Below are positions 1 to 64,000 of a DNA stretch of 64,000 bases, piece after piece. A model generated the notes under the pieces. The model ran no database searches. It worked only from the letters and a program-made list of their open reading frames with translations, and was not told the DNA's origin. This DNA comes from Knoellia flava TL1. Its GTDB lineage: Bacteria > Actinomycetota > Actinomycetes > Actinomycetales > Dermatophilaceae. The translations under genes were made by a program, and so were the position numbers. The first letter of the stretch is position 1. Each line of letters begins with the position of its first letter. The stretch covers positions 62,001 to 126,000 of the forward strand of contig NZ_AVPI01000045.1 in the NCBI RefSeq assembly GCF_000768675.1, written 5' to 3'.

Positions 1-731
1 CCGATGAGGCGGGAGGCGTGAGCGGCGGGTGAGCTCACGGTGGCCGAGGCGAGGACGAAGGTCGGCTGCGCGCGGTAGCGGGCGGCGACGCGGCGCAGGC
101 GCCGCAGCACCGAGGCGACGTGTGACCCGAACACCCCGCGGTAGATGTGGCACTCGTCGACGACGACGTGGGTGAGAGCGCGCAGGAACGGCGACCAGTG
201 CTGGTGGCCCGGCAGCAGGGAGTGGTGGAGCAGGTCCGGGTTGGTGAGGACGACGTTGGCGTGCTCGCGGATCCAGCGGCGCTCGTCGACCGGTGTGTCG
301 CCGTCGTAGGTCGCGGCGCGCACGCCCGGGATGGCGAGCGCCTCGATGCGCGCGAGCTGGTCGGCAGCCAGTGCCTTGGTGGGCGCGACGTAGAGGACGG
401 TCGCGCCCCGACCGGTCGGCGCGCCGAGGCCGTCGACGACTGCCGAGAGTGCCGGCACGAGGTAGCCGAGGCTCTTGCCGGAGGCCGTGCCGGTCGACAG
501 GACGACGTGCGAGCCGGCGCGCGCGAGGTCCATCGCCTCGCGCTGGTGCGACCACGGACGGGCGATGCCGCTGCCCGTGAGGCTGGCGAGCACGGCAGGC
601 GCGACCCAGTCGGGCCAGTCGGACATCTGCGCAGGTCGGGCGGGCAGGCGCTCGACGTGCCGCAGTCGGCCACTGCGGTCACCCGCCGCGAGGGCGGCAA
701 GAATCGCAGTGGGCTCGGCAGATGGCGGCAT
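1..731 (-). CDS. DEAD/DEAH-box superfamily 2 helicase (Hrq1/YprA-like), N-terminal part
   Basis: The gene runs off the left edge, so only about 243 N-terminal residues are visible. The reading frame shows an ATP-binding motif I (TGTASGKS), motif Ia (APTKALAADQ), a TNPD stretch, motif II as DECH and motif III as SAT, the classic order of a superfamily 2 helicase. DECH plus this spacing fits the large Hrq1/YprA-like helicases with a C-terminal DUF1998 domain, which would lie outside the window. The ATG at 731 has a TACCGT box seven bases upstream and no Shine-Dalgarno sequence, so it may be leaderless. It is divergent from the STAS gene, an order familiar from other actinobacteria. A role in DNA repair is inferred from the family only. 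Confidence 0.85.
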   Translation of the reverse strand, partial: MPPSAEPTAILAALAAGDRSGRLRHVERLPARPAQMSDWPDWVAPAVLASLTGSGIARPWSHQREAMDLARAGSHVVLSTGTASGKSLGYLVPALSAVVDGLGAPTGRGATVLYVAPTKALAADQLARIEALAIPGVRAATYDGDTPVDERRWIREHANVVLTNPDLLHHSLLPGHQHWSPFLRALTHVVVDECHIYRGVFGSHVASVLRRLRRVAARYRAQPTFVLASATVSSPAAHASRLI

Positions 732-847
732 GGGGGTTACGGTAATGCCGTGCACGGACACCGCTGCCCGCTCGATGGGCCGCGCTCGGGCGCGGATCCG
801 GGACCATCCGGACGTCGAACGGCGGAGGAAACAAGGAGCATGACGAA

Positions 848-1219
848 GTGAAGCTGAGTGTCTCGATGACCGAGCGCGATGACGTCGTCATCGTCACGGT
901 TGCTGGTGAGGTCGACGTCTACACCGCGCCGCAGCTGCGGTCCGCCCTCGAGGAACGCCTCGCCACCGGGCAGAACAAGATCGTCGTCGACCTCCAGGGC
1001 GTCGCGTTCATCGACTCGACCGGGCTCGGCGTCCTCGTCGGCCAGCTCAAGGCCCTGCGCAAGGTCGACGGAAGCCTGTTCATCGTGTGCTCGGACGAAC
1101 GCATCCTGCGCCTGCTGGCCATCACGGGCCTGGACCAGATCCTCCCGCTGCACGACAGCGTCGACGCGGCGCTCGCGGCGGTCGACGAGGACGCGGCCGG
1201 GCCCGGCGTCACCGTCTGA
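848..1219 (+). CDS. STAS-domain anti-anti-sigma factor, BldG/SpoIIAA type
   Basis: This is a 123-residue single STAS domain. The signature IDSTGLGVLV places the phosphorylatable serine at residue 57, as in SpoIIAA, RsbV and BldG. In that family the unphosphorylated protein binds an anti-sigma kinase and frees the sigma factor; phosphorylation reverses this. The GTG start at 848 is preceded by AAGGAG with good spacing. No anti-sigma kinase gene lies next to it, so the partner must be encoded elsewhere. Its place between a helicase and hppA resembles the bldG neighbourhood of streptomycetes, which supports a BldG-like role, but the cognate sigma factor cannot be named from sequence. Confidence 0.9.
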   Translation: MKLSVSMTERDDVVIVTVAGEVDVYTAPQLRSALEERLATGQNKIVVDLQGVAFIDSTGLGVLVGQLKALRKVDGSLFIVCSDERILRLLAITGLDQILPLHDSVDAALAAVDEDAAGPGVTV

Positions 1220-1389
1220 CCTCGGGGTTCGTCCCTGAGCAGCGCCGGACCCGGCGCAGGCGTGAGAGCAGTCACAACAGGGTCCCGCCCCTTCTTGTGA
1301 CTTGAGTCACCGGGTAAGGTCCACCCCGCGCCTGCCTGTGGGCATACGGTCCCGGGCCTCGACGGCGCGCACCCGTCAAGGAGGATGGA

Positions 1390-3855
1390 ATGGCTGCACT
1401 CGCGCTCGCACCTGCCGAGGCGAGTTCCACGCTGGACCTCACCGGATCGAACGTCACGCTCGTCGTGGGGGTCGCGGTCATCGCCGTGATCGCCCTCGCC
1501 ATGGGCTTCGTCTTCCGGGCACAGGTCCTTCGTGCGGACACTGGAACCGACAAGATGCGCGAGATCGGCGCTGCGGTCGAGGAGGGGGCTGCGGCCTACC
1601 TCACGCGACAGTTCAGGACGCTGAGCATCTTCGTCGTGCTCGTCTTCGGGCTGCTCCTCCTCCTGCCGGCCCCCGACTGGGGCGTCAAGCTGGGCCGCTC
1701 GGGCTTCTTCGTCGTCGGCGCGCTCTTCTCGGCGTCGATCGGCTACCTCGGCATGAAGCTCGCCACCAAGGCCAACGTCCGCGTCGCCGCGGCCGCGCGC
1801 GGTGAGAACGGTCGCGACGAGGGCATGCGCATCGCCTTCCGCACCGGTGGCACCGTCGGCATGGCGACCGTCGGGCTCGGCCTGCTCGGCGCCTCGGTCG
1901 TCGTCCTCCTCTACAAGGCGGAGGCGCCCAAGGTGCTCGAGGGCTTCGGCTTCGGCGCCGCCCTGCTCGCCATGTTCATGCGTGTCGGTGGCGGCATCTT
2001 CACCAAGGCCGCCGACGTCGGCGCCGACCTCGTCGGCAAGGTCGAGGCCGGCATCCCCGAGGACGACCCGCGCAACGCCGCGACGATCGCCGACAACGTC
2101 GGTGACAACGTCGGCGACTGCGCCGGCATGGCCGCCGACCTCTTCGAGTCGTATGCCGTCATGCTCGTCGCCGCTCTCATCCTCGGCTCCGTGGCGTTCG
2201 GCTCCTACGGCCTCGTCTTCCCGCTGCTCGTGCCCGCCATCGGTGCGATCACCGCCCTCATCGGCGTGTTCATCACCAAGGCCCGTGGCACCCAGAACGC
2301 GCTCGACGCCATCAACCAGGGCTTCTACATCTCCGCCGCCATCGCCGCCGTCCTCTCGGCCGTTGCCGCCTGGCTCTACCTCCCGGCGACGTTCGCCGAG
2401 CTCGGCTCGCGCGACGAGGCGATCGGCGCCCTCGAGGGCAACCCCCGGATCACGGCGATCCTCGCGGTCATCATCGGCATCGTCCTCGCGGCGATCATCC
2501 TCTGGCTCACCGGCTACTTCACCGGCACCGACAAGCGCCCGACCAAGGACGTCGCCCGCACCTCGCTCACGGGCGCCGCGACCGTCGTCCTCTCGGGCAT
2601 CGGGGTCGGCCTCGAGTCGGCCGTCTACACCGCGGCGATCATCGGTGGCGCGGTCTACCTCGCCTTCCTCCTCGGTGGCGGCTCGGTCGCGCTCTCGCTG
2701 TTCCTCATCGCGCTCGCCGGCTGTGGCCTGCTCACGACCGTCGGCGTCATCGTCGCCATGGACACGTTCGGCCCGGTCTCCGACAACGCGCAGGGCATCG
2801 CCGAGATGTCGGGCGACGTCGACGAGGAGGCCGCGCAGATCCTCACCGAGCTCGACGCGGTCGGCAACACGACCAAGGCGATCACCAAGGGCATCGCGAT
2901 CGCGACGGCCGTCCTCGCGGCGACTGCGCTCTTCGGGTCCTACACCGACGCGTGGCAGTCGGCGATCGGCGACATCGACGCGAGCAAGCTCGACCAGGGC
3001 CAGATCGAGTCCGGCAACCAGGTCATCCAGGACGCCCAGGCGCTCGTGACCAACCCGTCGACCCTCGTCGGCCTGCTCCTCGGTGCGGCCGTCGTCTTCC
3101 TCTTCTCGGGCCTGGCCATCAACGCGGTGACGCGTGCAGCCGGCGCCATCGTCTTCGAGGTCCGTCGCCAGTTCCGCGACATCCCCGGGATCATGGAGGG
3201 CACGACCAAGCCGGAGTACGGCAAGGTCGTCGACATCTGCACCAAGGACTCGCTGCGCGAGCTCGCCACCCCCGGACTGCTCGCGGCGCTCACGCCGGTC
3301 ATCGTCGGCTTCGGCCTCGGCATCGGCGCCCTCGCCGGCTTCCTCGCCGGCGCGATCGGCACCGGCTGCCTCATGGCCGTCTTCCTCGCGAACTCGGGCG
3401 GCGCCTGGGACAACGCGAAGAAGATCGTCGAGGACGGGCACCACGGCGGCAAGGGCTCCGAGGCCCACGCGGCCACCGTCATCGGCGACACCGTCGGCGA
3501 CCCGTTCAAGGACACCGCCGGCCCGGCGATCAACCCCCTCATCAAGGTCATGAACCTCGTCGCGGTGCTCATCGCCCCGGCGATCGTGCTCCTGTCGGTG
3601 GGCGAGGACGCCAGCGCCCCGATCCGCTACGGCATCGCCGGCGTCGCGTTCGTCATCGTCGTCACGGCCGTCGCCATCTCGAAGCGTCGCGACCTCGCCA
3701 TCGGTGGGGACGACGACGTCGAGGGTGCGACCGAGCTCGACGCCTCCGCCCCCGACGCGGGCGCGGTCACCGAGCCCGGCGAGGTCGTCGAGGAGTCCCT
3801 CGAGGGCGGCGTCCGCAACGACGACGACCCGGCCGAGGTGCCCGCACAGCGCTGA
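1390..3855 (+). CDS. hppA: K+-independent membrane H+-translocating pyrophosphatase
   Basis: The 821-residue protein is a multi-spanning membrane enzyme that couples pyrophosphate hydrolysis to proton export. Diagnostic motifs are DVGADLVGKVE near residue 210 and the paired acidic motif DNVGDNVGD near residue 235, which bind Mg-pyrophosphate. The subtype-determining motif reads GNTTKA with lysine at residue 496; in this family lysine there marks the potassium-independent class, whereas alanine marks the potassium-dependent class. The C-terminus carries an extra acidic tail of about 40 residues after the last membrane segment. GAGG lies just before the ATG. A soluble pyrophosphatase is also present at 47.7-48.4 kb, so the cell has both ways of using pyrophosphate. 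Confidence 0.97.
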   Translation: MAALALAPAEASSTLDLTGSNVTLVVGVAVIAVIALAMGFVFRAQVLRADTGTDKMREIGAAVEEGAAAYLTRQFRTLSIFVVLVFGLLLLLPAPDWGVKLGRSGFFVVGALFSASIGYLGMKLATKANVRVAAAARGENGRDEGMRIAFRTGGTVGMATVGLGLLGASVVVLLYKAEAPKVLEGFGFGAALLAMFMRVGGGIFTKAADVGADLVGKVEAGIPEDDPRNAATIADNVGDNVGDCAGMAADLFESYAVMLVAALILGSVAFGSYGLVFPLLVPAIGAITALIGVFITKARGTQNALDAINQGFYISAAIAAVLSAVAAWLYLPATFAELGSRDEAIGALEGNPRITAILAVIIGIVLAAIILWLTGYFTGTDKRPTKDVARTSLTGAATVVLSGIGVGLESAVYTAAIIGGAVYLAFLLGGGSVALSLFLIALAGCGLLTTVGVIVAMDTFGPVSDNAQGIAEMSGDVDEEAAQILTELDAVGNTTKAITKGIAIATAVLAATALFGSYTDAWQSAIGDIDASKLDQGQIESGNQVIQDAQALVTNPSTLVGLLLGAAVVFLFSGLAINAVTRAAGAIVFEVRRQFRDIPGIMEGTTKPEYGKVVDICTKDSLRELATPGLLAALTPVIVGFGLGIGALAGFLAGAIGTGCLMAVFLANSGGAWDNAKKIVEDGHHGGKGSEAHAATVIGDTVGDPFKDTAGPAINPLIKVMNLVAVLIAPAIVLLSVGEDASAPIRYGIAGVAFVIVVTAVAISKRRDLAIGGDDDVEGATELDASAPDAGAVTEPGEVVEESLEGGVRNDDDPAEVPAQR

Positions 3856-3880
3856 CGCGCACACGCCGGCTCGGCACGAC

Positions 3881-3940
3881 CGAGCCAGAAGTTGGTGAGC
3901 CGACCACCCACGGGTGGTCGGCTCACCGCTTCGTGGCTCG
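3881..3940. terminator. Long imperfect palindrome after hppA
   Basis: A perfect 16-bp stem (3894-3909 with 3912-3927) is extended by a further 7-bp arm pair (3881-3887 with 3934-3940) across a mismatched internal region. It sits directly after the hppA stop and has no T-tract, as is usual for actinobacterial terminators. Its right arm is part of a direct repeat found again after the next gene. Confidence 0.7.
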
Positions 3941-3944
3941 CTCG
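3921..3944 (+). repeat. Left copy of 24-bp direct repeat bracketing the AbiEi/DUF559-type gene
   Basis: This 24-base stretch matches 5060-5083 at 22 of 24 positions in the same orientation. The two copies lie about 1.1 kb apart on either side of the gene at 4000-4962, and each forms the right arm of a hairpin. Confidence 0.8.
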
Positions 3945-3999
3945 AGCCTGCCTGTGGACGACGGACGGTCGCGGCCCGGCGGTCCTGCCAGGATCGAGC

Positions 4000-4962
4000 A
4001 TGTGCCGAAGCCCAGACCCTCGTATGCCGGCCGGCATCCTTCTGCGGCCGACCGCCGACCTGCGCCGGCTCGGTGAGAGCCCTGACGACCGCGAGGCGGA
4101 CGGACTGGCGAAGTGGGTCCGGGTGCGGCACGGCGTCGTCGTCCGGCGCGACGTGTGGGCCGGTCTCGACTCCACCCAGCGACACGGTGCGTTCGTCCGC
4201 TCGACCGCGATGCAGATGCGAGCGGCCGAGCACCTGGTCTTCTCCCACACCTCAGCTGCTGCTGTGTGGGGACTGCCGCGCATCACGCCGTGGCCGCACC
4301 ACGCCTCTGTCACCTCCGACCGCCCCACGGCGCGCTCGTCGGGTCTCGTCAAAAGGCACATCGGCGCGGTCGAGCAGCGCGTCACGCTCGGCGGGCTGAC
4401 CGTCACGTCCGTCGCCCGGACCGTCATCGACCTGGCCCGGAGCGAGGAGCTCCCCGACGCCGTCGCCGCCGCAGACTTCGCCCTCCATCACGAACTGTGC
4501 CGGCGCGAGGACCTCGTGGCCGAGCTCGAGTGCGTCCCGGCAGGTGCCCGTGGCCGCGCTCGCGCCGCCCTCGTCGTCGACTTCGCGGACGCCGGAGCGA
4601 TGTCCGTCGGCGAGTCGATGTCGCGGGTCCAGATGTTCCGCCTCAACATTCCGCGACCGTCGCTGCAGGTGCGGGTGGACGATGCCGACGGGCTCGTCGG
4701 GTACTGCGACTTCGGTTGGGAGGGCGTCATGGGTGAGTTCGACGGTCGGTTCAAGTACGGCCTGACCGAGGATGTTGGGCGCGAGCAGGTCGCCGACGTG
4801 CTTTGGCGTGAGAAGCGACGTGAGGACCGGATCCGAGCCCGTGGTCACCGCATGGCGCGGTGGGTCTGGGCCGATGCGGCCCGGCCTCGCCGCATGGTTG
4901 AGATCCTCGGCGCCCAAGGCATCCACCCGACGCCCCGCAACACGTGGTTCGATGCTGCCTGA
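4000..4962 (+). CDS. AbiEi-type N-terminus plus DUF559-like nuclease fold protein
   Basis: The 320-residue product looks like the abundant actinobacterial family with an AbiEi-type N-terminal half and a DUF559/Vsr-like PD-(D/E)XK C-terminal half. Candidate active-site residues are E205 (VGESMSR), D237 (YCDFGW), then E246-F-D248 and K252 (GEFDGRFKY). The frame stays open upstream to 3892, but that extension would begin inside a hairpin; the ATG at 4000 has AGGA seven bases before it, and an ATG at 4024 is the alternative. No toxin or methyltransferase partner adjoins it. The N-terminal half resembles antitoxin/regulator domains, but DNA cleavage or regulation is unproven. A distant relative of the same architecture lies at 61308-62231. 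Confidence 0.75.
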   Translation: MCRSPDPRMPAGILLRPTADLRRLGESPDDREADGLAKWVRVRHGVVVRRDVWAGLDSTQRHGAFVRSTAMQMRAAEHLVFSHTSAAAVWGLPRITPWPHHASVTSDRPTARSSGLVKRHIGAVEQRVTLGGLTVTSVARTVIDLARSEELPDAVAAADFALHHELCRREDLVAELECVPAGARGRARAALVVDFADAGAMSVGESMSRVQMFRLNIPRPSLQVRVDDADGLVGYCDFGWEGVMGEFDGRFKYGLTEDVGREQVADVLWREKRREDRIRARGHRMARWVWADAARPRRMVEILGAQGIHPTPRNTWFDAA

Positions 4963-5014
4963 CGGGTGACTGCGCGTCCGCCGTCGTCCGACCCCACCAC
5001 GCAGGAAAGCCGTG

Positions 5015-5084
5015 CCGAGCGAGTCAGATCATGGTCAGCGAGGCTCTCATGAGTGGCTCGCTCACCACTTTGTGGCTCGCTCGG
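5015..5084. repeat. Imperfect palindrome downstream of the AbiEi/DUF559-type gene
   Basis: Arms 5015-5023 and 5076-5084 pair perfectly, as do 5037-5042 with 5057-5062 and 5032-5035 with 5064-5067, giving a long bulged hairpin. It lies between the gene and the promoter of the AIM24 gene. Confidence 0.6.
5060..5083 (+). repeat. Right copy of 24-bp direct repeat
   Basis: This is the second copy of the repeat at 3921-3944, with two mismatches in 24. It forms the right arm of the hairpin ending at 5084. Confidence 0.8.
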
Positions 5085-5145
5085 CGGGGAGCGGGCACAG
5101 CGCCGGTGGTGGCGGAGGTCGGGGGAGTGCGGTGAGGGGCGGCCC

Positions 5146-5151
5146 TAGGCT
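5146..5151 (+). promoter_or_regulatory. TAGGCT -10 box, probable leaderless promoter of the AIM24 gene
   Basis: TAGGCT ends seven bases before the ATG at 5159, leaving no room for a Shine-Dalgarno sequence. The same arrangement recurs before at least a dozen other genes here. Confidence 0.6.
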
Positions 5152-5158
5152 GGGGCGC

Positions 5159-5869
5159 ATGCGCTCCCCGCTCTTCGACCAGGCGAACCTCGAGCTCCAG
5201 TCCGAGCAGGCCTTCGCCCTCCAGAACCCCCAGCTGCTGCGCGTCCGCCTCGGCGGTGACGTCCTCGCCACGAAGGGCGCCATGGTCGCCTACCAGGGCC
5301 ATCTGCGCTTCGACCACGAGAAGGCCGGCAGCGTGGGCAAGCTCTTCAAGAAGGTCGTCACCGGCGAGGACGTGAGCCTCATGCGCGTCTCCGGCGACGG
5401 CGAGGTCTTCTTCGCGAGCGAGGCCGGGTTCGTCCACCTCATCGACCTCACCGGTGACGGGTTGAGCCTCAACGCCCGCAACCTGCTCGCCTTCGACAGC
5501 CAGATCGCGTGGGACATCAAGCGCGTCCAGGGCGCCGGGATGATGAGCGGCGGCCTCTTCAACACCACGCTGCAGGGCCAGGGGACGGTCGCCATCCACA
5601 CGATGGGCCAGCCGGTGATCCTCGACTGCAGCCAGCAGCCGACCTACGTCGACGTGCAGGCGTGCGTCGGGTGGTCGCTCGGCCTCACCCCGCAGATCAC
5701 GTCGAGCATGAACATGCGCTCGATGCTCCGCGGTGGCAGCGGCGAAGCCTTCCAGTACGCCTTCCACGGTCAGGGGTTCGTCATCGTCCAGCCGAGCGAG
5801 TGGGTGCCGCCTGCGGGCTCGAGCGGAGGAGGCGGGGGCGGCATGCTCGGCAGCCTCCTCGATGGCTGA
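5159..5869 (+). CDS. AIM24 family protein
   Basis: The 236-residue protein has the AIM24 fold, a double-stranded beta-helix family named from a yeast mitochondrial biogenesis protein. Recognisable segments are LRVRLGGDVLATKGAMVAYQG near the start, GEVFFASEAGFVHLIDL and a late AFHGQGFVIVQPSEW strand, ending in a glycine-rich tail. There is no signal peptide or membrane helix, so it is probably cytoplasmic or membrane-associated. The biochemical function of bacterial members is unknown. Its last eight bases overlap the following methyltransferase gene, suggesting co-expression. Confidence 0.85.
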   Translation: MRSPLFDQANLELQSEQAFALQNPQLLRVRLGGDVLATKGAMVAYQGHLRFDHEKAGSVGKLFKKVVTGEDVSLMRVSGDGEVFFASEAGFVHLIDLTGDGLSLNARNLLAFDSQIAWDIKRVQGAGMMSGGLFNTTLQGQGTVAIHTMGQPVILDCSQQPTYVDVQACVGWSLGLTPQITSSMNMRSMLRGGSGEAFQYAFHGQGFVIVQPSEWVPPAGSSGGGGGGMLGSLLDG

Positions 5870-7385
5870 GCCGATGACCGCCCCCGTCCCCCACGTCGAC
5901 GAGGCCCTCATTGCCCGTCTCCGCGCCGACCTCGCCGCGGCCGACTTCACCGTCATCGGCACGTCGGAGGTCCTCGGCCCGCTCGCCGCGGCGGCCCTCG
6001 GCCGCGAGCAGCCGCTGCCTGCCCGCCGGGTCGCCGGTGCCTCGGACGCGCCGGCGGCGACGCTCATCCGGCTCTTCACGCTCGGCGACCCTGTCGACGT
6101 CGCCGAGGTCGAGCGCGCGCTACCGACCCTGCGGCTCCACGGCGCCATCGAGCTCGGGCTCGTCTCCGAGGAGGGCGACGGCGTCGTGGCCCGCTGCGAC
6201 GTGCGCCCCTATGCCTCCGACGACCGGCACTGGTGGGTGGCCTCCGACCTCGCCGAGGTCGCGACGGGGACTCCCGTGCGCGAGGACCACGTCCTCGGCA
6301 TCGGCGGCGCCTCGACGACGCTGGCGCAGTGGACGATCCGGCGCCCCGTCAGGACCGCCCTCGACCTCGGCACCGGCTGCGGCGTCCAGGCGCTGCACCT
6401 CGGCCACCACGCCGACGAGATCGTCGTCACCGACCTGTCCGAGCGGGCCCTCGCCTACGCGCGCTTCAACGCCGCGCTCAACGAGTGCGCGTGGGACGTC
6501 CGCTCCGGGTCGATGCTCGAACCCGTCGCGGGACAGCGCTTCGACCTCATCGTGAGCAACCCGCCCTTCGTGATCACGCCGCGCTCGGGCGACGTGCCGC
6601 TCTTCGAGTACCGCGACGGTGGAGCAGCCGGTGACGCCGTCGTCGCCGGGCTCGTGCGCACGGTCGGCGAGCACCTCGTGCCCGGGGGAGTCGCCCAGTT
6701 CCTCGGCAACTGGGAGGTGCCGTCCGGCTCGACGTGGACCGAGCGCGTCGGTGCGTGGCTCGAGGGCACCGGACTCGACGCCTGGGTCGTCCAGCGAGAG
6801 GTCCAGGACCCGGCGGAGTACGCGGAGACCTGGTCGCGCGACGGTGGTCACCACGCCGGGACCGCGGACTTCGACGCGATGTATGCCGCGTGGCTCGACG
6901 ACTTCGCGTCTCGCGACGTCGAGTCGATCGGCTTCGGCGTCATCACGCTGCACCGGCCCGAGACCGACCGGACGCCGTTCGTCGACCTCATGGACGAGCG
7001 CGGCCCGGTCCCGCCGGCGATGGGCGACGTGGCGCAGGTCGGCCTTGAGGCGCGCGTGTGGCTCGCCGAGCACTCCGACGACGAGGTCCTCGACATCGCC
7101 TGGCACGCGACTCCTGACGTCACCGAGGAGCGGCACACCCTGCCCGGATCCTCCGACCCTTCGGTCATCGTCGCCCGGCAGGGCGGAGGGCTGGGACGGG
7201 TCATCCGGCTCACGACGGTCACCGCGGCATACCTCTCCGTGGCGGACGGTGGGCTCACGCCGAGGCAGGCGGTGGGCGCAATCGCGGGGATCCTCGACCT
7301 CGACACCGCCGAGACAGAGCGGGAGGTCGTCGCCTTCGTCCGCGATGCAGCCAAGGATGGCCTGCTCGTGGCCCGAACGGACTGA
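5862..7385 (+). CDS. Class I SAM-dependent methyltransferase with NPPF motif
   Basis: The 507-residue protein has an N-terminal helical region of about 150 residues (DUF7059-like arrangement), then a Rossmann methyltransferase core: the SAM loop ALDLGTGCGVQAL, the acidic residue after strand 2 (VVTDLSERAL) and the catalytic motif FDLIVSNPPFVI. NPPF is typical of amino-methylating enzymes acting on planar nitrogen (PrmC, RsmC, adenine methylases). A long C-terminal region follows. No target-recognition domain or restriction gene is nearby, so I favour an RNA or protein target over DNA restriction-modification. The ATG at 5862 overlaps the AIM24 stop; an in-frame ATG at 5874 is possible. Confidence 0.85.
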   Translation: MAEPMTAPVPHVDEALIARLRADLAAADFTVIGTSEVLGPLAAAALGREQPLPARRVAGASDAPAATLIRLFTLGDPVDVAEVERALPTLRLHGAIELGLVSEEGDGVVARCDVRPYASDDRHWWVASDLAEVATGTPVREDHVLGIGGASTTLAQWTIRRPVRTALDLGTGCGVQALHLGHHADEIVVTDLSERALAYARFNAALNECAWDVRSGSMLEPVAGQRFDLIVSNPPFVITPRSGDVPLFEYRDGGAAGDAVVAGLVRTVGEHLVPGGVAQFLGNWEVPSGSTWTERVGAWLEGTGLDAWVVQREVQDPAEYAETWSRDGGHHAGTADFDAMYAAWLDDFASRDVESIGFGVITLHRPETDRTPFVDLMDERGPVPPAMGDVAQVGLEARVWLAEHSDDEVLDIAWHATPDVTEERHTLPGSSDPSVIVARQGGGLGRVIRLTTVTAAYLSVADGGLTPRQAVGAIAGILDLDTAETEREVVAFVRDAAKDGLLVARTD

Positions 7386-7475
7386 CCACCGGCACGGGCA
7401 TCCGGACTCGGCTCCGCCACGAACACCTCGCAGGGTCGACCCCCGGCCCTCCCTGCGAAAGTGAGCTGATCCGCA

Positions 7476-7991
7476 ATGAAGCGCATTCTCATCGGAGCCG
7501 CCGGAGTCGCCGGCCTCGGCATCGGGCTCATGCTGGCCCCCGGACCCGCCCAGGCCGGGCACAGCAACGCCCTCGTCAGCGCCCACCTCACCGGTCGTGC
7601 GGAGGTGCCGTCCGACGGTTCCAGGGGAGTCGTGGGCGACCCCAACGGTCGCGGCGAGGCCTATGTCTTCGGCATCGACGGCGATCCCACGACGCTCTGC
7701 TACATCCTCGAGGTGAGCAAGGTCGCCGAGCTGGAGCAGGCTCCCGGCGCCCCACGCATGGCGCACATCCACAAGGGAGTCGAGGGCACCAACGGTCCCG
7801 TGGAGGTCAACCTCGCGTTCCCGCAGGGCGGACAGGCGGCCGACTGCCTCACCGAGGGCGAGGCCGGCAAGGGACTCGACGCGGGTGAGGTCCAGGCCAT
7901 CCTCGCGAACCCCGCCGCCTACTACGTCAACGTCCACAACGGCGAGTTCCCCGGCGGCGCCGTGCGGGGCCAGCTGCACGCGGACGACTGA
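7476..7991 (+). CDS. Secreted CHRD-domain protein
   Basis: The 171-residue product begins with MKR, a hydrophobic core and AQAG, a clear Sec signal peptide cut near residue 28. The rest is one CHRD (chordin-type) domain with the typical opening LTGRAEVP, a central MAHIHKG and the closing VHNGEFPGGAVRGQL. CHRD proteins in bacteria are secreted and of uncertain function. Two cysteines (TLCYIL and ADCLTE) could form a disulphide. It stands alone between the methyltransferase gene and a tandem repeat. Confidence 0.88.
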   Translation: MKRILIGAAGVAGLGIGLMLAPGPAQAGHSNALVSAHLTGRAEVPSDGSRGVVGDPNGRGEAYVFGIDGDPTTLCYILEVSKVAELEQAPGAPRMAHIHKGVEGTNGPVEVNLAFPQGGQAADCLTEGEAGKGLDAGEVQAILANPAAYYVNVHNGEFPGGAVRGQLHADD

Positions 7992-8012
7992 GCGGGACGT
8001 CAGCCTGTCCCG

Positions 8013-8059
8013 ACGGGGCGTGCTCACAACGGGGCGTGCTCACAACGGGGCGTGCTCAC
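8013..8059 (+). repeat. 16-bp tandem repeat, about three copies
   Basis: The unit ACGGGGCGTGCTCACA occurs at 8013, 8029 and 8045, the last copy missing its final base. It fills the gap between the CHRD gene and the next promoter. Copy number is likely to vary between strains. Confidence 0.9.
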
Positions 8060-8111
8060 GCGGTCGACGCGTGGGCACGCCTCCGGGCGGTGGACGACCT
8101 ATGTTGGAGGC

Positions 8112-8402
8112 ATGACTCACCACGACGAGCCCAGCGAGCACGAGGGCAGCGACGACCAGAGCGGCAACGACGACCGGGGCGGCACCGTCTCGGAGGCAGG
8201 GTCGAGCAGCCTCAACCCCGACGCAGCCCTAGGCGGTGCCGACGGTGTGCCCGACACCCCGGACGTCAACGACGACCTCGACGGCGGGCGCACCGACGCC
8301 AGCGTCGCCGGCTCCGGTGACGAGGCCGGCTCGAGTGGCGAGACCAGCGTGGGCGACGACGGCGACGACGAGGACGAACAGCGGACCCCGGCCGCCCTGT
8401 GA
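8112..8402 (+). CDS. Small acidic, probably disordered protein
   Basis: The 96-residue product is very rich in Asp, Glu, Ser and Gly and has no aromatic residue, signal peptide or membrane helix. It looks intrinsically disordered; I do not recognise a family. The start is supported by a TATGTT box at 8100-8105, six bases before the ATG, matching the leaderless pattern of neighbouring genes. The ATG lies downstream of a 16-bp tandem repeat, and the TetR operator follows the gene. Confidence 0.6.
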   Translation: MTHHDEPSEHEGSDDQSGNDDRGGTVSEAGSSSLNPDAALGGADGVPDTPDVNDDLDGGRTDASVAGSGDEAGSSGETSVGDDGDDEDEQRTPAAL

Positions 8403-8466
8403 AGTGAGTGACGGCCTCCTCGAAGGCCACCCCGCCGCCTGACTGAGCACGGGAGAAAGCCAGTTG

Positions 8467-8488
8467 TGAGTGAGTGCTCACTCACTCA
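8467..8488. promoter_or_regulatory. TetR-type palindromic operator
   Basis: TGAGTGAGT and ACTCACTCA form perfect 9-bp arms around GCTC. The site abuts a CATACT box (8487-8492) seven bases before the GTG start of the TetR gene, so binding would block transcription. Autoregulation together with the downstream exporter genes is inferred. Confidence 0.8.
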
Positions 8489-8499
8489 TACTTGAGGAC

Positions 8500-9189
8500 G
8501 TGACCCCGCGCGCCCCCGCCATGACCCCCGACGATCGTCGGGCCTCGATCATCGCCGCGACCCTCCCGCTGCTGCGTGACAGGGGTCGCGCCGTGAGCAC
8601 CAAGGAGATCGCAAAGGCGGCGGGGATCGCCGAGGGGACGATCTTCCGTGTCTTCGAGAGCAAGGACGCGCTGCTCGAGGCCACCGTCCACGGCGCCTTC
8701 GACAACACGGCGCTCCTGCTCGAGCTCGCCGGAGTCGACCGCGGCCTCCCCCTGCCCGAGCGGCTCGCCGCCGCGGTGACCCTCCTGCAGGAGCACCTGC
8801 GCGGCGTCTTCGCCCTCATGACGGCGCTGGCGTCCTCGGGGCAGCCGATGCAGCCACCGAAGCACGACAAGGAGGCCCACCGCCGCCGCGAGGAGGCGAC
8901 GGCCGAGCTCGACCGAGCCTTCGTCGACCTCATCGGCGAGGACGCCGACCAGCTCCGGGTGAGCCCGACGACCTTCATCGGCTACCTGCGGATGCTCACC
9001 CTCTCGAGCGTCCACCCCATGCTCGGCGGCGAGCCCACGACCGCCGACGACCTCGTCGACGTCCTCCTCGAGGGCGCCCGGCAACGACCCACCACCCGAC
9101 CCGCCTCCCAGCGCGCCTCGCGACCCACCTCGCCACCCGCCTCGCGAGCCACGTCACCCCGCACCACCTCCACCCGGAAGAAGGCCTAG
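8500..9189 (+). CDS. TetR family transcriptional regulator
   Basis: The roughly 229-residue protein has a TetR N-terminal DNA-binding domain: STKEIAKAAGIAEGTIFRVFESKDALLEATV is the helix-turn-helix with its typical F-E-S-K-D-A-L close. The variable C-terminal ligand-binding part is followed by a low-complexity Ser/Thr/Arg/Pro tail of about 40 residues. I chose the GTG at 8500 because it follows a CATACT box and the operator; ATG 8521 is the alternative. The stop overlaps the first ABC exporter gene by one base, so regulator and pump form one operon, the usual layout for drug-responsive exporters. Confidence 0.88.
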   Translation: MTPRAPAMTPDDRRASIIAATLPLLRDRGRAVSTKEIAKAAGIAEGTIFRVFESKDALLEATVHGAFDNTALLLELAGVDRGLPLPERLAAAVTLLQEHLRGVFALMTALASSGQPMQPPKHDKEAHRRREEATAELDRAFVDLIGEDADQLRVSPTTFIGYLRMLTLSSVHPMLGGEPTTADDLVDVLLEGARQRPTTRPASQRASRPTSPPASRATSPRTTSTRKKA

Positions 9190-10925
9190 TGCTGCTCCGA
9201 CTCCTGCGCGACCACCTGCGGCCCTTCCGCGGGCCGCTCGTCGTTCTCGTCCTGCTCCAGCTCGTGGGGACGATCGCCTCGCTCTACCTCCCCAGCCTCA
9301 ACGGCCGGATCATCGACGACGGCGTCGCCAAGGGCGACACCGGCTTCATCCTCGAGGCCGGCGGCTGGATGCTCGCCGTCTCCCTCGTCCAGATCGCCGC
9401 GACGGTCGCGGCGACCTACCTCGGGGCCAGGACCGCAGCCGGCGTCGGGCGCGACCTGCGCGCCGGGATCTTCGCGAGGGTCGGCGACTTCTCCGCGCAG
9501 GAGGTGTCGCGCTTCGGTGCGCCGACCCTCATCTCGCGCAACACCAACGACGTCACCCAGGTCCAGACCGTCGTCTTCATGGGCGCGGCGATGATGGTGT
9601 CGGCGCCGATCATGATGGTCGGCGGCATCGTCATGGCGCTGCGCGAGGACGTCGGCCTCTCGTGGCTCGTCGCGGTCGCCGTCCCGCTGCTCGCCCTCTG
9701 CGTCTCGCTCGTCATCCGGCGGATGATCCCCAACTTCCGCCTCATGCAGGAGTCGGTCGACTGGGTCAACCGCGTGCTGCGCGAGCAGATCACCGGAATC
9801 CGCGTCGTGCGCGCCTTCGTCCGGGAGGACCACGAGCGCGCGCGTTTCGCCGAGGCCAACACGCAGTACACCGACACCGCGCTCGCCGTCGGCCGGCTGC
9901 AGGCCCTCGTCTTCCCCATCGTCATGTTCATCTTCAACGTCTCGACCGTCGCCGTCCTCTGGTTCGGCGCCCATCGCGTCGACGGCGGCCAGATGCAGAT
10001 CGGCGCCCTCACGGCGTTCATGTCCTACCTCATGCAGATCCTCATGTCGGTGATGATGGCGACCTTCATGTCGATGATGATCCCGCGCGCCACGGTCTCG
10101 GCCGGTCGGATCACCGAGGTCCTCGACACCGCCTCGACCGTCGTCCAGCCGATCGAGCCGGTCGCGCTCCCCGAGGGTGGCACCACGGTCGAGCTGCGCG
10201 ACGTGGAGTTCGCCTACCCCGGCGCCGATGTGCCTGTCCTGCAGCGGGTCTCGCTCGTCGCCGAGCCCGGTCGCACGACGGCGATCATCGGCAGCACCGG
10301 CTCGGGCAAGTCCACCCTGCTCTCCCTCATCCCCCGTCTCTACGACGTCACCGACGGGGCCGTCCTCCTCGGGGGCGTCGACGTCCGTGACGCGACGCTC
10401 GAGGACGTCTGGTCGCGCATCGGCCTCGTCCCGCAGAAGCCCTACCTCTTCACCGGCACCGTCGCCTCGAACCTGCGCTACGGCGACGCGGATGCGACCG
10501 ACGACGAGCTCTGGGACGCCCTGCGCGTCGCCCAGGCCGAGGACTTCGTCCGCGCGATGCCCGACGGCCTGGAGAGTGCGATCGCGCAGGGTGGCACCAA
10601 CGTCTCGGGTGGCCAGCGGCAGCGGCTGGCCATCGCGCGGGCCCTCGTCGCCAAGCCCGACGTCTTCCTCTTCGACGACAGCTTCTCCGCCCTCGACCTC
10701 TCGACCGACGCGAGGCTGCGCGAGGCCCTGAGACCGGTGACACGGCATACAACGGTCATCGTCGTCGCCCAGCGGGTCTCGACGATCCTCGACGCCGACT
10801 CGATCGTCGTGCTCGAGGACGGCGCGGTCGTCGGCTCGGGCACCCACGACGAGCTGCTCGGGACGTGCCCGACCTATGTCGAGATCGTCGAGAGCCAGCG
10901 CAGCGCAGAGGAGGCAGCGGCATGA
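9189..10925 (+). CDS. ABC exporter half-transporter, subunit 1
   Basis: The 578-residue protein fuses a six-helix exporter membrane domain (about residues 10-310) to an ATPase domain. The ATPase shows Walker [10 protein letters not shown], signature VSGGQRQRL and a Walker B region reading [12 protein letters not shown]. The residue after the Walker B aspartate is aspartate instead of the catalytic glutamate, a feature of the degenerate subunit in heterodimeric exporters. The H-loop region reads VVAQR, with glutamine where histidine is usual, again typical of the weak site. It is coupled by ATGA overlap to subunit 2. Substrate is unknown; lipid or drug export is the family norm. Confidence 0.93.
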
Positions 10926-12919
10926 GCACCGACCGCATCCTCACCGAGGAGGAGAAGGCCGCCGAGCAGCGGCGCGGACCCGGCGCCACCCAGCGGGGAG
11001 GCCCGCCGCACATGCGGATCGGGCAGCCGGGCGAGAAGTCGGCGAACTTCCGGGTCTCCGCACGTCGCCTGCTCGCGCTCCTGCGTCCCGAACGTCTCTC
11101 CCTGTATGCCGTCCTCGCCTTCGCGCTGGGCAGCGTCGGTCTCAACGCCATCGGCCCGAAGATCCTCGGGCGGGCGACCGACCTCATCTTCGCCGGCGTC
11201 GTCGGCAGGCAGCTCCCGTCCGAGGGGACGGTCCCGCAGATCGTCGCCGGCCTGAGGGCGCGCGGCCAGGACACCTTCGCCGACCTCGTCGAGAAGATGC
11301 CCTACCTCGTCCCGGGCGCCGGCATCGACTTCGGTGCCGTCGGTCGGGTGCTGCTGCTCGTGCTCGGGATCTACGTCGTCGCCAGCCTGCTCCAGTGGGC
11401 GATGGGCTGGATCCTCACCGGCGCGGTCAACCGGACAATCTTCAACCTGCGGCGCGACGTCGAGGACAAGCTCAACCGGCTGCCGCTGCCCTACTTCGAC
11501 AACCAGCCACGTGGTGAGCTGCTCAGCCGGGTCACCAACGACATCGACAACGTCTCCACGTCGCTCCAGCAGACGCTGAGTCAGCTGCTGACGTCGCTGC
11601 TCACGGTCGTCGCGATGGTCGGCATGATGCTGTGGATCTCTCCACTGCTCGCCCTCATCGCGCTCGTGACGATCCCGGTGACGATGGTCGTCACGGCGGT
11701 CATCGGCAAGCGCTCGCAGAAGCACTTCGTGCAGCAGTGGAAGTCGACCGGCGAGGTCAACTCGATCGTCGAGGAGACGTTCACCGGGCACCAGCTCGTC
11801 AAGGTCTTCGGTCGTCAGCAGGAGGCCCGCGAGGCCTTCCGCTCCAAGAACGACGACCTCTTCGCGGCGGGCTTCGGTGCGCAGTTCGTCAGCGGCATCA
11901 TCATGCCGACGATGATGTTCATCGGGAACCTCAACTACGTCGCCATCGCCGTCGTCGGCGGGCTGCGCGTGGCGAGCGGCTCGATGACGCTCGGTGACGT
12001 GCAGGCGTTCATCCAGTACTCGCGCCAGTTCACGCAGCCGCTCACCCAGGTCGCGTCCATGGCGAACCTCATGCAGTCCGGGGTCGCCTCCGCCGAGCGC
12101 GTCTTCGAGGTCCTCGACGCCCCCGAGCAGCAGGCCGAGGCCGGCACCCCGACGGTGCTCGACGACCCGCACGGCCGCGTCGAGTTCGAGGACGTCTCGT
12201 TCTCCTACAGCCCCGACCGGCCGCTCATCGAGCACCTCGACCTCACCGTCGAGCCCGGCCAGATGGTCGCGATCGTCGGGCCCACCGGCGCCGGCAAGAC
12301 GACGCTCGTCAACCTCGTCATGCGGTTCTACGAGCTCGACTCCGGCCGCATCACGCTCGACGGCGTCGACATCACCGACCTGACCCGCCACAACCTGCGC
12401 GGCGAGATCGGCATGGTGCTCCAGGACACGTGGCTCTTCGGCGGGACGATCCGCGACAACATCGCCTACGGCCGCCCGGACGCCACCGACGAGGAGGTCG
12501 TCGCTGCAGCGCAGGCGACCTACGTCGACCGCTTCGTCCACTCGCTGCCCGACGGCTACGACACGGTCCTCGACGCCGAGGCCGGCAACATCAGCGCGGG
12601 CGAGAAGCAGCTCATCACCATCGCCCGCGCGTTCCTCTCGGACCCCGCGCTGCTCATCCTCGACGAGGCGACCTCGTCGGTGGACACGCGCACCGAGCAG
12701 CTCGTCCAGCGGGCGATGTCGGCGCTGCGCCGGGACCGGACGAGTTTCGTCATCGCGCACCGGCTCTCGACGATCCGCGACGCCGACCTCATCCTCGTCA
12801 TGGAGGAGGGCCGGATCGTCGAGCAGGGCTCGCACGCCGACCTCCTCGCCGCGGGCGGGGCCTTCGCCAGCCTGTATGCCGCACAGTTCCGTTCCGCCGT
12901 CGCCGAACCCGTCGAGTAG
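10922..12919 (+). CDS. ABC exporter half-transporter, subunit 2
   Basis: The 665-residue partner has a longer N-terminal extension, a membrane domain to about residue 400, and a fully canonical ATPase: Walker [10 protein letters not shown], Walker [13 protein letters not shown] with the catalytic glutamate, and H-loop IAHRLS. Its signature loop reads ISAGEKQLI, departing from LSGGQ. Together with subunit 1 this makes a heterodimeric exporter with one degenerate and one consensus catalytic site, as in TmrAB or BmrCD-type pumps. The ATG overlaps the preceding stop (ATGA). The TetR gene upstream probably controls both. Confidence 0.94.
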
Positions 12920-12933
12920 CCGGTCCTTCACAC

Positions 12934-12989
12934 CCGCTTGCGTCCGCACGTCTGGCGGTCATGGCCGCCAAAGGTGCGGACGCAAGCGG
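12934..12989. terminator. Hairpin terminator after the ABC operon
   Basis: Perfect 16-bp arms (12934-12949 with 12974-12989) enclose a second small stem. It lies just past the ABC operon stop at 12919, in a convergent intergenic region, and has no T-tract. Confidence 0.7.
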
Positions 12990-13013
12990 AGGTGAGCAGG
13001 CGGCATACGACAA

Positions 13014-13055
13014 CGTCCGCAGATGTGGGGCTCACGGGCCCCACATCTGCGGACG
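13014..13055. terminator. Second hairpin in the convergent region
   Basis: An 18-bp perfect stem (13014-13031 with 13038-13055) has a 6-base loop. It lies just before the stop of the oppositely oriented oxidoreductase gene and probably terminates that transcript. Confidence 0.75.
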
Positions 13056-13084
13056 CAACAGTCGCGGCTGAAGAGGTCAGCGCA

Positions 13085-13660
13085 TCAGCGGACGACGCCG
13101 AAGCCGCCGTTCCACGAGACCTTCTCGCCGGCGGCGAGGGTGATCTGGAGGAAGCCGAGAGCCTCGAGCTCGCGGGCGCGCTTGAGGGCGCCGGCGTCGA
13201 TGACCGTGAGTCCACCGGACTCGATGACGCTCGTGACGAGGGCCTTGGCGTCGGCGTCGTCCCCGGCGACGAGGACCGTCGTGGGAAGCGGGCCGACCTC
13301 CTTGGCGACGAGGGTGCCGCCGAAGGTCGTGTTGAAGGCCTTGACGACCTTGGCCTCGGGGAGAGCCTCGGCGATGACGGCCGCGGCGGACGAGTCGGCG
13401 GGGACGGTGAGCGAGTCGAAGGTCTCGAAGTCGACCGGGTTGGTGATGTCGACGACGACCTTGCCGGCGAGCTGGTCGCGGCGGGCCTCGATGATGCCGG
13501 CGACCTCGCCGTAGGGGACTGCGAGGACGACGACGTCACCGGTGACGGCCTGGTCGGTGTCGGCCTTGCCGAGGACCTGGACGTCGTTGTCGCCGTTGCC
13601 GGTGATGCCCGCGATGGCGGTGCCCATGGTGCCGCTGCCGAAGATGGTGATGCTGGTCAT
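13085..13660 (-). CDS. NAD(P)-binding oxidoreductase, F420-dependent NADP reductase-like
   Basis: The 191-residue protein is a single Rossmann domain starting MTSITIFGSGTMGTAIAG, with the glycine-rich nucleotide loop at the N-terminus. ITNPVDFETFD and VKAFNTTFGGTL match the family of F420H2:NADP oxidoreductases and small NADPH reductases. It uses the ATG at 13660 with GGAAGG upstream. It is divergent from the MarR gene, and the shared promoter region carries a MarR-type operator, so it is likely part of the MarR regulon. Whether it uses F420 cannot be told from sequence. Confidence 0.82.
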   Translation of the reverse strand: MTSITIFGSGTMGTAIAGITGNGDNDVQVLGKADTDQAVTGDVVVLAVPYGEVAGIIEARRDQLAGKVVVDITNPVDFETFDSLTVPADSSAAAVIAEALPEAKVVKAFNTTFGGTLVAKEVGPLPTTVLVAGDDADAKALVTSVIESGGLTVIDAGALKRARELEALGFLQITLAAGEKVSWNGGFGVVR

Positions 13661-13708
13661 GTCGATCTGCCTTCCGGTGGAGGTGTCGGGACGCGGCCCG
13701 ACCTGCTT

Positions 13709-13726
13709 TGGTTGTTGGTACAACTA
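13709..13726. promoter_or_regulatory. Predicted MarR operator between the oxidoreductase and marR
   Basis: TGGTTGT-N4-ACAACTA differs at one base from the perfect palindrome at 14364-14381. It lies in the divergent promoter region, upstream of the TAGAGT box of the MarR gene. Confidence 0.7.
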
Positions 13727-13759
13727 ACCGAGGGCGCGAGGAATTCCCGACCGCGCGGC

Positions 13760-13765
13760 TAGAGT
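13760..13765 (+). promoter_or_regulatory. TAGAGT -10 box of the MarR gene
   Basis: The box ends seven bases before the ATG at 13773, consistent with a leaderless transcript. The MarR operator is about 35 bases upstream, where RNA polymerase would sit. Confidence 0.55.
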
Positions 13766-13772
13766 TCGACGC

Positions 13773-14273
13773 ATGACGGGAGAGGACGAGCCGCGCTGGC
13801 TGGACCGGGCCGAGATGACGGCGTGGCTGCGCCTCATCGCCGTCGCCGAGCGGCTGCCCGGCGTTCTCGACACCCAGCTCCGCCGGGAGAGCGGCCTGAC
13901 CCACTTCGAGTACCAGGTGCTCGCGATGCTCTCCGACGCCCCCGACCGGACCCTGCGGATGACCTTCCTCAGCCTCCAGACGAACGCGACGCTCCCTCGC
14001 CTCTCCCACGTCGTCAAGCGGCTCGAGGACCGCGGGCTCGTGGCGCGCTCGGTCGCGCCCGAGGACAAGCGGGCCATCAACGCCATGCTCACCGACGAGG
14101 GGTTCGCGGCGCTCGCGGCGGCCGCGCCCGGGCACCTCGCCACCGTGCGGGAGCACGTCTTCGACCCGCTGTCGGACGCCCAGGTCCGGGCCCTGTCGGA
14201 GGCGCTCGGTGCCATCCTCACGCGGGTCGACCCCAGTGGTGACGCGCCCCAGGACCGTCGCGCCACGACCTGA
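13773..14273 (+). CDS. MarR family transcriptional regulator
   Basis: The 166-residue protein has the MarR winged helix: LTHFEYQVLAMLSDAPDRTLRMTFLS, then LPRLSHVVKRLEDRGLVARS as recognition helix and a wing with APEDKRAINAMLTDEG. No cysteine is visible, so sensing would be by ligand binding rather than thiol oxidation. It is flanked by two copies of one palindrome, TAGTTGT-N4-ACAACTA, which I take as its binding site. Its neighbours (dioxygenase-like protein, esterase, reductase) resemble the target set of Bacillus MhqR. Confidence 0.9.
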   Translation: MTGEDEPRWLDRAEMTAWLRLIAVAERLPGVLDTQLRRESGLTHFEYQVLAMLSDAPDRTLRMTFLSLQTNATLPRLSHVVKRLEDRGLVARSVAPEDKRAINAMLTDEGFAALAAAAPGHLATVREHVFDPLSDAQVRALSEALGAILTRVDPSGDAPQDRRATT

Positions 14274-14358
14274 GCCACGGGGGCGGTGCTCGACGGGCCT
14301 TGACGGCGCCTTAGGGGCGCTGGCAGCCGGTCGGGAACACCTCGTTCCTGCCCTGCGT

Positions 14359-14381
14359 TAGAATAGTTGTCATTACAACTA
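14359..14381 (+). promoter_or_regulatory. -10 box overlapped by a perfect MarR operator
   Basis: TAGAAT (14359-14364) shares its last base with TAGTTGT-CATT-ACAACTA (14364-14381), a palindrome with perfect 7-bp arms. A repressor bound here would block initiation of the VOC-esterase operon. Confidence 0.8.
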
Positions 14382-14403
14382 AGCCCATGAGCAGGAGCCC
14401 GAG

Positions 14404-14913
14404 ATGAGCATCAACCCCGTCCGCCTCAACCACGCCGTCTTCTACGTCGCCGACCTCGACCGGTCCGTCGACTTCTACACCCGCGTCTTCGGCATGGAGG
14501 TCGCCGCGAGCGAGCCGCGCATGGGCGCCGCGTTCCTGCGCCTGCCGCGCTCGGGCAACCACCACGACCTCGGCCTCTTCGGTGTCGGCCCGAACGTCCC
14601 GCCGAAGACCCGCGGGCTCGGTCTCTACCACCTCGCCTGGCAGGTCGACGCCATCGAGGACCTCGAGGTGGCCCGCGACCTCCTGCGTGCGGTCGGTGGC
14701 TACACCGGCGAGTCCGACCACGGCGCGACGAAGAGCGTCTACGGCATGGACCCCGACGGCAACGAGTTCGAGATCATGTGGATGCTGCCCACCGAGAAGT
14801 GGGGCGAGTTCGACGACCTCGCACCCGTCCTGCCGCTCGACCTCCCGGGCGCGATCCGTGAGTGGAGCGGTGTGCGCACCGCGGGCCGCATCGTCACCGA
14901 GGCGTCCGCGTGA
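14404..14913 (+). CDS. VOC superfamily protein, ring-cleavage dioxygenase-like
   Basis: The 169-residue protein has two beta-alpha-beta-beta-beta modules of the vicinal oxygen chelate fold: LNHAVFYVADLDRSVDFYTRVFGMEV and GLYHLAWQVDAIEDLEVARDLL, closing with YGMDPDGNEFEIMW. Histidine in the first strand, histidine in LYHLAW and the glutamate of NEFEI are the probable metal ligands. AGGAG precedes the ATG. It is the first gene of a MarR-controlled pair and overlaps the esterase by GTGA. MhqO/CatE-like detoxification of quinones or catechols is my inference. Confidence 0.85.
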   Translation: MSINPVRLNHAVFYVADLDRSVDFYTRVFGMEVAASEPRMGAAFLRLPRSGNHHDLGLFGVGPNVPPKTRGLGLYHLAWQVDAIEDLEVARDLLRAVGGYTGESDHGATKSVYGMDPDGNEFEIMWMLPTEKWGEFDDLAPVLPLDLPGAIREWSGVRTAGRIVTEASA

Positions 14914-15566
14914 GCGGCAACGGTGGAGACGACGGGCGCACCGGCACGCACGTCGTGGCCCACGCAGGGTCGACCGACCCGGCCGCGCCCCTCGTCGTCC
15001 TCCTCCACGGCCGGGGCTCGGACGAGCGCCAGATCCTCACGCTCGCCGGGCACCTGCCGGAGGGGCCGGCATACGCGGCGGTCCGGGCTCCCATCGCCGA
15101 GGGCGGCGGCTACGCGTGGTTCGCGAACCGCGGCATCGGGCGCCCGGTGGCCGAGTCGCTCGCCGAGAACCTCGCGTGGTTCCGGGCCTGGCTCGACGAG
15201 GTCGCGCCCTCCGGTCGGCCCGTCGTCCTCGCCGGGTTCAGCGGTGGCGCGGCCTTCGCCGGCGGACTGCTCCTCGCGGAGCCGACCCGGTGTGCCGGGG
15301 TGGCCGTCCTGCACGGAACCCTGCCCTTCGACGCGGGGCTGTCCGTCGAACCGGGCCGGCTCGAGGGCGCGCACACGTTCGTCGCCCAGGGCGACGGCGA
15401 CCACGTCATCCCCCGCGAGCTGCTCGACCGGACGTGGTCCTACCTCACCGGGGAGTCTGGCGCGACGACGCGCAGCCACCGCGACGCGGGTGGGCACGGG
15501 CTCGGTGCGCCGGCCGTCGGCGCCCTCGCCGACTGGGTCTCGGAGCGTCTCGACCTCTCGCGCTGA
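14910..15566 (+). CDS. Alpha/beta hydrolase, phospholipase/carboxylesterase type
   Basis: The 218-residue hydrolase has the nucleophile elbow GFSGG, an aspartate in AQGDGDHVIP and a histidine in DAGGHGLG, which together form the triad of the YpfH/MhqD carboxylesterase group. VVLLHGRGSDE supplies the oxyanion-hole region. The GTG start overlaps the VOC stop by four bases. Pairing of an esterase with a VOC protein under a MarR regulator parallels mhqO-mhqD. There is no signal peptide, so it acts in the cytoplasm. Confidence 0.87.
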   Translation: MSGNGGDDGRTGTHVVAHAGSTDPAAPLVVLLHGRGSDERQILTLAGHLPEGPAYAAVRAPIAEGGGYAWFANRGIGRPVAESLAENLAWFRAWLDEVAPSGRPVVLAGFSGGAAFAGGLLLAEPTRCAGVAVLHGTLPFDAGLSVEPGRLEGAHTFVAQGDGDHVIPRELLDRTWSYLTGESGATTRSHRDAGGHGLGAPAVGALADWVSERLDLSR

Positions 15567-15672
15567 CCAGCGAAGACAGCGGGCTGCTCGTCCCCGATTC
15601 GGGTGCGGCGCGGGAGTAGGTTGAACGGCGTTCGGGCTCACGGAGCCGACGTCGACCCGGAGGATGCCGCTG

Positions 15673-17436
15673 ATGCCATCGACCCTCGCACCGGTAGCCC
15701 TGGCGGCTGCTGAACCGCTCATCGACGCGAACGTCGTCGACTACCTCATCGTCGCGCTGTACTTCGCGTTCGTCATGGGCATCGGGCTCGCCGCCCGACG
15801 CGCCGTCTCCGACTCGATCGACTTCTTCCTCTCCGGCCGGTCGCTGCCGGCGTGGGTGACGGGTCTGGCGTTCATCTCGGCCAACCTCGGCGCCGTCGAG
15901 ATCATGGGCATGTCGGCCAACGGCGCGCAGTACGGCCTGCCGACGGTCCACTACTTCTGGGTGGGAGCCATCCCGGCGATGCTCTTCCTCGGCATCGTCA
16001 TGATGCCCTTCTACTACGGCTCGAAGGTGCGGTCGGTCCCGGAGTTCATGTTCCGGCGCTTCGGCACCGGGGCCCACCTCGTCAACGCCATCAGCTTCGC
16101 CATCGCGCAGCTGCTCATCGCCGGCGTCAACCTCTTCCTCCTCGGGTCGATCGTGCAGGCCCTGCTCGGCTGGCCCCTGTGGGTGGCGCTCATCGTCGCG
16201 GCGGTGATCGTCCTGTCCTACATCACGCTCGGTGGCCTCTCGGCGGCGATCTACAACGAGGTCCTCCAGTTCTTCGTCATCGTGGCCTCGCTGCTGCCGC
16301 TCACGCTCATCGGCCTGCACCGCGTCGGTGGCTACGGAGGCCTCAAGGACAAGATCACCGCGTTCGCCGACGCCGCACCCGCCAAGGCCGAGGTGGCCCC
16401 CGCGGCCCAGCAGCTCGAGTCCTGGCCCGGCCAGGCACTCACCGGCTTCGACTCCGGGTTCCTGTCGGTCATCGGCATCGTCTTCGGCCTCGGGTTCGTG
16501 CTCTCCTTCGGCTACTGGACGACGAACTTCGTCGAGGTCCAGCGGGCCATGGCCTCGAACTCGATCTCGGCGGCTCGCAAGACACCGATCATCGGCGCCT
16601 TCCCCAAGATGTTCGTGCCGTTCATCGTCATCCTCCCGGGCATGGTCGCGGCCGTGCTGGTGAAGGAGATCATGGACCTCAAGAACGGCGGGGCGCCCAC
16701 CGGTGGGGCGAGCGGTGACGTCAAGTACAACGACGCGCTGCTCCTCCTCATGCGCGACGTGCTCCCCAACGGCCTGCTCGGACTGGCCATCGCCGGTCTC
16801 CTCGCGGCGTTCATGGCAGGCATGGCGGCCAACATCTCGGCGTTCAACACGGTCTTCAGTTACGACCTGTGGGAGCGCTACATCCGCAAGGACCGCAGCG
16901 ACGACTACTACCTGCGGATCGGGCGCCTCGCCACCGTGGCGGCGACGATCATCGCGATCTTCACCGCGTCGATCGCCGGCGGGTTCTCGAACATCATGGA
17001 CTACCTCCAGACGCTGTTCGGCTTCTTCAACGCCCCGCTCTTCGCGACCTTCATCCTCGGCATGTTCTGGAAGCGGATGACCCCGACCGCCGGTTGGGCC
17101 GGTCTGGTCGCCGGAACGCTGTCCGCCGTCCTCGTCGCGTTCCTCTCGAAGGACGCGTTCGGGACGGCCAGCCTCGGGGTGATCCCGCTCGAGGGCCAGG
17201 GCGCGAGCTTCGTCGCCGCGTCCACCGCCTTCGTCGTCGACATCCTCGTGTCGGTCGCGGTCTCGCTCGTCACGGAGCCGAAGCCGGCGTCCGAGCTCAA
17301 GGGTCTCGTCTACTCCGAGACGCCCAAGGAGGACCTCGTCGACCCGGAGGAGGCGGGTCGACCCTGGTTCCAGCGCACGATCCCGTTGGCCGGCATCGCC
17401 GCCGTCCTCGTCCTCATCCTCAACGTCGCCTTCTAA
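15673..17436 (+). CDS. Sodium:solute symporter family (SSS) transporter
   Basis: The 587-residue protein has about 14 membrane helices. Family signatures include DFFLSGRSLPAWVTGLAFISANLGAVEIMG in the first helices and GLAIAGLLAAFMAGMAANISAFNTVFSYDLW later, the core sodium-binding region. It most resembles the SGLT-like sugar and inositol branch, but the substrate cannot be fixed. I chose the ATG at 15673 because the GGAGG at 15659 is correctly spaced for it and too close for the ATG at 15664. A small membrane protein follows behind a strong ribosome-binding site. Confidence 0.9.
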   Translation: MPSTLAPVALAAAEPLIDANVVDYLIVALYFAFVMGIGLAARRAVSDSIDFFLSGRSLPAWVTGLAFISANLGAVEIMGMSANGAQYGLPTVHYFWVGAIPAMLFLGIVMMPFYYGSKVRSVPEFMFRRFGTGAHLVNAISFAIAQLLIAGVNLFLLGSIVQALLGWPLWVALIVAAVIVLSYITLGGLSAAIYNEVLQFFVIVASLLPLTLIGLHRVGGYGGLKDKITAFADAAPAKAEVAPAAQQLESWPGQALTGFDSGFLSVIGIVFGLGFVLSFGYWTTNFVEVQRAMASNSISAARKTPIIGAFPKMFVPFIVILPGMVAAVLVKEIMDLKNGGAPTGGASGDVKYNDALLLLMRDVLPNGLLGLAIAGLLAAFMAGMAANISAFNTVFSYDLWERYIRKDRSDDYYLRIGRLATVAATIIAIFTASIAGGFSNIMDYLQTLFGFFNAPLFATFILGMFWKRMTPTAGWAGLVAGTLSAVLVAFLSKDAFGTASLGVIPLEGQGASFVAASTAFVVDILVSVAVSLVTEPKPASELKGLVYSETPKEDLVDPEEAGRPWFQRTIPLAGIAAVLVLILNVAF

Positions 17437-17449
17437 GGAGGTTCTCGAC

Positions 17450-17749
17450 ATGGCTGACACCAAGAAGACCGCCGGAGCCTTCGACATCCGCAACTTCATC
17501 GGGATGCTGCTCGGGCTCTACGGCATCATCCTCACGCTCATGGGTCTCTTCGGTGACAAGGAGCTGGAGAAGACCGGTGGGGTCAACGCGAACCTCTGGA
17601 CCGGCCTCGTGCTGCTCGTCGTCTCGGCCGGGTTCATGACCTGGGCCCGCCTGCGCCCGACCGTGGTCCCCGACCACGTCGAGCCGGTCACCGACGACGC
17701 GACCCGTCCGGCGCCGCGCAAGAAGCAGCGGCCCAAGCACGGTCACTGA
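17450..17749 (+). CDS. Small two-helix membrane protein accompanying the SSS transporter
   Basis: The 99-residue protein has two membrane helices (about residues 16-34 and 49-65) and a basic C-terminal tail rich in Lys and Arg. A near-perfect AAGGAGG lies at 17435-17441, between the transporter stop and this start. Small two-helix proteins of this kind often follow SSS genes in actinobacteria and may be accessory subunits, but I know no demonstrated function. Confidence 0.75.
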   Translation: MADTKKTAGAFDIRNFIGMLLGLYGIILTLMGLFGDKELEKTGGVNANLWTGLVLLVVSAGFMTWARLRPTVVPDHVEPVTDDATRPAPRKKQRPKHGH

Positions 17750-17756
17750 CCGACGA

Positions 17757-17806
17757 ACGCGAGATGCCCCGTATGCCGGACGGCCGGCATACGGGGCATC
17801 TCGCGT
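17757..17806. terminator. Perfect bidirectional hairpin terminator
   Basis: A perfect 22-bp stem (17757-17778 with 17785-17806) encloses a 6-base loop, between convergent genes. Each arm contains one GTATGCC/GGCATAC heptamer. There is no T-tract. Confidence 0.85.
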
Positions 17807-17821
17807 CCGCAAGTGGCTGGG

Positions 17822-18610
17822 TCAGGCGAACTGCCAGGACCGCTTCGAGAGGCCGAACCAGAAGCCGTCGATGACGCTCTGCGCGTCGATGCCGCCGCCC
17901 GCGTGCGCCGCGCCGAGGCTGACGAAGAGCGGCGCCCAGTGCTCGGTGCGCGGGTGTGCCTCTTGGGCGGCCGGTGCCTTGTCCATGAAGTCGAGGATCG
18001 CGTCGACGTCGCCCGCGTCGACGGCCTCGGCGGCCCAGTGGTCGAACTCGGCGGAGGCGCTCGGGGGAGCGCTGTCGGCGCCGGCGCGGGGGTTGAACCA
18101 GCGCAGGTTGTGGGTCGTGAACCCGGACCCGATGATGAGCGTGCCCTCGTCGCGCAGCGGCGCGAGACGCGTGCCGATCTCGAAGAGCTCCTGCGGGTCG
18201 AGGGTGGGCATCGACAGCTGGATGACCGGCACGTCGGCCTCGGGGAACATCTCGACGAGCGGCACGTAGGCGCCATGGTCGAGGCCCCGCGACGGGTCCT
18301 GGTGGAGGCCGCCGCCGACGTCGCCGAGGTGGCGGGCCACCGACTGCGCGAGCTCGGGCGCAGGGGGTGCGTCGTAGGTGACCTCGTAGTACTTCTGCGG
18401 GAAGCCCCAGAAGTCGTAGAGCAGGGGAGTTCCGGCGGTCGTCGAGCTCACCGAGATCGGTGCCTGCTCCCAGTGTGCCGAGACGACGAGGATGCTCGAC
18501 GGCTTCGGCAGGTCGGTCGACCACGTGGCGAGCTCGCCGGTCCATCTCTCGTCGTCGGCGAGCGGGGGCGCCCCGTGGCTGAGGTAGAGAACCGGCGTCG
18601 TCGTGTCCAC
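17822..18610 (-). CDS. DODA-type class III extradiol dioxygenase
   Basis: The 262-residue protein shows the metal-site histidines of the YgiD/DODA family: H12 in YLSHGAPP, H47 in VSAHWEQ, and LDHGAYVPL as the third position, with EHWAPL near the C-terminus. These enzymes open catechol rings such as DOPA; the physiological substrate in bacteria is mostly unknown. The GTG start has TAGGCT six bases upstream and no Shine-Dalgarno sequence, so it may be leaderless. It is monocistronic, facing the SSS operon across a shared terminator. Confidence 0.88.
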   Translation of the reverse strand: MDTTTPVLYLSHGAPPLADDERWTGELATWSTDLPKPSSILVVSAHWEQAPISVSSTTAGTPLLYDFWGFPQKYYEVTYDAPPAPELAQSVARHLGDVGGGLHQDPSRGLDHGAYVPLVEMFPEADVPVIQLSMPTLDPQELFEIGTRLAPLRDEGTLIIGSGFTTHNLRWFNPRAGADSAPPSASAEFDHWAAEAVDAGDVDAILDFMDKAPAAQEAHPRTEHWAPLFVSLGAAHAGGGIDAQSVIDGFWFGLSKRSWQFA

Positions 18611-18675
18611 GACGTCAGCCTAGGCCCGCAGCCGCAGGGGCGTCAGCCGCCGGCACGTGAACTGGCCGGGCGGGC

Positions 18676-19662
18676 TCAGCGCGCCGGGAGCCGGGTGACC
18701 CAGTAGGTGGCGGTCTCCGGCGACGGGACGCCGAAGCGGGCGTTGACTGCCCACAGCCAGCCGCCGGCGAGCGTGGCGGTCGACGGCACGTCGAGCGTCT
18801 CGTCGGTGCGGGCTCCCCGCCACCGGGCCGCCCACGCCGAGCCGACCGGGACGAGCTCCAGCACCGAGACCTCGGCCTGCCCCGACCCGCGCACGTTGTA
18901 GAGGGTGTGGCCGTCGAGCACGAGACCGTCGCCGCCGGTGATGCCGGGGCCTCCGCTGACCGGGATCTCGGAGGCCTCGCCGGTGGCCAGGTCGACCTGC
19001 CACAGCCCGCCGACCCGCGAGTTGTTGAGGACGAGGCTGCCGTCGGGCAGGACGCGAATACCGTTGGCGTTCACCGCTGCTCCGTCACCCTGCGGCCACG
19101 CGCCGCCCAGGGGCAGGAAGGTCGGCGCCGCTCCGGTCGGTGCCCCGCCGGCGGTGAGGGCGATCTTGGTCAGCCGGTCGGGGACGATCCGTGAGTCCGT
19201 CACCCAGACGGTGTCGCCGTCGACGACGAGGTCGTTGAGGAACTTCGCGCCGTCGACGACCGTGTCCTGGACGACCGCGCCGGTGGTCCCGTCGACGGCC
19301 CAGACGTGGCCCACGGCGCCGACGTTGCCGGCGGCCCAGACGAGGTTGGTGCGCGCGTCCCAGAAGAGGCCGCGGAGTGCGCGCCCGGTGGCTCCGGGCA
19401 GGAGGGTGCTCGACGTGGCGGTGAGCAGGTCGCCCGCGACGATGCGTCCGTCGGCGAGCGAGCCGACGTAGAAGCGGGTGCCCGGTCCGGAGGTGATGCC
19501 TTCGGGCCGCAGCCCGTTGGGGAGGGGGACCGTCTCTGGCGCCGGGGCGGCGCGCCGGGGCTCGGCGGTCGCGGGACTGGCGAGGACGGCGGTGGACGCG
19601 ACAACCGAGGCTGCGGCGCCGGTCAGGAGCTGGCGACGGGACGGGCTCGCTGGGGTGACCAT
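18676..19662 (-). CDS. Tat-exported SMP-30/gluconolactonase-like beta-propeller protein
   Basis: The 328-residue product starts with a twin-arginine signal (PSRRQLLTGAAASVV) ending near SPATAEP. The mature part has repeated beta-propeller strands such as RGLFWDARTNLVWAAGNVG, FLNDLVVDGDTVWVTDSR and NGIRVLPDGSLVLNNSRVGGLWQVDLATGEAS, with N-D and N-G positions where SMP-30 proteins bind a divalent metal. A lactonase role is possible but catalytic residues were not confirmed. It is a single gene, oriented as its neighbours. Confidence 0.8.
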   Translation of the reverse strand: MVTPASPSRRQLLTGAAASVVASTAVLASPATAEPRRAAPAPETVPLPNGLRPEGITSGPGTRFYVGSLADGRIVAGDLLTATSSTLLPGATGRALRGLFWDARTNLVWAAGNVGAVGHVWAVDGTTGAVVQDTVVDGAKFLNDLVVDGDTVWVTDSRIVPDRLTKIALTAGGAPTGAAPTFLPLGGAWPQGDGAAVNANGIRVLPDGSLVLNNSRVGGLWQVDLATGEASEIPVSGGPGITGGDGLVLDGHTLYNVRGSGQAEVSVLELVPVGSAWAARWRGARTDETLDVPSTATLAGGWLWAVNARFGVPSPETATYWVTRLPAR

Positions 19663-19763
19663 CGCCCCATTGTGCGCTCGCGTCGGGCCCGGGGGCGGGG
19701 TCGCTTCCTGAGAGGTTCCTGAGACCGGCTCGTCGCCCCGAGCGGCCGAAGAGCCGCAGCCCG

Positions 19764-20213
19764 TCAGGCGGTGAGGAGGCCGACCCCGAGGGAGATGAGG
19801 CTCGCCGCGAGCAGGGCCGCGCCCGCGAAGACGAGGGCGATGAGCCGGTTGGGCTCGGTGCGGCCGGCCCCCATCGACGAGAAGAAGAACCCGCCCGGCA
19901 TGAGGAGTGCCGACACCGCGACGCCCGACCGCGACAGCCAGCTCAGCGCGCCGGTCTGGTTCGTCGAGTCGGCGAGGACCTGGCAGACGAGCGCGAGCAG
20001 AAGCAGGACTGCGGCGTGCGCGTGGCCGGCGCGGGCGAACTTCTCCTGGAACTCCGTGGCGGGTGCCGCCCCGCGGACGATCTTCACGAGGTAGAGCCCG
20101 CCGGTCTCGACCGTGACGAGCGCGAGGAGCAGGACGCCTGCGGTCGCGCGCGACGCGTCCGAGAGGACGGCGGTCGAGGTGGCGAGGGCCTGCGGGTCGG
20201 CGAGCAGTGACAT
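19764..20213 (-). CDS. Four-helix membrane protein of unknown function
   Basis: The 149-residue protein has four hydrophobic segments with polar loops (TGGLYLVKIVRG, ADSTNQTGALSW). It is unlike the duplicated regulatory or transport families I know. AAGGGAG lies six bases before the ATG. Its promoter is covered by a striking nested palindrome, which implies tight control by a dimeric regulator encoded elsewhere. Confidence 0.7.
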   Translation of the reverse strand: MSLLADPQALATSTAVLSDASRATAGVLLLALVTVETGGLYLVKIVRGAAPATEFQEKFARAGHAHAAVLLLLALVCQVLADSTNQTGALSWLSRSGVAVSALLMPGGFFFSSMGAGRTEPNRLIALVFAGAALLAASLISLGVGLLTA

Positions 20214-20225
20214 GGGTTCTCCCTT

Positions 20226-20265
20226 GGATAGTGGCTCTCTCCAATATTGGAGAGTGTCACTATCC
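20226..20265. promoter_or_regulatory. Nested palindrome in the promoter of the four-helix membrane protein gene
   Basis: The centre, CTCTCCAATATTGGAGAG (20237-20254), is a perfect 18-bp palindrome. It is flanked by a second pair, GGATAGTG (20226-20233) and CACTATCC (20258-20265). The outer left arm contains CACTAT when read on the minus strand, a plausible -10 box about 15 bases upstream of the Shine-Dalgarno sequence. Confidence 0.7.
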
Positions 20266-20269
20266 GATG

Positions 20270-22291
20270 TCAAGCGTCGCCAACCGCGCGACTCCCGTCG
20301 GGCGCCTTCCCGTATGCCGTGCGCGCCGCGGCGATGTCGCGCTCGACGACCGCTCGCGTCGCCTTCTCCTGCTCGGGGGACTCCCACTCGATGCGGTCGA
20401 GGTCGCGTTCGGCCGCCGTGACGACGGCCTCGAGCCCGGCCGCGGAGACGAGGTCGACGGCATACGCCTCGAGGGCGCCTCCGACGGGACTGTCGACGAG
20501 CACGATGCCCTCGGCGCGCAGCTCGTCGCGCGCTGCCTCCGGGGTGTCGACGACGTCGTGGATGAGGACGAGCCGGACCGCGTCGCGGTCGGCGGCGATC
20601 ATCCGGCGGCCGACCTCGACGTCGCCCTGGCCGCTGTCGCCGACGAAGACGACCTCGGTCTCGGGCATGAGGGCGCGGAAGCGGCGGAAGTTCTCGATCT
20701 TGGCGCCGGCCATCGCGTCGTGGTTGCGCAGCCCGGTGAACGTGCCGGACAGGACCGAGTGCGGTGGCAGCCCGAGCTCGCGAAGCCCACGGCGGGTGTG
20801 CTGCTCGACGAGACCGGCGGGGTCCATCGGCCGGGCCGTGACGAAGGTGATGTCGCCGGGGGACTCGGGGTCGGCGGCGTGGCCGGCGTCGAGCGCGCGG
20901 TAGAGCTCGATGACGCCGGGGTAGACCGTGCCGCGCGGGTAGCGGTCGTCGTGCAGCGCGCACCGCAACGTGTCGTCGATGTCGCTGAGGACGTGGAGGT
21001 CGGGGACGTCGACGCGTTCTGCCTCGCTGGCGATGTGGCGCAGGATGTCGGCGCGCACGCCCTCGTCGTCGACGACGTCGAAGACGAGGTGCTCGAGGTC
21101 GCGGTGGTCCGGGCCGGAGCTGAGCAGGCTCTTGAAGCGAGTGAGGTCCGCACCGGACAGGCCGACGAAGACGTCGCGCACGAGGAGCTCGCGGGCGTGG
21201 TCCGACGACCACCGGCGGCCGTGGTGGAGGGCGTCGGCCAGGGCCTCGAGGTCGGGCTCGGGCGCGTCGAGAAGGCGTCTGACCTCGTCCTCGCCGTCAC
21301 GGGCTCCGGCCCGCGTCCGCACGAGCACCGCTCCCGGGCGGACCCCGAGCTCGAGCCGCACCGCGTCGCCGACCGGGTCGCCGTCGACGTGGACCGCCGT
21401 CGGCTCCGCCAGGTCGACGGTGACGTGACGGGCGCGGTGGGTGCGCAGCCCGGTCCAGCCGCCGCGGCGCCGGGTGAGGATGCCCGCGCCGACCCCGAGC
21501 CAGCCGAGCACGGTCCGTGGCGCGACGACGAGCACGTCGAGCCGGCCGTCCTCCATCGAGGCCGAGGGCATGAGCGGGAGGCCCAGCGGCAGCACCCGGC
21601 AGTTGCCGACGAGGACGGTGCGCACCTGCTCCTCGCGCGTCGTGCCGGCCTCGGAACCGTCTCCCGCACCGGAACCGGTCCCGGAGACCGACCCCAGTCC
21701 GAGCCGCACCGTCACCTGCCGGCCGACGGCGCGCCGACCCAACGCCGCGAAGTAGGCGAGCCACCCCAGTCGCTGCTTGTGGTCGTCGGCGGTCGCGGCG
21801 AACGCCTCGGCGTCCATGCCCACACCTGCGACGACGGCGACGTCGTGGGTGCGGGCGGACCCGTCGGCGCGGGTCACGGTGACCCATGCGAGGTCGCAGT
21901 CGCGCACCGGGCCGTCGAGCGCGAGCTCGACCGCGCCCTCGAGCGAGTCGTCGGTGAGGCCGACGGTGCGCGACCAGAGGTTCGCGGTGCCGGTCGGCAG
22001 GACTCCGAGCGGGACGACGTCGGCGAGGGCGCCGGCGCGCGACAGGGCGCCCGCGACCTCGCGCACGGTGCCGTCCCCGCCGAGGGCGACGATGCGGTCG
22101 GCGCCCGCGGTGAGCAGCTCGGCGACCTGGTCCGCACCCGGCACCTCGACCGTGGTCTCGGCGACGAGCGGCTCGGGCCAGCCGCGACGGCGGGGGGCCC
22201 GGCGCAGGGCAGCCAGGGCCTGGGCGCTGCGCGGCTTGGCGGGGTGCACGACGACCCCGCAGAGGTGCTCCACTCTCGGAGTCGTCGTCAT
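20270..22291 (-). CDS. Fusion: diacylglycerol kinase-like domain plus App1-type phosphatidate phosphatase domain
   Basis: The 673-residue protein has two enzymes in one chain. Residues 1 to about 330 are a DAGK/YegS-like lipid kinase: VALGGDGTVREVAGAL (G71-E78) is the nucleotide loop, followed by GVLPTGTANLW and the late HVDGDPV strand. Residues from about 350 carry an App1/DUF2183 domain with the HAD nucleophile motif DIDDT at 437-441, FVTARPMDP and FVGDSGQGDVEV. In other species App1 domains dephosphorylate phosphatidic acid, while DAGK makes it. No signal peptide or clear membrane helix is seen. A regulatory or metabolite-trapping arrangement is possible. The upstream response-regulator gene lies 10 bases away. 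Confidence 0.85.
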   Translation of the reverse strand: MTTTPRVEHLCGVVVHPAKPRSAQALAALRRAPRRRGWPEPLVAETTVEVPGADQVAELLTAGADRIVALGGDGTVREVAGALSRAGALADVVPLGVLPTGTANLWSRTVGLTDDSLEGAVELALDGPVRDCDLAWVTVTRADGSARTHDVAVVAGVGMDAEAFAATADDHKQRLGWLAYFAALGRRAVGRQVTVRLGLGSVSGTGSGAGDGSEAGTTREEQVRTVLVGNCRVLPLGLPLMPSASMEDGRLDVLVVAPRTVLGWLGVGAGILTRRRGGWTGLRTHRARHVTVDLAEPTAVHVDGDPVGDAVRLELGVRPGAVLVRTRAGARDGEDEVRRLLDAPEPDLEALADALHHGRRWSSDHARELLVRDVFVGLSGADLTRFKSLLSSGPDHRDLEHLVFDVVDDEGVRADILRHIASEAERVDVPDLHVLSDIDDTLRCALHDDRYPRGTVYPGVIELYRALDAGHAADPESPGDITFVTARPMDPAGLVEQHTRRGLRELGLPPHSVLSGTFTGLRNHDAMAGAKIENFRRFRALMPETEVVFVGDSGQGDVEVGRRMIAADRDAVRLVLIHDVVDTPEAARDELRAEGIVLVDSPVGGALEAYAVDLVSAAGLEAVVTAAERDLDRIEWESPEQEKATRAVVERDIAAARTAYGKAPDGSRAVGDA

Positions 22292-22301
22292 CGAAGGACC
22301 C

Positions 22302-22970
22302 TCACTCGGCGGCGTCGTGGACGAGGATCGCGACCTGCACCCGGTTCTCGACACCGAGCTTGGTGAAGAGGCGCCCGACGTGGGTCTTGACGGTCGGGAC
22401 GCTCATGAAGAGCTCCGACGAGATCTCGGCGTTGCTCAGCCCGCGGCCCACGGCGTCGGCGACCTCGCGCTCGCGGTCGGTGAGGGCCTCGAGCCGGAAC
22501 CGGGCATCGCGGGCCCGGTCGTCGCCGCCGGTGTCCGGCCGGGCGACCGCGGCGATGAGCTGGGCCGTGACGCTCGGCGAGAGCATCGGCTGCCCGGCGG
22601 CGACCGTGCGCACCGCGTCGACGAGCCGCGCCGGCGGGGTGTCCTTGAGCATGAAGCCGGCGGCACCGAGGCGCAGCGCCGTGAGCACCATGTCGTCGGC
22701 GTCGAAGGTCGTGAGCACGATGACCTTGAGCGAGGGGTCGCAGTCGAGGAGGACCTGGGTGGCGCTGAGACCGTCGCGGACCGGCATACGGATGTCCATG
22801 AGGACCACCTCGGCACCGGACGACGGCACGAGGGTGAGCGCCTCCTCGCCGTTCGTCGCCTCGGCGACCACGGTGATGCCGGAGTTGCCCCCGAGCATCA
22901 TCCGGAGGGCGGCGCGGACCATCGGGTCGTCGTCGACGATGGCGAGGGGGATCGGCACGGGGTCGGTCAC
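22302..22970 (-). CDS. NarL/LuxR-family response regulator
   Basis: The 222-residue protein has a receiver domain (IVDDDPMVRAALRMML, phospho-acceptor in VLMDIRMPVRDG, lysine in FMLKDTPP) and a LuxR helix-turn-helix (LTDREREVADAVGRGLSNAEISSELFMSVPTVKTHVGRLFTKLGV). The GTG at 22970 overlaps the kinase stop as GTGA, which I prefer to the longer frame beginning at 22988. It is paired with the kinase gene immediately upstream and probably controls the divergent ABC transporter. Confidence 0.92.
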   Translation of the reverse strand: MTDPVPIPLAIVDDDPMVRAALRMMLGGNSGITVVAEATNGEEALTLVPSSGAEVVLMDIRMPVRDGLSATQVLLDCDPSLKVIVLTTFDADDMVLTALRLGAAGFMLKDTPPARLVDAVRTVAAGQPMLSPSVTAQLIAAVARPDTGGDDRARDARFRLEALTDREREVADAVGRGLSNAEISSELFMSVPTVKTHVGRLFTKLGVENRVQVAILVHDAAE

Positions 22971-24148
22971 GGGCCCCACGGTAGCCACGCCTCGACGACG
23001 AAGCCGCCGGTGGAGTCCGTGCCGTGCCGCAGGCGGCCGCCGGCGAGCGACACGCGCTCGTCGAGCCCGAGCAGCCCGAGCCCGGACTCGGGCAGTCGCT
23101 GCCCGCGCGCGCCGACGAGCGCGGCGTTGCGGACAGTCACGGTGAGGCCGTCGTCGGGGGAGCCGGTCACGCCGACGCCCACCGAGGTGCCGGGTGCGTG
23201 CTTGCGTGCGTTGGTGAGGGCCTCCTGGACGACGCGGTATGCCGTCCGCCCCAGCGCGTCGGGCACCTCGCCCTCGACGGCCTCGTCGAGACTCACCCGC
23301 ATGCCCCCGGCCCGCTCCTCGTCGACGAGCTTGCCGACGTCGGCGAGCACCGGTTGGGGACGCTCGGGGGACGCGCCCTCGGGCTGGGTCGGGTCACGCA
23401 GCACCCCGAGCACCTCTCGCAGGTCGCGCAGGGCGCGGTGGGCGTTCTCCTCGATGGTGCGGGCCGCGGTCGCCTGCTCCTCCGGCGACAGGTCGGTGCG
23501 GTAGCTCAGGGCGCCGGCATGCATGGCGACGAGCGAGATGCGGTGGGCGAGCACGTCGTGCATCTCTCGGGCGATCCGGGTCCGCTCGCCCGCCTGGGCC
23601 TGGGCGACGCGGGCCTGCTGCTCCCGCTCGGCGGTGAGGGCTCGCTCGCGCAGCGACTCCATGAGGTCGCGCTGCGAGCCCATCGCATAGCCGATCGCGA
23701 CGACGATCCCGACGATGAGGACGCCGAAGAGGAACGACGCCCACAGCGGCAGGTCGTCGCCACCGGGGTAGAACCGCTCCTGAACGATCCCGGCGACGAC
23801 GTTGAACGGCACGAGGAAGCCGACGAGCCGCCAGCGGTGGTGTGACGAGGCGGACCCGATCATCCACGTCGCCGGCCCGGCGCTGCTCGCCGAGACGAAC
23901 GAGAACGCGCCGGTGAGCAGGGCGACCGGGCCCGGCCAGCGGTGCCGCTCGCGGACGAGGAGGAAGGACAGCAGCCCGAGGACGAGGTCGCCCACGAAGA
24001 GCCAGCCGATGATCGGCTCGTCCTCGATGCCGGCGTCCATCATCTGGATGGCGACGGTCGCCCAGGCGACGACGCTGATGAGCCCCGCCAGCGCATAGCG
24101 CCACACGGAGCCGAGTCGGCCGTGCGGGTGGGGGGAGGTGTCGGGCAT
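22967..24148 (-). CDS. Sensor histidine kinase, NarL-partner (HisKA_3) type
   Basis: The 393-residue kinase has four to five membrane helices in its first 170 residues with short loops, so the signal is probably sensed in the membrane. A coiled segment follows, then the HisKA_3 box ERTRIAREMHDVLAHRISLVAMHAGAL with the phospho-histidine, and an ATPase domain with RVVQEALTNARKHAPG (N box) and ESGLGLLGLDERVSLAGG (G box). The start has TAGGCT six bases upstream. It is divergent from an ABC transporter operon, the layout of antibiotic- or envelope-stress modules. Confidence 0.92.
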   Translation of the reverse strand: MPDTSPHPHGRLGSVWRYALAGLISVVAWATVAIQMMDAGIEDEPIIGWLFVGDLVLGLLSFLLVRERHRWPGPVALLTGAFSFVSASSAGPATWMIGSASSHHRWRLVGFLVPFNVVAGIVQERFYPGGDDLPLWASFLFGVLIVGIVVAIGYAMGSQRDLMESLRERALTAEREQQARVAQAQAGERTRIAREMHDVLAHRISLVAMHAGALSYRTDLSPEEQATAARTIEENAHRALRDLREVLGVLRDPTQPEGASPERPQPVLADVGKLVDEERAGGMRVSLDEAVEGEVPDALGRTAYRVVQEALTNARKHAPGTSVGVGVTGSPDDGLTVTVRNAALVGARGQRLPESGLGLLGLDERVSLAGGRLRHGTDSTGGFVVEAWLPWGP

Positions 24149-24290
24149 GGGCCGAGCCTAGGCAGTGGAGGCGACCCGCCGCGTCCGACCCGGGACTGTG
24201 GGAGGGAGGCGAACGGCATACCAAAGTCGGATGCCGTCCGGGACCGGCGGCCGATGTGGGCGGGCGCCGCTCGCGGGCAGGGTTGACGTC

Positions 24291-25187
24291 ATGATCACAG
24301 TCGAGAACCTCACGAAGCGCTACGGCGGGTTCACCGCGGTGGACGACATCTCCTTCGACGTCCGCCCGGGGAGCGTCGTCGGCTTCCTCGGGCCGAACGG
24401 CGCGGGCAAGTCCACGGCGATGCGCATGATGACCGGCCTCACGCCGGCGACGAGCGGTCGCTCGAGCGTCCTCGGCAAGCCCTACCGCGACCTGCACAAC
24501 CCCGGCCGCCAGGTCGGCGTCATGCTCGACGCCTCGGCCCAGCACCCCGGACGCACCGGCCGCGAGGTGCTCCGGCTCGCCGCCATCCAGATCGGAGTGA
24601 CGAAGTCGCGCGTCGACGAGGCCCTGGCGCTCGTCGGTCTCACCGACGAGGAGGCCGGTCGCCGGGTGCGCAACTACTCGCTCGGCATGCGCCAGCGCCT
24701 CGGCCTCGCGTCTGCCCTGCTCGGCCAGCCCGAGGTCCTCATCCTCGACGAGCCGGCCAACGGTCTCGACCCGCAGGGCATCCACTGGATGCGCGGCCTG
24801 CTGCGCGGCTTCGCCGACGGCGGCGGGACGGTGCTGCTCTCGAGCCACCTGCTCCACGAGGTCCAGGTCATCGCCGACGACCTCGTCATGATCGGCCGTG
24901 GCCGGATCGTCGCCCAGGGCACGAAGGACGAGCTGCTCAGCCGTGGCGGCACGACGGTGCGCTCGACCGACGACAGGGCCCTGTACGCCGCCCTCGAGCG
25001 CGCCGAGGTGCCCGTCACCCGCGTCGCCTCGGGACTCGTCGTCGACGCCGAGCCCGGCATCGTCGGCCAGATGGCGCTCGACGAGCGCATCGTCCTCCTC
25101 GAGCTCCGGTCCGGTGGGTCCGAAGGTCTCGAGGAGATGTTCCTCAGCCTCACCGCAGCCACCTCACGCGAAGGGACCGCAGCATGA
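24291..25187 (+). CDS. ABC transporter ATP-binding protein
   Basis: The 298-residue ATPase has Walker A GPNGAGKST, a Q-loop with DASAQHPGRTGRE, signature YSLGMRQRLGLASALL, Walker B LILDEPANGLDPQGI and H-loop LSSHLL, with the extra C-terminal regulatory segment of DrrA/bacitracin-type exporters. The ATG at 24291 starts the conserved ITVENLTKRYGG. It overlaps the permease gene by ATGA. Divergence from the two-component genes suggests they regulate it. Confidence 0.93.
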   Translation: MITVENLTKRYGGFTAVDDISFDVRPGSVVGFLGPNGAGKSTAMRMMTGLTPATSGRSSVLGKPYRDLHNPGRQVGVMLDASAQHPGRTGREVLRLAAIQIGVTKSRVDEALALVGLTDEEAGRRVRNYSLGMRQRLGLASALLGQPEVLILDEPANGLDPQGIHWMRGLLRGFADGGGTVLLSSHLLHEVQVIADDLVMIGRGRIVAQGTKDELLSRGGTTVRSTDDRALYAALERAEVPVTRVASGLVVDAEPGIVGQMALDERIVLLELRSGGSEGLEEMFLSLTAATSREGTAA

Positions 25188-26002
25188 CCACCACCGACAC
25201 CCGTGCTCCCGAGGTCGACCCGAGCCTCGTGCAGCCGACCGCGACGCCGGACACCGGGGGCCGGCCCGGCGTGCCCATGCCTCGGCTCGTCCACGTCGAG
25301 CTCCGCAAGATGGTCGACACCCGGGCGGGGCGCTGGATGCTCGTCACGATGTCGACGATCTCGGTCGTCGTGCTCGCGGTGTTCCTCATCTGGGGTCCCG
25401 CCGACGAGGCGACCTACGGCACCCTGCTGGGTCTCACGTCCTTTCCGCTCGTCGTCCTCCTGCCGATCCTCGGCATCATGGCCGCGACCGCGGAGTGGAG
25501 CCAGCGCACCGGCCTCGTGACGTTCACCCTCGAGCCGCGACGCGGGCGGGTCGTGCTCGCCAAGGTCGTCGCTGCGCTGCTCCTCGGTCTCGTCGTCACG
25601 GCGACGGCGTTCGCCGCGGCGGCGGTCGCCAACGTCCTCGGGGCGTCGGTCGGCGACGCCAACGGCGCGTGGGACGTCACCTGGCAGGTCACCCTCGGGG
25701 TGATCCTCGGCTTCGCGATCTTCGTCCTGCAGGGCCTCGCCTTCGGGTTCGTCTTCCTCAACACGCCCTTCGCCATCGTGGCCTCGCTGCTCCTGCCGAC
25801 GATCTGGAGCATCGCCGTGAGCCTCGTGTCGTCGCTCTCCGGGCCGAGCAAGTGGCTCGACCTCAACCAGGTGACCGAGCCGCTCTTCAGCGGGTCGATG
25901 ACCGGCGAGAACTGGGGGCAGCTGACGACGTCGTTCGGTGTCTGGGTCCTGCTCCCGCTCCTCGTCGGCGCGTGGCGGGTTCTGCACCGCGAGGTGAAGT
26001 AG
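25184..26002 (+). CDS. ABC-2 type permease
   Basis: The 272-residue protein has about six membrane helices after a hydrophilic N-terminus of 40 residues. RLVHVELRKMVDTRAGRWML is the amphipathic entry typical of ABC-2 permeases that partner DrrA-like ATPases. It is translationally coupled to the ATPase gene. Substrate unknown; peptide antibiotic or lipid export is the usual role. Confidence 0.85.
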   Translation: MTTTDTRAPEVDPSLVQPTATPDTGGRPGVPMPRLVHVELRKMVDTRAGRWMLVTMSTISVVVLAVFLIWGPADEATYGTLLGLTSFPLVVLLPILGIMAATAEWSQRTGLVTFTLEPRRGRVVLAKVVAALLLGLVVTATAFAAAAVANVLGASVGDANGAWDVTWQVTLGVILGFAIFVLQGLAFGFVFLNTPFAIVASLLLPTIWSIAVSLVSSLSGPSKWLDLNQVTEPLFSGSMTGENWGQLTTSFGVWVLLPLLVGAWRVLHREVK

Positions 26003-26019
26003 CCCGCTCCGGCGCGCGA

Positions 26020-26107
26020 CAGACGACGGCGGACGCCTCCGGTGGAGGGTGCTCGGCGGGGTTCAGGGGCCCGTCGAGCATCTCCTCCCGGAGGCGTCCG
26101 CCGTCTG
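26020..26107. terminator. Long imperfect hairpin between convergent genes
   Basis: A 15-bp perfect stem (26028-26042 with 26088-26102) is extended outward across a 3-base insertion and inward by a second stem (around 26044-26054 with 26075-26088). It ends both the ABC operon and the convergent ligase operon. Confidence 0.7.
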
Positions 26108-26156
26108 CGTCCGGCAACGTGGTGGGTATGCCGTCCGCCTGCCGGACGCTGCCGGC

Positions 26157-27734
26157 TCAGCCGATGAGCTTGCGCAGATCGCGGGCGAGGATCTTGCCGG
26201 TCGCGTTCCGGGGGAGCTCGTCGACGAAGTGCACCTCGCGCGGGACGCAGTGCCGGGCGCGGTGCGCCTTGACGTGCTCCTTGACCTCGTCCTCGGTGAG
26301 CTCGCGACCGTCCTCGAGCGCGATGAACGCGGCGAGCCGCTGCCCGAACTCGGGGTCGGGGACCCCGACGACGGACACCTCGCGCACGGCCGGGTGCTCG
26401 ACGAGCAGCGACTCGACCTCGATCGGATAGACGTTCTCGCCGCCGCTGACGATCATGTCGTCGTCGCGACCGTCGACGTAGTAGAGGCCGTCCTTCTCGT
26501 GGCCCATGTCGCCCGTCGAGACCAGCCCGTCGACGATGTCCTTGCTGGCGCCGGAGGTGTAGCCCTCGAAGACGAGGTCGTTGCCGCAGAAGATGCGACC
26601 GGTCTCGCCGGGCGCCACGTCACGACCGTCGAGGTCGAGGATGCGCACGACCGTCCCCAGCGGCGGGGTGCCGGCCGTGTCGGGGTCTCGACGCAGGTCC
26701 TCGGGGGTGGCGATGCAGACCCACGACGCCTCGGTCGAGCCGTAGAGGTTGTAGAGGACGTCACCCCACTCGTCCATGAACCGCGTCGTGAACCCGTGCG
26801 GGTATGCCGAACCCGAGGTGGCGACGACCCGCAGGTCCGGACGGCGTCGGCGGCCGTCGGGGTCGGCGGGCAGCTCCATCATCCGTTGGAGCATGACGGG
26901 GATGGCGAACATCGCGTGGCAGGAGTGCTGCTCGAGCGCGTCCTTGGCCCGCTGCGGGTCGAAGCGGCGCTGCAGGACGATCGTCGCCCGGAGCGCGAAC
27001 GAGAGCTGCATCGCGGCGTAGCCCCACGTGTGGAAGATCGGCGCGCTCACGAGGATGCGGTCCTGCGCGTGCAGCGGGATCCGCTCGATGATCGAGATGA
27101 GCGGGCCGAAGCCGCTCGGGGTCCGGCGGGCCGCGCCCTTGGGGGTGCCCGTCGTGCCCGAGGTGAGGATGATCGTGCGGCCGCCGCGGGCGGGAGGCGT
27201 GAGCGCGGCTGCCGATGGGACGCGGTCGAGCTCGGCCTCCCAGAGGGACCCGCGAAGGACGGGCAGCGAGTCGGGCAGCTCGCCGACGACGCCGTCGAAC
27301 TCGTCGTCGTGGAGCAGTGCGACGACCTCCTGCTGCTCGGCGACGAGCGCGAGCTGGCCGGCGGACAGGCCGGTGTTCATGAGGACGAGGTCGATGCCGA
27401 CGGCGACTGCGCCGGTCATGACCTCGATGGCGCCGACGTGGTTGCGGGCTAGGAGTCCGATGCGCTGCCCGGGGCCGAAGCCTTTGTTGCGCAGGAGCGC
27501 CGATGCCTTCTCGGAGCGGGCGAGCAGCTCGGCGTAGGTGACCTCGCCGCGGTCCTCGTCGACGACGGCGACCTGCTGCGGGCTGCGGTGGGCGGCCTGG
27601 CGGAGCTCGCCGGCGAGGCCGAAGCCCCACTGGTGCAGGGCGCGCAGCTGGGAGACCTGTCGGTGCGGCGGGCCGGGCGTGAGCATCCCGCGCCTGGCCA
27701 TCACCGCCCCCACGGTGAGCAGGCTGATCGCCAC
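26157..27734 (-). CDS. AMP-dependent acyl-CoA synthetase (FadD-like)
   Basis: The 525-residue ligase has the AMP-binding P-loop TIILTSGTTGTPKGAAR, the A5 motif NLYGSTEASWV, the A7 aspartate in LVSTGDMGHEKDGLYYVDGRDDDMI, and the A10 lysine region LPRNATGKILARDL. A hydrophobic N-terminal segment (MAISLLTVGAVMARRG) could tether it to the membrane, as in several mycobacterial FadD proteins. The GTG start is three bases after the SCP2 stop, so the two are co-transcribed. Fatty acid or sterol side-chain activation is the likely role; chain length is not predictable here. Confidence 0.92.
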   Translation of the reverse strand: MAISLLTVGAVMARRGMLTPGPPHRQVSQLRALHQWGFGLAGELRQAAHRSPQQVAVVDEDRGEVTYAELLARSEKASALLRNKGFGPGQRIGLLARNHVGAIEVMTGAVAVGIDLVLMNTGLSAGQLALVAEQQEVVALLHDDEFDGVVGELPDSLPVLRGSLWEAELDRVPSAAALTPPARGGRTIILTSGTTGTPKGAARRTPSGFGPLISIIERIPLHAQDRILVSAPIFHTWGYAAMQLSFALRATIVLQRRFDPQRAKDALEQHSCHAMFAIPVMLQRMMELPADPDGRRRRPDLRVVATSGSAYPHGFTTRFMDEWGDVLYNLYGSTEASWVCIATPEDLRRDPDTAGTPPLGTVVRILDLDGRDVAPGETGRIFCGNDLVFEGYTSGASKDIVDGLVSTGDMGHEKDGLYYVDGRDDDMIVSGGENVYPIEVESLLVEHPAVREVSVVGVPDPEFGQRLAAFIALEDGRELTEDEVKEHVKAHRARHCVPREVHFVDELPRNATGKILARDLRKLIG

Positions 27735-27737
27735 GGC

Positions 27738-28190
27738 TCAGCCCTTCGGCGTGTCGAACCAGTTCTGGAAGGCCATCGCCGCGCTGAGGTCACCGCGGGC
27801 CTTGACCTTGCCCATCATCACCATCATCGTCGGGTTGCCCGTGCCGGTGATGAGCTTCGCGAACTCGGCCGGCCCGAGCATGATCGAGGTCTTGGGCTCG
27901 GCGGTCGGGGACTTCTCGACGGTGCACGTGCCGTCCTTGACGACGACGGCGTAGGTGTCGTCGGAGCCACCCGGACCGCCGGTGATCCGCCAGTTGACCC
28001 TGGCGTCGGCGCCCTGGGCCTTCTCGGGGTTGAAGAGGACGGGGAAGCGGTCGAAGATGGCGTCGAGGATGGACTGGCGGTGTTCGCCACCCATGATCTC
28101 GTTGATCTCCTTGTCGGAGAGCTTCTTGACGGTGGCCGCGAACTCCGCGGGGTCCATCGAGGCGAAGGTCGTCGGGTCGAGAGCGGTCAT
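27738..28190 (-). CDS. SCP2 sterol-binding domain protein
   Basis: The 150-residue protein is a single SCP2 domain: a helical N-terminus (LSDKEINEIMGG), central strands (RVNWRITGG, TYAVVVKDGTCTV) and KTSIMLGPAEFAKLITGTGNPTMMVMMGKVKARGDLSAAMAFQNWF, which lines the lipid tunnel. SCP2 proteins carry fatty acyl or sterol ligands. Its tight coupling to an acyl-CoA ligase suggests that it delivers or receives the ligase's lipid. GAGGAGG lies upstream of the ATG. Confidence 0.9.
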   Translation of the reverse strand: MTALDPTTFASMDPAEFAATVKKLSDKEINEIMGGEHRQSILDAIFDRFPVLFNPEKAQGADARVNWRITGGPGGSDDTYAVVVKDGTCTVEKSPTAEPKTSIMLGPAEFAKLITGTGNPTMMVMMGKVKARGDLSAAMAFQNWFDTPKG

Positions 28191-28280
28191 GGGAGGGGCC
28201 TCCTCGTCGAGGGTCAGGAACTCAGGTTCGACCCTACTGCGGAGTAGGTAGGAGGCAAGACCGAGGCGCCGTGCCCCGAG

Positions 28281-30215
28281 TCACACCGCACCCGCTCGGA
28301 GGAAGACCTGCCAGCCGGACCCGATCAGGCGCTTGGTGAGGAATCCACCTCGACCGTTGCCGGGATACATGAAGAGCCGGCCGTCCGCGGTGATCGCCCC
28401 GATGTCGACATGGCCGTCGCCGGAGAAGTCGCGCATCGGGAGGACGGATCCGAACGTGTGCCAGCCGGAGCCGATGAGGACACGTGAGCCGAACCCGCCG
28501 CGGCCGTTGCCGGGGTAGAGCCAGAGCTTGCCCAGTCCGTCGACCGCGAGGACGTCGGAACGCCGGTCACCGTTGAAGTCTCCGGGTGAGAAGACCGAGT
28601 GGAAGGCTGCCCACCCGCCACCGAGACGGGCACCGCGTCCGATCGCGCCCGTCGCGGTGGAGGGGTAGACGTGGAAGTCGCCGGCGGGGGTGATGCCGAT
28701 GAGGTCGGCGACACCGTCTCCGGTGAGGTCGGAGGAGGCGTCGATCGTGCGGAAGATGTGGAAGCCCCTGCCCACGACACGTGAGCCGGTGGCCGTCGGT
28801 TCGACCAAGTCGGAGCCCTGGAGGTGAAGCGCTCCGAGGGGTGCCCCTGGCCCTCGGCCGGTCGAGGACCCGGGGAGGGGGGTTCTCGTCGCGGGGATCG
28901 AGCTCGTGAGGGTCCGGCCGAAGCCGCCGGTGCCAGAGCCCTGGTAGATGCGCCAGGTTGCGGTGGCGTTCGGGTCCGTCACGGCGGGCGCCGCCCAGAG
29001 GTCGGCGCGTCCGTCCCTGCTGCGGTCGCCCGTCCCGAAGACCCGCATCACCCTCGTGGGCAGCGGGGCCGCGGGCACGGACACCGAGACGGTGTCGAGG
29101 TCGACGCCCTGCTGGGTGACCTGCGTGATGGTGATCGTGTGAGCGACGCCGCTGGGCAGCCCGCTGATCGTCACCGTGCGCTGGTAGCGACCGTCCATGT
29201 CGATGGCGCCGGTGATCACCCTGCCTCCGGGCTGGACCGTGAGCCGGTAGGAGTTGAACGCGGGCTGTGACCACGTGACCGTGACGGAGCCGGACACGGC
29301 CGTCGCGCGCGCATTCTGGATCGTCGGGGCGACGATGGGCGTCACCTGTGACGCAAGGTCCACCGTGTGCGTCGAAGTGGAGACGGGAAGCCCGAGGCCG
29401 GGCTTGTTGACGACCTGGCCATCGGCGTGGAAGGTCGACGTGTTGCCGTTGTGGTCGACGAGCTCGACCCGGGTCACCCTGGCCTCGCCGAGGGTCTGCG
29501 GCCGGAAGAGGATGCTGCCGCTCTGCCGCCCGTAGAGGGCGTTCTCCCAGCCGAACGTCGTCTCGGCCCCTCCGTTGACCCGGCCGTGGACGGTGACGGA
29601 GTAGAGGCCGGGGTCGATGACGTCGAACGACATGTAGGCGTCGGGCCCGGCGTGATCAGCCACTGCCTGACTGGGCATCCAGAGTGAGGTGAGCACTGGC
29701 GGAGTGACGTCGCGGCCCGCGGCCACCACGAGTGTCAGGCGAAGGTCGACCGTGTGCTGTCCACGGGCGCCGGAGGAGTAGCGCACCGTGCCGTCGGAGA
29801 GGTACTCGGCGCCGTTGCCGGCGAGATCCTCGACGTAGACCGAGGACGCGACATACGTACCGTCCAGCGGTGCCTGGTTGATGTGCCACCCTGACGTCGC
29901 CCACGTCAGCGATGTCGTGTCCAGGTCGTCGCCGTACCACCGGGCGTTCAGCGGGGTGGCCCGAAGGCTGGGATCCGTGTGGACGTGACGGATCACGACG
30001 TACTTGATGGGACTCTCGTCCGCGACGTCGAGGGTGAAGGTCATCGCCTGACGTTCACCGGCGGGTCCGTAGGTGCCTGCGGGAAGGCTCGCCCTCGTGA
30101 GCACCGGCGCGGTCGTGTCCGCGATCGTGCTGGCGTCAGCCGGTGCGACGAAGAGGCCGGCCCCGACGCAGGCGGCGGCGAGACTCGAGAGGACGTGGCG
30201 CAGGGTCATGCGCAT
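28281..30215 (-). CDS. Secreted FG-GAP/VCBS-repeat protein, paralogue 1
   Basis: The 644-residue protein has a signal peptide (MRMTLRHVLSSLAAACVGAGLFVAPADAS), two Ig-like regions, a fibronectin-III-like domain (around residues 300-370) and four FG-GAP-type repeats at the C-terminus. Each repeat has a calcium-binding loop: GDRSRDGRADL, SDLTGDGVADL, GDFNGDRRSDV, RDFSGDGHVDI. No anchor or catalytic motif is visible, so it is probably released and acts in adhesion or binding. It is the most distal of three tandem paralogues, ends in a short extra tail after the shared GSGWQVF, and has its own upstream region unlike the other two. Confidence 0.85.
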   Translation of the reverse strand: MRMTLRHVLSSLAAACVGAGLFVAPADASTIADTTAPVLTRASLPAGTYGPAGERQAMTFTLDVADESPIKYVVIRHVHTDPSLRATPLNARWYGDDLDTTSLTWATSGWHINQAPLDGTYVASSVYVEDLAGNGAEYLSDGTVRYSSGARGQHTVDLRLTLVVAAGRDVTPPVLTSLWMPSQAVADHAGPDAYMSFDVIDPGLYSVTVHGRVNGGAETTFGWENALYGRQSGSILFRPQTLGEARVTRVELVDHNGNTSTFHADGQVVNKPGLGLPVSTSTHTVDLASQVTPIVAPTIQNARATAVSGSVTVTWSQPAFNSYRLTVQPGGRVITGAIDMDGRYQRTVTISGLPSGVAHTITITQVTQQGVDLDTVSVSVPAAPLPTRVMRVFGTGDRSRDGRADLWAAPAVTDPNATATWRIYQGSGTGGFGRTLTSSIPATRTPLPGSSTGRGPGAPLGALHLQGSDLVEPTATGSRVVGRGFHIFRTIDASSDLTGDGVADLIGITPAGDFHVYPSTATGAIGRGARLGGGWAAFHSVFSPGDFNGDRRSDVLAVDGLGKLWLYPGNGRGGFGSRVLIGSGWHTFGSVLPMRDFSGDGHVDIGAITADGRLFMYPGNGRGGFLTKRLIGSGWQVFLRAGAV

Positions 30216-30321
30216 CGGTGGTGACCTGTCGGACGGGCGGGCGACACGTCAGCCCGGGACGACCGCCCCCCTTGGCACGGCAGGCACAGGATAGGCGCCT
30301 GCCGTGACACCTGTGAGCTGA

Positions 30322-32184
30322 TCAGAGGAACATCCCCCAGCCGGTGCCGATCTGTGCCTTGGCGAGGAAGCCGCTCCGGCCGTTGCCGGGGTACATCAAG
30401 AGCCGTCCGTCCGTGGTGATCGCACCGATGTCGACCTTGCCGTCGCCGGAGAAGTCGCGCATCGGGAACACCGAACCGAATCCGGCCCAGCCGGTGCCGA
30501 TCTGGACTCGCCGGCCGAAGCCGCCGAACCCGTTGCCCGGGTAGAGCCACATCGTGCCCGCTCCGTCGACGGCGACGAGGTCCGCACGCCGGTCGCCCGA
30601 GAAGTCGCCGGGGGAGAAGACGGCGTGGAACGAGCCCCACCCTCCACCAAGGCGCACGCCGCGCCCGATCGCACCCGTCGAGGACGCGGTGTAGAGGTAG
30701 AAGTCGCCGGCGGGAGTGATGCCGATGAGGTCGGCGACGCCGTCCGAGGTCAGGTCGGAGGACGCGTCGATCGTCCGGAAGACGTCGAAGCCGCGCCCCA
30801 CCAAGGTGCTGCCACCGTTCACCTCGGCCTGGCGCAGCTCGCTCCCCTGGAGGTGGAGCGAGCCCGTCGGCGCCCCTGGCCCGCGCCCGGTCGTCGAACC
30901 CGGGAAGCCGGGGTACACGGCATACGGGGCTGTCGGCCGCAGGGTGCGGCCGAAGCGGCCGCCGCCGGCACCGGTGTAGAGCAGCCAGCGAGCGTCGGAG
31001 GTGGCCTCGACGTACCCGGTGGCCCAGAGGTCGGCCCGGCCGTCGCCCGAGCGGTCGCCCGTGCCGAACACCTTCGTCGACATGCGGGGCCTCACCGTCA
31101 CGGTGGCGGCGCGCCCGTCGCCACCGGTCGACGTCGGGGTCACCGTGATCGTGTGGTCGACGCCGTTCTGCAGACCCGTGATCCGCAGGGTGCGCGTCTG
31201 GTCCGTCGTCCCCGTGGGGCCGCCGGTGATGACCCGGTTGCCCGGCTCGACCGTGACGCGGTGCCCGGCGAGGGACAGCTGGGCCCAAGTGATGGTCGCC
31301 GCGCCGCTGGAGGTGGACGCCGACAGGTGCTCGACCGGTGGGGGAACCACGGAGATCCGGCCGATGGAGAAGGCGTGGGTGGCGGGCCCACCGGCGGGAG
31401 TCCTCGTCACCGAGCCGTCGGCAAAGTAGGTCGAGCTGTTGCCGTTGGCGTCGGTCACCACGACTCGGGTCAGCTCGATGACGCCGAAACCGCGTGGGTC
31501 GAACATGAGCACGCCCTGCGCCGGCGCCGCGAGCAGCTCGCCAAGGTGGGTCTCGTCGCCACCCTCCCGTCGTCCGTGGAGGTCGAGTCGCAGGGAGGTC
31601 TGGTCGCTGGCGGCGTAGGGGATGTGCACGAGCCCGTACTCCGCGGACGCCGGTGGGGTGAAGGCCGTGAGGGCCGGGGGTGCGATGTCGCGCGGTGAGC
31701 CGGTGATCGTCAGCGGAGCGCGCAGGTCCACGGTGTGGGTGGTCTGCGTCGGGGGGCTCGTCACGAGGCGGCCGCCGACGACGTAGCGCGCCGTCGCGCC
31801 CGAGGTGTCGCCGATCCACACCGTCGTCGCCTCGTAGGAACCGTCGTGCGGGGCCGTGGTCGGCGTGCTCGGGATCGTCCAGCTCAGGGCGCCGGTCCGC
31901 CAGCCTGCTGGTGGCACGATCTGCGCGTGGAAGAACCCGGGCGCGCTGCTCGGCGTGGCGTAGACGACGTCGAGCCATGCGATCGCGCTCTCGTCGACGA
32001 TGTCGAACGTCCACGTCACGGTCTGCCCCGGCACGTAGGGACCCGGCGCCACCGAGACCGAACGCAGGACCGGAGGGGTGGTGTCCGTCGGGCCCGCGGA
32101 TGCCGGGGTCGCCACGAGCACGGCGCCGGCGGCGAGGACCGTGGCCCCCAGGATGGACAGGAGTCGACGCAACGGTGCGCGCAT
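30322..32184 (-). CDS. Secreted FG-GAP/VCBS-repeat protein, paralogue 2
   Basis: The 620-residue protein starts MRAPLRRLLSILGATVLAAGAVLVATPASAG, a signal peptide almost identical in its first residues to paralogue 3. Ig-like domains, a fibronectin-III-like segment and four FG-GAP repeats follow (GDRSGDGRADL, SDLTSDGVADL, GDFSGDRRADL, RDFSGDGKVDI), ending IGTGWGMFL. The ATG at 32184 is preferred over the longer open frame because the start region matches paralogue 3 base for base. Its C-terminal half is close to paralogues 1 and 3, while the N-terminal half is much more diverged. Confidence 0.87.
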   Translation of the reverse strand: MRAPLRRLLSILGATVLAAGAVLVATPASAGPTDTTPPVLRSVSVAPGPYVPGQTVTWTFDIVDESAIAWLDVVYATPSSAPGFFHAQIVPPAGWRTGALSWTIPSTPTTAPHDGSYEATTVWIGDTSGATARYVVGGRLVTSPPTQTTHTVDLRAPLTITGSPRDIAPPALTAFTPPASAEYGLVHIPYAASDQTSLRLDLHGRREGGDETHLGELLAAPAQGVLMFDPRGFGVIELTRVVVTDANGNSSTYFADGSVTRTPAGGPATHAFSIGRISVVPPPVEHLSASTSSGAATITWAQLSLAGHRVTVEPGNRVITGGPTGTTDQTRTLRITGLQNGVDHTITVTPTSTGGDGRAATVTVRPRMSTKVFGTGDRSGDGRADLWATGYVEATSDARWLLYTGAGGGRFGRTLRPTAPYAVYPGFPGSTTGRGPGAPTGSLHLQGSELRQAEVNGGSTLVGRGFDVFRTIDASSDLTSDGVADLIGITPAGDFYLYTASSTGAIGRGVRLGGGWGSFHAVFSPGDFSGDRRADLVAVDGAGTMWLYPGNGFGGFGRRVQIGTGWAGFGSVFPMRDFSGDGKVDIGAITTDGRLLMYPGNGRSGFLAKAQIGTGWGMFL

Positions 32185-32249
32185 GGTGGTGCTGCCTTCT
32201 GCTCCGGCGAGCGGTCCCCACTCGCGACGTCCGGCCCCCACGGCGCGGC
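32155..32249 (-). repeat. Duplicated start region, copy at paralogue 2
   Basis: About 95 bases spanning the first codons and upstream leader closely match 34117-34212. The copies share the ribosome-binding region and the CACTCGCG and CCCCCACGGCGCGG blocks, so the duplication included the promoter or leader. Confidence 0.85.
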
Positions 32250-32289
32250 TCGGCAAGGCTAGGGCACCCTGCGCGGTGCTGTCACCGGG

Positions 32290-34146
32290 TCAGAGGAAGA
32301 CGCCCCATCCGGACCCGATCTGCCGCTTGGTGAGGAAGCCGCTGCGGCCGTTGCCGGGATAGAGGAAGAGTCGACCGTCGAGGGTGATCGCGCCGATGTC
32401 GGCCCGGCCGTCGCCGGTGAAGTCGCGCAGCGGCAGGACGGCGCCGAGGCCGGCCCAGCCGGTGCCGATCTGGACGCGTCGGCCGAAGCCACCGAGTCCG
32501 TTGCCCGGGTAGAGCCACATCGTGCCCGCTGTGTCGACGGCGACGAGGTCCGCACGCCGGTCGCCCGAGAAGTCGCCGACCTGGAAGAGCGCGGTGAAGG
32601 CGTTCCAGCCACTGCCGAGCGTGGTCGTGGAGACGATGCGACTCTGGTCGCGGGTCTGGTAGATCTTCAGGACACCCTCGGGGGTCACTCCGACGATGTC
32701 CGGCCATCCGTCACCGGTGAGGTCCTGGCCGCCGTCGACGAAGCGCATCGACGACCAGCCGGCCGTGCCGATCTCGCTGCCGCTGCCGTCGATTCGCAAG
32801 GCAGTCAGGGCCGGGCCGAAGCACAGCACCTCGGAGTCGCCGACGATGTAGATGTCGCCGGGGGCGACCCTCGGGCACGTCATCTCGTCCGCCCGGTAGG
32901 CGCGGAAGGGCCTCCCGAAGACGCCCTTGCCGTTCGTCGGGTAGACGTGGCTGTCACCGAGGTCCGCTGCAGTCATCGGCCGGCGCGCGACGATGTCGAC
33001 CTGACCGTCGCCCCCCGCGTCGGCGATGGCGAACACGTTCGTGGACTGCATCGGTCGCGCGACGCTCACCCCCGGCTTGCTGTCGCCCACGGCGCTGCGC
33101 GCCGTGACGGACACCGTGTATGCCGTCCCGTTGGTCAGCCCTCCGACGTCCACCTGCGTGGCTCCCACCTTGACGGGGACCTCCCGCACGACGTTGCCCG
33201 GGTTCACGACGATGCGCCACCCGGTGATCGCCCTCGCCTCCGACTCGTCGGCCGTGAGGACGACGCGCACCGATGCGGGGTGCGCGGTCGCGGCGACGAG
33301 GGGCTTCTGCGGAGTGACCGTCACGTCGAACCGAGGCAGGTCCCACGTGTGGGTCGTCTGGCTCGCTCCCCAGAGCTCGCGCCCGTCGCGCCGATAGCTC
33401 CGCATGTTGCCGGCAGCGTCGGACACCTGGATCCCGCTCAGACGGTGTGTGCCGGCCGGTCCGAGCCGGAAGGTCAGCACGCCGGTGCCGCCCTGCGCGG
33501 TGACCTCGCCCCATCTGGAGCCCGGCTCGTAGGGCTGGTCCCACCACGCGACCACCCGCACCGGTCCGGTGTCGTCCACGGAGACGCTCAGGGTGCCCGG
33601 CTGGTCCTCCTCCGCCGGGCGCACCGGCATCGAGATGGCCGTGATCCGTGGCGGGATGACGTCGGCGCCGCCGGTGACCCCGAAGGTCACGGCCGTGAGG
33701 TCGAGGTCGTGGGTGAACGGACCGCTCGCCACCGTCGGGTCGAGCACCAGCTGGCGCTCCGTCGCCACGTACTGGGCGCTCTTGCCGGTCTGGTCACCCA
33801 GACTCACGAAGTCGACCCGGTAGGTTCCCCCGGCGACGGCGGACGGGACGGGGACGGTCAGTCGGCCCTCAACGGGCCACACGCGCGTCACGTTGATGAC
33901 GTGGCTGCTCAGCGCGGTGTGGACGAACCTGATCGAGACCGAGCTCAGGGCGCCGTCGTCCGTCGCGTCCACGACGGCCGTGATGGACCCGCCCGCAGCC
34001 ACGGTCGGGGCGCTCATCGTCACGCCGTGCAGCTGCGGGTATGCCGTGTCGGCGGGCTCCCCGGCGGCGGGCGCCACGGCGAGAACGGTCGTGGCGAGGA
34101 CGGCGGCTCCCACGGTGGACAGGAGTCGACGCAACGGTGCGCGCAT
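32290..34146 (-). CDS. Secreted FG-GAP/VCBS-repeat protein, paralogue 3
   Basis: The 618-residue protein starts MRAPLRRLLSTVGAAVLATTVLAVAPAAGE, a signal peptide. Ig-like domains and a fibronectin-III-like segment (PASVRVVLTADESEARAITGWRIVVNPG to NGTAYTVSVTARSAVG) precede FG-GAP repeats. The first repeat region is the most changed: ADAGGDGQVDI keeps its calcium loop, but the next carries a two-cysteine insert (MTCPRVAP to EVLCFGP) not found in the other two copies. The last three loops (QDLTGDGWPDI, GDFSGDRRADL, RDFTGDGRADI) are regular. It is first in the tandem array. Confidence 0.87.
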   Translation of the reverse strand: MRAPLRRLLSTVGAAVLATTVLAVAPAAGEPADTAYPQLHGVTMSAPTVAAGGSITAVVDATDDGALSSVSIRFVHTALSSHVINVTRVWPVEGRLTVPVPSAVAGGTYRVDFVSLGDQTGKSAQYVATERQLVLDPTVASGPFTHDLDLTAVTFGVTGGADVIPPRITAISMPVRPAEEDQPGTLSVSVDDTGPVRVVAWWDQPYEPGSRWGEVTAQGGTGVLTFRLGPAGTHRLSGIQVSDAAGNMRSYRRDGRELWGASQTTHTWDLPRFDVTVTPQKPLVAATAHPASVRVVLTADESEARAITGWRIVVNPGNVVREVPVKVGATQVDVGGLTNGTAYTVSVTARSAVGDSKPGVSVARPMQSTNVFAIADAGGDGQVDIVARRPMTAADLGDSHVYPTNGKGVFGRPFRAYRADEMTCPRVAPGDIYIVGDSEVLCFGPALTALRIDGSGSEIGTAGWSSMRFVDGGQDLTGDGWPDIVGVTPEGVLKIYQTRDQSRIVSTTTLGSGWNAFTALFQVGDFSGDRRADLVAVDTAGTMWLYPGNGLGGFGRRVQIGTGWAGLGAVLPLRDFTGDGRADIGAITLDGRLFLYPGNGRSGFLTKRQIGSGWGVFL

Positions 34147-34212
34147 GGTGGTGATGCCTTCTGCTTCGGCGAGCGATCCCCACTCGCGGGCGTCCGGCCC
34201 CCACGGCGCGGC
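34117..34212 (-). repeat. Duplicated start region, copy at paralogue 3
   Basis: This matches 32155-32249 across the first codons and the upstream leader, showing that paralogues 2 and 3 arose by a duplication that carried control sequences. Confidence 0.85.
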
Positions 34213-34272
34213 AGGGTCACAGTAGCGGCAGGCCAGCGAGACGGCCAGCGGTTGGCGTCGACCCGCCGGGGG

Positions 34273-37080
34273 TCAGGCCTTCTTCGCGGCTCGCTTCGCC
34301 GTGGCCTTCTTGGCCGTCGTCTTCTTGGCGGCGGCCTTCTTCGTCGTCTTCTTGGCGGCGCGCTTGCGGGTCGTCGGACCCTTGGCGCGCTTCTCGGCGA
34401 GGAGCTCGAAGGCCCGCTCCTGGGTGAGGGTCTCGAGGTCGTCGTCGCGGCGCAGCGTCGCGTTGGTCTCGCCGTCGGTGACGTACTCGCCGAAGCGGCC
34501 GTCCTTGACGACGACCGGCTTGCCGGAGACCGGGTCGGGCCCGAACTCCTTGAGCGGCGGCTTCGCGGCGGCCCGGCCCCGCTGCTTGGGCTGGGCGTAG
34601 ATCGCCTCGGCCTGCTCGAGCGTGATGTCGAAGAGCTGCTGCTCGGTCTCGAGCGAGCGCGAGTCGGTGCCCTTCTTGAGGTAGGGACCGTAACGGCCGT
34701 TCTGCGCCGTGATCTCGACCTGCTTCTCGCCCTCGGTGCCGTCCTCGTTGGTCACCTTCTCGGTGGAGACGCCGACGACGCGGGGGAGCGAGAGGAGCTT
34801 GAGCGCGGTCTCGAGGTCGATGGTCGCGAGGTCCATGTCCTTGAAGAGGGAGGCCGTGCGCGGCTTGACCTTGGCCTTGCCCTTGAGCGCCGCGGTCTCC
34901 TCGTCCAGCACCTCGGTGACGTAGGGCCCGTAGCGACCGGCCTTGGCGACGATGTCGCGACCGTTGTCGGGGTCCTGTCCGAGCACCCGGCCGTCGTCGG
35001 CGGCGGTCTCGAGGAGCTCGCGCGCCTTCTCGGGCGTCATCTCGTCGGGGGCGATGTCGTCGTTGATCGTGGCCCGGCGAGGAGTCGAGCCGGACTCGGA
35101 AGCCGAGTCACCGGCATACGCGTCGGAGACCTCACCGGTGGTGAGGTCGACACCGGCGGGGGCGACCTCCTCGACGTAGGGGCCGTAGCGACCGACGCGC
35201 ACGACGATGCCGTCGCCGATCTCGATCGTGGAGATGCCGCGGGCGTCGATGTCGCCGAGGTCGGCGACGAGGTCACGAAGGCCCTCGCTCGAGCTCGCCT
35301 CGTCACCGAAGTAGAAGCGCTTGAGCCAGGTCGCCCGCTGGGCGTTGCCGCCGGCGATCTCGTCGAGGTCCTCCTCCATCGAGGCGGTGAAGTCGTAGTC
35401 GACGAGCCGGGTGAAGTGCTCCTCCATGAGGCGCGTCACCGCGAAGGCGAGCCACGACGGGACGAGCGCGTTGCCGCGGTTCGAGACGTAGCCGCGGTCC
35501 TGGATCGTGCCGATCGTCGAGGCGTAGGTCGAGGGGCGGCCGATGCCCTTCTCCTCCATTGCCTTGACGAGCGTGGCCTCGGTGTAGCGCGCGGGCGGCG
35601 AGGTGTCGTGCCCGCCGGCCTCGGCGCGCAGGACCTTGAGGGCCGCACCCTCGCCGAGCCGGGGGAGGCGGCGCTCCTCGTCGTTGCTCGCGTGGCGCTG
35701 CTCGTCGCGTCCCTCCTCGTAGGCAGCGAGGAAGCCGCGGAAGGTGATGACGGTGCCGCTGGCGGTGAACTCGACCCGCTCGGCCGGGGCGCCGGCGGCG
35801 AGGTCGGCGCCGAGACGGACGGTCGCGGTCGAGCCGCGCGCGTCGGCCATCTGCGAGGCGATGGTGCGCTTCCAGATGAGCTCGTAGAGGGCGAACTCGT
35901 CGCCGCGCAGCTCGCCGGCGACCTGTGCCGGGGTGCGGAACCGGTCGCCCGCGGGACGGATCGCCTCGTGGGCCTCCTGCGCGTTCTTGACCTTCTTGGC
36001 GTAGTTGCGCGGGGCATCGGGGACGTAGTCGCCGCCGTAAAGGTCACGCGCCTGCTGGCGGGCCGCGGTGAGCGCCGACTGCGACAGGGCCGTCGAGTCG
36101 GTGCGCATGTAGGTGATGTAGCCGTTCTCGTAGAGCCGCTGCGCCACGCGCATCGCGTTCTTGCTCGACAGCCGGAGCTTGCGCGAGGCCTCCTGCTGGA
36201 GCGTCGACGTCGTGAACGGTGCGCTCGGACGACGGGTGTAGGGCTTCTCGGCGACCGAGACGACCGACACGTCCGCCGACATCACGGCGGTGGCGATGCC
36301 CGTCGCGGCCGTCTCGTCGAGGTGGGCGACGTCGCCCTTGAGGCGGCCGTCGTCGCCGAAGTCGCGACCAGAGGCGACGCGGCGACCGTCGACCGACGAC
36401 AGGCGGGCGGTGAACGCCGACGTCTCCGCGTCGGGCGTGAAGTCGCCCTCGACGTCCCAGTAGTTGGCAGAGCGGAAGGCCATCCGCTCGCGCTCGCGCT
36501 CGACGACCATGCGGGTCGCGACCGACTGGACGCGGCCGGCGGACAGGCCCGCCTTGACCTTGCGCCACAGGACCGGCGAGATCTCGTAGCCGTAGAGGCG
36601 GTCGAGGATCCGGCGGGTCTCCTGGGCGTCGACGAGCGCGGTGTCGAGGTCGCGGGTGTTGGAGGCGGCGCGCTGGATGGCCTCCTTGGTGATCTCGTGG
36701 AAGACCATCCGCTTGACCGGGACCCGCGGCTGGAGGGTCTCGAGGAGGTGCCACGCGATGGCCTCGCCCTCGCGGTCCTCATCGGTGGCGAGGTAGAGCT
36801 CGTCGGCGTTCTTGAGCAGGCGCTTGAGCTCGGCGACCTTCTTCTTCTTGTCGCTGTCGACGACGTAGTAGGGCTCGAAGTCGTTGTCGACGTCGACGCC
36901 GAACTTGCCGAACGGCCCCTTCTTGATCTCGGCGGGCATCTCCGACGGGGTCGGGATGTCGCGGATGTGGCCGACGGACGCCTCGACGTCCCAGTCGGCG
37001 CCGAGGTAGCCGGCGATGGTCTTGGCCTTGGCCGGGGACTCGACGATGACGAGCTTGCGGCCCGTTCCTGCGGGGCTCAT
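34273..37080 (-). CDS. topA: DNA topoisomerase I (type IA)
   Basis: The 935-residue enzyme opens with the Toprim domain (KLVIVESPAKAKTIAGYLG, later ATDEDREGEAIAWHL), and the catalytic tyrosine lies in GYITYMRTDST near residue 320. RPSTYASTIGTIQDRGYV and four C-terminal DNA-binding repeats (each with the GRYGPYV-type motif) follow. There are no zinc-finger cysteines; instead the end is a Lys/Ala-rich tail of about 50 residues like that of mycobacterial TopA. It relaxes negative supercoils. The gene order with tmk and holB nearby is common to actinobacteria. Confidence 0.97.
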   Translation of the reverse strand: MSPAGTGRKLVIVESPAKAKTIAGYLGADWDVEASVGHIRDIPTPSEMPAEIKKGPFGKFGVDVDNDFEPYYVVDSDKKKKVAELKRLLKNADELYLATDEDREGEAIAWHLLETLQPRVPVKRMVFHEITKEAIQRAASNTRDLDTALVDAQETRRILDRLYGYEISPVLWRKVKAGLSAGRVQSVATRMVVERERERMAFRSANYWDVEGDFTPDAETSAFTARLSSVDGRRVASGRDFGDDGRLKGDVAHLDETAATGIATAVMSADVSVVSVAEKPYTRRPSAPFTTSTLQQEASRKLRLSSKNAMRVAQRLYENGYITYMRTDSTALSQSALTAARQQARDLYGGDYVPDAPRNYAKKVKNAQEAHEAIRPAGDRFRTPAQVAGELRGDEFALYELIWKRTIASQMADARGSTATVRLGADLAAGAPAERVEFTASGTVITFRGFLAAYEEGRDEQRHASNDEERRLPRLGEGAALKVLRAEAGGHDTSPPARYTEATLVKAMEEKGIGRPSTYASTIGTIQDRGYVSNRGNALVPSWLAFAVTRLMEEHFTRLVDYDFTASMEEDLDEIAGGNAQRATWLKRFYFGDEASSSEGLRDLVADLGDIDARGISTIEIGDGIVVRVGRYGPYVEEVAPAGVDLTTGEVSDAYAGDSASESGSTPRRATINDDIAPDEMTPEKARELLETAADDGRVLGQDPDNGRDIVAKAGRYGPYVTEVLDEETAALKGKAKVKPRTASLFKDMDLATIDLETALKLLSLPRVVGVSTEKVTNEDGTEGEKQVEITAQNGRYGPYLKKGTDSRSLETEQQLFDITLEQAEAIYAQPKQRGRAAAKPPLKEFGPDPVSGKPVVVKDGRFGEYVTDGETNATLRRDDDLETLTQERAFELLAEKRAKGPTTRKRAAKKTTKKAAAKKTTAKKATAKRAAKKA

Positions 37081-37167
37081 GGCGCACCTGTCCTTTGCTG
37101 ATCACCTCGTGCAGCGGATTCGTCGCTGCTCCGACGAGGGGAACGGGAGTGACGGTACAGCCTCCGC

Positions 37168-38022
37168 TCAGGGTGTCGAGTCCAGCCCCAGCACCTCGGA
37201 CAGCCTCGCCCGCATGACCTCGCGGTCCGGCGAGACGCCGTGCCACAGCTCGATCGCCACTGCCCCCTGGGCCACGAGCATGCCCAGGCCGTCGAGCGTC
37301 GCCCCGCCCCTGCGCTCCGCTTCGCACAGGTATGCCGTCCGCGGAGGGTTGGGGATGACGTCCGCCACGAGGAGGTCAGGACGGAGGGTGTCGGGGTCGA
37401 CCGGGACCATCGCCTCGGCGTCCCCCAGCCCGAGGGAGGTGGCGTTGACGACGACGTCGGCGCTGGCGGGGACGGCATACGGGCCGGTCCACGGCTGGAA
37501 GTCCGCCTCGGCGGGGGTGCGGTCGGCGACGAGCACCGCGAGCGCCTGCCCGCGACTCTCGTTGCGGTTGACGACGGTGATGCGCGCCGCGCCGGCGAGG
37601 GCCGCCTCGACCGCGATGGCCCGGCCCGCGCCGCCCGCGCCGAGAACGACGACGTGGGTGCCGGCCGGGTGACGCACCTCGCGCATCGCCTCGACGAATC
37701 CGCGGCCGTCGGTGTTCTCCCCGATGAGCGAGCCGTCGCGGGCGACGACGCAGTTGACGGCGCCGATGAGGTCCGCGGACTCGCCGAGCCCGTCGAGGTG
37801 GTCGATGACGGCGACCTTGTGGGGCATCGAGCAGTTGAAGCCGACCCAGCCCATCGCCCTCGCCCCGAGGACGGCGTCGCCGAGGTCGGCCGACGAGACG
37901 TCGACGTTGACGTAGCGGGCGTCGAGCCCCGCGGCGGCATAGGCCGCCTCGACCATCGCCACGGTGGGGTTGTCGTCGGCGGGGGTCGAGAAGGAGCCGG
38001 TCAGCGCGCTGAGGAAGCTCAT
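37168..38022 (-). CDS. Shikimate 5-dehydrogenase-like protein
   Basis: The 284-residue protein has the two-domain layout of AroE: NCSMPHKVAVIDHLDGLGESADLIGAVNCVV contains the catalytic lysine, GENTDGRGFVEAM the partner aspartate, and VVVLGAGGAGRAIAVEAALAGAARITVVNRNESRG the NADP-binding Rossmann loop. The extreme N-terminus is unusual: in place of the common GDPxxHSLSPxxHN it reads LTGSFSTPADDNPTVAMVEAAY, so the substrate carboxylate site is altered and activity on shikimate is not certain. The ATG at 38022 has GGAAGG before it. No aro genes are adjacent; the biosynthetic aroE may be elsewhere. Confidence 0.75.
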   Translation of the reverse strand: MSFLSALTGSFSTPADDNPTVAMVEAAYAAAGLDARYVNVDVSSADLGDAVLGARAMGWVGFNCSMPHKVAVIDHLDGLGESADLIGAVNCVVARDGSLIGENTDGRGFVEAMREVRHPAGTHVVVLGAGGAGRAIAVEAALAGAARITVVNRNESRGQALAVLVADRTPAEADFQPWTGPYAVPASADVVVNATSLGLGDAEAMVPVDPDTLRPDLLVADVIPNPPRTAYLCEAERRGGATLDGLGMLVAQGAVAIELWHGVSPDREVMRARLSEVLGLDSTP

Positions 38023-38092
38023 GAGCCACCTTCCCACCGCGGGAGGTGGGTCCGCCATGGGTCGGGAGTGGGCGGCATACGGAGAAGTCGGC

Positions 38093-38113
38093 TTGACCCT
38101 CACGCGACGTGAG
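38093..38113 (+). promoter_or_regulatory. -35 element and inverted repeat before the MerR gene
   Basis: TTGACC (38093-38098) is followed directly by CTCAC-N5-GTGAG (38099-38113), the position where MerR-family activators bind in over-long promoter spacers. I do not see a convincing -10 box. Confidence 0.5.
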
Positions 38114-38129
38114 CCGCCACGGTGGACCC

Positions 38130-38918
38130 ATGACCACGACACGAGAGACTGTGAGGGTGGACGAGCTGCTCACGGTGGGCCAGGTGGCGCAGACCTTCGG
38201 CGTGACGGTGCGAACGCTGCACCACTACGACGAGATCGGCCTGCTCAGCCCGTCGGAGCGCTCGCACGCCGGCTACCGGCTCTACACCGCCGAGGACCTC
38301 GAGCGGCTCGCGACGATCGTCACCTACCGGCGGCTCGACCTGCCGCTCGACGAGGTCGCGGCGCTGCTGCGGGGTGACGGCTCGACGCTGGAGCACCTGC
38401 GGCGTCAGCGTGACGCGGTCCTGCACAGGGTCGAGGAGCTGCACGGGCTCGTCGACGCGATCGACCGAGCGATGGAGAGAGAGATGAACGAGCAGCCGGC
38501 CACCCACGAGGAGCTCAAGGAGATCTTCGGCGACGGCTTCACCGACGAGTACCGGGCCGAGGCGCAGGAGCGCTGGGGCGAGACCGACGCGTGGAAGCAG
38601 TCGGCTCGCCGGACGAAGGGCTACACGAAGGCGGACTGGGAGCGGATCAGGGCCGAGGGTGACGCCGTCAACGCCGCCTTCGTCGCGGCACTCGAGGCGG
38701 GCCACCCGGCGACGTCGACCGAGGCGATGGACGCGGCCGAGGCCCACCGGGTCCAGATCGACACGTGGTTCTACGACTGCAGCCACGACTTCCAGAAGGG
38801 CCTCGCCGACATGTACGTCGCCGACCCGCGGTTCACGAAGACCTACGAGGACCTCGCACCGGGGCTCGCCGCGTACGTGAGGGACGCGATCCACGCGAAC
38901 GCGGACCGCCACGCCTGA
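38130..38918 (+). CDS. TipA-like MerR family regulator
   Basis: The 262-residue protein has a MerR winged helix at the N-terminus (LLTVGQVAQTFGVTVRTLHHYDEIGLLSPSERSHAGYRLYTAEDLERLATI), a dimerising helix ending near residue 115, and a TipAS domain from about residue 125 (DGFTDEYRAEAQERWGETDAWKQSARRTKGYTKADW). TipAS domains bind thiopeptide or other bulky antibiotics and switch on the promoter. No efflux gene is adjacent, so its best supported target is its own promoter, which carries TTGACC and an inverted repeat. Confidence 0.9.
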   Translation: MTTTRETVRVDELLTVGQVAQTFGVTVRTLHHYDEIGLLSPSERSHAGYRLYTAEDLERLATIVTYRRLDLPLDEVAALLRGDGSTLEHLRRQRDAVLHRVEELHGLVDAIDRAMEREMNEQPATHEELKEIFGDGFTDEYRAEAQERWGETDAWKQSARRTKGYTKADWERIRAEGDAVNAAFVAALEAGHPATSTEAMDAAEAHRVQIDTWFYDCSHDFQKGLADMYVADPRFTKTYEDLAPGLAAYVRDAIHANADRHA

Positions 38919-38947
38919 GCCGCGTCTCAACTTTTGCTCCCCGTGCG

Positions 38948-39000
38948 GGAACCTTGAGGGTCCGGACGGAACATTTCCCTCCGGACCCTCAAGGTTCCCT
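38948..39000. terminator. Hairpin between the MerR gene and tmk
   Basis: A perfect 20-bp stem (38948-38967 with 38981-39000) has a 13-base loop. It follows the MerR stop by about 30 bases. Confidence 0.8.
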
Positions 39001-39068
39001 CCGGATGGCTGACACAGCGCCCGTATGCCGTCCGCTCGCCGCGGTGCCCGCGTGTCGTCGCGCTCGCC

Positions 39069-39074
39069 TAGGCT
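39069..39074 (+). promoter_or_regulatory. TAGGCT -10 box of tmk-holB
   Basis: The box ends six bases before the GTG at 39081; no Shine-Dalgarno sequence fits between them. Confidence 0.6.
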
Positions 39075-39080
39075 CGGCCC

Positions 39081-39713
39081 GTGAGCGGACAGGGACTCTT
39101 CCTCGCCTTCGAGGGTGGCGACGGCGCGGGCAAGTCGACCCAGGTGCGCCTGCTGGCCGAGGCCCTCGAGGCGCTGGGGCGCGAGGTCGTCGTGACCCGC
39201 CAGCCCGGTGGCACCGAGCTCGGTGCCGCGATCCGCGACCTCGTCCTCCACGGTGACCACGTCTCGCCGCGGGCCGAGGCGCTGCTCTTCGCCGCCGACA
39301 AGGCGCACCACGTCGACCAGCTCATCCGGCCGGCGATGGACCGGGGCGCCGTCGTCGTGACCGACCGCTACACCGACTCGTCCGTCGCCTACCAGGGCGC
39401 CGGCCGCGACCTCGGCGCGGTCGAGGTCCACGACCTCCAGATGTGGGCGGTCGACTCCCTGCTGCCCGACCTCACCGTCATCGTCGACGTCTCCTCCGAG
39501 GAGGGGCGCCGACGCCGTGGCGAGGTCCACGACCGGCTCGAGTCCGAGGCCGACACCTTCCACGACGCGATCCGCCACCACTTCCTCGCCATGGCGCAGG
39601 GTGCGCCGGAGCGCTACCTCGTCGTCGACGGCACGCTGCCGCCCGACGAGATCCACGCCGCCGTCATGGGCCGGCTGCAGTCCTCGGGCCTGCTCGACGG
39701 GGGTGCCGGATGA
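39081..39713 (+). CDS. tmk: Thymidylate kinase
   Basis: The 210-residue kinase shows the P-loop FEGGDGAGKSTQ, the DRY-type motif VVVTDRYTDSSVAYQGAGRDL, and the lid region DVSSEEGRRRRGEVHDRLE with arginines of the type I/II lid. It converts dTMP to dTDP in the cytoplasm. The GTG start has TAGGCT six bases before it. It is coupled by ATGA to holB, the order found in many bacteria. Confidence 0.96.
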   Translation: MSGQGLFLAFEGGDGAGKSTQVRLLAEALEALGREVVVTRQPGGTELGAAIRDLVLHGDHVSPRAEALLFAADKAHHVDQLIRPAMDRGAVVVTDRYTDSSVAYQGAGRDLGAVEVHDLQMWAVDSLLPDLTVIVDVSSEEGRRRRGEVHDRLESEADTFHDAIRHHFLAMAQGAPERYLVVDGTLPPDEIHAAVMGRLQSSGLLDGGAG

Positions 39714-40849
39714 GCGTCTGGCGCGACGTCATCGGCCAGGAGCCGGCCGTCGCCACGCTCTCGCGGGCGGTCGAGGACCCCGCCGCGATGACGCACGCCT
39801 GGCTGCTCACCGGCCCTCCGGGGTCGGGGCGCTCGGTCGCGGCGCGGGCGTTCGCCGCGGCGCTGCAGTGCCCGTCCGGCGGCTGCGGCGAGTGCCGCGA
39901 GTGCCGGACGGCCGCCGACGGCACCCACGCCGACGTCGACGTCATCGCGACCGAGGGGCTGTCGATCAAGGTCGAGCAGGCCCGCGATCTCGTCGCCCTC
40001 GCCCAGCACCGCCCGTCGCTCGGCCGGTGGCGCGTCATCATCGTCGAGGACGCCGACCGCCTCACCGAGCGCGCCGCCGACGCCCTCCTCAAGGCCCTCG
40101 AGGAGCCCGTCCCGCGCACCGTCTGGATGCTCTGCGCGCCCTCCGTCGAGGACGTCATCATCACGATCCGCTCGCGCTCGCGGCACGTGCGACTGCGCAC
40201 GCCGTCGGTCGAGGCCGTCGCGGACCTCCTCGTGCGCCGCGACGGGGTCGACCCGCCGATGGCGATGTATGCCGCCCGCGCGTCGCAGTCGCACGTCGGC
40301 CTCGCGCGCCGGCTGGCTCGCGACGAGCACGCCCGCATCCGCCGCCACGACGTCATCACCCTGACGACGAAGATCCGCTCCGTCGGAGACGCCATCGACG
40401 CGGCGTCCGACCTCTCCACGATCGCGACCGAGGAGTCGCAGGCCTCCTCCGCCGAGCGCGACGCGGCCGAGAGGACGCGGCTCATGGAGGTGCTCGGCGC
40501 GGACCCGACCGCTCGGACCCAGCCGCCGCACATCCGCTCCCAGCTCGCCTCGCTGGAGAAGGAGCAGAAGGCCCGCGCCACCCGCTTCTCGCGCGACATG
40601 GTCGACCGCTCGCTCGTCGACCTCCTCTCGGTCTACCGCGACGCCCTCGTCCTGCGCACCGGCGCGCCCACCGCCCTCGTCAACGAGGACTCCCGCCAGA
40701 CGGTCCAGCAGGTCGCCCAGGTCCTGTCGTCCGAGCGGCTCCTCGTCGCGATGGACGCCATCGGCACCGCCCGCGAGCGCATCGCCGCCAACGTCCAGCC
40801 GCTGCTGGCCCTCGAGGCGATGGCCCTCGACCTGCGCCTGCCGCGCTGA
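39710..40849 (+). CDS. holB: DNA polymerase III subunit delta prime
   Basis: The 379-residue protein has the clamp-loader AAA+ fold: VIGQEPAVATL, a P-loop LLTGPPGSGRSVAARAFAAAL in which arginine replaces the catalytic lysine, a four-cysteine zinc site (CPSGGCGECREC), DADRLTERAADALLKALEEP and sensor-1 region. Loss of the P-loop lysine is normal for delta prime, which does not hydrolyse ATP. It loads the sliding clamp with DnaX and delta. It starts within the tmk stop codon. Confidence 0.95.
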   Translation: MSVWRDVIGQEPAVATLSRAVEDPAAMTHAWLLTGPPGSGRSVAARAFAAALQCPSGGCGECRECRTAADGTHADVDVIATEGLSIKVEQARDLVALAQHRPSLGRWRVIIVEDADRLTERAADALLKALEEPVPRTVWMLCAPSVEDVIITIRSRSRHVRLRTPSVEAVADLLVRRDGVDPPMAMYAARASQSHVGLARRLARDEHARIRRHDVITLTTKIRSVGDAIDAASDLSTIATEESQASSAERDAAERTRLMEVLGADPTARTQPPHIRSQLASLEKEQKARATRFSRDMVDRSLVDLLSVYRDALVLRTGAPTALVNEDSRQTVQQVAQVLSSERLLVAMDAIGTARERIAANVQPLLALEAMALDLRLPR

Positions 40850-40997
40850 GTCCGGGGTCCGGCCGGGTGCAGGCGTGGGCGACGCCACGGCTGACGCGGA
40901 AACCTGCGATCGTCCCGGTTGCAACCGGCAAGGTCCGCGACAACCGCGTCACGTGGAGCGCGGACCGGGCAGGACGGCATACCTCAGGTTCGACCCG

Positions 40998-41003
40998 TAG
41001 GGT
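40998..41003 (+). promoter_or_regulatory. TAGGGT -10 box of the S33 peptidase gene
   Basis: The box ends seven bases before the ATG at 41011, matching the leaderless pattern. Confidence 0.55.
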
Positions 41004-41010
41004 CGACGCC

Positions 41011-42555
41011 ATGCGTCGCGTGTCCCTCCCCGCCGCCCTCGTCGCGGTCGCCCTCCTCGCCTCGGGCTGCTCGAGCATCGGCGACCTCCTCGACCGCGGG
41101 GCGCCCGCGCCGTCGTGGTCGCCGCAGGAGCCCCCGAAGGGCATGGAGGGCATGGACGAGTTCTACGAGCAGCGGCTGCAGTGGGAGGACTGCGGCGGTG
41201 GCGAGTGTGCGCGGCTCAGCGTGCCGCAGAGCTATGCCGAGCCGGACGGCGACACCATCGAGGTCGCCGTGCTCAAGGTGCCGGCTCGCCGGGGGTCCCA
41301 GCGGATCGGCTCGCTCGTCGTCAACCCGGGAGGGCCGGGAGGGTCGGGCGTCGACTACGCGCAGGCCGCGGACTTCATCGTGGGGTCCGCGGTGCGCCAG
41401 CGGTTCGACGTCGTCGGGTTCGACCCGCGCGGCGTCGGGCGCTCGGCGCCGATCGACTGCGTGACCGACCCCGAGCTCGACGCCTTCCTCGGCCAGGACC
41501 CGACGCCCGACGACAGCGCCGAGCAGCAGGAGTTCGCGGCCAACGCCAAGGGTTTCGCCGACGACTGCGGCACCAACGCCGGCCCACTGCTCGGGCACGT
41601 CTCGACCGTCGACGCCGCGAAGGACATGGACGTCCTGCGCGCGGCCCTCGGCGAGCAGAAGCTGCACTACCTCGGCAAGTCCTACGGCACCTACCTCGGC
41701 GCGACGTATGCCGGCCTGTTCCCGCAGCTCGTCGGGCGCTTCGTTCTCGACGGTGTCGTCGCTCCGGACCTCACGGCGCAGGAGGTCAACCTCGGCCAGG
41801 CCAAGGGATTCGAGACCGCGACCCGTGCGTGGGCGCAGTTCTGCATCGACAAGGGGGAGTGCCCGCTCGGGGGTTCGGTCGACGAGGTCATGCAGGGTAT
41901 CCGGGACTTCCTCGGGGACGTCGACGAGACGCCGCTGACGAGGACCGGCGACCCGGTGGTCACGAGGCTCACCGAGGGGTGGGCCTCGACCGGGATCGCG
42001 GCCGCGATGTACGACGAGGGCATGTGGGACGGGCTGGTCGAGGCGATGCGCGCCGCGCTCAAGGGCGACGGCTCCGAGCTCATGGGGCTCGCGAACCAGT
42101 ACGCCGACCGCAACCCCGGTGGCGGCTACAGCGGCAACATCATGGAGGTCATCTACGCCGTCAACTGCCTCGACAAGCCCGAGTCCGACTCGGTCGAGGA
42201 GCACGCGAAGGCGGCGGAGGCCTCGCGCGCCGAGGCGCCCACGTGGGGCCCGTTCCTCATGTGGTCCTCGCTCACCTGCGGCTCGTGGCCGGTGAAGACC
42301 GAGCGGTCCTCGGAGCCGCCGGCGAAGATCACCGCCGAGGGTGCCCCGCCGATCGTCGTCGTGGGCACGACCCGCGACCCGGCGACGCCCTACGAGTGGT
42401 CGGTGCGCCTGCACGACCAGCTCGCGGCGTCGTCGCTCATCACCTACGACGGCGACGGGCACACGGCATACATGCGTGCCAACGACTGTGTCGACAAGCC
42501 GATCGACGAGTTCTACGTCAAGGGGACCGTGCCGCGAGACGGCCTGCGCTGCTGA
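41011..42555 (+). CDS. Secreted lipoprotein, S33-family tripeptidyl aminopeptidase-like hydrolase
   Basis: The 514-residue protein has a lipobox LLASGC with the lipidated cysteine at residue 20. The alpha/beta hydrolase core has the oxyanion segment VVNPGGPGGSG, the nucleophile in YLGKSYGTYLG, and the acid and base in VGTTRDPATPYEW and DGDGHTAYM, near the C-terminus where the TAP-like domain ends. This matches the Streptomyces SlpD/SlpE peptidases, which trim N-terminal tripeptides from extracellular proteins. The next gene is a tRNA, so it is monocistronic. Confidence 0.93.
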   Translation: MRRVSLPAALVAVALLASGCSSIGDLLDRGAPAPSWSPQEPPKGMEGMDEFYEQRLQWEDCGGGECARLSVPQSYAEPDGDTIEVAVLKVPARRGSQRIGSLVVNPGGPGGSGVDYAQAADFIVGSAVRQRFDVVGFDPRGVGRSAPIDCVTDPELDAFLGQDPTPDDSAEQQEFAANAKGFADDCGTNAGPLLGHVSTVDAAKDMDVLRAALGEQKLHYLGKSYGTYLGATYAGLFPQLVGRFVLDGVVAPDLTAQEVNLGQAKGFETATRAWAQFCIDKGECPLGGSVDEVMQGIRDFLGDVDETPLTRTGDPVVTRLTEGWASTGIAAAMYDEGMWDGLVEAMRAALKGDGSELMGLANQYADRNPGGGYSGNIMEVIYAVNCLDKPESDSVEEHAKAAEASRAEAPTWGPFLMWSSLTCGSWPVKTERSSEPPAKITAEGAPPIVVVGTTRDPATPYEWSVRLHDQLAASSLITYDGDGHTAYMRANDCVDKPIDEFYVKGTVPRDGLRC

Positions 42556-42615
42556 GGCACCCGCGTCTGGTGGCGACGGTCGTCGTGGCGTCGTGACGTC
42601 AGGTTGCGCTCCCGA

Positions 42616-42645
42616 TTTCGGGAAGGCCGGGGTTGTTCGTATACT
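42616..42645 (+). promoter_or_regulatory. Promoter of tRNA-Thr
   Basis: TATACT (42640-42645) is a near-consensus -10 box, with TTTCGG (42616-42621) 18 bases upstream as a weak -35. The tRNA starts about 32 bases after the -10 box. Confidence 0.65.
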
Positions 42646-42677
42646 CGTGCGTCGTGCTGGACCTCGTCCGGCACCAC

Positions 42678-42754
42678 GCCGCTTTAGCTCAGTCGGCCAG
42701 AGCGATTCACTCGTAATGAATAGGTCGTCGGTTCGATTCCGACAAGCGGCTCCA
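42678..42754 (+). tRNA. tRNA-Thr(CGU)
   Basis: The cloverleaf is complete: acceptor arms GCCGCTT and AAGCGGC, D-arm GCTC...GAGC, anticodon stem ATTCA/TGAAT around loop CTCGTAA (anticodon CGT), T-arm GTCGG-TTCGATT-CCGAC. CCA is encoded. A tRNA-Thr after topA-tmk-holB is common in actinobacteria. Confidence 0.97.
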
Positions 42755-42879
42755 CGCAACACCGCAGGTCAGGCCCTCGGGACATCGCTCCCGGGGGCCT
42801 TCTGCATGCCGCGGTCCGGTGCCGCAGAGCGAGGCCCCCGCCCGACAGCGCGGACAGGGGCCAAGGCCGGGGGAGATGC

Positions 42880-43326
42880 CTAGCTCGTGATGTGGATGCT
42901 CAGCCCCTGTCCGGAGAGGATGAGGTCGTAGGTGACCGACTCGATGACGACGGTCTGCCCTCCGGGGCAGTCGAGCGTCGACAGCGGCGAGACGGTGAAC
43001 GAGACGTTGGTGCGGCCGTTGCGGACCGGGAACGTGCCGCTCTCCTCGACCGCGACCGTCTCCTCCTTGTTGTCCGCTGCGGGGTTCTTGCCGCCGCGGT
43101 TGTAGCACTGCGAGAAGACGTCGACCGTGCCGTCCAGGGCGAAGGTGGCGCTCGGGACGTTGCCCAGGCCTGCGATGGAGGCGGTGATGACGAGGGAGTT
43201 GCCGTCCCGGGTGACCGTGGGGCCCTTCACCACGTGGGCGTTGCCAGCCTGTGCGGGGCCTGCAACGAGGCCGAGCGTGAGGACCGTGAGGACGACGATG
43301 AAGAAACGCTTCGCGATGGAATGCAT
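42880..43326 (-). CDS. Small secreted protein of unknown function
   Basis: The 148-residue product has a Sec signal peptide (MHSIAKRFFIVVLTVLTLGLVAGPAQAG). The mature part is about 120 residues, apparently all beta, with two cysteines (FSQCYNRGG and TLDCPGGQ) likely to form a disulphide, in the pattern VxGxSxxxxASIxGLGN...SATFALDGT. I do not recognise the family with certainty. AGGAG precedes the ATG. It is convergent with tRNA-Thr. Confidence 0.75.
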   Translation of the reverse strand: MHSIAKRFFIVVLTVLTLGLVAGPAQAGNAHVVKGPTVTRDGNSLVITASIAGLGNVPSATFALDGTVDVFSQCYNRGGKNPAADNKEETVAVEESGTFPVRNGRTNVSFTVSPLSTLDCPGGQTVVIESVTYDLILSGQGLSIHITS

Positions 43327-43745
43327 CGGAGCTCCTGATGACTGTGGTGTGACATGAGGCCCGGCCGGCTCGCGGAGCCGGCCGTGAGCGGGAGAGCGGG
43401 GTGCACCCGGACACCAATGGTCCGGAGGCCGCGTGCACGGTGGCGCGCGCCCTGTGCTCCCGGCTCGCGTGGTGATCGTCGGAGCGACACCGACCTCCAG
43501 CCGGTGAGCCCGGTGTCCTCCGTTGCACACAGTGCTCTCCGCGTCGGAGTGCCGCCATGACGAGTTCGGGGTCGTCCGACAGGCAGCGGACCCGCCGCCG
43601 CGGAGTGCCAGCCGGGGGATGGGGCACCGCCCACCCGCAGTGGTCAGCCTCGACACGGATGCCATAGCCCCTCTCGGGCTCGACGGACTGTGCGGACGCA
43701 CGTCGAAGCAGGGTCGCGGCTGGAGCGCCCGGGCGGTGCGCTCGC
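43327..43745. other. Gap of about 420 bases without a recognisable gene
   Basis: Open frames exist on both strands but their translations are arginine- and proline-rich with no domain, and none has a convincing start. The part nearest 43326 must hold the promoter of the small secreted protein. I see no RNA gene or repeat. Confidence 0.5.
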
Positions 43746-44132
43746 TCAGCGCGGGACGGGAGGGCGCCCTGCGCGGGCCGACCCGGTCGACGCTGGGACC
43801 ACGCCCGCGCCGGAGCCATCGACGGCCTCACGCAGGGCTCCCGCCAGTGACGTCATCGCCCGGTGCTGGCTTCGCTCGAAGTGGATGGTCTCGACCTCGA
43901 CACCACCCTGGGAGGGCCCCTCGAGGTGGAGGGTGAGCCGGCCGCGTCGCAGCAAGCGCGGGGGTGTGAGCTTCACCGCCCGCACGTTGCTCACCGGCAT
44001 CACCCGCTGGGTCCAGCCACCCGCCGCGCGCTGACCGAGACGGGAGGGTGTGAGACGCACGAGGCTGAGACTGTCGCCGATGAGCGTGAGCATCCAGAGG
44101 TGCCCGCGAACGCTGTGGTTCTGCATGTCCAT
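43746..44132 (-). CDS. PH-like, DUF4429-like protein
   Basis: The roughly 128-residue protein has a strand-rich core (LWMLTLIGDSLSLVRLTPSRLG, TQRVMPVSNVRAVKLTPPRLLRRGRLTLHLEG, VEVETIHFERSQHRAMTSLAGALREAV) that resembles the DUF4429 pleckstrin-like domain: an I/V-V-A-V strand, a glycine-rich turn, an I-x-F strand and a closing helix. The family assignment is by eye only. AAGGGGG precedes the ATG at 44132. A hairpin and a seven-residue micro-ORF lie upstream, suggesting attenuation or translational control. Confidence 0.6.
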   Translation of the reverse strand: MDMQNHSVRGHLWMLTLIGDSLSLVRLTPSRLGQRAAGGWTQRVMPVSNVRAVKLTPPRLLRRGRLTLHLEGPSQGGVEVETIHFERSQHRAMTSLAGALREAVDGSGAGVVPASTGSARAGRPPVPR

Positions 44133-44161
44133 GACGTACCCCCTTCGCCGGCGAGGCACGC

Positions 44162-44198
44162 ACACGGCCTCGCACCTGACCAAGGTGCGAGGCCGTGT
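44162..44198 (-). promoter_or_regulatory. Leader hairpin upstream of the DUF4429-like gene
   Basis: A perfect 15-bp stem (44162-44176 with 44184-44198) has a 7-base loop, and the arm nearest the gene ends about 29 bases before its start codon. It follows the micro-ORF, as in attenuators; there is no T-tract, so it could also act on translation. Confidence 0.6.
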
Positions 44199-44254
44199 CG
44201 GTCGGTGCGTCGGTCAGCCCCTGGGGTGTGCGGGGCAGGAGCGCCGTGTCGTGG

Positions 44255-44278
44255 TCACCATTGCCATCCCTTGCACAT
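44255..44278 (-). CDS. Micro-ORF encoding MCKGWQW, candidate leader peptide
   Basis: Seven codons (Met-Cys-Lys-Gly-Trp-Gln-Trp) end in TGA and follow a strong GGAGG seven bases before the ATG. Two tryptophan codons in seven are far above chance use. A 15-bp hairpin begins about 60 bases after the stop, and the DUF4429-like gene follows. The layout is that of a regulatory leader peptide sensing charged tRNA or ribosome stalling, but the downstream gene is not a tryptophan gene. Translation has not been shown. Confidence 0.45.
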   Translation of the reverse strand: MCKGWQW

Positions 44279-44426
44279 GTGGACACCTCCGAAAGGCTCT
44301 GTCGCATCGCCGGCTGTCCCCCAACGGTAGGACGGGCGGGGTCGGGGAGTCCGGAAGTGCAATGACCATCTCTGTAGGGTCATTCGGTCGCAGTCCGCGG
44401 ATGGCTCGCACGCTGTCGGACATCCG

Positions 44427-45089
44427 TCAACGCGTGTGCCACATCTCCTTGGCGACCGCGATCTGCTCGCGGATTCCGGCCATGAGCACGTCGGTGACCT
44501 CGCGCGCCGCAGCGTCGTCGTCGCGTCCGAGCCAGGGAGACAGGTCGAGCGCCGGCCCCACGGAGAGGCACGCCGTGTGCCGGTGCCAGATGTGCTCGGT
44601 GCCCTGCCGCGGTCCCCACGTCCCGACCGGGATGACCGGCGCCTCCGGGTGGCGCAGGGCGAGTCGCGCGGCACCGGTCCGGGCGGGACCCGGCATCCCG
44701 TCGGGCTCGGTCGTGAGCCGACCCTCCGGGTAGAGCGCGACCAGGTGACCCTTGTCGAGGTGGTCGGACGCGAGGTCGAGGGCCGCGGCGGCCGACGTCG
44801 TCCCGCGCGCCACGGGGATCTGGCCCGTCGCCCGCGCGAGCATGCCCACCCCCGGCCAGCCGAAGACCTCCTGCATCGCGAGGAAGTGCGGGAAGCGCCG
44901 GTGGCCGATCGCCACCCGGGCGACCGCGAGCGGGTCGGTCATCGTCAGGTGGTTCGCGACGAGGATGACCGGGCCGGTCCGCGGCACCGACCCCATCGTC
45001 CGGAACCGCACCCGGTGGGCAAGCCCGGCCGCCGCCCACACGAGGGCGAACCCGGCCGCGTTCTTCACGTGCTGGCGCGGTGTGGGCAT
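44427..45089 (-). CDS. 1-acyl-sn-glycerol-3-phosphate acyltransferase family (PlsC-like)
   Basis: The 220-residue protein has the HX4D catalytic motif in VANHLTMTDPLAV and the substrate motif YPEGRLT. A single hydrophobic stretch near the N-terminus may anchor it to the membrane. These enzymes transfer an acyl chain to lysophosphatidic acid, though many actinobacterial paralogues have other acceptors. It overlaps the thioesterase gene (TGATG), so both may act on the same acyl pool. Confidence 0.9.
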   Translation of the reverse strand: MPTPRQHVKNAAGFALVWAAAGLAHRVRFRTMGSVPRTGPVILVANHLTMTDPLAVARVAIGHRRFPHFLAMQEVFGWPGVGMLARATGQIPVARGTTSAAAALDLASDHLDKGHLVALYPEGRLTTEPDGMPGPARTGAARLALRHPEAPVIPVGTWGPRQGTEHIWHRHTACLSVGPALDLSPWLGRDDDAAAREVTDVLMAGIREQIAVAKEMWHTR

Positions 45090-45463
45090 CAGAGCCGGCC
45101 GAGGAAGCGGTCGACGTCGACGACGACCCGGGTCACCTCACCGGTCGCGACGACCTTCCCGTCCGTATGCCGTCCGGTCACCCGGAAGCGGTGGAGGCGG
45201 CCATCGCTGTGCACCGGGTCCGCTCCGACGACGACCTGGACGCCAACGGGGGAGGCGGCGGAGTGCTCCAGCGTGACCCGCGTGCCCACGCTCGTGCGGC
45301 CTTCGCCGACGACGGGTTCGAGCGCTGCGCACGTCGCCGCCTCGAGCCAGGCGAGCAGGCGTGGCGTCGCGAGGACCGGGAGGCTGCCCGACCCGAGCGC
45401 CACGGCGGTGTCGTCCTCGCCGACGACGAAGACGAGCTCGGACGGCGTGGGGCGTGTGCTCAT
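45089..45463 (-). CDS. Hot-dog thioesterase, fluoroacetyl-CoA thioesterase-like
   Basis: The 124-residue protein is one hot-dog domain. The segment LPVLATPRLLAWLEAATCAALEP is its long central helix, with the catalytic threonine and glutamate positions of the FlK-like group in ATPR and EAAT, and SVGTRVTLEHSAASP, HRFRVTG and GEVTRVVVDVDRF are the strands. FlK-type enzymes hydrolyse acyl-CoA; the natural substrate here is unknown. It is first in a two-gene operon with the acyltransferase. Confidence 0.85.
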   Translation of the reverse strand: MSTRPTPSELVFVVGEDDTAVALGSGSLPVLATPRLLAWLEAATCAALEPVVGEGRTSVGTRVTLEHSAASPVGVQVVVGADPVHSDGRLHRFRVTGRHTDGKVVATGEVTRVVVDVDRFLGRL

Positions 45464-45568
45464 GGGGCCCAGTCAAGCAACGACGGGAGCCGGGCCGCAT
45501 GAGGACGCGACCTCAGTCCGCGCGAGTACTCATGTCGCACGTGCCGTCAGGTCTCACGGCCTCGCGTC

Positions 45569-46768
45569 TCAGGGCCTGTCGAGCTCGTCGAGGGTGAGCA
45601 GGACGAGGGCGGCGGTCCAGAGCAGGGGTGCCGGACCCGCAGGGCTACCCGATCGGTTGACCTTCTCGGGCAGCGACCCCCACGGCGTGCGATGACCGTC
45701 GAGCCAGCCGAGCCAGCGTTCGGCGGTCCTCTCGCGCCCCGACGCAGCTGCGGTGTAGGCGACGAGCGCGGTCTCCGGGGTCCACGACGTGCCGTCCTGC
45801 TTCCAGTCCGCGCCCGGGGCGAGGCCGCCGGAGGACCGCGCGGCGTCGCGCTGGTAGGCGAGCCAGCGCTTCGTCGTCCGCTCGTCCTCCGGTCCGAAGG
45901 GCGGCATGAGCATCGCGACGGCCGCGTCGAGACCTCCGCGGTCGCCGAAGCGCTCGAGCGATGGCCCCATCGACTCGTGGACCCGAGACTCGAGCCGCTT
46001 GGCCGCCTGCCCGGCGACCCAGCGCTCGGCGGCCGGGCCGTGGTCGGCGGTGGCCCGCAGACCGGCCAGCATCGGCGCGACCGTCCCCAGCGAGGTCTGG
46101 CCGACGGGGATCTCCCAGTAGTCCGGTGACGGTGGGGGCAGCAGCCACCCGCTCGACGTCAGCCTCAGCACGTTCATGAGACACGTGGAGCGCAGCGGCC
46201 CGGCGGACTCCGGCAGCGCGGCGTCGCTCATCGACCCGATGGCCCAGAGCACCCAGCCGCACCCGTCCGACTGCGGTCCGCGCGGGTCCACGACGACCCG
46301 CTGGCCGTTGAGGAGGTAGCGGGCGTCGAAACCCTGCTGGGCGTCGAACGGCAGGCGTGCGATGAAGTCGATGACGGCCCGCGCCTCGGCCGCGTGCCCG
46401 GTGCGGTCGAGCGCGAGGGCGATGAAGGCGCCGTCGCGCGGCCAGAAGTAGTCCCACCGGTCGGCCGCGCCCGCGGCAGGAGCCCGGCCCGAGTCGAGGC
46501 CGCCCATTGCCTGGTGCAGGTCGATGAGCGCCCAGCGGCTCATCGACTCCCACTCGGTGCCCTCGCCCGGCACGGTCCCGAGCTCGACCCACTCCCGCGC
46601 GGCCCGCACGAGCGACGCCCCGCGCGGGTCACCGTCCCCGATCCGGTAGTGCGGAGGGGTGGCGAGCTGCGGCTCGGCCCACACGTCCTCGGTGCCGGCG
46701 CGCGTCCCGCACGCCGCGAGCAGGGCGCAGCACAGCGCCAGCACGACGGCACGCACTCCACGTCGCAC
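45569..46768 (-). CDS. Lipoprotein with glycoside hydrolase 15-like (alpha/alpha toroid) fold
   Basis: The 399-residue protein has a lipobox LLAAC with cysteine at residue 20. WDYFWPRDGAFIALALDRTGHAAEA is the first catalytic-type motif of GH15 glucoamylases, and DWKQDGTSWTPETALVAYTAA is near the C-terminus. The chain is shorter than classical glucoamylase (about 420 or more residues without the N-terminal domain). Glutamate pairs for catalysis could not be confirmed, so hydrolase activity is likely but unproven. GTG at 46768 has AGGAGG nine bases before it. Confidence 0.75.
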   Translation of the reverse strand: MRRGVRAVVLALCCALLAACGTRAGTEDVWAEPQLATPPHYRIGDGDPRGASLVRAAREWVELGTVPGEGTEWESMSRWALIDLHQAMGGLDSGRAPAAGAADRWDYFWPRDGAFIALALDRTGHAAEARAVIDFIARLPFDAQQGFDARYLLNGQRVVVDPRGPQSDGCGWVLWAIGSMSDAALPESAGPLRSTCLMNVLRLTSSGWLLPPPSPDYWEIPVGQTSLGTVAPMLAGLRATADHGPAAERWVAGQAAKRLESRVHESMGPSLERFGDRGGLDAAVAMLMPPFGPEDERTTKRWLAYQRDAARSSGGLAPGADWKQDGTSWTPETALVAYTAAASGRERTAERWLGWLDGHRTPWGSLPEKVNRSGSPAGPAPLLWTAALVLLTLDELDRP

Positions 46769-46861
46769 GCCTGCCCACCTCCTCGCGAACGGTCCCGGCG
46801 AACCTAGCCCGATCCGGTGGAGGTTGTCCTGCGAACGGGGCGCAGGCCCACGCAAGGGACG

Positions 46862-46895
46862 GGCCGGCATACGGGCTTCGGTCTGTATGCCGGCC
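46862..46895. terminator. Small hairpin before the GNAT gene
   Basis: An 11-bp perfect stem (46862-46872 with 46885-46895) with a 12-base loop carries GGCATAC in one arm and GTATGCC in the other. It sits between divergent starts, so it is not an obvious terminator and may instead be a binding site. Confidence 0.4.
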
Positions 46896-46919
46896 ACGCA
46901 CCGCCCACCTCGTCTCACC

Positions 46920-46925
46920 TAGGCT
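46920..46925 (+). promoter_or_regulatory. TAGGCT -10 box of the GNAT gene
   Basis: The box ends seven bases before the ATG at 46933. Confidence 0.55.
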
Positions 46926-46932
46926 CCCGCGC

Positions 46933-47649
46933 ATGGTGGACGTCAACGAGTTCGGCCTGCCCGTCGGCGCCCTGGTGCCGGGGTGGGAGGAGCGGCCCGC
47001 GCCGGGCGCAGTGGTGCTGGAGGGGCGCTACGTGCGGGTCGTCCCCCTCGACTCCGTGCACTACTCCGACCTCTTCGACGCGGTGTGCGGGCCGGAGGAC
47101 GGCGGGCTCTGGACCTACCGGCCGATCCCGCGCCCGACGTCGCTCGCCGCGCTGTGGATGCACTTGGCGGCCGGCGTCGACGACCCTGCCGCGGTCGCCT
47201 TCGCCTTCGTGCCGCTCGAGGGCGAACGCGCGGGCCGGGCGACCGGGATCGCGCACTACACGCGCATCGACCCGCGCACCGGCCAGATCGAGGTCGCCGG
47301 AGTGCTCCACGGCGCGGGCCTTCAACGCACTCGCGCGGCCACGGAGGCGATCTCGCTGCTCATGCGGCACGCCTTCGACGACCTCGGCTACCGCCGCTTC
47401 GAGTGGAAGTGCGACAGCCTCAACGAGCCGTCGCGCCGCGCCGCCGCACGCCTCGGGTTCACCTACGAGGGGCGGTTCCGCAACCACATGGTCACGCAGG
47501 GGCGCAACCGCGACACCGACTGGTTCTCGGTGACGAGCGAGGAGTGGCCGGCTGTCCGCGCGCGGCACGAGGCGTGGCTCGACCCGGCGAACTTCGACGA
47601 CGAGGGCCGCCAGCGCAGCCAACTCAGCCCTCGGACGGGTCGAGAGTAG
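46933..47649 (+). CDS. GNAT N-acetyltransferase, RimJ/RimL type
   Basis: The 238-residue protein matches the RimJ/RimL-like acetyltransferases: YVRVVPLDSVHYSDLFDAVCG at the start, AGRATGIAHYTRIDPRTGQIEVAGVLHGAGLQRTRAATEAISLLMRHAFDDLGYRRFEWKCDSLNEPSRRAAARLGFTYEGRFRNHMV as the acetyl-CoA region. The Q/R-x-x-R-A turn of GNATs reads LQRTRAATEA. Many homologues modify small molecules or toxins. Its stop codon is inside a terminator hairpin. Confidence 0.9.
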   Translation: MVDVNEFGLPVGALVPGWEERPAPGAVVLEGRYVRVVPLDSVHYSDLFDAVCGPEDGGLWTYRPIPRPTSLAALWMHLAAGVDDPAAVAFAFVPLEGERAGRATGIAHYTRIDPRTGQIEVAGVLHGAGLQRTRAATEAISLLMRHAFDDLGYRRFEWKCDSLNEPSRRAAARLGFTYEGRFRNHMVTQGRNRDTDWFSVTSEEWPAVRARHEAWLDPANFDDEGRQRSQLSPRTGRE

Positions 47650-47697
47650 AGAGAGTCCCGCCCCAGGTCGCTGGAGGCGGGACTCTCTCTACTCTCG
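47641..47697. terminator. Bidirectional hairpin terminator, GNAT and ppa
   Basis: A perfect 22-bp stem (47641-47662 with 47676-47697) with a 13-base loop lies between convergent genes; the GNAT stop codon (47647-47649) is in its left arm. Confidence 0.85.
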
Positions 47698-47720
47698 ACG
47701 GCTTCGCCGCCGCAAGGGCG

Positions 47721-48356
47721 TCAGTCGTTCGAGTCGCTGAGGGGCTTCTCCTTGGTGGCGAGCTCCTCCTTGGCCTTGGCGGCCGCGTGGGCGTGCTCCT
47801 CCTCGGTGCGGGCCGCGGAGGTCGCGTGCGCGGCGTCGTGGCCGGCCGGCATGCGCCAGCGGGCGGTCGAGACCCCGGCCTCCTTGGCGCGGGCGATCGC
47901 CTCGTTGACGGTGCGCTCCGCGTCCTCGCGGCCGGCCCAGTGGGCGCCCTCGACCGACTTGCCCGGCTCGAGGTCCTTGTAGGTCTCGAAGAAGTGCTGG
48001 ATCTCGAGGCGGTCGAACTCGCTGATGTGCTCGAGCTCGGTGATGTGCGCCTTGCGCGGGTCGCCCGCGGGGATGCAGAGGATCTTGTCGTCGCCGCCGG
48101 CCTCGTCGCGCATGTGGAACATGCCGATGGGGCGCGCCCGCACGAGGCAGCCGGGCCAGGTCGGCTCGTCGAGCAGCACGAGCGCGTCGAGCGGGTCGCC
48201 GTCCTCGCCGAGGCTCTCCTCGACGTAGCCGTAGTCCGACGGGTAGGCCATCGACGTGAAGAGCATCCGGTCGAGCCGGATGCGCCCGGTCTCGTGGTCG
48301 ACCTCGTACTTGTTGCGGTGACCCTTGGGGATCTCGATGGTGACGTCGAACTCCAC
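47721..48356 (-). CDS. ppa: Inorganic pyrophosphatase, soluble family I, with C-terminal extension
   Basis: The 211-residue enzyme has the family I core: [69 protein letters not shown], and DKILCIP, with the D-G-D-P-L-D metal-binding run. It uses GTG at 48356, which begins the conserved [12 protein letters not shown]. The last 40 residues are an extra acidic, Ala/Lys/Glu-rich tail, longer than the usual 160-175 residue chain. It drives biosynthesis by removing pyrophosphate. It is convergent with the GNAT gene and divergent from dacB. Confidence 0.94.
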
Positions 48357-48447
48357 GGTGGTGGCCTTCTTTCGGATGGGTATGGATGACCTACGCTCGG
48401 GGACCAGTGTCCCGTATGAGCGGAGGGGCGCCAACGAAAGGGGTCCG

Positions 48448-49896
48448 ATGCGACGGGCGGTTGTGGCGGGGGTCACGCTCATCCTCCTCGGCGCCACCGG
48501 CTACGCGACCGCCGACGTCCTCGACGTCGCTCCCGGCATCCTCACCCGCGACGGTGCGACCGTCGCTCCTCCGACCCCCACGGGCTCCGCGACCGCCTCG
48601 CCGGCATGGGCCGCGCTGCCCAGCCCTGCGCCCTCGCCGACGTCGGCCTCGCCCAGCCCGTCGGCGACCGTCCCGCCGCCCTCCGGCGCCGCGCTCGCCA
48701 AGGCTCTCGGCGCCATCGTCAAGGACCCGTGGCTGGGTCCCAGCGTCGGCGTGAGCGTGCGCGACGGTGAGACCGGCGAAGAGCTGTATGCCGTCTCGCC
48801 GAGTGCCGCTCGCGCCCCCGCCTCGACGCTCAAGGTCCTCAGCGCCTTCGCCGTCACCTCGCACCTCGACCTCGACGCCCGCATGACGACGAAGGTCGTC
48901 ACCGGCGCCACCCCGAGCGAGGTGGTCCTCGTCGCGGGAGGCGACACCCTCCTCGGCACGGGCGCGTCCGACCCCACGACGGTCGAGGGCCATGCCGGCG
49001 TCGCGACGCTGGCCGACGAGGTGGCGCGGTCGCTCGACGAGCGCGGCGCCGGAGCGGTGACCCTGCGGGTCGACGCGACCTATGCAGCGGGTCCTCGCTA
49101 CCCCGCGACGTGGAAGAAGGAGGACATCGCCGCCGGCTTCACCCAGTCGGTGTCGATGCTCGACCTCGTCTCGCAGCGCGCAGGGGGCGGCAGGGCCGCA
49201 CCGCCCGTACCCGAGGCCGGCGTCGCCGCCGCCCTCGCGAAAGCCCTCACCGCCCGCGGCCACGCGACGACGGTGGCGCCGCTCAGCGGCCACGGCACAC
49301 CGGCCCCCGCTGGTGCCACCGAGCTCGGTGCCGTCGAGTCCGCGACCTACGCCGAGCACCTCGGCTTCGCCCTGCAGCACAGCGACAACGCCCTCACCGA
49401 GAACCTCGTCCGCCAGGCCATGGTCGCCGCGGGCGCGTCGCCCGCGGCGCCGCTCGGGCCGCCCCAGTTCGTCGTGAAGACCCTGGCCGACGCGGGCGTG
49501 CCGACGACGGGCCTGCGCCTGCTCGACACGAGCGGGCTGTCCCCGGGCCAGACCGCGACGGCGACCGTGATGGCCGACGTCCTGGCGCTCGCGACGAGCG
49601 GCAAGGACGACGACTTCCTCCGGGCGGTCGCGAGCCTGCCCGTGGCCGGGCTCAACGGGAGCCTCTCCGACCGCTACCGCGGCAAGGAGACCAAGGCCGT
49701 GGCCGGCATACCGAGGGCCAAGACCGGCACGCTCAAGGGGATCTCGAGCCTCGCCGGGACGACCGTGGACGCCGACGGGCACGTGCTCGTCTTCGCCGTC
49801 CTGGCCGATCGTGTGCCAGCCTCGTCGGGAACGCTGGGCGCACGCGCGGCGTTGGATCGCTTCGTCACCGCGCTCACCCTGTGCGGATGTCACTGA
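48448..49896 (+). CDS. dacB: D-alanyl-D-alanine carboxypeptidase/endopeptidase, PBP4 type
   Basis: The 482-residue protein starts with one membrane-spanning or signal segment, then a Pro/Ala/Ser-rich linker of about 60 residues. Penicillin-binding motifs follow in order: S126-T-L-K129, S312-D-N and K425-T-G. Between motif one and two is the large insert usual in PBP4. It trims or cuts peptidoglycan cross-links outside the membrane. It is followed 15 bases later by the DUF2342 gene, with tilS and hpt beyond, the common actinobacterial order. Confidence 0.93.
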
Positions 49897-49910
49897 GCCG
49901 AGGAGGCCAC

Positions 49911-50963
49911 GTGAGCAACAGCTACGTCGACTGGGAGTTCGCCAAGACCACCGGGCGGACGCTCGTCAACGCCGGACCGAGCGTGTCCGCCGACGAGGCC
50001 GCCGCCGAGGTGGGCGCGATCCGCGAGGCCGCCCGCAAGGCGCACGGCCCGGTCGCGGAGACCTCGCAGCTCCGCACGCCGGACGACGCGCCCGAGGCAC
50101 TCGTCGTCGACCGCCCGACGTGGATCGCGATGAACGCCGACTCGATGGGCGCGATGCTCAACCCGGCGTTCGAGCAGATCCTCACCAAGCGCGGGCCCGA
50201 GGCCGCACCGAGCGGGCTCGGCGCCGCCATCGGCGGCAAGGTCACCGGTGCCGAGGCGGGTGCGCTGCTCGCCTTCATGTCGAGCAAGGTTCTCGGGCAG
50301 TACGACCTCGCCCCCGGCGGCACCCCTTCGCTCCTGCTCGTCGCCCCCAACCTGCTCCAGGTGCAGCGCGAGCTCGACGTGGACGCCGCCGACTTCCGCG
50401 CGTGGGTGTGCATGCACGAGGAGACCCACCGCGTGCAGTTCACCGCCGTGCCGTGGCTGCGCGACCACATGGTCGCCGAGGCGCGCACGCTCGCGACCGA
50501 GATGGCGCCCGACCAGGACCGTCTCCAGGAGCTGACGAAGACGCTGCGCGAGAAGCTGCCCGAGGCCTTCACGAGCGGGTCGAGCGGCATCACCGACCTC
50601 GTCATGACGGCCGAGCAGCGCGAGAAGCTCGCCGAGCTCACCGCCGTCATGTCGCTCCTCGAGGGCCACGCCGACGTCGTCATGGACGACGTGGGCCCGG
50701 CCCACATCCCCACGGTCTCCGAGATCCGCGCGAAGTTCACCGAGCGCCGCAAGGGAGCCGGGGCGCTCGACAAGCTGCTCCGCCGGCTCCTGGGGCTCGA
50801 GGCCAAGATGCGCCAGTACCGCGACGGCGCCGCCTTCGTCCGCGGTGTGCAGGAGCGTGTCGGCGTCGAGGGCTTCAACGCCGTCTGGACCTCGCCCGAG
50901 ACGCTGCCGCGCCCGCTCGAGATCACCGACCCCGCTGCCTGGGTCACCCGCGTCCACGGCTGA
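49911..50963 (+). CDS. Zinc-dependent metalloprotease, DUF2342 (zinicin-like)
   Basis: The 350-residue protein has the zinc motif H169-E-E-T-H173 in AWVCMHEETHRVQFTAVPWLRDHM, and a further glutamate-rich helix (LLEGHADVVMDDVGP) that could supply the third ligand. It matches the DUF2342 family sometimes labelled coenzyme F420 biosynthesis-associated. No signal peptide is present. AGGAGG precedes the GTG. Target unknown. Its place between dacB and tilS is conserved in actinobacteria. Confidence 0.88.
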   Translation: MSNSYVDWEFAKTTGRTLVNAGPSVSADEAAAEVGAIREAARKAHGPVAETSQLRTPDDAPEALVVDRPTWIAMNADSMGAMLNPAFEQILTKRGPEAAPSGLGAAIGGKVTGAEAGALLAFMSSKVLGQYDLAPGGTPSLLLVAPNLLQVQRELDVDAADFRAWVCMHEETHRVQFTAVPWLRDHMVAEARTLATEMAPDQDRLQELTKTLREKLPEAFTSGSSGITDLVMTAEQREKLAELTAVMSLLEGHADVVMDDVGPAHIPTVSEIRAKFTERRKGAGALDKLLRRLLGLEAKMRQYRDGAAFVRGVQERVGVEGFNAVWTSPETLPRPLEITDPAAWVTRVHG

Positions 50964-50971
50964 ACCTCCCC

Positions 50972-51937
50972 GTGAGTGGTCCGCACCCGTCGACGGCGAC
51001 GATCCGGTATGCCGTCCGCTCGACGCTCGCGGACCTCGCACCCGGTGACGTCGTCCTCGTCGCGTGCAGCGGCGGGGGTGACTCGATGGCGCTCGCCGAG
51101 GCCGTCGCCCACGAGCAGCGGCACGCGTCCTGGCGCGGGGGAGCCGTCGTCGTCGACCACGGCCTGCAGCCCGGGTCCGACGACGTCGCGGCTCGCGCGG
51201 CCGGCTGGCTGCGCGACCTCGGTCTCGACCCGGTCCTCGTCGAGCGAGTCACGGTGTCCGACACCGGGTCCGGGCTGGAGGCGGCGGCGCGCGACGGCCG
51301 CCACGCGGCGCTCGACGCGGTCGCCGAGCGCGTCGGCGCGGCCGTCGTCCTCCTCGGCCACACCCTCGACGACCAGGCCGAGCAGGTGCTGCTCGGGCTC
51401 GTTCGCGGGTCCGGTGCCCGCTCCCTCGCCGGTATGCCGGCCGCCCGCGACCGCGTCCGCCGTCCCCTCCTCGGCGTGACCCGGGCGCAGTGCCGCGAGT
51501 CGTGCGAGGCCGAGGGCGTGCCGTGGTGGGACGACCCGATGAACGACGACCCGGCGTTCACGCGCGTGCGGGCCCGGCGTGCGGTCGCCGACCTCGAGGC
51601 GGACCTCGGGCCGGGCGTCGCGGCCAGCCTCGCCCGCTCGGCCGACCAGCTCCGGGAGGACGCCGACCTCCTCGACGCGCTCGCGGACTCGGCGGTGCGG
51701 GAGCTCGGTCCCGGCCCGTGGGCGGCCGCCGACCTCATGGCCCTGCCCCGACCTGTCCGCACCCGTGTGTGGCGCCGGCTCCTCGTCGCGGCAGGTGCGC
51801 CGGCGGGGCAGGTGGGCACACGGCATACGGAGGCCTGCGACGCACTGCTCACGCGGTGGCGAGGGCAGGGTCCACTCCACCTCCCGGGCGACCTGAGGGC
51901 CGTCCGCGCGGGTGGCACGGTCACGCTCTCGCACTGA
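50972..51937 (+). CDS. tilS: tRNA(Ile)-lysidine synthetase
   Basis: The 321-residue enzyme has the PP-loop VACSGGGDSMALAE (S33-S38) and the pair LLGHTLDDQAEQVLLGLVRGSG, the two active-site segments of TilS. It modifies the wobble cytidine of tRNA-Ile(CAU) to lysidine. The C-terminal extension of the long TilS type is reduced. The GTG at 50972 follows the DUF2342 stop by eight bases. It is essential in most bacteria. Confidence 0.96.
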   Translation: MSGPHPSTATIRYAVRSTLADLAPGDVVLVACSGGGDSMALAEAVAHEQRHASWRGGAVVVDHGLQPGSDDVAARAAGWLRDLGLDPVLVERVTVSDTGSGLEAAARDGRHAALDAVAERVGAAVVLLGHTLDDQAEQVLLGLVRGSGARSLAGMPAARDRVRRPLLGVTRAQCRESCEAEGVPWWDDPMNDDPAFTRVRARRAVADLEADLGPGVAASLARSADQLREDADLLDALADSAVRELGPGPWAAADLMALPRPVRTRVWRRLLVAAGAPAGQVGTRHTEACDALLTRWRGQGPLHLPGDLRAVRAGGTVTLSH

Positions 51938-51941
51938 CCCG

Positions 51942-52352
51942 TCAGAGCGCGGCGACCGCCCCGGCCGCACCGACGACGGCGCCGATCAGCCTCAGCCGGT
52001 CGACGCCGAGGAGGCGGCGGACGAGCCCTTCGTCGTGACCCCTACCGAGGCGGCCGTGCAGCGGCGCGGCCCCGACGGCCGTGAGCAGCATCGACCACCC
52101 GGCGCCGGCTGCCGCGACGAGCGTTCCGATGCTCACAGGGCCCGCGAGCAGTGCCGCGGCGACGGCGGCCAGGAGCCCGACGTAGACGACGGCCACGACG
52201 GGCGTGATCCGGCGCGAGTGGGCGTCGTGCGCCCGGGCCCATCGCCCGGGCCCGACGTCGGCGAGCGCGGGATAGACGACGAGGGTGACGGTGAGCTGGA
52301 AGCCGAGGTGCGCGCCGCTGGCGAGGACGAGCCAGCTCGCCGCACCCGTCAT
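51942..52352 (-). CDS. Four-helix membrane protein of unknown function
   Basis: The 136-residue protein has four hydrophobic helices with short loops and conserved-looking RAHDAHSRRITPVVAVVYVGL. It overlaps the SDR gene stop (ATGA) and ends five bases from the end of tilS, which is convergent. It resembles small DUF1772-like membrane proteins, but I am not confident of the family. Confidence 0.7.
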   Translation of the reverse strand: MTGAASWLVLASGAHLGFQLTVTLVVYPALADVGPGRWARAHDAHSRRITPVVAVVYVGLLAAVAAALLAGPVSIGTLVAAAGAGWSMLLTAVGAAPLHGRLGRGHDEGLVRRLLGVDRLRLIGAVVGAAGAVAAL

Positions 52353-53053
52353 CGGGGAGGCTTCCCGAACGCCTCCGCGGGGAGGTCGAGCTCACCGTCG
52401 GCGAGCGCGTCCACGATCCTCCGGGCGACGTCCTCGGGCCGGTGGCCGGTCGGAAGCCTCGGAGCCTGTCCGCTGAGGGGCCGGTCCGCGAGCCCGGTCT
52501 CGGTGTGTGGCGGGCGGATGTCGTGCACGTCGACCCGGGCCCGGCGGAGCTCGGTGCGCAGCGCGATGGCGACCGCGCTCATCGCGGCCTTGCTCGCCGA
52601 GTAGGCGACCATGCCGGGCAGCGGGCGCTCGGCGACGACCGCGCTGACGAGCGCGACGAAGCCGCGCGACTCCTCGAGCATCGGGAGCAGACGCCGGAGC
52701 AGGATGAGCGGTCCGACGACGTTGGTGAGGAAGAGCTCCTCGATGACCGCGTCGGGGGTGTCGACGAGCGGGCCGAAGGCGACGACCCCCGCCGCGTCGA
52801 CGACGCCGTCGAGGCCGCCGAGGTGCTCGGTGGCGGCCTCGGCCACGCTCTCGCCGGCCGCGGCGTCGGCGATGTCCGTGACGACGACCGTCGGTGCACC
52901 GTCGAGCCCGACGTCCGCCAGGCGGCGGGCGTCCCGGCCCACGAGGAGCACCCGTGCGCCTCGTCCGGCCAGCTCGCGGGCGAGGAGCGAGCCGAGGGCG
53001 CCGCTCGCGCCGACGACGGCCACGCGTGCACCGGACAGGTCTCGAGCCGTCAT
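52349..53053 (-). CDS. Short-chain dehydrogenase/reductase
   Basis: The 234-residue SDR has the cofactor loop [18 protein letters not shown], an NADP-type basic residue after strand 2 (GRDARR), and the catalytic Y-x-x-x-K in [12 protein letters not shown] with the upstream serine in [25 protein letters not shown] is the strand-4 region. The ATG has TATCGT six bases before it. It is in an operon with a small membrane protein; the substrate is unknown. Confidence 0.9.
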
Positions 53054-53178
53054 GGCCCGACGATAGACCGGCACCGGGCCGCTGCCCGGGGACGGTGACG
53101 GGTCCCGGCTGTCCCTCGACCCCGCCCGTCCGGTTGACTGGCCCTGACGGACCGTCGACACGAGAGGGAGAAGGCACC

Positions 53179-53730
<552 letters not shown>

Positions 53731-53740
53731 CCCCAGCGGG

Positions 53741-53810
53741 ACTGATTGCCCGTTCGCGCTCATCTCGAGAAGGCGCGGCTTCGGAAGGTCGGCGCGAACG
53801 GGCAATCAGT
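53741..53810. terminator. Long hairpin between hpt and ftsH
   Basis: A perfect 19-bp stem (53741-53759 with 53792-53810) encloses 32 bases that hold a further GC-rich stem. It follows the hpt stop by 10 bases, in a 261-base gap before ftsH. Confidence 0.75.
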
Positions 53811-53991
53811 CACAGGTGCAGCCGCAAGGAGCCCGGAACACGCGGCATACGCCGGTCGTTGTTCGGTCGGACGCACCCGGGACCGGAAGGACCGTCACGG
53901 GTAGCGTGTGTACCCAGCCAGTGACGCGCGAGCGTGCACGGATGAGCTCGTTGATCAGGAGGACGTGGGGCCACCGGCCTCATTCACATTC

Positions 53992-56127
53992 ATGGATGCC
54001 AAGCGTGTGTTCAAGGCCCCGTTGTTCTGGGTCCTGGCGGTCATCGCCATCACCGTCGTGATGTTCTCGTTGGGAGGGGACGGCGGCTACGCGACGATCG
54101 ACACGGCCAAGGCCGAGAAGCTCATCACCGACAAGAAGGTCGACAAGGCCGAGCTCACGAGCGACAACGTCCTCAACCTCGACCTCAAGGCGGACTCGGC
54201 GTTCACCGACGAGAAGGCCAACATCTCCGGCGCCGACAAGGTGCGTGCCGAGTTCGTCGACGCCCGGGCCGAGTCCCTCGTCGAGCTCGTCAAGGCGAAC
54301 CCGCCCACCGAGGGCTACAACGACAAGCGCGAGACCCAGAACCCGTTCTGGTCGCTGCTCATCAGCATCTTCCCGATCCTGCTGCTCGTCGGCCTCTTCT
54401 GGTTCATGATGAGCCAGGCCCAGGGCGGCGGCTCGCGCGTCATGCAGTTCGGCAAGTCCAAGGCCAAGCTCGCCACGAAGGACACCCCCAAGGTCACCTT
54501 CGACGACGTGGCCGGCGCCGACGAGGCGGTCCAGGAGCTCCACGAGATCAAGGAGTTCCTCTCCGACCCGGCGAAGTTCCTCGCGGTCGGGGCCAAGATC
54601 CCCAAGGGCGTCCTCCTCTACGGCCCGCCCGGCACGGGCAAGACCCTCCTCGCCCGCGCCGTCGCCGGTGAGGCCGGCGTGCCGTTCTACTCGATCTCGG
54701 GCTCGGACTTCGTCGAGATGTTCGTCGGTGTCGGTGCCTCCCGCGTCCGCGACCTCTTCGAGCAGGCCAAGGCCAACGCGCCCGCCATCGTCTTCGTCGA
54801 CGAGATCGACGCCGTCGGCCGCCACCGTGGCGCCGGCCTCGGCGGCGGCCACGACGAGCGCGAGCAGACGCTCAACCAGCTGCTCGTCGAGATGGACGGC
54901 TTCGACGTCAAGACCAACGTCATCCTCATCGCGGCGACCAACCGCCCCGACATCCTCGACCCGGCCCTGCTGCGCCCGGGCCGCTTCGACCGCCAGATCG
55001 CCGTCGAGGCCCCCGACATGCTCGGCCGCCACCGCATCCTCGAGGTCCACTCGCAGGGCAAGCCGATGGCTCCCGGGGTCGACCTCCTCGCCGTGGCCCG
55101 TCGCACTCCCGGCTTCACCGGCGCCGACCTCGCCAACGTGCTCAACGAGGCCGCGCTGCTCACGGCCCGCACCGACCAGACGCTCATCGACGACGCCACG
55201 CTCGACGAGGCGATCGACCGCGTCATCGCCGGTCCGCAGAAGAAGACGCGGATCATGTCGGCCAAGGAGCGCAAGATCACGGCCTACCACGAGGGTGGGC
55301 ACGCGCTCGTCGCCGCGGCGATGAACCACACCGACCCCGTCACCAAGGTGACGATCCTGCCCCGCGGCCGGGCGCTCGGCTACACGATGGTCATGCCCAT
55401 CGACGACAAGTACTCGACGACGCGCAACGAGATCCTCGACCAGCTCGCCTACGCCCTCGGTGGCCGCGTCGCGGAGGAGATCATCTTCCACGACCCGACG
55501 ACCGGTGCCGCCAACGACATCGAGAAGGCCACCGCGATGGCCCGCAAGATGGTCACCGAGTACGGCATGAGCGAGCGCGTCGGCGCCATCAAGCTCGGCC
55601 AGAGCCAGGGCGAGGTCTTCCTCGGCCGCGACATGGGCCACCAGCGCGACTACTCCGAGCGCATCGCCGGCATCGTCGACGAGGAGGTGCGCAACCTCAT
55701 CGAGGCCGCCCACGACGAGGCGTGGCACGTCATCAACGACAACCGCCACATCCTCGACCGCCTCGTCCTCGAGCTCCTCGAGAAGGAGACGCTCAACCAG
55801 AAGGAGATCGCCGAGGTCTTCGAGGGCATCGTCAAGCGCCCGCTGCGCCCGACGTGGCTCTCGAGCGAGCACCGCGGCATCTCCGACCAGCCGCCGGTCC
55901 TCACGCCGGCCGAGCAGGTTGCGCTCAACGGCAGCGCCAACGGCCACGGCCCGTCCGGGGAGCCGCAGGGCGCCCACGTCAACGAGGGCGACCCGACGAC
56001 GACCGCGGCCATCGACAAGGCGGCCACCGACGGCGCCCACCCGGCGGCCGCGGCCGCCGACGAGCACCCGCCGACCCAGGTGATCGAGGTTCCCGAGGGC
56101 CAGCGTGTCGACCCCGACGCCCACTGA
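53992..56127 (+). CDS. ftsH: ATP-dependent zinc metalloprotease FtsH
   Basis: The 711-residue protein has two membrane helices (about residues 8-25 and 118-140) with a periplasmic-side domain between, an AAA+ domain with Walker A GPPGTGKT (211-218), Walker B FVDEID and the [24 protein letters not shown], then the zinc site HEGGH (433-437). A disordered Ala/Pro/Asp-rich tail of about 70 residues closes it. It degrades membrane and regulatory proteins. ATG 53992 is chosen because [15 protein letters not shown] matches the family start, although the only good Shine-Dalgarno sequence (AGGAGG) is 30 bases upstream. Confidence 0.96.
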
Positions 56128-56752
56128 CGGCGGGTCGGCCGTGCCCGACACCAGCGACGAGAGCGACACCCTCCCCCCGCGCCAGGTCGACCACGACCGG
56201 GCGCGGCGGGCGGTGCGCGAGCTGCTCCTCGCGATCGGGGAGGACCCCGACCGCGAGGGCCTGCGCGACACCCCCGATCGCGTCGCGCGCGCCGCGACGC
56301 AGCTGTATGCCGGCCTGTCGCAGGACCCTGCCGACGTCCTGTCCGCGCGCTTCTCGATCGACCACGAGGAGCTCATCATCGTGCGCGACATCGAGATCTA
56401 CTCGACGTGCGAGCACCACCTCCTGCCCTTCCACGGCGTGGCCCACGTCGGCTACATCCCGGCGCCGGACGGCACGGTGACCGGCCTGTCCAAGCTGGCC
56501 CGGCTCGTCGACGTCTTCGCCCGGCGCCCGCAGGTGCAGGAGCGCATCACGACCCAGGTCGCCGACGCGCTCGTCGAGCACCTCGGTGTCCAGGGAGTCA
56601 TCGTCGTCATCGAGGCCGAGCACCTCTGCATGTCGATGCGCGGCGTCCACAAGCCGGGGTCGCGCACCATCACCTCCGCCGTGCGGGGGCAGCTGCGCGA
56701 CCCGGCGACCCGGTCCGAGGCGATGTCGCTGCTCCTCGGCGGCAAGCGGTGA
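56105..56752 (+). CDS. folE: GTP cyclohydrolase I, type FolE
   Basis: The 215-residue enzyme shows the zinc ligands in [13 protein letters not shown] and [15 protein letters not shown], and the catalytic [26 protein letters not shown]. It converts GTP to dihydroneopterin triphosphate, the first folate step. GTG 56105, with GAGGG before it, overlaps the end of ftsH by 23 bases; GTG 56141 would remove the overlap. It heads the folE-folP-folBK operon. Confidence 0.96.
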
Positions 56753-56762
56753 GCGGCACCCC

Positions 56763-57611
56763 GTGATCCCGCTCGTCGCCGGACCCCGGCCCCTGGTCAT
56801 GGGGGTCGTCAACGTCACGCCCGACTCCTTCAGCGACGGCGGGGAGTGGTTCGAGCCCGAGGCGGCGATCGCCCACGGGCGTGAGCTGATCGCTGCCGGT
56901 GCCGACCTCATCGACGTCGGTGGCGAGTCCACCCGCCCCGGCGCCGAGCGGCCTGCTGTCGAGGAGGAGCTGCGCCGGGTCGTCCCCGTCGTGCGGGCGC
57001 TGGCGGCCGAGGGTGCCGTCATCTCCATCGACACGATGCGGGCCTGCGTCGCCGGTGCGGCGGTCGAGGCGGGCGCGGCGATCGTCAACGACGTGAGCGC
57101 AGGGCTCGCGGACGGTGACATGGCCGCGCTCGTGGCGCAGGCCGGCATACCGTTCATCGCGATGCACTGGCGCGGGCACAGCACCGACATGCAGTCGCGC
57201 GCCGTCTACGACGACGTCGTCGACGACGTGTGCCGTGAGCTGCGCCAGCGTGTGGAGGCGTTGCAGGAGAGCGGGATCCGCGCGGAGGACATCATCCTCG
57301 ACCCCGGGTTCGGCTTCGCCAAGACGGCCGCGCACAACTGGGCCCTGCTGAACCGTCTCGACGAGGTCGTCGCACTCGGCCACCCGGTCCTCGTCGGCGC
57401 GTCGCGCAAGACCTTCCTCGGGCGCGTCGGCCAGCCGCCCGGCGCCGACCCGCGGCCACCGGCCGAGCGCGACCTGTCCACCGCGGTGACGTCGTTCCAC
57501 GCGGCGCGCTGCGGTGCGTGGGCGGTGCGGGTGCACGACGTGGCCTCGACGACCGAAGCCCTCGACGTCGCCGACGCGCTGCGGACCAGCGGAACGGAGG
57601 AGGGCGCATGA
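56763..57611 (+). CDS. folP: Dihydropteroate synthase
   Basis: The 282-residue enzyme has VMGVVNVTPDSFSDGG, DVGGESTRPGA, the third loop NDVSAGLADGD and DPGFGFAKTAAHNW, ending with a phosphate-binding VGASRKTFLGR. It joins 6-hydroxymethyl-dihydropterin pyrophosphate to p-aminobenzoate and is the sulfonamide target. The GTG at 56763 follows folE by 10 bases, and the gene ends in ATGA overlap with folBK. Confidence 0.97.
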   Translation: MIPLVAGPRPLVMGVVNVTPDSFSDGGEWFEPEAAIAHGRELIAAGADLIDVGGESTRPGAERPAVEEELRRVVPVVRALAAEGAVISIDTMRACVAGAAVEAGAAIVNDVSAGLADGDMAALVAQAGIPFIAMHWRGHSTDMQSRAVYDDVVDDVCRELRQRVEALQESGIRAEDIILDPGFGFAKTAAHNWALLNRLDEVVALGHPVLVGASRKTFLGRVGQPPGADPRPPAERDLSTAVTSFHAARCGAWAVRVHDVASTTEALDVADALRTSGTEEGA

Positions 57612-58492
57612 GCGACCGGATCGTCCTCAAGGGCATCTCGGCCACGGGCCACCACGGAGTCCTCGACTTCGAGAAGCGCGACGGCCAGACCTTCGTCGTC
57701 GACGTCGCGATGGAGGTCGACCTCGGCCCGGCCGGCACGAGCGACGACCTCGACGACACCGTCAACTACGCCGAGGTGGCGGGCGACGTCGTCGCGCTCA
57801 TCGAGGGGGAGTCGCTCGACCTCATCGAGGCCCTCGCCGACCGCATCGCCGCCAAGGTGCTCACCCGCCCGCTCGTCGAGTCGGTCGTCGTCACCGTGCA
57901 CAAGCCACAGGCCCCGGTCGGGCACCCCTTCACCGACGTCGCGGTCACCGTCGAACGGCTGCGCGAGACCCCCGTCGTCATCGCCATCGGCTCCAACATG
58001 GGCGAGCCGCTCGAGACGATCCAGAACGCCGTCGGCGCCCTCTGGCTCGCGCTCGACCTCAGGTCGGCGTCGCGCGTCTACGAGACCGCGCCCGTGGGTG
58101 GCCCGGCCCAGTCGGCCTACCTCAACGCCGTCGTCGTCGGCACGACCTCGCTCTCGCCGCAACGGCTCCTGCGCACGCTCCAGGACATCGAGCTCGACCA
58201 CGGCCGGGTCCGCAAGGAGCGGTGGGGGCCGCGCACGCTCGACCTCGACATCGTCCAGTACGGCGACCCCGTCTTCGACACCGACGTCCGCCTCACCACC
58301 GAGGCGCTCACCCTGCCGCACCCGCGCGCGCACGAGCGTGCCTTCGTCCTCGTCCCCTGGGCCGACGCCGACCCCGAGGCGGCGTTGCGCGTCGAGGGCC
58401 AGGTGCGACGGGTGGCAGACCTCGCCGCCGAGGTCGGCAGCGCCGGCGTCTCGCTCGGACCCGACGTCGACCTGCTGGAGGACGGGTGGTGA
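57608..58492 (+). CDS. folBK: Bifunctional dihydroneopterin aldolase / 6-hydroxymethyl-dihydropterin pyrophosphokinase
   Basis: The 294-residue protein is a fusion. Residues 1-120 are FolB (GISATGHHGVLDFEKRDGQTFVVDVAM with the catalytic glutamate and lysine regions, NYAEVAGDVVALIEGESLDLIEALADRIA). From about residue 125 is FolK (VVIAIGSNMGEPLETIQNAVGAL, YLNAVVVGTTSLSPQRLLRTLQDIELDHGRVRKERWGPRTLDLDIVQYG). It carries out two consecutive folate steps in one chain. DUF3180 follows by GTGA overlap. Confidence 0.95.
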   Translation: MSDRIVLKGISATGHHGVLDFEKRDGQTFVVDVAMEVDLGPAGTSDDLDDTVNYAEVAGDVVALIEGESLDLIEALADRIAAKVLTRPLVESVVVTVHKPQAPVGHPFTDVAVTVERLRETPVVIAIGSNMGEPLETIQNAVGALWLALDLRSASRVYETAPVGGPAQSAYLNAVVVGTTSLSPQRLLRTLQDIELDHGRVRKERWGPRTLDLDIVQYGDPVFDTDVRLTTEALTLPHPRAHERAFVLVPWADADPEAALRVEGQVRRVADLAAEVGSAGVSLGPDVDLLEDGW

Positions 58493-58947
58493 ACCGTCAC
58501 GGCGTGCGGGCACGCGTCGCGCTCCTCGTGGCCCTGACCGTCGGCGCCGCGTCCTGGCTCCTCTGGGGGCTCGTCACCGGCGGCGCCACGCTGGTGCCAC
58601 GCCCCTCGTGGCTGGCGGCCGTGCTGCTGCTCGGGATGGCGGCGTTCGTCACCGGGTTCGCCTGGCCGGTGCGCTCCTACCTCGCCGGCCGCGCGACGAA
58701 GCGGCTCGACCCCATCCGCGCCGCCCGCGTCGTCGTCCTCGCGCAGGCGGCGACCCTCACCGGGGCGGCTGCCGCCGGCTGGTATGCCGGCCAGCTCGCC
58801 GTCGTCGCGAGCGACCTCTCGCTCGTGGCCAACCAGGACCGGCTGTGGAGGCTCGCGGTCCTCGTCGGTGCGGCGGTGCTGCTCGGCGCCGCCGGCCTGC
58901 TCGCCCAGTCGTGGTGTCGGGTCGACCCCCGCGACGACGACGACTGA
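58489..58947 (+). CDS. DUF3180 membrane protein
   Basis: The 152-residue protein has four hydrophobic helices (near residues 10-28, 40-60, 80-100, 120-140) with a basic loop (GRATKRLDPIRAARVVVLAQAA) typical of DUF3180. The family sits after folK in many actinobacteria and has no known function. The GTG overlaps the folBK stop. It ends five bases before the convergent NuoD-like gene. Confidence 0.85.
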   Translation: MNRHGVRARVALLVALTVGAASWLLWGLVTGGATLVPRPSWLAAVLLLGMAAFVTGFAWPVRSYLAGRATKRLDPIRAARVVVLAQAATLTGAAAAGWYAGQLAVVASDLSLVANQDRLWRLAVLVGAAVLLGAAGLLAQSWCRVDPRDDDD

Positions 58948-58952
58948 CTGGC

Positions 58953-60143
58953 CTACTTGTCGACGTCGCCGACGACGAAGAAGGTCGAGCCGAGGATCGC
59001 CACCATGTCGGAGACGAGGGTTCCGGGCAACAGCTCGGTGAGCACTTGGACGTTGTTGAACGACGCCGACCGCAGCTTGAGCCGCCACGGAGTCTTCTCC
59101 CCGCGTGAGACGAGGAAGTAGCCGTTGAACCCGAGCGGGTTCTCGGTGGCGACGTAGGTCTCGCCCTCCGGCACCTTGAGCACCTTGGGCAGCCGCTGGT
59201 TGACCGGCCCGGCCGCCAGCGACCCGAGCACCGAGAGGCAGTGCTCGACGAGGTCGAGGCTCACGTGCACCTGCTCCAGCAGTACCTCGAGGCGCGCGAG
59301 GCAGTCGCCGGCGGTGCGGGTCACGACCCGCCCGGGACCGTCCTCGCCGAAGAGCTCGGCGTAGGCGAGGTAGGGCGCGTCCCGCCGCAGGTCGACGTCG
59401 AGCCCGGAGGCGCGCGCGATGGGACCGGAGACGCCGTAGGCCTGCACCGTCTCGACGTCGAGGACCCCGACCCCGCGGGTGCGCGCGGTGAGGATCTCGT
59501 TGCCGACGAGCATCGACTCGAGGTCGGGCAGGCGCCGGCGCACGGCTTTGACCGCGTCGTCGACGCGACCCAGCCAGCCCGCGGGCACGTCCTCCTTGAG
59601 CCCGCCGACCCGGTTGAACATGTAGTGCATCCGCCCGCCCGACGCCTCCTCCATGACCGCCTGGAGCTCCTCGCGCTCACGGAAGGCATAGAAGACGGGC
59701 GTGATCGCCCCGAGCTCGAGCGGGTAGGACCCGAGGAACATGAGGTGCGACAGGACCCGGTTGAGCTCGGCGAGCATCGTCCGCAGCCACACGGCGCGCT
59801 CGGGGACCTCCATGCCGAGCATCTCCTCGACGGCGAGGACGACGCCGAGCTCGTTGCCGAAGGCGCTGAGCCAGTCGTGCCGGTTGGCGAGCACGACGAT
59901 CTGTCGGTAGTCGCGGACCTCGAAGAGCTTCTCCGCTCCGCGGTGCATGTAGCCGATGATCGGCTCGGCCCGCACGATCCGCTCCCCGTCGAGGGTGAGA
60001 CGCAGTCGCAGCACGCCGTGCGTCGCGGGGTGCTGCGGCCCGATGTTGAGCACCATGTCGGCCGTTGCGAGGCCACCGGCGCCAACGGCGACGGTCGTCA
60101 TCTGCGTCGACGCGCTCGTGGGCGCCCTCGTCGGCTCAGGCAT
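58953..60143 (-). CDS. Stand-alone NADH-quinone oxidoreductase subunit D-like protein
   Basis: The 396-residue protein is full length for Nuo[93 protein letters not shown] and a C-terminal [35 protein letters not shown]. The HRG motif near the quinone and N2 cluster is kept. No other nuo gene is present in the window. It overlaps the 3' end of a MidA-like methyltransferase gene by eight bases, so both are translated from one message. Whether it is a complex I subunit, a paralogue or a moonlighting protein is not known. Confidence 0.88.
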
Positions 60144-61086
60144 GGCCCCGAGTATGCCGCGTCATCGCCCAGTGGAACCCGCCGAGCCCGCGCGCGTCGG
60201 TGAGGGCCGCCACCGTGGACGACCGACCCAGCGCCCGCACGTAGCCGAGCGGGTCCGTCGTCGCCATGGCATGGTCCGGCGTGGCAGCCATGAACCCGAG
60301 CCGGTGGAGCACCTCGCGCTGGGTGACGACCTCGTCGGCCCGGAGCGAGTCGGTCGCGACGTGCGCCGTGAGATCGCGTCGTCCGTCCGGCACCACCTCG
60401 GTCACCTGTCCCTCCCTGTATGCCGTGAGCGTGCCGTGCGCGGGTCGCGTCGCCCGCGTGTGGCCGTAGTCCACGGCGACGGTGAGGCCAGAAGCGCTGC
60501 GGCACACCAGCTCCCGCCACGCGAGGTCACGTGCGAGCCCGACCTCGACCCGGTCGCCCGGCGTCACGGCCGGCCACCAGGCGCCTACCCACGCGCGGTC
60601 GTCGCCGCCGAGCTCGGCGCCCAGTGACTCGGTGCCGTCGTCGTCGACGAGCACCTCGCGCAGCACCCCGTCGTCGTCGACCTCGGCCACGGTGCACGGC
60701 ACGACGTCGAGCCACTCGTGGGCGAGGACGAGGGCGTCGAGGTCGCGCAGGTCGTCGGGCAGCGCAGAGCCGCCGGGGGAGCGCAGCCACGTGACGGGGT
60801 CCGGCAGCCCGCCCGGGCGCTCGACGACGTCGACCCCGACGAGCTCGAGGTCCGGGCGCGCGTCGTGGAGGTGCCCGAGCAGCTCGCCGCGCCCGCACGC
60901 CAGGTCGACGACACGGCATACGCCGGCGTCGTCCGCGAGGCGACCCACGACCTCGGCGAGGACGGCACCGAGGGGACCGTGCGCCGAGGTCGTGAAGTGA
61001 CCCGCCGGGCCCTCGGCGCGGCGGTAGAAGCCGTGGGGCCCGTAGAGCGCGTCCCACCACGCGTCACGCCAGGGTCGAGGGCTCAC
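60136..61086 (-). CDS. SAM-dependent methyltransferase, MidA/NDUFAF7-like (DUF185)
   Basis: The 316-residue protein has [36 protein letters not shown] at the N-terminus, the SAM loop [15 protein letters not shown], and the family motifs [14 protein letters not shown] and [24 protein letters not shown]. This matches the MidA/NDUFAF7 group, which methylates an arginine of the NuoD homologue in mitochondria. The chain is somewhat shorter than the 380-440 residues usual in that family. GTG at 61086 has TAGGTT six bases before it. It is the first gene of a two-gene operon with the NuoD-like gene. Confidence 0.82.
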
Positions 61087-61272
61087 CCCCGCAACCTACG
61101 GCAGCAAAAGCGTTCGCGTCCCGAGCAGTCCGACGGCACACTCGATGCAGTGAAACCCCTCACCAGGAACGAACGACCCCGACGCCCGCGAGCAGTTCGT
61201 CGAGCGGCGGGTCGCCGGGCTCCGCGAGCGGTCCGCGAGGTTCGTCGCGCAGGTCTGAGGATCCCCACTCCC

Positions 61273-61322
61273 GCCTTGTGTGCCTGAGCGGAACTCAGGG
61301 CTTCCGCTCAGGCACACAAGGC
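61273..61322. repeat. 50-bp palindrome, left copy bracketing the second AbiEi/DUF559 gene
   Basis: A perfect 21-bp stem (61273-61293 with 61302-61322) has an 8-base loop. It is 46 of 50 identical to the copy at 62297-62346, with three of the differences in the loop. The gene's own stop codon (61308-61310) and its last residues are encoded within the hairpin. Confidence 0.9.
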
Positions 61323-62231
61323 AGCGAGGCCGAGGTTCCGCAGGTCGGCAGCGAGCTGGAACGGCTCGTCCCGGATCTCGCGTGCCGTCGCCCTGACGAC
61401 GATCCGGCCCGGCGTCGTGAGGCCGCGCTGGCGTTGGATGTCGCCCTCCCAGTGCTCGACCTCCATGTGGAATGCGCCGTCGACCTCCAGGACGAGCACC
61501 TCTCCGGTCGGCAGCGTCCACTCGCAGTCGGTGTAGCGCCACCGGCCCGAAGAGTCCTGACGGCGCCGTTGCCGGGCCGGAACGGGAAGGCCGAAGTCGG
61601 TGCACATGCGCTTCACGTCGACCTCGGCAACCGACTGGGCACCACCCTCGAACTCGGTCAGCAGCAGTCTGAACCGCGGAGCTCGGCGCAGCGGCTTCAT
61701 TCGCTCCATCTGTGTCCTGAGCGCGGCAGGGGTCGTGAGCCGCTGCTGCACGACGGCGGCAAGCAAGCCCTGAGCCGTGCGCCAGTTGGGCTCATGGGCG
61801 GCGCAGAGCAGAGCCGCCGGCTCTACCCGCGCAAGGGGCAGATCGCGACCCGTTGTGCGCCAAACCTCGAGAGGGCGCCGGGTCCGGAACCAGTCGATGC
61901 CGTCGAGCGGCGCGAGGTGCTCCTCGTCATCAACGAGGATCGTGATGCGCTCTCGGCGCCAGTTCCTGAGCCCGTGGTGCTCCAGTGCCGTGTAGCCGCC
62001 GACAATCGCCGGAGGCCCGGCATGCAGAACTCCGAGCCAGGCCTGCTGCTCCCGGGTCAGCGCACCGGTGAAGGTGCTGACGACGACCGAGCTCCGTGCC
62101 GACCACCTCCTCGCGGTCAGCTGGGCGTCGACGTGCTTCCGCGTGAAGCCAGCGACGCGAAGCTGTCGACGAGCCACGAGACCGGCCTGGGCATCGGCGA
62201 ACGCGAGAACCTTCGGCGGAAGCGGCTTCAT
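61308..62231 (-). CDS. AbiEi-type N-terminus plus DUF559-like nuclease fold protein, second copy
   Basis: The 307-residue protein has the same two-part layout as the gene at 4000-4962 but is a distant relative. The N-terminal half is AbiEi-like; the C-terminal half is DUF559-like with E203 (SVAEVD), D235 (YTDCEW) and E249-V-D251 (LVLEVDGAFH), then IVVRATAREIRDEPFQLAADLRNLG, the closing helix of the fold. The ATG at 62231 is the first in frame inside the bracket. No clear Shine-Dalgarno sequence is seen. Both flanks carry the same 50-bp palindrome in direct orientation. Confidence 0.8.
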   Translation of the reverse strand: MKPLPPKVLAFADAQAGLVARRQLRVAGFTRKHVDAQLTARRWSARSSVVVSTFTGALTREQQAWLGVLHAGPPAIVGGYTALEHHGLRNWRRERITILVDDEEHLAPLDGIDWFRTRRPLEVWRTTGRDLPLARVEPAALLCAAHEPNWRTAQGLLAAVVQQRLTTPAALRTQMERMKPLRRAPRFRLLLTEFEGGAQSVAEVDVKRMCTDFGLPVPARQRRRQDSSGRWRYTDCEWTLPTGEVLVLEVDGAFHMEVEHWEGDIQRQRGLTTPGRIVVRATAREIRDEPFQLAADLRNLGLAALCA

Positions 62232-62296
62232 GCGCCGATCGTGTCGGTCATTGCGATCGTGACCGTGGAGTTCTCCACAGCCACGCCCACACCTCG

Positions 62297-62346
62297 GCCT
62301 TGTGTGCCTGAGCGGAACCTTGGGCTTCCGCTGAGGCACACAAGGC
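62297..62346. repeat. 50-bp palindrome, right copy
   Basis: The 21-bp stem (62297-62317 with 62326-62346) has one mismatch and an 8-base loop. It matches 61273-61322 in direct orientation. It ends one base before the TAGGTT box of the DUF2520 gene. Confidence 0.9.
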
Positions 62347-62347
62347 A

Positions 62348-62353
62348 TAGGTT
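62348..62353 (+). promoter_or_regulatory. TAGGTT -10 box of the DUF2520-panC operon
   Basis: The box ends six bases before the GTG at 62360, and begins one base after the palindrome, so the hairpin occupies the -35 region. Confidence 0.55.
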
Positions 62354-62359
62354 GGCTGC

Positions 62360-63265
62360 GTGAATGGAGGCGAGCACCCCGCGCGGCTGTCGGTCGGCAT
62401 CATCGGGGCCGGTCGCGTCGGGGCCGTCCTCGGTGCCGCCCTCGCCCGCGCGGGGCACCGGATCCAGGCCGCGTATGCCGTGAGCGCCGAGAGCCGCGAA
62501 CGTGCCGGCGCGCTCCTGCCGGGAGTGCCGCTCAAGGAGATCCCCGACGTCATCGACGGAGCCGACCTCGTGCTCCTCGCCGTGCCCGACGACGCGCTGC
62601 CCGAGCTGGTGGCGGGGCTGGCGGCCACGGAGACGTGGCAGGCGGGCCAGATCGTCATCCACACGAGTGGCCGGTTCGGCGCCGACGTCCTGCGGCCCGC
62701 GATGTCCGCGCACATCCTGCCGGTCGCGATCCACCCGGCGATGACCTTCACCGGGACGGCGCTCGACCTCGGACGGCTCGAGGAGTGCGCCTTCGGGGTC
62801 ACCGGTCCGGACGCCCTGCGACCCATGGCCGAGGCGCTCGTCGTCGAGATGGGCGGCGAGCCGGTGTGGGTCGCCGAGGACCAGCGGGCGGCCTACCACG
62901 CGGCCCTGGCGCACGGCTCGAACCACCTCGTCACCCTTGTCGCACAGGCGATGGAGGTGCTCGCGGCCGCCGGCGTCGAGCAGCCGCGCAGCGTCCTCGG
63001 ACCGCTCGCTCGGGCCGCGCTCGACAACGCCCTGCGGCTGGGTGACGCAGCCCTCACCGGACCGGTCGCCCGCGGCGATGTGAGTACCGTGGGCACGCAC
63101 CTGCGCGAGCTCGACCGGATCTCGCCCGAGATCAGGGCGACCTACGTCGCCCTGGCCCGTGCCACCGCGGTGCGCGCTCTCGAGAGCGGGCGGCTCCGGC
63201 CGTCGGCCGCAGAGCCCTTGCTCGACACCCTCGCCGACCCGGAGCCCCAGGAGCCGACACCGTGA
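62360..63265 (+). CDS. Rossmann-fold DUF2520 protein
   Basis: The 301-residue protein has an N-terminal NAD(P)-binding loop ([17 protein letters not shown]) and the DUF2520 helical C-terminal domain ([29 protein letters not shown]). [13 protein letters not shown] lies at the domain junction. It overlaps panC by GTGA, an order seen in many actinobacteria, so a role in pantothenate metabolism is suggested. It might be a ketopantoate-reductase-like enzyme, but this is unproven. Confidence 0.88.
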
Positions 63266-64000
63266 CCGACAGCGCCACCTCCACCGTGACGTCCGCGGCG
63301 ACCCCGGTCGTCGCGAGCACGCGCGACGAGATGCGGGCCGCGCGCGCCGCCCTCCCGGGCAGCGACGTCGCGGTCGTCATGACGATGGGCGCGCTCCACG
63401 AGGGGCACGCCGAGCTCATCCGCGAGGCCCGTCGCGCGGCCGAGCACGTCATCCTCACGATCTTCCTCAACCCACTGCAGTTCGGGCCCAAGGAGGACCT
63501 CTCCCGCTACCCGCGCACCTTTGACGACGACATGCGGATCGCGACCGCCGAGGGCGTCGACATCGTCTTCGCGCCGACCCCCGACGTCGTCTACCCCGAC
63601 GGCGACCCCGGCGTCCGCATCTCCGCCGGCCCGCTCGGCGACGTCCTCGAGGGCAAGTCGCGCCCCGGCCACTTCGACGGCGTCGTCACGGTCGTCGGCA
63701 AGCTGCTCCACCTCACCGGCGCCCGCCGGGCGTTCTTCGGCCAGAAGGACGCCCAGCAGCTCCTCCTCATCCGCCGGATGGTGCGCGACCTCGACTTCCC
63801 CGTCGAGGTCGTCTCGGTGCCGACCGTGCGCGAGGAGGACGGGCTCGCCCTGAGCAGCCGCAACACCTACCTCACGCCGTCGGACCGGGAGGTCGCGCTC
63901 TGCCTGAGCCGCGCGCTCGCCGCGGGAGCCGACCAGGCGGCATACGGTCCGTCCGCGGTGCGCCGCGCGGCCCGCGAGGTGCTCGTCGAGGAGCCGCTCG
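63262..64000 (+). CDS. panC: Pantothenate synthetase, N-terminal part
   Basis: The gene runs off the right edge; about 246 residues are visible. [18 protein letters not shown] contains the HIGH-type motif, [23 protein letters not shown] and [20 protein letters not shown] are the beta-alanine and pantoate sites, and [15 protein letters not shown] is the KMSKS-equivalent loop. It condenses pantoate and beta-alanine with ATP. The GTG overlaps the DUF2520 stop. Confidence 0.96.

Follow-up and report, generated by a model that had tools for sequence, protein, structure and literature searches.

Matched palindromes around an AbiEi-DUF559 gene of Knoellia suggest a REP-like mobile palindrome system in Actinobacteriota

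In the window, by which we mean the whole 64-kb stretch of Knoellia flava TL1 DNA analyzed here, two near-identical palindromes enclose a gene for an AbiEi/DUF559-like protein, and matched palindromes, often of a sequence of their own, enclose related genes elsewhere in Actinobacteriota. Further copies are scattered through several of the genomes. These matched palindromes and scattered copies suggest a previously unrecognized kind of mobile palindrome system. Judging from the sequences, we consider it fairly probable that the gene, together with its palindromes, represents one case of a REP-like system widespread among actinobacteria, in which an AbiEi-DUF559 partner would recognize and spread its cognate palindrome.

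The gene (61308-62234, minus strand) encodes a protein of 308 amino acids. The left palindrome (61273-61322, unstranded), at the 3' end of the gene, has a perfect 21-bp stem and an 8-base loop, and the right palindrome (62297-62346, unstranded), just upstream of a DUF2520 gene, has a similar stem with one mismatch. The original prediction that the two are near-identical and enclose a single gene was confirmed: 46 of their 50 bp are identical and 4 differ, the left palindrome covers the stop codon and the final codons of the gene (..ALCA*), and the start codon is 62 bp from the right palindrome. Folding of four 60-nt strands, covering both palindromes, gave -42.3 to -49.5 kcal/mol, and for each of the four strands none of 200 dinucleotide shuffles folded as well. 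The window contains 42 hairpin pairs spaced by 0.4 to 2.5 kb, of which only two score above 17, namely, the pair at 61273/62297 (score 42) and a pair at 3873/5014 (score 32), and both of these lie around AbiEi-type genes. Plain terminators were rejected as the identity of the palindromes because the region 60900-62600 contains no T-rich terminator-like site, and a known structured RNA was rejected because Rfam, searched over the whole window at gathering scores, returned one tRNA only and no match at the palindromes. The neighbors of the gene encode a Methyltransf_28 protein and a Rossmann-like/DUF2520 protein. Neither of these two neighbors, which were the genes checked, is an AbiEii toxin (nucleotidyltransferase) gene, and a classical AbiE pair was rejected for the absence of this toxin gene.

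In its N-terminal two thirds, the window protein is, by profile and fold, a putative AbiEi-like DNA-binding protein. PADLOC AbiEi profiles match residues 9-180 (61695-62210, minus strand) with an E value of 3.6e-7. An AlphaFold2 model was obtained with a mean pLDDT of 86.5 (residues 255-272 lie under 50), and its best Foldseek match was the AbiEi antitoxin 6y8q (E 1.3e-3, probability 1.00, TM score of 0.64 over the target); no Foldseek match reached an E value of 0.001. The C-terminal part had no confident solved relative among the best 50 structural matches listed, and a sequence-profile search of solved structures returned one match, at chance level. This part (residues about 200-293; 61356-61637, minus strand) is DUF559/PD-(D/E)XK-like, and DUF559 is probably related to Vsr. 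The early assignment of the gene to the AbiEi/DUF559 family holds, with the qualification that the window protein itself matches the Pfam DUF559 profile with an E value of 0.026, below the Pfam cut-off; among the members of alignment A1, 11 of 15 match this profile at E values up to 0.1 (best 1e-5). Residues E204, D236, E250, D252, H256, D265, and R268 are invariant across the 15 sequences of A1. The conserved acidic residues (E204, D236, E250, D252, and D265) fit catalysis, and this part is a predicted nuclease. At E values up to 10, Pfam returned AbiEi_1, DUF559, and MTES_1575 only for the window protein, with no Y1/HUH tyrosine transposase domain, and a RAYT identity was rejected for the absence of the Y1 domain. 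Pfam scans of the window protein and family members revealed no transposase domain, and an NCBIfam search gave no match. Substitution rates indicate purifying selection on the gene (dN/dS of about 0.10-0.24; dS reaches 1.8), and its identity is 66-80% versus 86-90% for the neighboring gene (one neighbor, four genomes).

We compared the locus in nine Knoellia genomes (G000 to G008, with G000 being the window genome), using the neighboring DUF2520 gene as anchor. The gene is present in four of them (G000, G003, G004, and G005), and the palindrome pair, whose presence around orthologues had been proposed as a check, was observed at all four of these window-locus orthologues found in Knoellia. The outer arms, GCCTTGTGTG..CACACAAGGC, are common to the four species; the inner arms and stems vary between species and are alike between both copies of one species. 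The remaining five genomes (G001, G002, G006, G007, and G008) lack the gene at this locus. The idea that an empty site would contain a single palindrome was borne out in part: G001 has a decayed whole palindrome (local score of 16) and G006 one palindrome arm (local score of 17), with none of 300 shuffles matching either, whereas the vacant sites in G002, G007, and G008 gave no palindrome remnant above shuffles. As one-palindrome remnants were found in just two of the five gene-less congeners, a gain of the unit solely via a ready-made palindrome was rejected. No target-site duplication was readable at the compared sites, the species being too diverged. The gene and the DUF2520 gene are located on opposite strands in G000 and on the same strand in G003, G004, and G005, which indicates that the unit was inverted between species, although an independent insertion in the other orientation may be an alternative. 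At the corresponding place in K. koreensis, tblastn retrieved a gene with 54% identity, and the palindromes there read TTGAGTGCC..GGCACTCAA where those of family A, as we call the palindrome of the window gene, read TTGTGTGCC..GGCACACAA. Next to the left palindrome of the window, at 61150-61258, there is the remnant of an FBP_C-type gene, with start and end present and the middle missing; the corresponding place in G008 has an intact FBP_C gene (Pfam FBP_C, E 3e-49), as do, by reading, those in G007 and G006.

A search beside other DUF559 genes had also been proposed, and 39 of 57 loci have matched hairpins on both sides (local score of at least 19), including loci from Nocardioides, Microbacterium, and other Actinobacteriota. 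These palindromes often have their own sequence, matched within the locus. The set of 57 consists of 40 stretches (41 of the 80 matches listed), 14 of 15 named loci, and three of the four window-locus orthologues; with the four orthologues, it covers all 35 Knoellia matches among those listed. A G004 duplicate among the named loci was left out, as was the window-locus orthologue of G004, which is itself bracketed. When upstream and downstream hairpins from different loci were paired, 70 of 3192 mismatched pairs reached a score of 19 (median of 7, 95th percentile of 14, 99th percentile of 25), and the top ones were loci of one palindrome family. The control gene, DUF2520, reached 19 at none of 30 loci, with a best score of 14. 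Among the 18 loci unmatched at this threshold, three are cut by contig ends, and at another one (L146) the hairpins share a word in swapped order. The own genome G000 contains seven members of the gene family, just two of which are bracketed. We also drew 296 genomes from the phylum, 68 of which have the family, and fetched 29 loci, leaving out the own locus. Eight of these 29 loci scored at least 24 and 21 had no matched pair, as compared to a maximum of 17 among 812 mismatched pairs. Long repeats of about 100 bp, whose stems are weak, occur in both flanks of L149 and L156; those of L149 are nearly identical, and the top score of this locus is due to the long repeat. The family B gene of G006 (L141) is broken into two reading frames but retains its palindrome pair.

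The palindromes vary in concert within genomes and together with their proteins. Across 41 palindromes of family A, pairing is observed in 815 of 857 stem cells, a figure favored by the choice of these copies as hairpins, and swapping arms between copies reduced the pairing to a mean of 0.83 (maximum of 0.86 among 500). The identity of the inner arms of family A is 0.77 within genomes, as compared to 0.62 between them (0 of 2000 label shuffles). Inner stem types do not map strictly onto species: several are found in G005, one of them similar to the G004 type, and the G004 type also occurs in G001. Nearly all family A copies have the ends GCCTTG..CAAGGC, and other families differ. At one syntenic solo site (L006/L098), G000 and G004 each carry the inner stem of their own genome. 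Protein similarity correlates with palindrome similarity over 35 bracketed loci (Mantel 0.41, 0 of 1000 permutations), with shared ancestry remaining a possible cause.

The unit had been thought exchangeable, and its inversion between species agrees with this, as does a protein-palindrome family whose locus varies from one species to another. Orientation varies in three syntenic groups, namely, the window locus, L118/L139 versus L133, and L123/L138/L140/L142/L145 versus L128/L130. A family of the GTGCTGCAG type is found at the L128/L130 locus in G002 and G003 and elsewhere in G005 (L137), and the G005 copy of the L128/L130 locus holds another family (L138). Two family A palindromes in G004 (L097, 1717-2735) are 0.96 kb apart; a second DUF559 cassette at this pair was rejected, its contents being ArsR-type and AHSA1-type genes. 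The counterpart in G005 (L113) has one palindrome and lacks the ArsR/AHSA1 segment. In G001 (L073, 1492-2627), a PadR-type gene lies between two palindromes of family A that are separated by 1.07 kb.

A search for the window palindrome elsewhere in its own genome, as had been proposed, yielded two further places. The numbers of family A solo sites in the genomes with the gene are 2 (G000), 6 (G003), 11 (G004), and 8 (G005), and in genomes without the gene at the window locus 2 (G001, at that search threshold, with further copies in another search), 3 (G006), and 2 (G007); none were found in G002 and G008. For family C, there are 11 solo sites in G003, where the gene is present, and none in G004 despite the gene, and genomes without the gene have 2 (G006), 1 (G007), and 1 (G005). 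The six genomes with the family B gene have 5 (G002), 3, 2, 1, 0, and 0 solo sites of its palindrome, and the three Knoellia genomes without this gene gave no match. In this comparison of few genomes, uncorrected for phylogeny, palindrome abundance was tied to the cognate gene. The tie is imperfect for families A and C, since family A palindromes occur in the gene-less G001, G006, and G007 and solo copies of family C are absent from G004.

In Microbacterium azadirachtae, the palindrome of its gene has 62 sites, 5 of which are beside the gene; the sites form 40 clusters. BIME-like tandem arrays are present (L284 and L290), and 14 of the 22 spacings between tandem copies fall at 70-77 bp. Three further genomes, whose related genes have other palindromes, gave 0, 0, and 1 matches to this palindrome. 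A query combining palindrome and gene, of a length that makes it insensitive to lone palindromes, retrieved only M. azadirachtae from 59 Microbacterium genomes (1/59). Solo sites of families A, B, and C were placed with a rough frame-based gene call, and 37 could be placed in 39 stretches, two of which contain no solo palindrome at the placement threshold. Thirty of the 37 are intergenic, with 11 between convergent, 13 between same-strand, and 6 between divergent genes, and the other 7 are inside a frame. The simple movable cassette of the original prediction stands as far as the unit is exchangeable, but the palindromes themselves disperse, which is more REP-like. By eye, the rpoC-GNAT spacer contains a family A palindrome in G000, a GCGTCTGCG type in G001 and G003, and a CGCAACGTCAGCG type in G007, the last two types resembling palindromes around the DUF559 genes L125/L146 and L143. 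In the same inspection, none of these palindromes was seen in the spacers of G002, G004, G006, and G008, and that of G005 is truncated where its contig ends. YATR-like motifs are present at the loop centers of palindromes.

REP/RAYT is among the closest known systems. According to PMC2817692, RAYTs were proposed as mobilizers of REPs because their genes lie between two REPs, co-evolve with them, and evolve fast, and because REP abundance follows the gene. As compared to REPtrons and BIMEs (PMC2817692 and PMC3733652), the system studied here is similar in the location of the gene between two palindromes, the mostly intergenic dispersed copies, the tandem arrays, the tie of cognate copies to the gene, the co-variation of palindrome and protein, and a gene that evolves faster than its neighbor. 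It differs in that the Knoellia-type protein is not an HUH/Y1 transposase, that the family A palindromes have about 50 bp and long stems and lack the GTAG tag, and that the AbiEi-DUF559 system is found in Actinobacteriota. Given the REP/RAYT-like features, the unlike protein, and the missing GTAG tag, we interpret the system as REP-like, with an AbiEi-DUF559 protein as the partner; we take it to be new in kind and to resemble REP/RAYT in behavior through what would be convergence.

Other systems share single features with the unit. Like AbiEi of type IV toxin-antitoxin systems, the window protein has the N-terminal two thirds matched by profile and fold, but it possesses an extra DUF559-like C terminus, has no AbiEii partner next door, and has palindromes at both gene ends and dispersed. 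The EDxHD/Vsr-like homing endonucleases are similar in having a nuclease-like part in which E, D, H, and D are conserved and in being possibly selfish genes, whereas the window gene leaves its presumed target uninterrupted and the solo palindromes multiply. IS elements with terminal inverted repeats and MITEs are likewise a gene between repeated ends and short noncoding copies; here, in contrast, each end is a whole palindrome, a dispersed copy is one palindrome and not an end pair, and a transposase domain is absent in the Pfam scans.

For the REP-like system, we propose that the AbiEi-like part would bind the palindrome, as duplex or extruded hairpin, that the DUF559 part would nick or cut it, and that host repair or replication would copy the palindrome, and at times the whole unit, into new sites. 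A PD-(D/E)XK nuclease is by itself no transposase, so this proposal requires host factors. Inversion of the unit could result from synapsis or recombination between its ends, and vacant sites with one palindrome from deletion between these ends.

We considered whether the palindromes might be targets and not movers. In such a homing-type drive, which we regard as unlikely, the nuclease would cut vacant palindromes or unit-less alleles, and repair from the occupied copy would convert them, spreading the gene through gene conversion. The one-palindrome remnants at the vacant sites of G001 and G006 are in accordance with this, and the within-genome sharing of inner stems could be gene conversion. 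A homing gene, however, normally interrupts its own target, which renders the occupied allele immune, whereas both palindromes are whole around the window gene, so that the presumed target is uninterrupted if the palindrome is the target; moreover, three of the five gene-less congeners have no palindrome at the site, and solo copies multiply without the gene. The invariant E, D, H, and D have an order like that in the EDxHD homing endonucleases, a family named in PMC3943268. A similarly low probability is assigned to the palindromes being operators, in which case an AbiEi-like repressor would bind inverted repeats, the upstream copy would serve autoregulation, the dispersed copies would form a regulon, and the nuclease-like part would be incidental. 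AbiEi of Streptococcus agalactiae and Rv2827c autoregulate via inverted repeats in their own promoters, as stated in PMC7319586, and the best fold match of the modeled window protein is an AbiEi. The second palindrome copy is, however, at the 3' end of the gene, an AbiEii toxin gene is absent next door, and maintained hairpin pairing, tandem arrays, and as many as 62 copies are odd for operators. The placement of the 37 solo copies is also unlike a promoter pattern, although the 19 located upstream of some gene stay compatible. Since AbiEi proteins bind promoter inverted repeats, an operator role is possible, and it may coexist with a mobile role.

Two further explanations appear to us very improbable. 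Passive palindromes, either terminators or quasi-palindromes, might have stayed matched through template switching and recombination, with the gene merely between two of them. Hairpin self-correction is a known mutational process, and 24 of the 37 placed solo copies are between convergent or same-strand genes. This explanation is opposed by the lack of a T-rich terminator-like site around the unit, by the matched pairs tracking the gene type (none of the 30 control loci, and both high-scoring window pairs), and by palindrome sequence tracking protein sequence. Hardly to be expected, too, is that another enzyme, such as a host recombinase or an unlinked transposase, recognizes the palindromes and moves the unit, with the AbiEi-DUF559 gene as passenger. 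The palindrome-bounded segments with ArsR and AHSA1 (G004) and PadR (G001), which have no nuclease-like gene, would agree with this, but the repeated bracketing of one gene family by many unlike palindromes, with co-varying sequence, is not expected of a passenger.

A more far-reaching form of the REP-like explanation, the chances of which we see as evenly balanced, is that AbiEi-DUF559 proteins mobilize a new REP-like palindrome class across Actinobacteriota. Each protein lineage would recognize and copy its own hairpin, with a metal-dependent nuclease in place of the tyrosine transposase, rewrite the genome copies in concert, invert its own unit, and seed tandem arrays. If this is true, REP-type palindromes also arose in partnership with a second enzyme, unrelated to the first, and a function emerges for many actinobacterial DUF559/AbiEi genes that had been unexplained. 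The matched palindromes represent a predicted DNA target for each protein, and dozens of protein-target pairs are open to direct tests. The invertible or deletable units and the dispersed hairpins bear on genome evolution in Actinobacteriota. Within the open-license literature (titles and abstract starts), we found nothing that connects dispersed palindromes to DUF559 or AbiEi-DUF559 genes.

The window contains a second unit, at 3873-5085. Its gene (3994-4962, plus strand, start codon uncertain) is of AbiEi type, belongs to another subfamily, and is without Pfam match; it is located between a left palindrome at 3873-3948 and a right palindrome at 5014-5085, both unstranded. Strong hairpins without a nearby matching partner are present at 17754-17809, 26025-26105, 38947-38999, 47639-47699, and 53740-53811. 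Two adjoining strong hairpins at 12928-13055 have the arms GCGTCCGCA/CGTCCGCAGA, which resemble words in the hairpins beside the DUF559 genes L127 and L135, and are perhaps solo copies of another palindrome family. The palindrome of the second unit has two solo copies elsewhere in G000.
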